A stretch of 32,769 nt of DNA from Paludibacteraceae bacterium (GTDB taxonomy: Bacteria > Bacteroidota > Bacteroidia > Bacteroidales > Paludibacteraceae). The stretch spans positions 1 through 32,769 of the forward strand of contig JAFTHS010000029.1 in assembly GCA_017457295.1 (NCBI GenBank). Reading direction: 5' to 3'. How positions within the stretch are numbered: position 1 is the first letter of the stretch; each line of letters starts with the position of its first letter. The position numbers and the translations under genes were made by a program. The notes beneath the pieces were generated by a model. It made no database searches. It was not told where the DNA came from and was given only the letters and a program-made list of their open reading frames with translations. Of this stretch, positions 1-32,769 are shown one piece after another.

Positions 1-770
1 ATAGCCGCAGCTTGGTGGCGGGTGATAGCTTGCAACTCGAAGGTGAAGTCAGAAGTCAATTCTTTTGCCTCCTCTTTGGTGATACCGAGCATAGAGCTTA
101 CCTCTACTTCGCTACCATATGCTTTGGTTGGGTTGAAGGTGATGACATCACCTACCTTTGCACCTGCAAAGAGCTTAGCTTGCTCTGCATCCTTCATGTA
201 TTGAGGAGTGAGCATACCGTTCTCCTTCACGATACCATTCTCCTTTTGCTCGGTGAGCAGACCTTTGAGCACGTCGCCGTCTTGCACCTCTTCAGCGTTT
301 ACGTAATCGCCAAAGCGTTGTGCATAGCTTTGTACTTGGTTCTCCACCATCTCATCGGTAACGGTGATGGTGTATTGAGTGAGTTTGTTCTTGCCGTTGA
401 GCATTGCGTCGAACTCTGGAGCCACAGCAATGTCGAAGCAGAAAGTGAAAGTGTCTTGTGTGTCGAAGTTCACCTCTGGAGTGAGTTCCTCGTTTGGCAA
501 TGGATCGCCGAGGAGGTTGAGGTGTTGCTCTTCGATGTACTTGTTGAGGTTCTCGCCGATGGTTTTGTTGATAACCTCAGCAAGGATACTCTTGCCGTAC
601 ATCTTTTGCAACATGCCCTTAGGTGCCATACCCGGACGGAAACCTGGGATGTTGGCTTTCTTACGAATTTGGATAAGTTCTTTTTGAACTGCCTCTTGGT
701 AGTCTGCTGGCTCCACAGTCATGGTGATTACCGCAGTGAGGTCTTTGATTTCTGATTGTTCAATTTTCAT
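1..770 (-). CDS. tig: Trigger factor, N-terminal part (gene runs off the left edge)
   Basis: Ribosome-bound chaperone with peptidyl-prolyl isomerase activity that shields nascent chains at the exit tunnel. Translating the minus strand from the ATG at 768-770 gives 256 codons with no stop, starting MKIEQSEIKDLTAVITMTVE. The ribosome-docking signature GFRPGMAP sits at residues 43-50, where it is expected in the N-terminal domain. The linker and the start of the FKBP-like domain follow, and the rest lies outside the window (the family is usually about 430-450 aa). It lies 55 nt downstream of typA on the same strand, so the two may be co-transcribed. No Shine-Dalgarno is seen. The plus-strand open frame covering the same bases is a shadow. 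Confidence 0.95.
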   Translation of the reverse strand, partial: MKIEQSEIKDLTAVITMTVEPADYQEAVQKELIQIRKKANIPGFRPGMAPKGMLQKMYGKSILAEVINKTIGENLNKYIEEQHLNLLGDPLPNEELTPEVNFDTQDTFTFCFDIAVAPEFDAMLNGKNKLTQYTITVTDEMVENQVQSYAQRFGDYVNAEEVQDGDVLKGLLTEQKENGIVKENGMLTPQYMKDAEQAKLFAGAKVGDVITFNPTKAYGSEVEVSSMLGITKEEAKELTSDFTFELQAITRHQAAA

Positions 771-799
771 ATAACTAAATTTTTAATTTGATTTCTTTT

Positions 800-827
800 T
801 TGAGTCAGGAGTCGGGAATCGAGAGTC
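800..827. repeat. Heptanucleotide tandem repeat, four units
   Basis: On the plus strand the units are TTGAGTC, AGGAGTC, GGGAATC and GAGAGTC (7-nt period, degenerate). The array fills half of the typA-tig intergenic gap and its last bases overlap the typA stop codon (826-828 on the minus strand). Confidence 0.6.
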
Positions 828-2625
828 AAAATTTATTTGCGCGTTTACGTTCGAGTTCGTCGAGGATAATCTTGCGGATACGCATAAAGTTTGGTGTTAC
901 CTCTACGTATTCATCTTCCTTGATATACTCCAATGCCTCCTCCAGCGAGAAGATTACAGGGGGTGGCAATACCGCCTTGTCATCTGCCGATTTCGAGCGC
1001 ATATTGGTCAGTTTCTTCGACTTCGTTACATTGATAACAATATCGCCCTCTTTGCTATTCTCGCCCACTACTTGACCTGCATACACCTCGTCTTGTGGCG
1101 AAATGAAGAATCGTCCACGGTCTTGCAGTTTATCCAAGGCATAGGCATACGCCGTACCCGACTCCATGGCGATGAGCGAACCGTTGTTGCGCTTCACAAT
1201 CTCGCCCTTGTAGGGTTGGAACTCCAAGAAACGGTGCGCCATAATCGCTTCGCCTGCCGACACGTTCAGCACGTAGGTACGCATACCGATGATACCACGG
1301 CTCGGAATCTCAAACTCGAGTTGTACACGGTCGTTGATCATCTCCATGCGGGTCATCTCGCCCTTGTGGGTGGATACATATTCGATGATCTTGCCCGAGC
1401 ATTCTTCTGGGGTGTTCACCGTGAGTTGCTCCACAGGTTCGCACTTCACGCCGTCAATCTCCTTGATGATGACTTGTGGCTGACCTACCTGCAACTCGTA
1501 TCCCTCGCGGCGCATGGTTTCTACGAGCACACTGAGGTGCAACACACCACGGCCAAAGACATTCCACGAGTTCTCGTCTGTGCCGCGCTCCACGCGAAGG
1601 GCAAGGTTCTTTTCGAGCTCTTTGTCGAGGCGTTCTTGGATATGGCGAGAGGTTACGAACTTACCGTCTTGACCGAAGAATGGCGAGTCGTTGATAGTGA
1701 ATACCATAGACATTGTGGGCTCATCAATGGCGATGGGCTTCAATGCCTCTGGTGTCTCAATGTCGCAAATAGTGTCGCCAATCTCGAAGCCGTCGATACC
1801 GATGAGCGCGCAAATATCGCCCGATTTCATTTCTTCTGTTTTCACATGTCCCATGCCCGAGAACGTGTGCAACTCTTTGATTTTGGTCTTAATCATCGTG
1901 CCGTCTTTCTTGGCAAGCATGACGTTCTGACCATTGTGCAGTGTACCACGATGCACACGTCCCACAGCGATACGACCTACGTATGGGTTGTAGTCGAGAC
2001 TGGTGATGAGCATCTGTGGCGTACCCTCCAACACCTCTGGTTCGGGAATATACTCGATGATGGCATCCATCAATGCGGTCAGGTCTTCAGTTGGCTGCTT
2101 CCAATCGGTGGACATCCAGCCGTTCTTTGCAGAGCCATAGAGCGTTTGGAAATCCAATTGTTCCTCTGTGGCGTCGAGGTTGCACATGAGGTCAAAGACC
2201 TCCTCTTGCACCTCGTCTGGGCGGCAGTTGAGTTTATCCACTTTGTTGATGACTACGATAGGTTTGAGGTTGAGCTCCAACGCCTTTTGCAGCACGAAGC
2301 GCGTTTGTGGCATAGGGCCTTCGAAGGCATCTACGAGCAGCAGCACGCCGTCTGCCATGTTCAGCACGCGCTCCACCTCGCCGCCGAAGTCGGCGTGGCC
2401 CGGAGTGTCAATCACATTGATTTTGTAGCCCTTGTATTCTATCGCTACGTTCTTCGCCAAGATGGTGATACCGCGCTCGCGCTCGAGTTCGTTGTTGTCG
2501 AGGATGAGTTCACCCTTCTGCTCGTTGTCGCGGAAGAGGTTGGCGGTGTACAACATCTTGTCCACGAGCGTTGTTTTGCCGTGGTCTACGTGTGCGATGA
2601 TGGCTATGTTTCTAATGTTCTGCAT
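826..2625 (-). CDS. typA: Ribosome-associated translational GTPase TypA/BipA
   Basis: EF-G-like GTPase that binds ribosomes, involved in 50S assembly and stress or low-temperature growth. The protein has 599 aa, the normal length for the family. The G1 loop AHVDHGKTT is at residues 11-19, followed by DTPGHADF (G3) and NKVDK (G4). The later beta-barrel and EF-G-like domains and the family-specific C-terminal domain are present, for example the SRGIIGMR segment. The start [19 protein letters not shown] matches the conserved N-terminus. A consensus promoter lies about 85 nt upstream at 2709-2740. The next gene downstream on the strand is tig. Antisense open frames as long as 526 codons in this region are shadows of its codon bias. 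Confidence 0.97.
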
Positions 2626-2708
2626 ATTCTATTTTCCGTTATTTTTTCGTAGCGTCCTTGCGAGTGCTCTCGCATGTGCGCATACTACGCACAATATAAA
2701 AAATCGGA

Positions 2709-2740
2709 CAAAGGTACTGCTTTTTTCGCAAATATGCAAG
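2709..2740 (-). promoter_or_regulatory. Bacteroidetes-type promoter for typA
   Basis: On the minus strand TACCTTTG occupies 2709-2716 and CTTG 2737-2740. This fits the -33/-7 consensus TTG-N20-TAnnTTTG. The bases before the -7 box (AAAAAAGCAG) are the same as in the tRNA and rRNA promoters of this window. Predicted leader is about 80 nt. Confidence 0.75.
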
Positions 2741-2756
2741 AAAATAATGCTTTTTG

Positions 2757-2787
2757 TTGCTCGGATGCAATTTTTTTTGTACCTTTG
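2757..2787 (+). promoter_or_regulatory. Bacteroidetes-type promoter for the small T9SS protein
   Basis: TTG (2757-2759), a 20-nt spacer, then TACCTTTG (2780-2787). The ATG at 2827 is 39 nt downstream of the box. It is divergent from the typA promoter. Confidence 0.7.
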
Positions 2788-2826
2788 CCAGCCGAATAAT
2801 GCAAAACATTATAATTGTGTAGAAAC

Positions 2827-3282
2827 ATGAAACGATTCGTATTCTTTTTTGCTCTAGCATGTGTCATGCCAATGATGGCTATGAATTTGCTTGTGGAACA
2901 CCGTTCGGGTGCGGACTTGCTGCAGGATGTGGCTAAAATCGGCAAGTGGATATATGTGGGCGACCACCTGCAGTTGCTTGACAAGTCGGGCAATGTGTTG
3001 GCTACTGAGCCATTGGCTAATATCAAGAAAATCACTTTCTCTATCTCAGGCGAAACGACTGCACCGGAGACTGTGGTGGCAAATACGATTTTGGTCTATC
3101 CCAATCCTGCGCAGGATATATTGATAATTCAGGGCGTTGAGGAGCAACCGCTGCGCGTGTATGACCTGCAGGGACGACTATTGCAGACGGAGAACGGTAC
3201 GCAAATCAGCGTTGGCAACCTTGCAGAAGGCACCTACCTCTTGCAAATCGGCACGCAAGTGGTACGATTTATTAAGAACTAA
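2827..3282 (+). CDS. Small secreted protein with C-terminal T9SS (type A) sorting domain
   Basis: Predicted 151-aa exported protein of unknown function. I chose the ATG at 2827; an upstream in-frame TTG at 2815 would place MCRN before the signal peptide. Residues 1-19 form a signal peptide (MKRFVFFFALACVMPMMA). Residues 25-75 contain a short segment (GDHLQLLDKSGNVLATEPL, then IKKITF) like the linker often seen before sorting domains in Bacteroidales. Residues 88-151 are a type A T9SS C-terminal domain: YPNPAQD at 91-97, VYDLQGRLL at 111-119, LAEGTYLLQI at 132-141, ending in KN. Almost nothing but export and sorting signals is present, so the mature part would be only about 65 aa. It has its own promoter and a terminator just after it, so it is monocistronic. 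The T9SS assignment is firm; the biological role is unknown. Confidence 0.85.
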   Translation: MKRFVFFFALACVMPMMAMNLLVEHRSGADLLQDVAKIGKWIYVGDHLQLLDKSGNVLATEPLANIKKITFSISGETTAPETVVANTILVYPNPAQDILIIQGVEEQPLRVYDLQGRLLQTENGTQISVGNLAEGTYLLQIGTQVVRFIKN

Positions 3283-3320
3283 GACTTCTGCTCAGAAGCG
3301 ATAAACTACCTATAAACGAA

Positions 3321-3351
3321 AATCTCACCTCCATTTGGGTGGGATTTTTTT
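3321..3351 (+). terminator. Rho-independent terminator of the small T9SS gene
   Basis: A 9-bp stem (AATCTCACC with GGTGGGATT, one G-U pair) and an 8-nt loop are followed by a run of T up to 3351. It lies between convergent genes. On the minus strand the hairpin is followed only by TTCGTTT, so it may also weakly end the topA-priA transcript. Confidence 0.8.
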
Positions 3352-3359
3352 GCAAACGA

Positions 3360-5633
3360 TTATAGGGGGTCAATGTCGGGAGTAATGATTGTGCCTTTGG
3401 CAGCAGACTGCTGCACTACATAAGCCATGTGCTCGCGCACGAGGGATTTTGCACGATGGATGTTGGCTGTGGCTTCTATGGTAAGGCGCAGTTGCAGTAT
3501 GTGCATATTGTGCACACGAGCGACCGAAGGAGTGATGATGCCAGATACGCGAGGCCCAAAAGTCTGCTCTAGTCGCTCTCGCAGCAATGTGACAGCCGCA
3601 TTCAGGCGTTGCTCATCGCGGTGCTTCAGCGTGAAGATAATCAGCCGATAGAAAGGCGGGAAATGAAACAACTGCCGCTCGGCAATCTGCTGCTCGTATA
3701 GCGATAGATAGTCGTGCTTTTTTAGGTAATCAAACACGGGATTCTTCGGGTCAAAAGTCTGAATAATCACTTCACCTTTATCGCCTTTTCTGCCCGCGCG
3801 CCCACTCACTTGCTCCAGCATGTGGAAGGCATGTTCGCAACTACGAAAATCGGGTTTGTTGAGCAGCATGTCGGCTTGCAAGACTGCTACCAGACTCACG
3901 TCGTCGAAATGCAAACCCTTGGTGACCATCTGCGTGCCGATTAGGATATCTACTTTGTGTGCAGAAAAACTGTCGATAATGCGTTGGTGGCTATCCTTGC
4001 GGCGCGTGGAGTCTAGGTCCATGCGTGCTACGTGGGCATGGGGGAAGAGCGCGCTAATCTCCTCTTCCAGCCGCTCTGTACCAAAACCATGCGTACGATA
4101 TTCCCCCTGACAAGAGGGGCAACGTTGCGGTGCAACTATGCTGTGTCCGCATGAGTGGCAGACCAGCGCATGGTGCGCTTTGTGCAACGTGAGACTGACA
4201 TCGCAATTGGGACATTTGGGTACCGAACCGCAGTCGCTACATTGCAGGAATGGCGCGTAACCGCGACGGTTTTGGAAGAGGATTACCTGCTTGCCTTTGG
4301 ATAGTTCTTCGCGCATGCGCAGCACCAGCGGGTCGGAGAAATGACCATACATCTCCTTGCGATGATATTGGCGTTGCAAATCCACTATGGTGATACGAGG
4401 CAACTGCAAACCTTGGAAACGCTCTTTCATCTCCACTAACCCATATTTGCCGCTCGTAGCATTGTGATAACTTTCTACCGATGGAGTGGCTGTGCCCAAT
4501 AGCACTTTGGCTCCGTACCAACCTGCCATCATGATAGCTGTGGAACGGGCATGATAGCGTGGCGCAGGGTCTTGTTGCTTATAGCTGGGTTCGTGTTCTT
4601 CATCCACTATAATCAGCCCCAAGTCTCTGAATGGCAAGAAAATAGCCGAACGTGCTCCCAATATTACCTTGCTTTTCTCATCCCCCCTCTCACCTCTCAC
4701 TTCATTGTATATCTCCACTCTTTCTGCATTGCTAAAACGCGAGTGATATACCACCAACTGACTGCCAAATACGGCCTGCAGCCGCTCGGTGAGTTGGGTG
4801 GTTAATGCTATCTCGGGCACCAGATACAGTACCTGCTTGCCCTTTTGCAATGCCTCTTCAATCAGGTGGATATACACCTCTGTCTTGCCGCTAGAGGTCA
4901 CTCCATGCAGCAGCACTACGTTCTTATCTTGCCATGCTTGACGTATGGCATTTGCAGCATTTTGCTGCTGTGTATCAAGGGGGTGGGGCGAACCAATGGC
5001 ACCCGAATAACGACGCAAACGAGAGATAGGGTGCTCCTCTTCGAGGAATATACCCTTGTCGATGAGTAGGCGCAATATAGCACCACTGACACCGCTCGAC
5101 TCCAATAGCACACGTCTCTCCACTTGCCACTGACCTTGTGCCAAGTCCAAGAACGTCCGAAATAGCTGCTCTTGCTTCTTGGCGCGCCCAAAACTGGAAA
5201 GCAATGCCTCCTGAGCATGATGGTCAAGCAGGGTAGGGGGAAGCGATATATACTGACATATGGCTGCAGCATAGTTGTCGTCTATAATCTCCGACGGCAG
5301 AGCCGCGGCCAGTACCTCTCCCATGGTGCACATATAGTATTGCGATAGCCACTCCCATAGATGTAATTGCTGAGCAGTGACTATAGGCGTTTGGTCAATT
5401 ATCTGAACTACGTCGCGTACCTTGACATGTTTGGGCAATGTACCTTCGTGAGGGCGGTAAATGATACCGATGATGCTTTTTTTGCCCAATGGCACCAGCA
5501 CCCGCTTACCTATATCCGCTGTGCCGAGGGCTGCTGATGTGAGCGGGGATGGATTGGCTAATGGGATACGATACGTATACACATCCGCTATTGCCAAAGG
5601 AAGGATGATATCGACTAGATTATAGTCTTTCAA
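3360..5633 (-). CDS. priA: Primosomal protein N' (replication restart helicase PriA)
   Basis: 3'-to-5' superfamily 2 DNA helicase that recognises stalled forks and reloads the replisome. The protein has 757 aa. The N-terminal DNA-binding domain starts at MKDYNLVDIILPLAIADVYTY. Walker A GVTSSGKT is at residues 244-251 and the DEEH box (Walker B) at 344-347. Eight cysteines at 465, 468, 474, 477, 492, 495, 505 and 508 form the two zinc sites diagnostic of PriA. The C-terminal helicase lobe contains the QVSGRAGR motif. The start is 9 nt after the topA stop on the same strand, so topA-priA is a two-gene operon joining supercoil control with fork restart. Confidence 0.97.
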   Translation of the reverse strand: MKDYNLVDIILPLAIADVYTYRIPLANPSPLTSAALGTADIGKRVLVPLGKKSIIGIIYRPHEGTLPKHVKVRDVVQIIDQTPIVTAQQLHLWEWLSQYYMCTMGEVLAAALPSEIIDDNYAAAICQYISLPPTLLDHHAQEALLSSFGRAKKQEQLFRTFLDLAQGQWQVERRVLLESSGVSGAILRLLIDKGIFLEEEHPISRLRRYSGAIGSPHPLDTQQQNAANAIRQAWQDKNVVLLHGVTSSGKTEVYIHLIEEALQKGKQVLYLVPEIALTTQLTERLQAVFGSQLVVYHSRFSNAERVEIYNEVRGERGDEKSKVILGARSAIFLPFRDLGLIIVDEEHEPSYKQQDPAPRYHARSTAIMMAGWYGAKVLLGTATPSVESYHNATSGKYGLVEMKERFQGLQLPRITIVDLQRQYHRKEMYGHFSDPLVLRMREELSKGKQVILFQNRRGYAPFLQCSDCGSVPKCPNCDVSLTLHKAHHALVCHSCGHSIVAPQRCPSCQGEYRTHGFGTERLEEEISALFPHAHVARMDLDSTRRKDSHQRIIDSFSAHKVDILIGTQMVTKGLHFDDVSLVAVLQADMLLNKPDFRSCEHAFHMLEQVSGRAGRKGDKGEVIIQTFDPKNPVFDYLKKHDYLSLYEQQIAERQLFHFPPFYRLIIFTLKHRDEQRLNAAVTLLRERLEQTFGPRVSGIITPSVARVHNMHILQLRLTIEATANIHRAKSLVREHMAYVVQQSAAKGTIITPDIDPL

Positions 5634-5642
5634 CGTGAGTAT

Positions 5643-7952
5643 TTATTTTTTAGCTTTCTTGCTGCCTGCGGGAGAGCTATTGGCTATGATGTCCATACAC
5701 TGCTGCTCCGTCATCTCTTCTGCTTTGATACTACGTGGTATCTTATAGTTGCCTGTTGGGGCCTTGATGTATGCTCCGTATCGCCCGTTCAGCACTTGTA
5801 TGTCGCCCCATGTGTGCAATGGCGCTTGTTGTTGGCTATGTTTGCCTATGAGTTCAATGGCTTGCTCCAGCTCTATAGCGTGAGGGTTGATGTTCTTTGG
5901 AATACTGACAAAACTCTTGTCGTAGCGGATATATGGGCCATACTTGCCTTCGCCGACTACTATCTCTTTGTCTTGCCAAGTACCTACCACGTAGGGGAAG
6001 GCGGTGCGGAAAAGATTGAGTGCTTCTTCGAGTGTGATAGTGAAGATGCTCTGTCCCTTTTGCAACGAAGCAAAGCGGGGCTTTTCCGTATCGCTGTCGC
6101 CCAGTTGTACACACGGACCATTCTTGCTGATTCGTGCGAATACGGGGTCGCCACTCTCAGGGTCTTTGCCTATATAGCGAGCCGCTACTTTACCCGATGG
6201 CACTTGCTTGATTGTAGGGTGGAAGTCCTGATAGAAACTATGCACACTGCTCACCCAATCCGCTTCCCCTGCTGCGATAGCATCGAAGTTCTTCTCCTCG
6301 TCTGCCGTGAAGTCATAACTCATGATATTGGGGAAGTGTTCCACTAGAAAATCGTTTGTGATACGTCCCAAGTCGGTAGGAATCAGTTTGCCCGAGTCAG
6401 CACCTACGATTTCGCTCTTTTGCTTATCTATGATCCTACCGCCGCGTAGCGTGAGGATATTGTAGGATTGTTTTTCACCTACTATATTGCGTTGCTCTAC
6501 GTAGTTGCGCGATTGGATAGTGGCTATAGTCGACATGTAGGTGGATGGACGACCAATACCCAGTTCCTCCATTTTCTTTACCAACGAACCCTCATTGTAG
6601 CGAACGGGTGCTTTCGTAAACGACTCTTGTGCTACGGCACTGTCTAATGTGCATGGTGCATTAGCCACCAATTGCGCTATGCTCGCCGGCGCCGCTGCGC
6701 CAGCAACATCTTCGTCAGATGATTGGGTGTATGCGCGCATGAAACCATCGAACGTAATCACCTCGTGCACTGCTTGCCAAAAATAGTTGCTGCCTGACAT
6801 CGCCACTTCGATGTGGGTGGTATCGGTTTGGGCATCTGCCATCTGCGAAGCAATGGCGCGCTTGCGAATTAGATCGTATAGACGACGCTCATCGGCGTTG
6901 CTACCTGCCGATGGCTGGTTCATATACGATGGACGAATGGCTTCGTGCGCCTCTTGCGCACCCTTAGACTTGGTTTGGTACTGACGTGCTTTGTGGTAGT
7001 TGTTGCCATACTCCGAGATGATAGTTGCCTTGGCTGTGTTGATGGCCAAACTACTCAAACTCACCGAGTCTGTACGCATATACGTTATATGACCTGCCTC
7101 ATACAGCGACTGAGCCAAACGCATCGTCTTTGATACCGAGAAGTGCAACTTACGCACTGCCTCTTGCTGCAAGGTAGAAGTTGTGAACGGAGGAGCAGGG
7201 CTGCGATGACCTTGCTTGTGAGTGATAGACGAGATGGCAAATTCTGCAGTCTTGCATTGCTCCAAGAATGCCAATGCCTCATCCTTCGTCGCAAAACGAT
7301 GATTCAGTTCCGTCTTGAAGGTCGCAGGAGTGCCCGATTGAGTCGGTGCAACAAACTCGGCCGTGACACGATAACTCGCCGTCGATACAAACTCCTCAAT
7401 CTCGCGCTCACGCTCTACTACCAACCTCACCACTACCGACTGCACTCGACCTGCACTCAAGCCCGTCGTCACTTTCTTCCATAGTACCGGCGACAACTCA
7501 AAACCTACTATGCGGTCCAAGACGCGGCGAGCTTGCTGGGCGTTCACCAAGTTATAGTCTATACCACGAGGGTGCTTCAGCGACTCCAACACCGTGTCTT
7601 TAGTAAAGTCCTCAAAGGTCACACGGCATGAGTTGCTTTCATCCAAACCTAGCACTTCCTTCAGGTGCCATGCTATAGCTTCACCTTCACGGTCTGGATC
7701 GCTTGCCAACCATACCATATCCGCTTTCGCCGCCTCCGACTTCAGCTTGGCCACCAATTGCTCCTTACTCGCATCTATCGCATAATGAGGACGGTAACCG
7801 TTCTCAAAATCTATTCCTATGCTGTTTTTGCCCACACCCTCAATGTCGCGGATATGGCCTTGCGACGACATCAGACGAAAATCCTTGCCTAAATATTTGG
7901 CTATCGTTGCTCCCTTGCTAGGAGACTCTACAATCATCAAATTCTTACTCAT
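5643..7952 (-). CDS. topA: DNA topoisomerase I (type IA)
   Basis: Relaxes negative supercoils through a 5'-phosphotyrosine intermediate. I place the start at 7952 (MSKNLMIVESPSKGATIAKYL), giving 769 aa. The longer open frame to 8096 would run through the promoter and adds 48 residues unlike any topoisomerase. The TOPRIM domain has E9 and the DPDREGEAIAWH motif at 85-96. The catalytic tyrosine is Y291 in YMRTDS. The C-terminus has no cysteine zinc fingers. It ends in zinc-less Topo_C repeats (GKYGPYIRYDKSF, GRYGAYIKAPTGNYKIP) and a lysine-rich tail, as is usual in Bacteroidetes. It is first gene of the topA-priA unit. Confidence 0.97.
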   Translation of the reverse strand: MSKNLMIVESPSKGATIAKYLGKDFRLMSSQGHIRDIEGVGKNSIGIDFENGYRPHYAIDASKEQLVAKLKSEAAKADMVWLASDPDREGEAIAWHLKEVLGLDESNSCRVTFEDFTKDTVLESLKHPRGIDYNLVNAQQARRVLDRIVGFELSPVLWKKVTTGLSAGRVQSVVVRLVVEREREIEEFVSTASYRVTAEFVAPTQSGTPATFKTELNHRFATKDEALAFLEQCKTAEFAISSITHKQGHRSPAPPFTTSTLQQEAVRKLHFSVSKTMRLAQSLYEAGHITYMRTDSVSLSSLAINTAKATIISEYGNNYHKARQYQTKSKGAQEAHEAIRPSYMNQPSAGSNADERRLYDLIRKRAIASQMADAQTDTTHIEVAMSGSNYFWQAVHEVITFDGFMRAYTQSSDEDVAGAAAPASIAQLVANAPCTLDSAVAQESFTKAPVRYNEGSLVKKMEELGIGRPSTYMSTIATIQSRNYVEQRNIVGEKQSYNILTLRGGRIIDKQKSEIVGADSGKLIPTDLGRITNDFLVEHFPNIMSYDFTADEEKNFDAIAAGEADWVSSVHSFYQDFHPTIKQVPSGKVAARYIGKDPESGDPVFARISKNGPCVQLGDSDTEKPRFASLQKGQSIFTITLEEALNLFRTAFPYVVGTWQDKEIVVGEGKYGPYIRYDKSFVSIPKNINPHAIELEQAIELIGKHSQQQAPLHTWGDIQVLNGRYGAYIKAPTGNYKIPRSIKAEEMTEQQCMDIIANSSPAGSKKAKK

Positions 7953-7995
7953 ATATATAAGGTGTAGTTTGTCCTTTTTTTTTGCAAAACGGCGG

Positions 7996-8027
7996 CAAAG
8001 GTACAACAAAATTTTGAATGGTGCAAA
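7996..8027 (-). promoter_or_regulatory. Promoter of topA-priA
   Basis: On the minus strand TTTG (8024-8027), exactly 20 nt, then TACCTTTG (7996-8003). This is a perfect match to the Bacteroidetes consensus. It gives a leader of about 40 nt to the ATG at 7952. Confidence 0.85.
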
Positions 8028-8089
8028 TTTATTTTTCTGCTTTTTTTGATTACTTATATAAAGTAAAGTTTTTGTTTTTTGCTTTTTTG

Positions 8090-8121
8090 TTTGCATATAT
8101 ACTTTTTTTTTTGTACCTTTG
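8090..8121 (+). promoter_or_regulatory. Promoter of nfeD-floA
   Basis: TTTG (8090-8093), exactly 20 nt, then TACCTTTG (8114-8121). It is divergent from the topA promoter, and the two -33 elements are about 62 nt apart. The start codon is 22 nt downstream of the box. Confidence 0.85.
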
Positions 8122-8143
8122 TCGCCATAAAAATTTTGAAGCT

Positions 8144-8476
8144 ATGACGTATCTTATTTTAACGATTATTCTTGTGCTTTTTGGCGTGGGATTGCTATTG
8201 GCAGAGATGTTTCTCTTGCCTGGTTTTGGTATTGCAGGCATATTTGGCTTACTGAGTTTGGCGGGTGCAGTGGTGCTAGCATATCTGAAGCTGACTGCCA
8301 TGTGGGCATGGGCAGGGCATGTGACACTGGCAGCATGCGTGCTGCTTTGCGCGATTGCTGTATATGTGTTTGTAAAGAGCAAAGCCATGGATAAGATGGC
8401 GCTCGATACCAAGATCGAAGGTGGCGTGGATATGCCTTCTGCAGGCAAACATATGGAAGATTTGCAAAATAACTAA
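8144..8476 (+). CDS. NfeD-like membrane protein, short form without the OB-fold domain
   Basis: Predicted 110-aa integral membrane protein. The ATG at 8144 lies just after the promoter; a longer in-frame reading from 8018 crosses the promoter and is rejected. Three hydrophobic segments lie near residues 2-24, 25-47 and 55-78, followed by a short polar tail with [13 protein letters not shown]. NfeD proteins sit next to flotillin-like FloA in many bacteria and are thought to help organise membrane microdomains. Here floA follows after 23 nt, supporting the call. In most NfeD proteins a soluble OB-fold of about 60 aa follows the tail. It is absent, and there is no room for it before floA, so this is a reduced version. 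The family call rests on context and membrane topology. Confidence 0.75.
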
Positions 8477-8499
8477 TAACAACTAAAAATTCTACAACT

Positions 8500-9489
8500 A
8501 TGATGACATTTGGACCTATACAATGGGTATTGGTGGCAATATTAGCCATCCTTGTGATTATTTTCTTTTACTATGTACCTTTCATGCTGTGGATTAACGC
8601 AGTAGTAAGTGGCGTACATGTATCGTTGGTGCAACTCTTCTTGATGCGTATCCGTAAGGTGCCACCAACACGTATTGTGAACTGTTTGATTGAAGCACAT
8701 AAGGCAGGTTTGACCGATGTGAAGCGCGACGGACTGGAGGCGCACTTCTTGGCAGGTGGACATATTGAGCGCGTGGTGCATGCACTGGTGAGTGCCAGCA
8801 AAGCAAATATGCAACTCTCTTTCCAGATGGCTACTGCTATTGACTTGGCAGGCCGTGATGTGTTCGAGGCAGTACAGATGTCGGTTAACCCTCGCGTGAT
8901 TGATACTCCACCTGTAACCGCTGTGGCTAAGGATGGTATTCAGCTCATTGCCAAAGCACGTGTGACCGTGCGTGCGAATATTAAGCAATTGGTCGGTGGT
9001 GCTGGCGAAGATACAGTTTTGGCTCGTGTTGGCGAGGGTATCGTATCTTCTATTGGTTCATCGGATAGCCACAAGATGGTGCTGGAGAATCCAGATAGCA
9101 TCTCCAAACTCGTGCTCAGCAAAGGTTTGGACGCAGGTACAGCGTTCGAGATCCTCAGTATTGATATTGCGGACATTGATGTAGGTAAGAACATCGGTGC
9201 GCAATTGCAGATGGATCAGGCGCAAGCCGATAAGAATATCGCCCAAGCGAAAGCAGAGGAGCGTCGTGCAATGGCTATTGCTAATGAGCAAGAGATGAAG
9301 GCGAAAGCACAAGAGGCACGTGCGAAAGTGATTGAGGCAGAGGCACTTGTACCACAAGCCATGGCAGATGCTTTCCGCAATGGTAATTTGGGTATCATGG
9401 ATTACTACCGTATGCAGAATATCCAAGCGGACACTACTATGCGCGAAGCTATAGGCAAACCGGCTAACGCGCCAGAAAAGAAAAAGTGA
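8500..9489 (+). CDS. floA: Flotillin-like protein FloA
   Basis: Membrane-anchored SPFH-type scaffold of functional membrane microdomains, 329 aa. One hydrophobic segment lies at about residues 8-30 and enters the membrane without a cleaved signal. The YqfA/FloA core follows ([23 protein letters not shown], with the conserved stretch [20 protein letters not shown]). Residues about 240-295 are rich in Ala, Glu, Lys and Gln ([20 protein letters not shown]), a coiled coil that drives oligomerisation. It starts 23 nt after nfeD. Its stop overlaps the GTG start of the next gene in GTGA, pointing to translational coupling. Confidence 0.95.
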
Positions 9490-10289
9490 AAATAGCATTA
9501 TTGCAATATACTATCGCTTGGGCAGATAAGGAAACGAATCTGCGCATGGCGGAAGAACATATCGCTGCATTGGCTGGAAAAGCCGATGTGGCGGTATTGC
9601 CTGAAATGTTCGCTACGGGCTTTTGTACGAATCATCCCGAATTGGCAGAAACGATGGACGGCGAGATTATCCGTCGCCTGCAAACAGTAGCGGACAAGAG
9701 TGGCGTGGCTATTGTCAGCTCATTTATTTATTTGCCCGATTCTCGACACTTGATTCCCAACGCTCCAGCGAAGCTTTGCAATCGCGGTTTTATGATTAAG
9801 CCGCATGCGAAGATAGAGATTCAAGATAAGCGCCATTTGTATGCCCACGGCGGAGAAGACTTGTTCTTCCAACCTGCTCAGAAAAGGCATATCTTTGAGT
9901 ATAAGGGTGTGAAATTCCTGTTGCTCGTTTGCTACGATTTGCGTTTCCCTGCTTGGGCGCGTAATCGGTCGGGCAGCGATTATGATGTGATTTTGGTGGT
10001 GGCTAACTGGCCAGAGGTGCGTGTGCAGTATTGGGATGCCTTGGTGGCTGCTCGTGCTACGGAGAACCAGTGCTATATCGCGGCGGTGAACATGGTGGGT
10101 ACAGACGATAAGGAACTCAATTATAATGGACATTCGGTGGCATATGATACACGTTTACAGCCGATTGTCAGTTTTGCCAACAATGAGGAAGGCACGAAGA
10201 TTGCTGATTTTGATCTTGACGCACTTCACCATTTCCGCGAGGTGTTACCACTTTGGAAGGATGTGGATAGTTTTGAGATAATCGTTTGA
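9486..10289 (+). CDS. Carbon-nitrogen hydrolase, probable omega-amidase (YafV/Nit2-like)
   Basis: Nitrilase-superfamily amidohydrolase of 267 aa. The catalytic triad is visible: E40 ([10 protein letters not shown]), K115 (IQDKRHLY) and C149 ([10 protein letters not shown]). The MFATGF and DKRHLY context resembles YafV/omega-amidase proteins, which hydrolyse 2-oxoglutaramate or 2-oxosuccinamate to the oxo-acid and ammonia and so salvage by-products of glutamine or asparagine transamination. It starts with GTG overlapping the floA stop by 4 nt. The substrate is inferred from family resemblance; the fold and catalytic residues are seen directly. No functional link to the neighbouring membrane-domain genes is evident beyond co-transcription. 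Confidence 0.88.
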
Positions 10290-10314
10290 GCCGTTAGGCG
10301 AAATAAGAATTAAA

Positions 10315-12072
10315 ATGAATTATAACTGGAACATACGGTGTTTGACTGCGGTGGAGCAAGAGGTGCAACAGCAGTTGGAGAAGGAACTGAATATCAGTTC
10401 TGCTGCAGCACGTATGTTGGTGGTGCGTGGCATACAAACGGCTGATGAAGCACGTGCGTTCGTGCGTCCGTCATTGGACAAACTGCACGACCCTTTCCTC
10501 ATGAAGGATATGGAAAGAGCCGTAGAGCGACTACATAAAGCCATTACGCAGGGCGAGAAGATTCTTATCTATGGCGACTACGATGTGGATGGCACAACTG
10601 CCGTGGCACTGATGTATCGGTTCTTGGATAAGGTGATTCAAGAACAAGGAACCAAGAGCAAAGATATAATAGATTATTATATTCCTGATCGTTATACCGA
10701 GGGTTACGGTGTATCACAACAAGGTATAGACTATGCTGCGGAGCAAGGGTGCAGATTGATTATCACACTAGACTGCGGTATCAAGGCCGTGGAGAAAGTG
10801 GCATACGCTAATAGCAAGGGCATTGATGTGATTGTCTGTGATCACCATACTCCTGGCGAGGAGTTACCCGATGCAGTGGCGGTGCTAAACATGAAACGCC
10901 ACGATTGCCCATACCCATACAAAGATCTCTCCGGTTGTGGTGTAGGTTTCAAACTCGCACAAGCATACACCCAGCAATACGGCTTGCCATTTGACAACCT
11001 CGTACCACTATTACAGTTATTGGCGATGTCTATTGCTTCGGATATAGTGCCTATTACAGGGGAGAACCGCATATTGGCGTACTATGGTATCAAGCAACTC
11101 AATACCCAACCTTTCACGGGTTTGTCGGCAATCATGCAAGTGGCAGGTATTGAGGCAAAGAAGATAACAATCAATGAGTTAGTATATAAGATTGGTCCAC
11201 GCATCAATGCGTGTGGGCGTATGAAGTCTGGTCGCGCAGCAGTAGAACTATTGCTCACAGACGACCCTGATTTTGCACGCCAGCAGGCCGAAGAGGTGAA
11301 TCAGCATAATGAAGACCGCCGTGATTGTGATATGGAAACCACCAAAGAGGCACTTTTGCAATTGCAAGAAGATCCCAACTTTGTTAACCGCCGTTCTACG
11401 GTAGTCTATGCACCACATTGGCATAAGGGAGTAGTGGGAATTGTGGCTTCGCGACTGACGGAGACGTATTATCGTCCGACTATCGTGCTGACGGCAGGCG
11501 AGGATGGAATCATCTCTGGTTCAGCGCGTTCGGTAGGAGGGTTTGATATCTATGCTGCTATTGATTCGTGCCATGACTTGCTCACTAACTTTGGCGGACA
11601 TAAATACGCAGCAGGACTGAGTATGCATGTAGAAGATTTGCCTGAGTTTCAGCAGCGTTTTGAAACGTATGTAGCAAACCATATACGCGAAGACCAATTG
11701 CAACCTACATTGCTTGTGGAATCAGAATTGCAACTATCAGACATTACTCCTTCGTTCTTCAATGTATTGCGTCATTTGGAGCCCTTTGGGCCAGGTAATT
11801 CGCGTCCGTTGTTCGTGTCGCGCAGATTGATTAATCACCGCGATACGCGTGCTGTGGGCAAGGAGCGTGAGCATCTGCGATTGGATGTAACCGACCGTGT
11901 GAATGCGATCACGGGCATCGCCTTTGGGCGCGCCGATATGGCAGAGTATATCCAAAACGGCAACGCTGTGGATATCTGCTATGAATTGAATGAAAATACT
12001 TTTAATCATTATACCTCAATTCAAATGATGGTACAGGATCTTGTACCTTCACTTGAATCGGATAGCCATTAA
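10315..12072 (+). CDS. recJ: Single-stranded-DNA-specific exonuclease RecJ
   Basis: 5'-to-3' single-strand exonuclease of the DHH phosphoesterase family, acting in RecF-pathway recombination and mismatch and base-excision repair. The protein has 585 aa, the usual length. DHH motif I is [10 protein letters not shown] (DYDVDG at 88-93). DHH itself is D176-H177-H178 in CDHHTPG. The DHHA1 domain is recognisable by GGHKYAAG, and the C-terminal OB-fold by [19 protein letters not shown]. It follows the amidase by 25 nt and precedes tdk by 10 nt, so all lie in one plus-strand unit. No Shine-Dalgarno is present. Confidence 0.96.
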
Positions 12073-12082
12073 AATAACAACT

Positions 12083-12682
12083 ATGTTTAGTGAATTAGAT
12101 ACCAAAGGTCCTCGTCTGCGTCGAGGCAGTATTGAAGTAGTTTGCGGAAGTATGTTCTCGGGAAAGACTGAAGAACTTATCCGCCGTATGAAACGCGCAC
12201 AGTTTGCCAAACTGAAAGTAGAAATCTTTAAACCTGCTATCGACGTGCGTTATAGCGAAGCCGAAGTAGTCAGCCACGACCGCAATGCCATCCAGTCCAC
12301 ACCTGTGGATAGCAGCCAGAATATCCTATTGATGGCTAACGATGTGGATGTGGTAGGCATCGATGAGGCACAGTTCTTTGATATGGGTATCGTGGACGTG
12401 GCCAACGAGTTGGCTCGCCGCGGTATTCGTGTGATATGTGCGGGACTGGATATGGACTTCAAGGGTGTGCCTTTTGGACCAATGCCAGCATTGATGGCTA
12501 TTGCAGATGATGTATATAAGACCCACGCTATCTGCGTGCATTGCGGTGATTTGGCGTATGTGAGCCACCGTACAGTAAGCAGCGACAAGCGCGTGTTGCT
12601 CGGCGAGACAGAAAGTTATGAGCCACTGTGCCGTGCATGCTATGAGAAGGCGTTAGCACAAGAGGGACAGAAAGTGGATTAA
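12083..12682 (+). CDS. tdk: Thymidine kinase (type II)
   Basis: ATP-dependent phosphorylation of thymidine to dTMP in pyrimidine salvage. The ATG at 12083 gives 199 aa; a 14-residue in-frame extension into recJ is rejected. The P-loop GSMFSGKT is at residues 22-29 and the catalytic DEAQ at 94-97 (E95 is the general base). The structural zinc site is C151/C154 and C183/C186. These are the features of the tetrameric zinc-containing class. The stop is followed by a 7-bp hairpin and then tRNA-Pro. Confidence 0.97.
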
Positions 12683-12688
12683 ACCATG

Positions 12689-12707
12689 CTCATGCGTTTA
12701 GCATGAG
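12689..12707 (+). other. Hairpin between tdk and tRNA-Pro
   Basis: CTCATGC (12689-12695), loop GTTTA, GCATGAG (12701-12707): a perfect 7-bp stem. There is no T-run after it, so it is not a typical terminator. It may be a processing or 3'-end-protecting structure where tdk mRNA is separated from tRNA-Pro. Confidence 0.5.
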
Positions 12708-12714
12708 ATATCTT

Positions 12715-12787
12715 CGAGAAGTAGCGCAGTTGGTAGCGCACCACGTTCGGGACGTGGGGGTCGGGCGTTCGAGTCGCCTCTTCTCGA
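12715..12787 (+). tRNA. tRNA-Pro (anticodon CGG)
   Basis: 73-nt cloverleaf. Acceptor CGAGAAG (12715-12721) pairs with CTTCTCG (12780-12786), discriminator A. The D-stem is GCGC/GCGC. The anticodon stem CCACG/CGTGG encloses loop TTCGGGA, so the anticodon is CGG. The T-arm is GGGCG-TTCGAGT-CGCCT with one G-U. CCA is not encoded. No promoter is seen in the 32 nt before it, so it is probably transcribed as the tail of the recJ-tdk unit. Confidence 0.95.
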
Positions 12788-12788
12788 C

Positions 12789-12817
12789 AAAAAAAAGCCA
12801 CGACATTGTCGTGGCTT
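12789..12817 (-). terminator. Terminator of tRNA-Arg
   Basis: A 10-bp stem AAGCCACGAC/GTCGTGGCTT with a 3-nt loop. On the minus strand it is followed by a run of eight T (A's at 12789-12796). On the plus strand no T-run follows, so it ends tRNA-Arg and not tRNA-Pro. Confidence 0.85.
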
Positions 12818-12819
12818 CG

Positions 12820-12893
12820 TGATCCGTGCAGGATTCAAACCTGCAACCCCCACATCCGTAGTGTGGTACTCTATTCAGTTGAGCTAACGGACC
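12820..12893 (-). tRNA. tRNA-Arg (anticodon ACG)
   Basis: 74-nt cloverleaf on the minus strand. Acceptor GGTCCGT pairs with ACGGATC (one G-U), discriminator A. The D-stem is GCTC/GAGT. The anticodon stem CCACA/TGTGG encloses loop CTACGGA, so the anticodon is ACG (read as ICG after deamination). The T-arm is GCAGG-TTTGAAT-CCTGC. CCA is not encoded. It is convergent with tRNA-Pro and has its own promoter and terminator. Confidence 0.95.
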
Positions 12894-12915
12894 ATTGCTT
12901 TTTCGAAAGCGGGTG

Positions 12916-12947
12916 CAAAGGTACTGCTTTTTTTTGAATTGACCAAA
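12916..12947 (-). promoter_or_regulatory. Stable-RNA promoter of tRNA-Arg
   Basis: On the minus strand TTTG (12944-12947), a 20-nt spacer, then TACCTTTG (12916-12923). The spacer GTCAATTCAAAAAAAAGCAG is almost identical to those of the tRNA-Leu and two rRNA promoters. Confidence 0.88.
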
Positions 12948-13112
12948 TAAATTGTGAAAAAAAAACAAAATTGTGCTTTTTTCTTTCTTTTTTAGGGTTA
13001 AAAAGTTGTGATTATGTCGTTTTTGAAGGTGCAATAGGAAATATTGTAATCCCAATAATGAAGTAGGGTGATAAAGAGAAAAATGTGAAAAATAGGTGAA
13101 ATAAGTTAAAAA
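12948..13112. other. AT-rich spacer between tRNA-Arg and lepA
   Basis: About 165 nt between two divergent promoters, strongly A/T-rich. I see no gene, hairpin or repeat in it. Confidence 0.6.
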
Positions 13113-13144
13113 ATTGCATAATTCACTTTTTTTTTATACCTTTG
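13113..13144 (+). promoter_or_regulatory. Promoter of lepA, placed almost on the start codon
   Basis: ATTG (13113-13116), 20 nt, then TACCTTTG (13137-13144). The ATG at 13154 is only 9 nt beyond the box, so the leader would be a few nucleotides. The bases after the box (CAGTCGA) match those of rRNA P2. Confidence 0.75.
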
Positions 13145-13153
13145 CAGTCGAAT

Positions 13154-14929
13154 ATGAAAAATATACGTAACTTTTGCATAATAGCTCATATCGATCATGG
13201 TAAGTCTACACTTGCTGACCGATTGATTGAATATACGGCTACCGTAGATAAACGCTTGATGGAGAATCAGGTGTTGGATGATATGGACTTGGAGAAAGAG
13301 CGCGGTATCACCATCAAGTCGCATGCCATCCAGATGCAGTACAAAGGATATACGCTGAACTTGATTGATACTCCGGGTCACGTGGACTTCTCCTATGAAG
13401 TGAGTCGCTCGATTGCGGCTTGCGAGGGTGCGTTGCTGGTGGTAGATGCTTCGCAAGGTGTACAGGCGCAGACTATCTCTAACCTCTACATGGCATTGGA
13501 GCATGATTTGGAGATCATACCTGTGATGAACAAGTGCGATATGGATTCGGCTATGCCAGAGATGGTGGAAGACGAAATTATTGATTTGCTCGGTTGTAAA
13601 CGCGAGGAGATATTGCGTTGTTCGGCAAAGACGGGTGATGGCGTACCAGAGATATTAGAAGCCATTATTGATCGTATTGCTCCGCCAGAAGGCGACCCAG
13701 AGGCACCATTGCAATGTCTGGTATTTGACTCGGTGTTTAACTCCTTCCGTGGTATTATTGCCTATTTCAAGGTGGTGAATGGTACGATGCATGCAGGCGA
13801 CCGTGTGCGCTTCTTCAATACAGGCAAAGAATACGATGCCGATGAGATAGGTGTACTGAAATTAGGTATGCAACCTGCCAAGACTATTTCTGCAGGTAAT
13901 GTGGGATATATCATTTCTGGTATCAAGACCTCTACAGAAGTGAAGGTGGGCGACACTATTACGCATGTGGCACGTCCATGCTCGCAAGCTATTTCGGGCT
14001 TTGAAGAAGCTAAGCCAATGGTGTTTGCGGGTGTGTATCCTATAGAAGCAGAAGATTATGAGGATTTGCGTGCTTCTTTGGAGAAGTTGCAACTGAATGA
14101 TGCAGCACTGACCTTCTCGCCCGAGTCGTCGGTAGCATTGGGCTTTGGTTTCCGTTGCGGATTCTTGGGACTGCTGCATATGGAGATTGTGCAAGAGCGA
14201 TTGGACCGTGAGTTTGATATGGATGTGATTACCACGGTGCCGAACGTGAGTTATAAAGTATATACCAAGGACGGTGAGATGGTGGAAGTGCACAATCCCG
14301 CAGGTATGCCAGACTTGACACTGATTGACCATATAGAGGAACCATATATCCGCGCGAGTATTATTACAACAAGCAATTTTATTGGTCCAATCATGACGCT
14401 ATGTTTGGGTAAGCGTGGCGAACTAGTGAAACAAGAATATATATCGGGTAACCGTATGGAACTGCTATTTGATATGCCATTGGGCGAGATAGTGATAGAC
14501 TTCTATGATAAGCTGAAGTCTATATCCAAGGGCTATGCTTCGTTTGACTGGCATCATAATGGTTTCCGTCCTAGCAACTTGGTGAAGCTGGATATCCTGC
14601 TCAATGGCGAGCAAGTGGATGCGTTGTCCACCTTGACGCATAGAGATAATGCTGAGAGCTTTGGTCGCCGCATGTGCGAGAAACTGAAAGAATTGCTGCC
14701 TCGTCAGCAGTTTGATATAGCTATTCAAGCAGCTATTGGTGCGAAGATTATTGCCCGAGAGACGGTAAAGCAAGTCCGTAAGGACGTCCTTGCCAAGTGT
14801 TATGGTGGTGACGTGAGCCGTAAGCGTAAGCTGCTAGAGAAGCAGAAGAAAGGCAAGAAGCGCATGAAGCAGATTGGCAATGTAGAAGTGCCACAAAAGG
14901 CCTTCTTGGCAGTGCTGAAGTTGGATTGA
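13154..14929 (+). CDS. lepA: Elongation factor 4 (LepA) back-translocating GTPase
   Basis: Ribosome-binding GTPase related to EF-G, implicated in 30S assembly and initiation and proposed to back-translocate ribosomes. I use the ATG at 13154 (591 aa, usual length about 600). The in-frame TTG at 13142 lies inside the -7 promoter box and cannot be used by that transcript. G1 is AHIDHGKST at residues 11-19, then DTPGHVDF and NKCDMD. The LepA-specific C-terminal domain is present and ends in a lysine-rich tail ([19 protein letters not shown]). The nhaD-type gene follows after 58 nt. Confidence 0.97.
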
Positions 14930-14987
14930 TACTCCACGCGTAAAGTGGCGCAGGTGCTGAAAGTAAATCATAAAAATAACTAATAGT

Positions 14988-16307
14988 ATGGAACAAGTTG
15001 TACATAGTGCATGGAGCATGATTCCTTTTGGATTGATGCTTTTGATGATTGCCATTGGTCCGCTGGTTGCAGAACATTGGTGGGAAAAGAATGCGAACAA
15101 ACTGATTGTATCGTTGCTTTTGGGTATTCCAACAGCAGTTTGCTTGATTATGGGCGGTATGGTACATGAGTTGGAGCATCAGTTGTTTAACGATTATGTG
15201 CCGTTTATTATTTTGCTTTTGGCCTTGTTTGTTATCACAGGTGGTATTCATATAAGTGGTGATATCAAAGCTAAACCTTGGGTAAATACGACTTTCTTGG
15301 GTTTAGGTTGGTTGTTGGCAAGTATCATGGGTACTACAGGTGCTGCAATGCTCTTGATTCGTCCGCTTCTCACTACCAATCAGCAACGTGAGCACAAGGT
15401 GCATACAGTGCTATTCTTTATTGCGTTGTGTGCCAATTGCGGTGGTTTGCTGACTCCGCTGGGTGATCCTCCATTGTTTATGCTGTTTTTGCGTGGTGCA
15501 GAGTTTACATGGTTTATGTCGATGTGGCCACAATGGTTGTTTACAGGCATGTTGTTGATGCTAATCTATTTTGCGTTGGATACCTATTACTATAAGAAAG
15601 AGCATTGGGTAGCATTGTCTGCTGATGCTCGTGAGCATGTGCCAATGCGTTTGGGCGGAAGTATCAATTTCTTGTATTTGGTGGGCGTAGTACTGGCGGT
15701 AGCATTCATCAATTCAGGTTCGATACCTGCTATGGGAGAAGAGAATGCACCTTTGTGGCTGAAGTATTTGCGTGAGATAGTATTGCTGTCGCTGACATTC
15801 TTGTCGCTATATACTACGAAGAAGAAAGTGCGTTTCGAACTGAATAAGTTCTCGTGGGGCCCTATTATTGAGGTGGCAGTATTGTTTTTAGGTATCTTTA
15901 CTACAATGACTCCTGCATTGGCATACCTGAATGCCAACGCTGCATCATTAGGCCTTACTGATACCTGGCAATTCTACTATTCTACGGGATTGTTGTCATC
16001 GTTCTTGGATAATACCCCTACAGCAGTGGCATTCCATAGTGTAGCTACCGGTTTGACCGCAGATCAGATAGCTGCCTTTGGTGGAAACATGATGGCAGGA
16101 ATACCCGAGATATTGCTGACCGCTATATGTATAGGTGCGGTGTTCTTTGGAGCAATGACGTATATTGGCAATGGACCAAACTTTATGGTGAAAGCTATTG
16201 CAGAGGAAAGCGGAATCAAGATGCCGTCATTCTTTGGATATATGTATAAGTTCTCGTTGATAGTATTGCTACCTATATATATATTAGTACAATTAATTTT
16301 CTTGTAA
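14988..16307 (+). CDS. nhaD: Sodium:proton antiporter, NhaD type
   Basis: Inner-membrane transporter of the ion transporter superfamily (NhaD branch), predicted to exchange Na+ or Li+ for H+. The protein has 439 aa with about 11-13 hydrophobic segments. Diagnostic stretches are GTTGAAMLLIRPLL, CANCGGLLTPLGDPPL and, in the second half, FLDNTPTAVAFH and YIGNGPNFMVKAIAE. These are the two pseudo-symmetric pore hairpins of the superfamily. It lies 58 nt after lepA and 3 nt before the GatB/YqeY gene, so the latter is certainly co-transcribed. The ion specificity is inferred from the family; related members transport citrate or arsenite. Confidence 0.88.
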   Translation: MEQVVHSAWSMIPFGLMLLMIAIGPLVAEHWWEKNANKLIVSLLLGIPTAVCLIMGGMVHELEHQLFNDYVPFIILLLALFVITGGIHISGDIKAKPWVNTTFLGLGWLLASIMGTTGAAMLLIRPLLTTNQQREHKVHTVLFFIALCANCGGLLTPLGDPPLFMLFLRGAEFTWFMSMWPQWLFTGMLLMLIYFALDTYYYKKEHWVALSADAREHVPMRLGGSINFLYLVGVVLAVAFINSGSIPAMGEENAPLWLKYLREIVLLSLTFLSLYTTKKKVRFELNKFSWGPIIEVAVLFLGIFTTMTPALAYLNANAASLGLTDTWQFYYSTGLLSSFLDNTPTAVAFHSVATGLTADQIAAFGGNMMAGIPEILLTAICIGAVFFGAMTYIGNGPNFMVKAIAEESGIKMPSFFGYMYKFSLIVLLPIYILVQLIFL

Positions 16308-16310
16308 AGT

Positions 16311-16766
16311 ATGAATTTATTCGACCAAATTAGCGAGGATATCAAGAAAGCGATGCTCGCTAAAGATAAAGTAGCGTTGGACGCGCTGCGTGGTATAAAG
16401 AAAGAGTTTTTGGAAGCCAAGACTGCTAAAGGCGGTGATGGTGAGTTGCATGATGACCGTGCATTGCAGATTCTTCAGAAGATGGTGAAGCAACGCAAAG
16501 AGGCAGCAGAGATGTTCCGTGCTGCTAATCGCCCTGAATTGGCCGATGACGAGATGGCACAGTGTGCTGTGATAGAGCGTTATTTGCCTGCAATGATGAG
16601 CGAAGAAGAACTGAAATCAGTGCTGCAAGACATTATCGCAAAGGTAGGGGCTACTGGTCCTCAAGATATGGGCAAAGTGATGGGTGTGGCTACCAAGCAG
16701 TTGGCAGGTAAGGCAGAAGGCAAGACCATCAATATGGTGGTGCGCGAATTGCTTAATAAAGCATAA
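16311..16766 (+). CDS. GatB/YqeY domain protein
   Basis: Soluble protein of 151 aa, all in one GatB/YqeY-type domain (MNLFDQISEDIKKAMLAKDKVALDALR at the start, VIERYLPAMMSEEEL in the middle, GKVMGVATKQLAGKAEGKTIN near the end). The domain resembles the tRNA-binding tail of the GatB subunit of Glu/Asp-tRNA amidotransferase. Stand-alone members have no firmly known function. It starts 3 nt after the antiporter stop and is followed by a strong terminator, so it closes this unit. Confidence 0.92.
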   Translation: MNLFDQISEDIKKAMLAKDKVALDALRGIKKEFLEAKTAKGGDGELHDDRALQILQKMVKQRKEAAEMFRAANRPELADDEMAQCAVIERYLPAMMSEEELKSVLQDIIAKVGATGPQDMGKVMGVATKQLAGKAEGKTINMVVRELLNKA

Positions 16767-16774
16767 TCATAAAG

Positions 16775-16818
16775 AAAAAGCAAAAAAGTGCAGTATTTTT
16801 GCACTTTTTTGCTTTTTT
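16775..16818 (+). terminator. Strong terminator after the GatB/YqeY gene
   Basis: An 18-bp perfect stem (arms 16775-16792 and 16800-16817) with a 7-nt loop. The core is GCAAAAAAGTGCA pairing with TGCACTTTTTTGC, and the 3' arm ends in six T. It finishes one or two bases before the -33 element of the tRNA-Leu promoter. Confidence 0.9.
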
Positions 16819-16819
16819 A

Positions 16820-16851
16820 TTTGGTCAATTCAGAAAAAAGCAGTACCTTTG
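16820..16851 (+). promoter_or_regulatory. Stable-RNA promoter of tRNA-Leu
   Basis: TTTG (16820-16823), spacer GTCAATTCAGAAAAAAGCAG, then TACCTTTG (16844-16851). The tRNA begins 23 nt after the box. Confidence 0.9.
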
Positions 16852-16874
16852 CAGTCGCTTTTGAAAGGAAGCAG

Positions 16875-16958
16875 GCCCAGATGGCGGAATCGGTAGACGC
16901 GCTGGTCTCAAACACCAGTAGGTTCACCCCTGTGCCGGTTCGACCCCGGCTCTGGGTA
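16875..16958 (+). tRNA. tRNA-Leu (anticodon CAA)
   Basis: 84-nt class II tRNA with a long variable arm. Acceptor GCCCAGA (16875-16881) pairs with TCTGGGT (16951-16957), discriminator A. The anticodon stem CTGGT/ACCAG encloses loop CTCAAAC, so the anticodon is CAA (codon UUG). The T-arm is GCCGG-TTCGACC-CCGGC. CCA is not encoded. Confidence 0.96.
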
Positions 16959-16961
16959 CAG

Positions 16962-16993
16962 AAGACCGCCTAACGTGTGTTAGGTGGTCTTTT
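16962..16993 (+). terminator. Terminator of tRNA-Leu
   Basis: A 13-bp stem (AAGACCGCCTAAC with GTTAGGTGGTCTT, one G-U) and loop GTGT, followed by TTTT. Confidence 0.85.
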
Positions 16994-17125
16994 AGTTTAG
17001 AGAACGAGTGCCTAAAGGCGCTGTAGTTTAGAGTTTATAGAATATTAACGAATATAAAGGTCATGCGGGAGACTTAAACATCCGCTATCACTCGGAACGG
17101 GCTGACTGCCTGGAGAGAACAAGAG
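16993..17125 (+). promoter_or_regulatory. Leader region of rpsU
   Basis: About 130 nt without a clear TAnnTTTG box. TAGTTTAG occurs twice (16993-17000 and 17024-17031, both followed by AG) and may be a weak -7 element or a repeat. A 5-bp hairpin GTGCC-TAAA-GGCGC (17008-17021) lies between the copies. A second possible stem, GCGGG with TCCGC, is further down. The length and structure suit a regulated leader, but no known element is recognised. Confidence 0.4.
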
Positions 17126-17134
17126 AAGGAGGTG
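17126..17134 (+). promoter_or_regulatory. Strong Shine-Dalgarno of rpsU
   Basis: AAGGAGGTG, complementary over 9 nt to the usual 16S 3' end. GGAGG lies 8 nt before the ATG at 17141. No other gene in the window has anything similar. Confidence 0.85.
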
Positions 17135-17140
17135 TATGCA

Positions 17141-17335
17141 ATGATCATTGTACCAGTAAAGGAAGGCGAGAACATCGAACGTGCGATTAAGAAATTCAAA
17201 CGTAAATTTGACAAGACAGGTGTTGTGAAAGAACTGCGTCGTCGTCAACAATTCTCAAAACCATCAGAGATTAAGCGTGAGAAGATGATGCACGCGATTT
17301 ATGTGCAATCTTTGCATGCTCATGATGATAAATAA
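17141..17335 (+). CDS. rpsU: 30S ribosomal protein bS21
   Basis: Small basic protein of the 30S platform next to the 3' end of 16S rRNA, 64 aa. It starts MIIVPVKEGENIERAIKKFKRKF, with the typical GVVKELRRRQQFSKPSEIKREK stretch. I use the ATG at 17141 and not the in-frame GTG at 17132, because that GTG lies in the Shine-Dalgarno and the spacing to 17141 is ideal. In Bacteroidetes ribosomes bS21 helps to hide the anti-Shine-Dalgarno, and a Shine-Dalgarno on rpsU is thought to provide autoregulation; this gene fits that model. It ends at a strong terminator and is monocistronic. Confidence 0.95.
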   Translation: MIIVPVKEGENIERAIKKFKRKFDKTGVVKELRRRQQFSKPSEIKREKMMHAIYVQSLHAHDDK

Positions 17336-17363
17336 TATTGACTGATATTATTGTTGAGATATG

Positions 17364-17394
17364 AAAAGGACATCCAAGAGGATGTCCTTTTTTT
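17364..17394 (+). terminator. Terminator of rpsU
   Basis: A 12-bp perfect stem (AAAAGGACATCC with GGATGTCCTTTT) and loop AAGA, followed by a T-run. Confidence 0.9.
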
Positions 17395-17455
17395 GTGAAT
17401 ATTCACTTAATACATTATACATTACTACATATTATGAATGTGGAGTAGGGATAAT

Positions 17456-17488
17456 AAGAAAGAGGTTCCAAAGAACCTCTTTCTTTTA
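17456..17488 (-). terminator. Terminator of the 1299-aa gene (possibly bidirectional)
   Basis: A 13-bp perfect stem (AAGAAAGAGGTTC with GAACCTCTTTCTT) and loop CAAA, 17-20 nt after the stop of the minus-strand gene. The minus-strand tail is TTCTTATTAT and the plus-strand tail is TTCTTTTAT, so it could work in both directions. Confidence 0.75.
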
Positions 17489-17504
17489 TCATATGTCTTT
17501 GGCA

Positions 17505-20500
17505 TTATTTTACCAACTTACCCGTGGTGTCGTACCATTGGTTGTTGCGGATGATGAACAACTGACCATTGATGAATACCTTCTCGGTGTCTTTACCCGT
17601 GATGGTGGTGTTGGTGATGCCTGTAGTTTCAGAATTAGGATCGAAGACAGTGATTTCGTAACTGAGTTCTGCTGCTTTGTGAGTCTCTGTTTCTGGATAA
17701 TATGCAGTTACTTCGGTCGTACCATAGCCAATAGCTGTTAGGCTCATAAATTCGCTATCATATTGTAGTATGCCTTGAGGACCTGTGATTTCAAAGGTAG
17801 TAATCACATCTCCATTAGCAGTTTCTGCATACAAGAAAATCTCGTCGTTTAAGTCTAAGATATTGCTTTCTAATTCCCAATATATGATTGTTTCAGCTTT
17901 TTCGACTACAATAGTGATAGTAGCATCGATGGTGTTGTAGAGGTCGGTGTTGGTTGGGGTGAAGCGGATGGCTACTTCGTTGTTGCCCATATTGAGTGAT
18001 TGGGTTGGGTTGACGAATGACCATGTGCCTTTGATATTTGATTCGCCACCATTAAGCATATCGTCTGTCAATGCAGTGCCGTGACCTAAAGGAGCAACAG
18101 TAGGCAATGTGATGATCTCAGGAGTGTGCTTGATAACGGTAACAGTGTAAGAAACCGATGCTGCTTCGTAGTTCTCGTTCTCTGGAGCAGTAGCAGTGAT
18201 TGTAACTGTACCTGCTGCAAGAGCGGTGAGCGTGTTGCCCTCGAGCGATGCAACTCCTTCGGCTGGCTGGATAGCAAAGGAGACTTCGCCTGCAGGTGCT
18301 GTAGCAGAGAGAGTGAGCGTGTTGCCAATGAGCAACTCTTGATCAGCAAAGTCCCATGCGATAGTTTGCAATTGCTTGGTTACTTGGAGAGTAACAGAAT
18401 CACTAACCTCGTTGTAACTTTCTGACTTAGCAGGAGTGAAGACGATACCAAATGTATATTTGCCAACAGCAGGTACTTGGGCTAAGTCAGCAGGCATATT
18501 GGTGATGCTGAATGCACCTTCTACGCTGGCTTCTCCGCCTACGAGCTGTAGTGCTTCGCTATATGTAGCACCATATACTACGTCATTAAGAGTAGGCCAT
18601 GCAGTGACAGTAGGAGTAGCTTTGTGGATAGTGATTGTATGTGCTACTTCTTCAGCAGCATTGTAGTTTTCGTTGCCTGCTTGTGAAGCGGTGATAGTGA
18701 CTTTTCCCGCTTTTACTGCTGTGAGCGTGTTGCCTTCGAGGGTAGCAGCATCGCCTGTGAGAGCGAAGGTAACTTTTCCTGCAAGTGCAGTTGCGCTGAG
18801 AGTGAGAACCTCATCCACAGTCATCTCTGTGGTAGTGAAGTCCCAATTGATGGTTTGGTTAGCTTTGTTGACGGTGATAGTTACTTTGCTATCAAGCGTG
18901 TTGTACCATGCTGTGTTGGTAGGAATGAATTGAACAGCTAACTCGTGTGTACCTGCGTTGAGGACTTGAGTGAGGTCTGCATTCCATTGCCATGTACCTT
19001 CGGTGTCGGTTTCGCCACCATTGAGGGTAGCAGCTTCGAGTGTTGCACCATAGGTGATGGCTTCTACTGTAGGCAAAGAAACGATAGCAGGGGTAGCCTT
19101 AGAGATAATATATTTCTTGGTCAGTGTGGCAGCTTCGTATTTGTTGTCCTGCTCAGCTTTAGCTGTGATGATAACTTCGCCTTCGGTTTTGATAATCAAC
19201 TTATTGCTGTCTACATCAGCCACTTGTGTGTTAGAAGATTTATAAGTAATATTGGTTTTTGCTTCTGCGTCAAAGGTAATATCCGCTGTAGTCAATATCT
19301 CTGCATCTGCATTATTCCAAAGGATGGTTTGGGTGTTGCGACGCACATCAACTGTAACAGGGATGGTTACATTCATTTTGCTTACTGCATCGGAAATAAC
19401 AATGTTATCAGTGATGGTACCTACTTCTGCAGGGGTGATGGTTACTTTTAGGGTGTGTTTGCCAAAGTCACCACAGTCGTTGCCTAATCCTGTTTCAGAT
19501 ATGGAAACGGTGTTGACGTCTTCATTGTGAGCGATGAGCACTTCATCTTTCACGTTTGCGTAATTGATAACGATGTCTTTTGTGATGATGTCACCTACGA
19601 TAGCCGTTTCGTTGATAGAGGAAAGAGATGTCTCAAGATATTGAGCAGGGGTAACGACGATGCCACTGACATAGTGATAACCCTGTCCTCCTGAAGGGCG
19701 TACAAAACGGATGTGTGTTGCTCTGCGGTCGAGTTGAACGGTGAGTGTATTGTATTGGCCTACAGTAGGTTTTATTTCGCTGCCTGCTATATCAGACCAA
19801 TTGTTTCCGCCATCTGTAGATTGTTGCGCCTTGATAGTTCCTGAATAGTAGTTAATCACAAGATTCCAATATTCTCCTTTATGCTGGAAAGTTAGTTTGT
19901 CAGGAACACCTGCAGCGGTGTTAATAGCAATAGCGTTTTTGATGATTTCTCCTGTGTTCATCTCGAAGAAAGAGATCTCAGCAGGTTGGTCTACCAATAG
20001 AATATCTTCACAACCAGCGGAAGGTTGGCGCACTTTAACTGGAATGACTACCGATGCAGCTTCGTAGAACTCATCACCTGGTACATTTACGGTGAGAGTT
20101 GTTTCGCCTTCGCCAACAATAGTGAGAACATTACCATCAGAAACGGAAACTACATTGTTGTTTGCGCTCGCGTATGTGAGGCGAGCAGTACGCTCATCCG
20201 AATCAACTTTCTCTCCTGTTTCTGCATTGACAGTGAGTTGCACTTTTGCGCTCAATGTGATAGGTTCGCTTCCCGTTTTAAGACGGGTAAGGTTACCACC
20301 TTCCCATACAATAGATTGGATTTGCTTTGCGGTAACGGTAAATTCTTTAGAATCCGGGGTAGCAGCGTTCCATTCATTATTATCACCCGCTTGGGTAGCA
20401 GTAATGGTAGCAGTACCTGCTTTGATGGCTTGGAATGCAGTGCCGTTGTTAATGATTTTAATAATCGTTTCGTCACTGGATGTGTATGTGATAGGTAAAC

Positions 20501-21404
20501 CACTAGTGGCTCTTGCTGCATTCTCAACAATCTTATTAAGTGGTAATTTGGTATCAGCGTCTGCAATGTTCCAAATAATAGATTGGGCTTTCTTCACACC
20601 AACACCAGATACTGAGATAGTAGCAGAACTGGTACCATCTGAGATGGTGATTGTACCTGAGTGTTCACCTTCGGCGGTAGGCACAAAATAGATATTGATG
20701 TCATATAAGTTGATATCTCCGAGGGTTTCACCACCTGCATTGGTGCCTGTTTTTCCATTTGTAGACGCACATGCATTTTTACCTACGGCAAAAGTTTGGC
20801 CTTGTGTGTTGTCTGCAGAACCAATGCGGAAAGCAGGGTTGCCGCTAGTAATTTTGATATCACCATTGGTAAGGAAAGAGCGAAGTTTTACGGTTTGAAC
20901 CTTGGATGTACCTCCTATCGTTACATTTTCAAATATTTTGCTTTCGCTAGTTTTTCCAAAACTGCCAGCAGCAATAAGAATATGTTGTTTCAAAGGGATT
21001 TTGATATCTTTGTAAAATCTATCCAAACTCCCGCCGTCGTGTTGGAATTTCAAATGTGTAATATTCTTGCTGACAGCAGTTGTAATAGACACATAACTAT
21101 TTTGTTGTGTTCCTGATCCGCTTTCTATTCGATGAATTTTTGTGTAGTTTGAACCATCAGATGATTCTGAAATATCAAGTTTATATATAGGGTGTCCTAT
21201 GAACCATCCTGTTTTTTTCCATTGAAAACTAAGACTTTCTGTGGTTGGAGCGAAAACAGAGAATGTTTTATCTGTATTTTTGTATTCTTCTGTTGCATCA
21301 TACAGCGAATACCAAGTTCCGTTGTTGTACGTTTGTGCGGTTAGGTTTGTACTTGCGAGGAAGAGGGTTGCAAGCAAGAATAAATTAGTAAAAATCTTTT
21401 TCAT
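17505..21404 (-). CDS. Large secreted Ig-like/MBG repeat protein with T9SS-like C-terminus
   Basis: Predicted 1299-aa exported surface or secreted protein, function unknown. Residues 1-23 are a signal peptide (MKKIFTNLFLLATLFLASTNLTAQ). Residues about 25-140 and 460-580 resemble discoidin-like sandwiches (SLSFQWKKTGW; LTFQHKGEYWNLVINYYSG). Residues about 142-268 and 590-690 resemble choice-of-anchor-D/ASH segments (YFVPTAEGEHSGTITISDG). Six Big-like segments are recognisable by I-W followed by a YEAA or YNAA-type motif. Three MBG-like units are interleaved, beginning near residues 769, 928 and 1093, each with TP...LPT or WPT, then YG or HG, then NGGE or VGGE. The last about 50 residues hold KVFINGQLFIIRNNQWYD and end in TTGKLVK, a short box common at the end of Bacteroidales surface proteins and a likely T9SS signal. 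No catalytic motif is seen; an adhesin or structural role is plausible. It has its own promoter and terminator. Confidence 0.85.
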   Translation of the reverse strand: MKKIFTNLFLLATLFLASTNLTAQTYNNGTWYSLYDATEEYKNTDKTFSVFAPTTESLSFQWKKTGWFIGHPIYKLDISESSDGSNYTKIHRIESGSGTQQNSYVSITTAVSKNITHLKFQHDGGSLDRFYKDIKIPLKQHILIAAGSFGKTSESKIFENVTIGGTSKVQTVKLRSFLTNGDIKITSGNPAFRIGSADNTQGQTFAVGKNACASTNGKTGTNAGGETLGDINLYDINIYFVPTAEGEHSGTITISDGTSSATISVSGVGVKKAQSIIWNIADADTKLPLNKIVENAARATSGLPITYTSSDETIIKIINNGTAFQAIKAGTATITATQAGDNNEWNAATPDSKEFTVTAKQIQSIVWEGGNLTRLKTGSEPITLSAKVQLTVNAETGEKVDSDERTARLTYASANNNVVSVSDGNVLTIVGEGETTLTVNVPGDEFYEAASVVIPVKVRQPSAGCEDILLVDQPAEISFFEMNTGEIIKNAIAINTAAGVPDKLTFQHKGEYWNLVINYYSGTIKAQQSTDGGNNWSDIAGSEIKPTVGQYNTLTVQLDRRATHIRFVRPSGGQGYHYVSGIVVTPAQYLETSLSSINETAIVGDIITKDIVINYANVKDEVLIAHNEDVNTVSISETGLGNDCGDFGKHTLKVTITPAEVGTITDNIVISDAVSKMNVTIPVTVDVRRNTQTILWNNADAEILTTADITFDAEAKTNITYKSSNTQVADVDSNKLIIKTEGEVIITAKAEQDNKYEAATLTKKYIISKATPAIVSLPTVEAITYGATLEAATLNGGETDTEGTWQWNADLTQVLNAGTHELAVQFIPTNTAWYNTLDSKVTITVNKANQTINWDFTTTEMTVDEVLTLSATALAGKVTFALTGDAATLEGNTLTAVKAGKVTITASQAGNENYNAAEEVAHTITIHKATPTVTAWPTLNDVVYGATYSEALQLVGGEASVEGAFSITNMPADLAQVPAVGKYTFGIVFTPAKSESYNEVSDSVTLQVTKQLQTIAWDFADQELLIGNTLTLSATAPAGEVSFAIQPAEGVASLEGNTLTALAAGTVTITATAPENENYEAASVSYTVTVIKHTPEIITLPTVAPLGHGTALTDDMLNGGESNIKGTWSFVNPTQSLNMGNNEVAIRFTPTNTDLYNTIDATITIVVEKAETIIYWELESNILDLNDEIFLYAETANGDVITTFEITGPQGILQYDSEFMSLTAIGYGTTEVTAYYPETETHKAAELSYEITVFDPNSETTGITNTTITGKDTEKVFINGQLFIIRNNQWYDTTGKLVK

Positions 21405-21534
21405 AAGATGTTATTTGTTAATTAGTTAATATTCTTGTTAGTTGTTTGATTAATGGTAGTGCAGGAAAAGTGCGGTTTGTTATTAAAAAAGTGACAATTA
21501 TTAAGATTGCAACAATTAAAAACACTATAGTACA

Positions 21535-21580
21535 CTCAAAAATCGGTGCAAAATTAATATATTTCTTTGGAATGTGCAAA
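21535..21580 (-). promoter_or_regulatory. Promoter of the 1299-aa gene
   Basis: On the minus strand TTTG (21577-21580), 20 nt, then TAATTTTG (21549-21556), a TAnnTTTG match. The 46-nt block 21535-21580 matches the block at 31480-31525 upstream of the 3127-aa gene at 37 positions. The leader is about 140 nt. An AGAATATTAAC motif near the start codon (21425-21435) is also shared. Confidence 0.8.
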
Positions 21581-21670
21581 TATTGTGCCCCTACGCGCGT
21601 GCGAATAATAATGTATGATAATACTTTCTAAAGATTTGCTATGTTTTTTTGGAAAAAAGAACATATAGAA

Positions 21671-21808
21671 AGCCCAAAGGTGGGTTGCACTTGCGGGCTG
21701 TAGGTGGTAGAACGGGCTGATGCCCTGAAGATTAGCGTACCCGAATAGTATTCGGGATAATAAACAAACGCAAAGAAGCCCAAAAAGACTACGAGGTTTG
21801 TCTGGGTT
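21671..21808. repeat. Cluster of small inverted repeats
   Basis: Several short palindromes lie within about 140 nt. AGCCC (21671) pairs with GGGCT (21695-21699). GGGC-TGAT-GCCC is at 21714-21725. CCCGAAT-AGT-ATTCGGG is at 21740-21756. AGCCC with AGAC (21777-21789) pairs with GTCT and GGGTT (21800-21808). This is more G/C-rich than the flanks. It could be a small RNA, a REP-like element or a relic; no known family is recognised. Confidence 0.45.
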
Positions 21809-21813
21809 TCATA

Positions 21814-21846
21814 GGATGAAGGTAGGATGAAGGTTCGATGAAGGTA
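21814..21846. repeat. 11-nt tandem repeat, three units of GGATGAAGGTA
   Basis: GGATGAAGGTA, GGATGAAGGTT, CGATGAAGGTA, directly head to tail. It is followed after one base by a second array with the same 11-nt period but a different unit. Confidence 0.85.
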
Positions 21847-21847
21847 G

Positions 21848-21907
21848 ATTAATAACTAATCAATAACTAATCAATCACTAATTAATCACTAATTAATCAC
21901 TAATTAA
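21848..21907. repeat. 11-nt tandem repeat, unit AATTAATCACT, about 5.4 copies
   Basis: Units read AATAACT (partial), AATCAATAACT, AATCAATCACT, AATTAATCACT, AATTAATCACT, AATTAA (partial). The same unit in reverse complement (AGTGATTAATT) forms the array at 31685-31765, so the two arrays form inverted repeats around the 3127-aa gene. Confidence 0.88.
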
Positions 21908-21953
21908 AGTCAGCAAATTGATAGCAAAGAGATAGGAGAGGAAAAGGATAGGG

Positions 21954-21994
21954 GAGGGAAAAGAAAAGAGAGAGGCAGAAGATACCTCTCTCTT
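21954..21994 (-). terminator. Terminator of the 3127-aa gene
   Basis: A 10-bp stem (AAGAGAGAGG with CCTCTCTCTT, arms 21966-21975 and 21985-21994) with a 9-nt loop. On the minus strand the 3' arm runs into TTTTCTTTTCC. It starts 22 nt beyond the stop codon. Confidence 0.8.
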
Positions 21995-22016
21995 GGAATA
22001 GTATGTGGCAGGGCAA

Positions 22017-25000
22017 CTACTGTGCAACTACCAGTTTGCCCGAAGCAATACGGCGCTTCTCGTTCTCGAAGAAACAGTATAAGTATGTGCGGTTGGCCTC
22101 AGGCAAGGTGAAGACATTCGTGGTGGTCAGCACGTCAAGCAATCGGTCGGAACCATCTGCATTAGTAACCACGACAGCATCGTTTTGGTTGGTCTCGGTG
22201 AGCTTGCTGTAGTATAGCATGTGTCCGTTAGGCGTGTAAACCGCAACCGACACGTTCTTGCGCAGCGTAGCGAAGATGAGATCCAACGATCCAGGCACGT
22301 GCTTAACCAGTACATCGTTGGCCATAGGCGTCTGCGCGGAGTTGATAGTGGATTGCAAGAAATGGATGGTGTAGATGAGCTCGGTGCCATCGTGTGCGGT
22401 GACATAGATATAATATGGTTCTCCGTCCACGAACATAGAGTAGTCCACCGTGGCATTGGAGTCTTGCGGAACCGCCTCGATAGTAGGAACGATGTCCTGG
22501 ATGTAATAGGTGTATTCGAAGACCTCTTCGCTGAAGTCACGTACCAACACGCTGTCGAGGAAGATGCCCTGGAGGAACGCATTGCTGCTGCGTAAGATGT
22601 CCTGCTCGATAGTGTAAACGCGTGAGTGCTTGCCGTCGGCTGCGTCCACCTGGATGGTGAAGTTCTGACCCGCAGGCGTGATGGTGACCTTTGCCTGCTC
22701 GTCCTCTGCTATCGCCTGTATGTCCTCGATGGTGGCGAACTCAGTGGAGTCGGTTCCCACAGGATAAGTGATGAGATAGTAGGTGGAGTCAGCGTGGAAA
22801 TCAGTCAGTTGTTCGCCCTTGATAGTGATGGTCTTGAGGCGGCAGTCGCTGTTGAGCGCCACGTATATACGCACGTCGTACTCGGAAGAGAACATTGGGT
22901 CTGGAGCGGTGACAGAGAAACGTAGGGTGGTTTGCTCTTGGCCATTGACCTCGTTGCGGAAGGTGTCGATTTGTACGGTTTGTCCCTCCTTGCCCAGTTC
23001 GTAGGTGAAGTTAGGCAACGTGGTGGTGCCATAAGGCAGGGTGACGTCGTAGAGGAAGGAGTCGGGTTGGAAGCCCTCGATGAGGACCTCGTCCTGATAA
23101 ATACCCTGAAGGTAGGAGTATGGCGACATCTGGCGTTGGAAGATGACGGTGTAGGTGGCGCGGGCCGTAGTATCCTCAGCGAGCACGGTGATGACCGTGG
23201 TGTCAGCGTGCGCGATAGTGACGGTCTGCATCGCCTCGCCCTTCTCAACCAAAACGGAAGGAAGCGCCTCTTCCTCGAGTAGGCTGTGGATGTAGGTGTA
23301 TTGCTCTGGAGCGAAGCCCTGGATAGGTTGACCATTGATGTAGATGTTGCTGAGGTCGGTGTTGGTGGAGAGGACTTGGCTGAAAAGGAAATAAAGCGTA
23401 TAGGTGCGTACTTGCCCGTTCTGCGCAGTGACATCAAGCGTTTGCTTCCAACCGATAGTGGTGCCTGCGATATCGTATGGCAGCGTGGTGTGGTTGACAG
23501 TTTGGAAGGCATCGCCCTCTTGCCAAGCCAGCGTAGGCGCAAGCGAATCACCAGGCGCAAGCGTGATGTAGTAGTCGTTGATATGCGGATCGAATCCAGC
23601 GAGCGAGTCGGACTGAATGTAGATCATCTGCAAGGTGTCGACGTCGGATTGCAGGATGGTGTAGGACACGGTGTAGGTGTTCTTGCTGCCCGACATGGCA
23701 GTGACTTGCAACTGCGTAACGCGTTGGTTGTCAGTGTCGATAGCGTTGCTTGGAAGTACCGTTTGCCATTGGTCGGCTACGTCCCAAGTGAGCTCAGGGA
23801 TGTAGGTGGTACCCACAGGCAGCGTGTAAGCATAGTAGAACGAGTCGGGGCGGAAACCTTCGATGGTGTCGCCGTCTGCGTAGATGGCGAGGAGGGTGTC
23901 TGCCTGCGAAGGGATGAAATTGAACGCCAAGAGGTACTGCTGCTTGGTGCCGTCCTCTGCGGTGACATAGATGGTGTGCTGCAGGTCGCCCGTGATGGAG
24001 TCAAGTACAGTTTGCATGCTCTCTTGTGGCTCGGCATAGACGTCTGGCATGGTGGTCTGACCTACAGGCAGATCGATGAAGTAGTTGTATTTGTCAGGCG
24101 CGAAGTTGTCGAGTGTGTCGCCGTCGAGATAAATCATCTTGAGGTGCGCATTGCGCGACATTGGCGCAAGGAACTGCAATGTGTAGGTGTTCTTAGTGAT
24201 GCCATCAGGCGCAGTGACCGTGATGAGAGTAGTCCATCCATTGTTCTTAATATCAACGGTTTGTCCCTCTTCTTGGAGCTTAGCAGAAACCTCTGGGAGC
24301 GTCTTTGTGCCCGAAAGCAGGTTGATGACATAGCGCTGCTGCATAGGTGAGAACTCGAGGGTAGGGTTGATGTCGGTCAAGAAATGGCTGAAGTCAATAC
24401 CGTCGAGGTAGATCTGCTGGAGTGTAGCGTTGTCGGAAGGCAATTGGCGAAGCACATCGATGCTATAGTCGTTGGTGGTGACACCATCTTGAGCTGTTAC
24501 GCGCAAGATATGTACTCCGTCTTCAACGTGGTGCGTAACCGTTTGGAAACGGTCGTCGGAAGCCCATGTGAATGAGATGTCCTCGGTGAACGTAGTTGCT
24601 GAATAGTAGAAACGCTTGCTGTTGAATCGTTGGAGAGGTTCGCCATTGACCGCAATACCCGTAAGCAAAGCGTTGTGGCTTGGCTCGGCCTGGATGAGCA
24701 CCTCGTAGAGAGCTTGTGCGAGACCGTCCTCGGAAAGCACGGTGATGTAGGTGGGCTCGCCAAGTTTACCATATTCGATGGTAGCGTGCTGGCGAGGAGC
24801 TCCGAGTTGGTAGCTCAGACTAGGGATAGTAGGTTCGAGCTGCTTGTATTCGCCCACTGGCAAAGTGACGATGTACTTCAGACTGTCAGGACGGAAGTCT
24901 GGGATGAGTGTGCCGTCAATCAAAATACCATTGAGAGTAGGAGTACTGCTGAGATTTGGCACTACAGTTAGTGTGTAAGGTGTACCTTCGGTGCCGTCTT

Positions 25001-28000
25001 CAGCGGTGACAACGTAGGTGTAGGTGGTGCTTGTGGTAGCTTGACGAGGCGAGAGGCGTTTAGTTGTATAGGTGTTAGCAGTAGCCTCGCCATTGAATGA
25101 TTGGGTAACCGAAAGCAGTTTGGCCTTGCTGTTGGCTACTGCATGGATATGAACGGATTCGTCGGTGCGATAAGTATAGTCATGGACTTGCTTGTCGAAC
25201 TCGTTGTATGGCTCACCATTGATATAGAACGCCTTGAGAGTAGCATCGCTGGAGAGCGCAACAGGATAGGTGATGCGGTAAGCATGCTGCTCAGTACCAA
25301 AGACTTGCCATTCCATATAATGTGGCGACTGTACGAAGATGACACTGTCGGATTCCGCCATACGCTTGAATGCAACAGTGGTAGGTTGCTCGCGGGTATA
25401 GTCGTAGGTGTTAGGGTTGAAGTCCTGCCAAGCCATGTTGTTGATTTCTAACTCTGCAAGTTGGCCTGTGGTGGTGACGGTAGGCTGCTGCAAGTGGATT
25501 GTGTAGGTGCCTACGTTGCCGTTTTCCGCTGTGACAGTAATCACGCCATTGTTGAGGTGGGCAGTTTGGCCGTCCATCATCTTGACAAACGTGATGGCTG
25601 GCATGCGGTCGGCGGTGATGGTGTATTCCGTTTGAGCAGTATCGAATTCGATAGTAGCTCCCTCTACTGTGATGCTAGATAGTTGCGTGTTGTCGGAAAG
25701 GTCAGTGATGAAACGTATGGTGTAGGTCTTTACATCTCCTTTCTCAGGTTTCACGTTGATGGTGAAAGTGGAGTCTGCATATGAAGTGGTAATGGTTTGT
25801 AAACCGCCTCCTGCAATAGGCTGTACGTCAGGCAATTGCTTGATGTGGGAAGGAAGGTGGCAGATATATTCGGTGGTGTTCGGGTCGAAATTAGCAATAG
25901 TGTCGCCATTGAGCAAGAGCGCACCTAAGGTGTTGCGAGTGCTCCAAGGACGACGGATTTGTAAACGATATTTTGTAGAATCTCCATTTTCAGCATAGTT
26001 CATGAAGTAAGCGGAACGAACTTGATAAGTAGCATTTAGATTGTTGTTCTCTTGCCAAGTATCAAACTTTTGTGCTTGGTCACTAACTTCGCCTTCGAAT
26101 ACGATATTTGGGAATGTAGTATCTTCACTATCTGTTAGAGTAGCCGTAAATGTGTTGCCAGCTTTAGTAGCTTGGATTCCGTTGACAGTGATGCCTTTAA
26201 GTTGACTGTTGTAGGAGAAACGGATATAGTCTATATACATTTCTGCTACTGTTGGGCTCGAAAATGGGTTTCCGGTGGTGCCATCTGTTGTGTAGTACGA
26301 GCATAATGTGATGTTCAAAAATGAAGGAGCACCAGCTGCATTATTTGCTTCAGAAAGATCAAGTGCTACTTCTTTGTAGTCAGAACTAGTTTGTGAATCT
26401 TTCCACTCCAAAACCTTGATACCATTCATGCCCGTGAGGCTATATTGGATGAGGCTGTTTTTGTCTACTTTACTGTTGTAGTACCTAATATTCATTTCAT
26501 CAGGCGTATTGTGGAAAGATATACCTTCGAAGATGCTGAATGAAGAGGAACCTGAAACGGCCCATTGACCAGATACTGTACCTAATGTGATAAATCCAGG
26601 AATGTTTCCACCGCCTGGGGTACTATATTGTGTCTTAAGATATACTGCATCGTTACCAGACTTCTGAACCATTTCGTCAGGGTCGAATGTTCCGAAACCA
26701 GAGTGTGTACCCAACGTATCTGCAATAGTATTCCAACCAGTAGGTTTAACAGCATCGGTGTAGGTTGCACAGTTGGTCCATTCTGTAAACTCGGTGTTAG
26801 GTACTTGGTCATTAACGTAGTAGTACCACACATCGTAGATATTGGTATGATCTTGATAAGTGACTTCGGCTTGCCAATGCTTGCTGTCCTGGGTTAGTAC
26901 ATTCACTTGTGCCCCCTTGGCTGCAGTGTAGCGGATAATAGGCGACTTGGTGACATTCACAATATATGAGAAGCGGTTTTTATCAAATCCAGAAATGGAA
27001 ACTTCATTCACATTGATATCCGTTAATACTGCAGGATCTTGCGTTTCTAATTCTGGTATGATGGTATATACCATATCTTCCTCGTTCGGACGGTTGGATT
27101 TGACAGTGATGATAGTTGGATTCTTCACTCCACCAGGTTGAACCCAAACGGTCTGTTCGGGGAATAGCTTGGTGTATTCCACTGTTAGAGACTGACTGCC
27201 GTATGGCATTTCTACAGTGTGTATAGTATCCTTTGGGTTGAGGTTTTTGTCAATCTCTTTGATGTAGATGCTTTCTAATTTATTTGTAGTTTTTGCGAAA
27301 CTTTCTTTGAAATGCAAATTGTATGTGCGTTGATCGCCATTCTCGGCAGTGACAATGATTTGGCTAGTTTGACCCAATGGGCGAGAAATGTATTGTATCG
27401 TTTGCTCAGGTTCAAGTGCTGCATACAACACCAATGGAGCAACAGTATCACCATATGGCATGCTGATGGTATAGTCCGTAGAATCAGGGTGATAGTTGAT
27501 GAACACAATATCGTGGTCGAGCATAATATGGTCAAGCGCCAAGTTGCTAGATTTGACTACAGGGAAGTGGATGGTGTAATCCGCAGTAGCGGTGCTATCA
27601 GGTGATAGTACATGAATCTTGGTGGTGCCATTGACAGCACTATGATAAGTGGTGATGACCTGATCTGGGTGCATGCCTATAGGTTGTACGCAAGGTACTA
27701 TCTTGGTGCGCCAAGGCAGGGTGTCAGTGTATGCAAAGACGTCACTTTGGAAGTCCTTGATACTTTTGCCATCGATGAGAATATCTGACAACAAAGCATT
27801 AGACGACTTGCTGCGAGTGTATGTGACGGTGTAGATGTTGGTACGGCCACTTTGTGCAGTGACAATCACTTGTTGCACGGTGTCGCTGACGTTGTGCAAA
27901 GCAATATCTTGGCCCTTCTGTCCAATAGCATTTAGACCAGGCAATTCATACCCTTCTGGCACGTCCAGATGGTAGTCGTAGGTGGTTGGTTGGAAAGGAA

Positions 28001-31000
28001 GGTCCAAACCCTCTACTTGCAAGTCAACAAGATTAGCATCATCAAGAATCTCTCGTTGGAAGCGCATTGTGTAGCGTGCAGTGTCGCCACTTTGTGCTGT
28101 AACGAGAAGACTATAGGTGTTAGCATCTTGCGAGCCTGCGAACACCACTTGCTCAGGATATTGCTTTTGATAAGTGATACTTGGCATCTCTTCAAAAGCA
28201 GCAAGAGGTATGATGTATTCGTAGGTATTGGGCGAGAATGATGCAAGACTTGCTTCGTTCAACAGAATGTCACGCAACGTGCAGTCGGTATTGGTTGCTA
28301 CGGAGATTGTAATTTGGTATTGCACCTTGTCTTCGCCTGCTACCACATAGATGGTATACGTATCTTCATTGCGGAATATTGTTACCATTTGTGCAGAGTC
28401 TGCATCATAGGTTATAGATGGGGCATTGTTCTCACAGTCAATAGAATATGCAAATTTCTTAGGGTCAAATTCTGCTAAAGGATTGCCATCAATATAGATT
28501 TGTTCTAGCAAGGCATCATTTGTCTCTACGTTTACAAAATTGATGGTGTAGGTGTTGGCTGCAGAGGATTCTGGTTTCACCATAATCTTGGCTTGTCCTG
28601 TAGAATAAGGAGTGGTGATAGTGATTTGTTGTCCATCTTCTTTGTCCACTGTGATTGCAGGACATACTGTATCTTCCAAAGAGATGGTATAGTCAAACAC
28701 CTTCGCATCAAAGCCCTCCAAACTGTCGCCGTTCAAGTAGATCATCTTTAGATAAGCACTCTCGGAACGTTGAAGAATGAATGTGATTTTGTACGTTTGA
28801 CTTTTTCCACTTTCTGCAGTCACTTTGATGGTTTGTACATTATCTATGCATACGTTCAGCACTTTTTGCGACTCCTCGGCTTTCTGGTATGTCACTTTAG
28901 GTAAGGTGGTTACGCCTACAGGCAATGAATCTACGTACTCCAATACATTAGGATCAAAACCCTCCAATGGCTGTCCATCAAGGTAGATCATGCTAAGTGT
29001 AGTGTTGTCAGAAGTGGCTACTGAGAAGTGCAAAATATATGTTTGACTAGCACCCGTTTGAGGGCGAACTGTGATTTTATAATCGCCATTTATTCCACCT
29101 GAACGAACAGTAACTGTCTGATATTCATCTGACTGGTCATAGGTGATAACTGGCAATTCAGTAGTTCCCTTTGGTAATGGGCAATTATATTCCAACACGT
29201 TAGGGGCAAAACCTTCCAATGGTTGTCCGTCCAAATAAATCATTTTCAGTGTAGCATCATTAGATGTCTTCACCGAGAATGCAATCTGATAGATAGTGCT
29301 ACTTCCGTTTTGTGCAGTAACGGTGATACGAGTGGTACCATTGATACCACCTTTGAGTATATTTACTGTTTGATACTCATCGCCTCTATCCCACGTAATC
29401 TCAGGCAGTTGAGTGGTGCCGATTGGCAAAGTGTAGGTGTACGAGGTGGTGTTAGATGCAAAATCTGCTAAGGGTTCGCCACCTATGTAAATCATATTGA
29501 GCGTAGAGATTTCTGATTTCGCAGTAGAAACGGCAATCTTATATACTGTTTGGTCTACACCATTACCAGCAACAACGGTTACTCTTGTCTCGCCATCCAA
29601 TCCACCTTCTTGTATGGTTACAGTTTGTGTGCTTTCGCCCTTTTCGTAGGTGATTTTTGGTAACTCGGTCGTACCTAATGGTAGATTTACGTAGTAGGTT
29701 GTTTGTTCTGGATCGAAGTTGGTTATCCAGTTCTCTCCCATTTGCAAGCTTTTTAATTTCGAGTAGGAAGATGCTTCCAACTTGAAGTTGAGTTTGTAAA
29801 TCTTTGGCGTTGGGTTGCCTGGTGTGGAAACGCTGATTTGATACACACCACCATCGATTGTAGATGGTTTAGTATGTGTAATTGTTTGTTCTCCAGCAGG
29901 ATATGCTGATACTGCCTCTACCGTTGGCATGGTGGTTGTGGTGGTTGGTAGCGACACACGATAAGTCGTTTGGTTTGGACTATATCCTGTTACGGAATTT
30001 CCATTTATCTTGATGTCTTTCAGTGTGTTATCTGCGAGCAGAGCCACTTTGAATCTCACCGTATACGTACTAGTGGTCTTTTGGTCGGCTGCGGTTACTT
30101 GAATCTTTGCCTCACCGCTAAGGCTGCTTGCTTGTGTAATCTTGATAACTTGCTCATCCTCTTGTGCTTCTGCTGCGATTACTGGCGTACTAGTAGTGCC
30201 GTAAGGCAGCTCTGCTGTATAGCTATATACATCAGGTCGGAAGTTGCTGAGAGGAGTACTATTAACAAAGATATTGGCGAGCTTGGCATTCTTACTTGCT
30301 TCACGAACGAACTTAATCTTGTATGTAGTTGTGCTTTTACCGTCTTCCGACTTTACGGTGATAACGGTTGGCGCGCCATCAAGGGCTCCGTTGGTAATGC
30401 TAATCTCGCTGCCTGATAACTCGCGACCAGAGAATGCTACCGTTTCGCCTTTGGCATTGGTAATAGAACCAACGCCTCGAACAGCTTTGATTTCTGGAAT
30501 TGCGGTGGCGCTACGTCCCAATGAGTATGTTTGTTCTTCAGTTGTGTTTGGATCAAAGCCTTTCCACTCTTTGCCACCGACATACAACTTCTGAATCTTT
30601 GATGAATAAATCAGCTCTACATCATCCACATACAATGAGTTACCCTTATATAATCCATCGTTTGCGCGATAGTTAGGGTAGTTACTTGCAGAGAAGATGA
30701 TGTTCATCATCGTTGGTACATCGTTGCTGAAATAATAAATCGGCACACGAATATTGGTCCATTCGCCATATTCTTTTTTCTCGCGCCACATACCTTCGGC
30801 AATTTGGTTGGCTTTTTGGTCTGTACCACATTCATTCGCGTCTAAGGCCAAACGGATATCGCTCTCTTCATTGGTTTGAGAGATACTTGTACAACTACCA
30901 TTCTTGCCTTTATATTTACTTGACTTCGCTGTACCAGACCATGCATAGTAGAGTAGGTAGAAGTCTTCTTTGTCCACGTTTGCGCCAGTACGTTTAATCC

Positions 31001-31400
31001 ATACGGACATAGAGTCGGGACGATATTTGAAGTTAATACCGCCGCTAGTTCCTGCTGTTGCTTTGTTAATTTCTGTAATACTTGGAAGGTGTGTCCATGG
31101 CTTACCTAATGAGAAGTAGCCAGGTGACACTTCGGTGATACCCATGGCACCTACTTCGGTATCTTGCACCATCATGGAGTAGCTACCTGTGTGACCTGCC
31201 TCACGGTGTGCCAAATTAAATTTGAAACCTACTTGCGTTACATTGCTCGCATACCAATCTTTAAGTTGAATTTGGTTGTCATATTTCTCGCCGCTCCAGT
31301 CCTCAAAACTTGGGTTAGGAACCTGCTGAGCAGATACTGATATAGTGCCAAATACGGTTAAAACAATCAATGCAACGAATGTTGAGTAAAATTTCTTCAT
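22017..31400 (-). CDS. Giant secreted protein: two PCMD-like modules and about 30 cadherin-like repeats
   Basis: Predicted 3127-aa exported protein, uninterrupted, function unknown. Residues 1-24 are a signal peptide (MKKFYSTFVALIVLTVFGTISVSAQ). Residues about 26-265 form a PCMD-like (putative carbohydrate metabolism) jelly roll, with PNPSFEDWSG at the start and GNSLYVDDVELIY at the end. Residues about 267-1520 hold about 15 repeats of 75-90 aa; the clearest reads IYLDGQPLEGFDPNVLEY followed by LP-G-T-LP-V/I-Y, a QTV strand and ITVTA..G....Y.I.F. They resemble the cadherin-like beta-sandwich family (PF12733). A second PCMD-like module spans about 1532-1725 (VPNTEFTEWTN to EMYIDYIRFSYN), then about 15 more repeats to about 3015. 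The last about 110 residues (VSVAVYTPNGHMLYYSKL to RRIASGKLVVAQ) look like a T9SS-type C-terminal domain. No enzyme motif is seen. A glycan-binding stalk or adhesin is the most likely role, by inference. Confidence 0.88.
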   Translation of the reverse strand: MKKFYSTFVALIVLTVFGTISVSAQQVPNPSFEDWSGEKYDNQIQLKDWYASNVTQVGFKFNLAHREAGHTGSYSMMVQDTEVGAMGITEVSPGYFSLGKPWTHLPSITEINKATAGTSGGINFKYRPDSMSVWIKRTGANVDKEDFYLLYYAWSGTAKSSKYKGKNGSCTSISQTNEESDIRLALDANECGTDQKANQIAEGMWREKKEYGEWTNIRVPIYYFSNDVPTMMNIIFSASNYPNYRANDGLYKGNSLYVDDVELIYSSKIQKLYVGGKEWKGFDPNTTEEQTYSLGRSATAIPEIKAVRGVGSITNAKGETVAFSGRELSGSEISITNGALDGAPTVITVKSEDGKSTTTYKIKFVREASKNAKLANIFVNSTPLSNFRPDVYSYTAELPYGTTSTPVIAAEAQEDEQVIKITQASSLSGEAKIQVTAADQKTTSTYTVRFKVALLADNTLKDIKINGNSVTGYSPNQTTYRVSLPTTTTTMPTVEAVSAYPAGEQTITHTKPSTIDGGVYQISVSTPGNPTPKIYKLNFKLEASSYSKLKSLQMGENWITNFDPEQTTYYVNLPLGTTELPKITYEKGESTQTVTIQEGGLDGETRVTVVAGNGVDQTVYKIAVSTAKSEISTLNMIYIGGEPLADFASNTTSYTYTLPIGTTQLPEITWDRGDEYQTVNILKGGINGTTRITVTAQNGSSTIYQIAFSVKTSNDATLKMIYLDGQPLEGFAPNVLEYNCPLPKGTTELPVITYDQSDEYQTVTVRSGGINGDYKITVRPQTGASQTYILHFSVATSDNTTLSMIYLDGQPLEGFDPNVLEYVDSLPVGVTTLPKVTYQKAEESQKVLNVCIDNVQTIKVTAESGKSQTYKITFILQRSESAYLKMIYLNGDSLEGFDAKVFDYTISLEDTVCPAITVDKEDGQQITITTPYSTGQAKIMVKPESSAANTYTINFVNVETNDALLEQIYIDGNPLAEFDPKKFAYSIDCENNAPSITYDADSAQMVTIFRNEDTYTIYVVAGEDKVQYQITISVATNTDCTLRDILLNEASLASFSPNTYEYIIPLAAFEEMPSITYQKQYPEQVVFAGSQDANTYSLLVTAQSGDTARYTMRFQREILDDANLVDLQVEGLDLPFQPTTYDYHLDVPEGYELPGLNAIGQKGQDIALHNVSDTVQQVIVTAQSGRTNIYTVTYTRSKSSNALLSDILIDGKSIKDFQSDVFAYTDTLPWRTKIVPCVQPIGMHPDQVITTYHSAVNGTTKIHVLSPDSTATADYTIHFPVVKSSNLALDHIMLDHDIVFINYHPDSTDYTISMPYGDTVAPLVLYAALEPEQTIQYISRPLGQTSQIIVTAENGDQRTYNLHFKESFAKTTNKLESIYIKEIDKNLNPKDTIHTVEMPYGSQSLTVEYTKLFPEQTVWVQPGGVKNPTIITVKSNRPNEEDMVYTIIPELETQDPAVLTDINVNEVSISGFDKNRFSYIVNVTKSPIIRYTAAKGAQVNVLTQDSKHWQAEVTYQDHTNIYDVWYYYVNDQVPNTEFTEWTNCATYTDAVKPTGWNTIADTLGTHSGFGTFDPDEMVQKSGNDAVYLKTQYSTPGGGNIPGFITLGTVSGQWAVSGSSSFSIFEGISFHNTPDEMNIRYYNSKVDKNSLIQYSLTGMNGIKVLEWKDSQTSSDYKEVALDLSEANNAAGAPSFLNITLCSYYTTDGTTGNPFSSPTVAEMYIDYIRFSYNSQLKGITVNGIQATKAGNTFTATLTDSEDTTFPNIVFEGEVSDQAQKFDTWQENNNLNATYQVRSAYFMNYAENGDSTKYRLQIRRPWSTRNTLGALLLNGDTIANFDPNTTEYICHLPSHIKQLPDVQPIAGGGLQTITTSYADSTFTINVKPEKGDVKTYTIRFITDLSDNTQLSSITVEGATIEFDTAQTEYTITADRMPAITFVKMMDGQTAHLNNGVITVTAENGNVGTYTIHLQQPTVTTTGQLAELEINNMAWQDFNPNTYDYTREQPTTVAFKRMAESDSVIFVQSPHYMEWQVFGTEQHAYRITYPVALSSDATLKAFYINGEPYNEFDKQVHDYTYRTDESVHIHAVANSKAKLLSVTQSFNGEATANTYTTKRLSPRQATTSTTYTYVVTAEDGTEGTPYTLTVVPNLSSTPTLNGILIDGTLIPDFRPDSLKYIVTLPVGEYKQLEPTIPSLSYQLGAPRQHATIEYGKLGEPTYITVLSEDGLAQALYEVLIQAEPSHNALLTGIAVNGEPLQRFNSKRFYYSATTFTEDISFTWASDDRFQTVTHHVEDGVHILRVTAQDGVTTNDYSIDVLRQLPSDNATLQQIYLDGIDFSHFLTDINPTLEFSPMQQRYVINLLSGTKTLPEVSAKLQEEGQTVDIKNNGWTTLITVTAPDGITKNTYTLQFLAPMSRNAHLKMIYLDGDTLDNFAPDKYNYFIDLPVGQTTMPDVYAEPQESMQTVLDSITGDLQHTIYVTAEDGTKQQYLLAFNFIPSQADTLLAIYADGDTIEGFRPDSFYYAYTLPVGTTYIPELTWDVADQWQTVLPSNAIDTDNQRVTQLQVTAMSGSKNTYTVSYTILQSDVDTLQMIYIQSDSLAGFDPHINDYYITLAPGDSLAPTLAWQEGDAFQTVNHTTLPYDIAGTTIGWKQTLDVTAQNGQVRTYTLYFLFSQVLSTNTDLSNIYINGQPIQGFAPEQYTYIHSLLEEEALPSVLVEKGEAMQTVTIAHADTTVITVLAEDTTARATYTVIFQRQMSPYSYLQGIYQDEVLIEGFQPDSFLYDVTLPYGTTTLPNFTYELGKEGQTVQIDTFRNEVNGQEQTTLRFSVTAPDPMFSSEYDVRIYVALNSDCRLKTITIKGEQLTDFHADSTYYLITYPVGTDSTEFATIEDIQAIAEDEQAKVTITPAGQNFTIQVDAADGKHSRVYTIEQDILRSSNAFLQGIFLDSVLVRDFSEEVFEYTYYIQDIVPTIEAVPQDSNATVDYSMFVDGEPYYIYVTAHDGTELIYTIHFLQSTINSAQTPMANDVLVKHVPGSLDLIFATLRKNVSVAVYTPNGHMLYYSKLTETNQNDAVVVTNADGSDRLLDVLTTTNVFTLPEANRTYLYCFFENEKRRIASGKLVVAQ

Positions 31401-31479
31401 AATTATGTCGTTTTGTTAATATTCTAATACCAATTATTCATATTCTTAAGATTTATACGATTAAATCAAAGCGTAAAAA

Positions 31480-31525
31480 CCCAAAAAACGGCACAAAATT
31501 AATATAACTATTTGAAATATGCAAA
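31480..31525 (-). promoter_or_regulatory. Promoter of the 3127-aa gene
   Basis: On the minus strand TTTG (31522-31525), 20 nt, then TAATTTTG (31494-31501). It is homologous to the promoter block of the 1299-aa gene. The leader is about 90 nt and carries AGAATATTAAC (31415-31425) near the ATG, as in the other gene. Confidence 0.8.
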
Positions 31526-31606
31526 TTTTTTGCTTTTTTCGGAGTGCATTATTAAAGATATACACTTTTTTCCAAACTATCGCATATTTTTAGCGCATGC
31601 AATGAT

Positions 31607-31638
31607 TAGACTATCAAAGGCCGATTTTGATTAGTCTA
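31607..31638 (+). other. Isolated hairpin
   Basis: TAGACTATCAAA (31607-31618) pairs with TTTGATTAGTCTA (31626-31638) with a one-base bulge, followed by TTTT on the plus strand. It looks like a plus-strand terminator, but no plus-strand gene lies upstream. Confidence 0.5.
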
Positions 31639-31684
31639 TTTTCAGCGAATGTTGCCATATATATGCTTTCCTTATGCTTATTTT

Positions 31685-31765
31685 AATTAGTGATTAATTA
31701 GTGATTAATTAGTGATTGATTAGTGATTGATTATTGATTGATTAGTGATTAATTAGTGATTAACC
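31685..31765. repeat. 11-nt tandem repeat, unit AGTGATTAATT, about seven copies
   Basis: From 31689: AGTGATTAATT twice, AGTGATTGATT twice, ATTGATTGATT, AGTGATTAATT, AGTGATTAACC. It is the reverse complement of the array at 21848-21907. It lies about 160 nt upstream of the giant-gene promoter. Confidence 0.9.
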
Positions 31766-31876
31766 TATGTTTAACATAGAAAAACCGCACAAACTGCTCA
31801 ATATAGACAAATAGAAGACATGATTGTCACCTAATCTCAAGGTTGTTATATCCGCTTCCCTATATTATTATATATA

Positions 31877-31895
31877 ATGTACGCACGCGCGCGCG
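31877..31895. other. Alternating purine-pyrimidine (Z-DNA-prone) tract
   Basis: ATGTACGCACGCGCGCGCG: 19 nt of strict alternation with a CG-rich core, next to a TATATATA-like stretch, inside otherwise A/T-rich DNA. Confidence 0.6.
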
Positions 31896-32024
31896 AACGT
31901 GCAATTACCTTGACTAATATACTGGCTTGTATTAGAAGGGCATTCTTGGTAAGAAAATGCCTCTATTGATAATCAATTACTTACAAAGAAAGTGATGTTT
32001 TTAAGCAATTTTTTAGCCGAAATA

Positions 32025-32056
32025 TTTGGTCAGTTCATAAAAAAGCAGTACCTTTG
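32025..32056 (+). promoter_or_regulatory. rRNA promoter P1
   Basis: TTTG (32025-32028), spacer GTCAGTTCATAAAAAAGCAG, TACCTTTG (32049-32056). Confidence 0.88.
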
Positions 32057-32170
32057 CAGCCGATTTCGCGCCTACTGCGAGTGAGCAGAAAAATAGAGCG
32101 AGATTGCGGAAAAATTGTAACGCTGAAAATCAGCCACTTACAAAGAAAATGCAAAAAAGTTGCTTAAAAA

Positions 32171-32202
32171 TTTGGTCAGTCCAAAAAAAAGCAGTACCTT
32201 TG
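32171..32202 (+). promoter_or_regulatory. rRNA promoter P2
   Basis: TTTG (32171-32174), spacer GTCAGTCCAAAAAAAAGCAG, TACCTTTG (32195-32202). About 218 nt of leader separate the box from the 16S gene. Confidence 0.9.
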
Positions 32203-32322
32203 CAGTCGATTTCGCGCTAAACGAGAAATGAGGCGTAAAATCACAGTGATCTTTGAGAGATTGAAGCAATAATGTAGTACAAGAGAGCAGTAATGCTCAA
32301 TTGGGAAACTGAAATACGTGTA

Positions 32323-32353
32323 ATTCAAAATTCAAAATTCTGAATTCAAAATT
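32323..32353 (+). repeat. Heptanucleotide repeat in the 16S leader
   Basis: ATTCAAA, ATTCAAA, ATTCTGA, ATTCAAA, ATT: a 7-nt period with four units. The imperfect palindrome around TTCTGAATT may also fold. Confidence 0.65.
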
Positions 32354-32420
32354 ATCACGGTTCCCGTTAATAAGTACACAATAGATTAAGGTTATTCTGA
32401 GCTAAAAAATAATTTCTTTT

Positions 32421-32769
32421 ACAACGAAGAGTTTGATCCTGGCTCAGGATGAACGCTAGCGACAGGCCTAACACATGCAAGTCGAGGGGCAGCGCGGAGC
32501 AAGCTTGCTTGCTTTGGCGGCGACCGGCGCACGGGTGCGTAACAGGTGTGCAATCTGTCCATAATCGGGGAATAGCCCAGCGAAAGTTGGATTAATGCTC
32601 CATGTGAGTAGAGGAGGCATCTCTTTTATTTGAAACGTAAGGATTATGGGTGAGCACGCTTCTGATTAGGTAGTTGGTGAGGTAACGGCTCACCAAGCCG
32701 ACGATCAGTAGGGGTTCTGAGAGGAAGGTCCCCCACATTGGAACTGAGACACGGTCCAAACTCCTACGG
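32421..32769 (+). rRNA. 16S ribosomal RNA, 5' part (continues beyond the window)
   Basis: The universal 27F region AGAGTTTGATCCTGGCTCAG begins at 32428, followed by GGATGAACGCTAGCGACAGG and the V1-V2 region. The window ends in the conserved ACACGGTCCAAACTCCTACGG stretch near E. coli position 340. The Bacteroidetes-like wording (GCTAGCGACAGGCCTAACACATGCAAGTCGAGGGG) fits Bacteroidales. The mature 5' end is estimated at 32421 by analogy. Confidence 0.95.

What the first reader, a model, noticed from the sequence alone, without database searches (positions are those of the whole stretch)
22017..31400. Giant 3127-aa surface protein built as a doubled array: PCMD + about 15 repeats, twice
By eye the protein divides into signal peptide, PCMD-like module, about 15 cadherin-like repeats, a second PCMD-like module, about 15 more repeats, and a T9SS-like tail. 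The equal halves suggest a whole-module duplication followed by divergence, or a two-armed binding stalk. PCMD modules usually occur once near a terminus; an internal second copy at the midpoint is unusual. The protein has no enzyme motif, so it could be a very long glycan-binding adhesin.
Basis: partly seen in the sequence, partly recalled or inferred. Interest (0 to 1): 0.7.

Follow-up and report, generated by a model that had tools for sequence, protein, structure and literature searches.

The report
Surface protein with mirrored equal arms
A family of giant gut-bacterial surface proteins carries two strings of beads that nearly always hold the same number of beads, and in the clearest cases both strings grew by the same amount at mirror-image places, which suggests that the chain folds back and its two arms lie side by side.

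Summary
ORF 22017-31400 (minus strand, 3127 aa) reads: signal peptide, PCMD1, 15 cadherin-like repeats, a second PCMD-type module, 15 repeats, C-tail. The middle module escapes Pfam but matches PCMD1 profile to profile (97.6%, E 4e-12). Pairing of repeat n with n+15 is rejected (p=0.94). What appears instead is more interesting. PCMD1 occurs in 173 of 178 genomes of the genus and 15 of 33 genera of the family. In 77 of 83 complete relatives the two arms have equal repeat counts, from 6+6 to 29+29 (r=0.98, also on tree contrasts). Enlarged arms grew at mirror positions: A5-A16 and B9-B20 (24+24, period 3), A10-A16 and B14-B20 (29+29, period 2), with duplicates of similar age. Over 55 15+15 proteins, repeat A_i co-diverges with B_(16-i). 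Best explanation: the chain folds back at the middle module and the arms pair antiparallel, domain by domain. Function beyond a surface stalk/adhesin is inferred.

The parts
22017..31400 (-). whole 3127-aa two-armed surface protein
   Evidence: single open frame; orthologs
31326..31400 (-). N-terminal signal peptide (residues 1-25)
   Evidence: read by eye from the sequence; no signal-peptide program run
30600..31325 (-). PCMD1 module (residues 26-267), the most conserved part of the protein
   Evidence: PF13201 33.1 bits; mean pairwise identity 65% over 20 orthologs
26823..30599 (-). arm A: 15 cadherin-like repeats A1-A15 (residues 268-1526)
   Evidence: iterated HMM; PF12733
28779..29504 (-). 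A5-A7, the segment that is quadrupled in the 24+24 relatives
26205..26822 (-). middle PCMD-type module PCMD2 (residues 1527-1732), proposed turn/tip
   Evidence: profile-profile match to PCMD1, 97.6%, E 4e-12; not found by Pfam alone
25494..27542 (-). A13-PCMD2-B3, a block that diverges or is shared together (tip cassette)
   Evidence: per-segment identities and residual correlations
22359..26204 (-). arm B: 15 cadherin-like repeats B1-B15 (residues 1733-3014)
   Evidence: iterated HMM
23388..24146 (-). B9-B11, the mirror of A5-A7, quadrupled in the same 24+24 relatives
22017..22358 (-). C-terminal tail (residues 3015-3127 and stop), T9SS sorting-domain-like
   Evidence: TIGR04183 is the top NCBIfam hit but under cut-off (12.6 bits, E 0.1; 2 of 20 orthologs match at E<=1, best E 0.004); genome encodes SprA (2658 bits) and 12 over-cut-off TIGR04183 matches

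Best explanation
It is a cell-surface stalk made of one polypeptide that folds back on itself. The chain runs from a conserved PCMD module (PCMD1) at the base, outward through arm A, turns at a second PCMD-type module (PCMD2) at the tip, and returns through arm B to a C-terminal T9SS-type tail at the base. The two arms lie antiparallel, so that repeat A_i sits beside B_(n+1-i). Because the ends must meet, or the paired domains must keep register, an insertion or loss in one arm is mostly kept only if the other arm changes by the same amount, at or near the mirror place. The variable PCMD2 with about three flanking repeats on either side would be the exposed, exchangeable binding tip; PCMD1 would be the conserved foot. 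SHOWN here: equal arm counts, mirror-placed growth of similar age in two lineages, co-divergence in the mirror register, a variable middle module, a conserved first module. INFERRED: that this reflects physical side-by-side pairing within one molecule; surface anchoring by T9SS; glycan binding by the PCMD modules.
For: Equal counts in 77 of 83 complete proteins (6+6 x1, 7+7 x1, 10+10 x6, 11+11 x4, 15+15 x56, 19+19 x6, 24+24 x2, 29+29 x1), Pearson 0.98, arm residue-length ratio 1.004 +- 0.047 (n=82); phylogenetic contrasts r=0.98, n=82; parsimony needs 15 changes of arm A count and 11 of arm B. Mirror growth: L024 (24+24) against its sister L027 (15+15) has A5-A7 x4 and B9-B11 x4, and A5-7 mirrors B9-11 exactly; its sister L069 the same. 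In L068 (29+29) lag-2 identities of arm A (i=9-15.49 .86 .91 .89 .88 .62 .42) against mirrored arm B (.49 .70 .99 .87 .90 .59 .45). Adjacent duplicate units have similar nucleotide identity in the two arms (L069 A .72 .75 .71, B .71 .77 .71; L068 A .63 .81 .84 .66, B .65 .86 .85 .70, or .77 .90 .71 in the other phase). Within-protein similarity matrices: mirror r .78/.76/.69 for L024/L069/L068 against parallel .40/.42/.12. Co-divergence over 55 proteins: mirror 0.279 against parallel -0.122, p<0.0001 by 20000 shuffles; best mirror offset 0 in 179 of 200 half-samples and -1 in the other 21, and 0.23 after thinning to 28 sequences; the reflection scan peaks at sum 31. Profile similarity along the antidiagonal p=0.005. 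Conserved base and variable tip: PCMD1 65%, PCMD2 31% mean identity.
Against: No structure was predicted or solved (tool off). Six of 83 proteins are unequal by my counts: L026 14/15, L113 and L114 14/15, L076 14/12, L082 24/19, L080 13/11; the last is 11/11 once a 210-aa insert holding a GEVED domain is set aside, the others are real exceptions, L082 by about 350 residues. Arm A of L134 (cut at a contig end, not in the 83) also has 14. The within-protein mirror test gives p<0.05 in only 10 of the 28 proteins given to it (of 77 equal ones), and p>=0.05 in all of the 11+11 (4), 7+7 and 6+6 ones, 3 of 4 of the 10+10 ones and 8 of 10 of the 15+15 ones. In L068, B20-B22 (0.57) has no counterpart in A8-A10 (0.42), so the mirror is not perfect at that edge. 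Losses in the 10+10 clade match the mirror only roughly. The neighbouring reflection sums 32 and 30 score almost as high (0.199, 0.193 against 0.206), and over A1-A11 alone offset +1 (0.21) slightly exceeds 0 (0.19). In the profile test some short parallel offsets scored as high (offset -10, n=5: 14.5 against 8.1), so that test is weak. All evidence is evolutionary and fits an antiparallel dimer equally well.
Confidence: 0.66

Rival explanations
1. Antiparallel homodimer: two extended rods, in cis or between neighbouring cells, lie head to tail so that arm A of one pairs with arm B of the other and the PCMD2 modules meet in the middle. This gives the same register A_i to B_(n+1-i) without a fold-back; in trans it would be a homophilic cell-cell contact with PCMD2 as recognition module.
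For: Same predictions for equal counts, mirror growth and co-divergence. A variable middle module could be a recognition site.
Against: Nothing here separates it from the hairpin directly. The very conserved PCMD1 and the variable PCMD2 fit base and tip of a hairpin more simply.
Confidence: 0.2
2. Open arch: both ends sit at the cell surface (PCMD1 and the C-tail) and the arms rise to a common apex without touching. Equal length is needed only so that both feet reach; repeats at the same height share selection.
For: Explains equal counts, and co-divergence by height.
Against: Does not readily explain why growth falls at mirrored positions with the same unit size of 2 or 3 repeats.
Confidence: 0.09
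3. Whole-half duplication: one PCMD+15-repeat gene copied head to tail, repeat n pairing with n+15.
For: The two PCMD modules are homologous and the halves are equal in number.
Against: No n/n+15 pairing (p=0.94); the parallel register is negative in co-divergence (-0.12); repeats match their own position in other species; sizes from 6+6 to 29+29 would each need a fresh duplication, yet in L024 the middle module and the flanking positions match the 15+15 relatives position by position.
Confidence: 0.02
4. Neutral or mutational coupling: sequence exchange between the arms, or assembly errors, makes the counts alike without any structural need.
For: MAG contigs can collapse or expand repeats; five ORFs in the loci fetched are split (L041, L055, L130, L141, L144).
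Against: In L024 the copied A repeats are most similar to other A repeats and the copied B repeats to other B repeats, so no sign of copying between arms. Duplicate units differ by 10-37% in nucleotides, which makes assembly collapse unlikely (inference). The classes 10+10, 11+11, 15+15, 19+19 and 24+24 recur in several genomes; 6+6, 7+7 and 29+29 were each seen once.
Confidence: 0.03

Closest known systems
SMC/MukB/Rad50 proteins (antiparallel coiled-coil arms folded at a hinge)
   Same: Head part, arm, hinge, arm, head part, with the two strands of the arm antiparallel (title of Melby 1998 seen in the reference list of PMC5526789) and arm lengths in discrete classes (summary, highlights and matching passages of PMC5344682 seen). 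That the two strands must therefore match in length is my inference.
   Different: Intracellular ATPases with coiled coils; here the arms are chains of cadherin-like beta-sandwich domains of a predicted surface protein. No sequence relation was tested or is claimed.
BT2081 / PF13201 PCMD proteins of Bacteroidetes
   Same: PCMD1 passes the Pfam PCMD cut-off. BT2081 joins an Ig-like domain to a jelly-roll domain with a putative carbohydrate-binding pocket (abstract and passages of PMC2954218 seen). That BT2081 founded the PCMD family is recalled; the passages do not name PF13201.
   Different: BT2081 has two domains and is reported as a likely monomer; here two PCMD-type modules alternate with long arrays. 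A PDB sequence search with the PCMD1 profile found nothing up to E 1.
Long repetitive stalk adhesins of Ig-like domains, such as the ice-binding adhesin MpAFP (abstract start seen in the listing)
   Same: Very long surface protein, most of it tandem Ig-like repeats.
   Different: MpAFP's large repeat region is about 120 tandem copies of an identical repeat (same listing); no equal, mirrored second array is mentioned in what I saw.
Giant cadherins Fat and Dachsous (listing only; self-bending is recalled, not read)
   Same: Very long cadherin-repeat rods that pair between molecules.
   Different: Animal proteins, two partners with unequal repeat numbers (34 and 27, abstract start of PMC11497213); no internal mirror mentioned.

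Membership tests
Pfam PF13201 PCMD | score above the gathering cut-off, module 1 | tested here: met
   33.1 bits against 28
Pfam PF13201 PCMD | score above the gathering cut-off, module 2 | tested here: not met
   no hit for residues 1527-1735; homologous by profile comparison only, 97.6%, E 4e-12
Pfam PF12733 Cadherin-like beta sandwich | score above the gathering cut-off | tested here: met
   69.5 bits against 24.2 for the whole protein, 5 stretches; the other repeats are joined to these by the self-HMM
T9SS cargo (type A sorting domain, TIGR04183) | C-terminal sorting domain above cut-off | tested here: not met
   12.6 bits against 23, E 0.1 in the window protein; 2 of 20 orthologs match at E<=1, best 0.004
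T9SS cargo (type A sorting domain, TIGR04183) | genome encodes a T9SS | tested here: met
   SprA TIGR04189 2658 bits; 12 over-cut-off TIGR04183 matches in the genome. Other T9SS genes were not searched.
Two-armed hairpin (SMC-like in principle, not in descent) | arms of equal length across relatives | tested here: met
   77 of 83 equal counts
Two-armed hairpin (SMC-like in principle, not in descent) | mirror-register coupling of the arms | tested here: met
   within single proteins only 10 of 28
Two-armed hairpin (SMC-like in principle, not in descent) | physical antiparallel contact within one molecule | not testable with these tools
   structure prediction switched off
Glycan-binding adhesin | binds a glycan or host surface | not testable with these tools
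   no ligand test possible; the putative pocket of BT2081 is taken from passages of PMC2954218

The most novel reading that the evidence does not exclude
A class of extracellular double rod: one chain of up to 58 Ig-like domains zips up domain by domain into an antiparallel pair, the paired blocks duplicate together at mirror positions, and arm length is held to a few discrete sizes (6-7, 10-11, 15, 19, 24, 29 repeats per arm, steps of about 4-5), as if whole superhelical turns were selected, with a swappable PCMD tip. Growth by units of 3 (+9) and of 2 (+14) reaches this same ladder, so the final length rather than the duplicated unit may be what is selected.
Probability: 0.5. Interest if true: 0.92.

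Novelty: new variant of a known kind. Interest (0 to 1): 0.84.

Why it matters
Long repeat proteins on bacterial surfaces are usually read as extended strings whose repeat number drifts (recalled). Here the count is tied between two arms over a fivefold size range and 11 to 15 changes by parsimony, and sequence alone gives a contact-map-like ridge along the antidiagonal. If right, it shows how a fold-back rod of globular domains is built and kept in register by evolution, offers a natural series of rods of 6 to 29 paired domains for structural and mechanical study, and explains a protein whose first module is present in 173 of 178 genomes of a large genus. The same test (equal arms, mirror growth, mirror co-divergence) could be run on other giant repeat proteins.

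Tried and rejected
Repeat n with n+15: rejected. First count of 19+20 for L052/L057: corrected to 19+19 when position-specific HMMs placed B1. L080 13/11: the extra 210 aa hold a GEVED domain. Conserved operon: none found; neighbours differ between loci. PDB relatives by sequence: none up to E 1 for the whole protein or the PCMD1 profile. NCBIfam for the whole protein and modules: nothing over cut-off. In the order sample, matches outside the family are weak or lie in ORFs of about 900 aa, and the eight outside loci looked at (L060-L067, short stretches, some ORFs cut) show no double array. Could the shorter PCMD1 ORFs in the genome lists be single-array proteins? I fetched 20 of them: 15 run into a contig end, 3 are split frames (two of these give 15+15 when their pieces are counted apart), 1 stops 58 bases before a contig end, and 1 (L135) is another paralog, PCMD1 + one repeat + about 980 aa of something else; none is a complete single-array version. 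The nine paper searches showed no description of equal or mirror-coupled arms in such proteins, judged from listings only (open-access PMC only).

Limits of the sample: 95 loci were counted; the last 60 were chosen, not drawn at random (20 for unusual length or genus; 20 of which 11 from other genera and the rest long, typical or beside a short paralog; 20 near the top of the genus list), so class frequencies are not population frequencies. Kept although cut: L092 (tail short), L088b (tail cut by my fetch), L083 (start of PCMD1 cut). L057 was entered by hand. Undetected repeats were inferred from uncovered stretches of 60 aa or more. The co-divergence test used the 55 with 15+15 and a full tail.

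Full report
WHAT IS THERE. The ORF at 22017-31400 on the minus strand encodes 3127 aa. An iterated HMM started from one repeat finds 30 repeats, 15 at residues 268-1526 and 15 at 1733-3014, around a 206-residue middle module. Pfam recognises the first module as PCMD (33.1 bits, residues 32-264) and the repeats as cadherin-like PF12733 (69.5 bits). The middle module has no PCMD hit in the window protein, but profiles of 20 orthologs of both modules match at 97.6% probability, E 4e-12. The window is a whole contig of its genome (32769 bases). The one named relative found by a scan of genome contigs is a Paludibacteraceae MAG from water buffalo cecum (L003, 62% identity in the best segment of the middle region).

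HOW WIDESPREAD. The middle region was found in 34 of 61 genomes searched, all 34 among the 37 of the same genus. With the PCMD1 profile, 173 of 178 genomes of the genus match (66 of 68 of the good ones), and 15 of 33 genera of the family (216 of 358 genomes). These counts are of PCMD1 and include shorter paralogs. In a sample of 295 genomes of the order, the strong matches outside the family (E 1e-30 or better, 3 of them) lie in ORFs of 893-905 aa and the rest are weak; the eight outside loci examined show no double array in the stretches held. The genome encodes SprA and a set of T9SS-tailed proteins; the tail of this protein resembles the T9SS type A sorting domain but stays under its cut-off.

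EQUAL ARMS. I counted repeats in 95 loci with one HMM and one rule. Of 83 complete proteins 77 have equal arms: 6+6, 7+7, 10+10 (6), 11+11 (4), 15+15 (56), 19+19 (6), 24+24 (2), 29+29 (1). Unequal: L026, L113, L114 (14/15), L076 (14/12), L082 (24/19), L080 (13/11, of which the excess is an inserted stretch with a GEVED domain). Counts correlate at 0.98, and at 0.98 as phylogenetic contrasts on a tree of the N-terminal part. Parsimony on that tree needs 15 changes for arm A and 11 for arm B. The 24+24 protein L024 is nested beside the 15+15 protein L027 in trees of both ends of the protein. The 60 later loci were chosen for length and genus, not for equality; 20 further short ORFs proved to be cut, split or another paralog.

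MIRROR GROWTH. In L024, comparison with L027 shows that A5-A6-A7 became four copies and B9-B10-B11 became four copies; its sister L069 has the same pattern. In a 15+15 frame A5-A7 lies opposite B9-B11 only if A_i faces B_(16-i). In the 29+29 protein L068, elsewhere on the tree, both arms carry a period-2 block, A10-A16 and B14-B20, again mirrors, and the profile of lag-2 identities is mirrored too, apart from an extra weak pair B20-B22. Nucleotide identities between neighbouring units are similar in the two arms, so the arms grew at about the same time. Copied A repeats resemble A repeats and copied B repeats B repeats, so there is no sign that one arm was copied from the other. A matrix test on 28 chosen proteins gives mirror p<0.05 in 10 and parallel p<0.05 in 2 (L024 and L069, where mirror is higher); L024/L069 and L077-L079 are sister groups, not independent. 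The 11+11, 7+7 and 6+6 proteins show nothing in this test, nor do 3 of 4 10+10 and 8 of 10 15+15 ones, and the losses in the 10+10 clade follow the mirror only roughly.

CO-DIVERGENCE. For 55 complete 15+15 proteins I computed a distance matrix for each repeat, removed the part explained by the rest of the protein, and correlated the residuals. Arm A against arm B shows a ridge along the antidiagonal: mean 0.279 (p<0.0001, 20000 shuffles) against -0.122 for the parallel register. The best mirror offset is 0 in 179 of 200 half-samples and -1 in 21; thinning to 28 sequences leaves 0.23; over A1-A11 alone offset +1 (0.21) is slightly above 0 (0.19). Scanning reflection centres over the 30 repeats, the sum 31 is best (0.206), with 32 (0.199), 30 (0.193) and 33 (0.156) close, 29 and 34 at 0.08 and 0.07, and the others about zero or below. 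Linkage decaying from the middle cannot give this, since A7 co-diverges with B9 (0.44) but not with the nearer B1-B5 (-0.26 to -0.03). Not every mirror pair shows it: A5-B11 (-0.05), A3-B13 (0.01) and A9-B7 (0.03) are flat. Shuffles do not model relatedness of the sequences, so the p-value is only a guide; the peak at the predicted register is the stronger point. Profile similarity between positions also leans to the antidiagonal (p=0.005) and not to n/n+15 (p=0.94), though a few short parallel offsets scored as high.

TIP AND BASE. PCMD1 is the most conserved part (65% mean identity) and its aligned length stays within 240-245 residues; PCMD2 is among the least conserved (31%) and varies from 196 to 229 (20 orthologs). 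WIN and L042 are 57% identical overall but fall to 27% at PCMD2, with A13-A15 and B1-B3 dropping on both sides (0.35-0.45 and 0.32-0.47); L030 and L031 show the reverse, a tip more alike than most of the rest. This reads as an exchangeable tip of about three repeats on either side of PCMD2. The tail co-diverges mildly with A1-A3 (0.20-0.21) and B13-B15 (0.21-0.42), as expected if both ends share the base, but also with A10 (0.26) and B11 (0.27).

MECHANISM. The simplest structure that requires equal counts, mirror growth and mirror co-divergence is an antiparallel pair of arms. Folding back within one chain at PCMD2 puts the variable module at the tip and the conserved PCMD1 next to the anchored C-tail. 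An antiparallel dimer of straight rods predicts the same register and is not excluded. BT2081, which I recall as the founding PCMD structure, has a jelly-roll domain with a putative sugar pocket (abstract and passages of PMC2954218), so a glycan-binding tip and foot are reasonable guesses, untested. The closest principle in print that I found is the SMC arm, two strands folded at a hinge with discrete allowed lengths (passages of PMC5344682 and PMC5526789); here the building block is an Ig-like domain and the setting is the cell surface. Nine paper searches did not turn up this arrangement in a surface protein, as far as their listings show; most subscription papers were not searchable.

VERDICT.

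Noticed in passing
L068:1-1149, L075:559-1653, L105:15049-16149 (minus), L106:5960-7141 (minus): Short paralogs (365-394 aa as seen; the L068 one is cut by my fetch) made of a signal peptide, PCMD1 and repeat A1 lie directly upstream of the giant gene on the same strand; a fifth pair is seen in L142, and other short PCMD1 ORFs (about 358-481 aa) are in the genus list.
   Followed up: partly
L135 (G556:C22): Another paralog: PCMD1 and one repeat followed by about 980 aa without detected repeats (1352 aa), in a genome that also has a 14+15 protein (L113).
   Followed up: no
window 25494-27542: The tip block A13-PCMD2-B3 diverges, or is shared, as a unit between species, as if exchanged by recombination.
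   Followed up: partly
L068, L069, L024, L077, L081, L107, L088: Arm lengths fall on a ladder of about 4-5 repeats (6-7, 10-11, 15, 19, 24, 29 per arm), although growth used units of 2 or 3; reminiscent of the discrete SMC arm lengths. Too few independent lineages for a firm claim; L040 has 20 in arm B with arm A cut.
   Followed up: no
L082 (24/19) and L076 (14/12): The two most unequal proteins after setting L080's insert aside; they may be transitional, mis-assembled or released from the constraint.
   Followed up: no
window 17505-21404 (minus): Neighbouring 1299-aa protein with weak Big_2 similarity (19.2 bits, under its cut-off) and a tail that looks T9SS-like by eye; similar ORFs lie near the giant gene in a few other loci (cluster c10).
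   Followed up: no
window 2815-3282 (plus): Small ORF (155 aa) with a T9SS type A sorting domain above cut-off (40.4 bits), in a part of the window that otherwise holds housekeeping genes (BipA, PriA, topoisomerase, FloA, RecJ, LepA).
   Followed up: no
L053 and L054 (both G035): Two contigs of one genome carry N-terminal parts of the giant gene that are identical over the compared region, probably strain duplication in the MAG.
   Followed up: no
L041, L055, L130, L141, L144: The giant gene is split into two ORFs in these assemblies, either a frameshift or stop in the genome or an assembly error.
   Followed up: no
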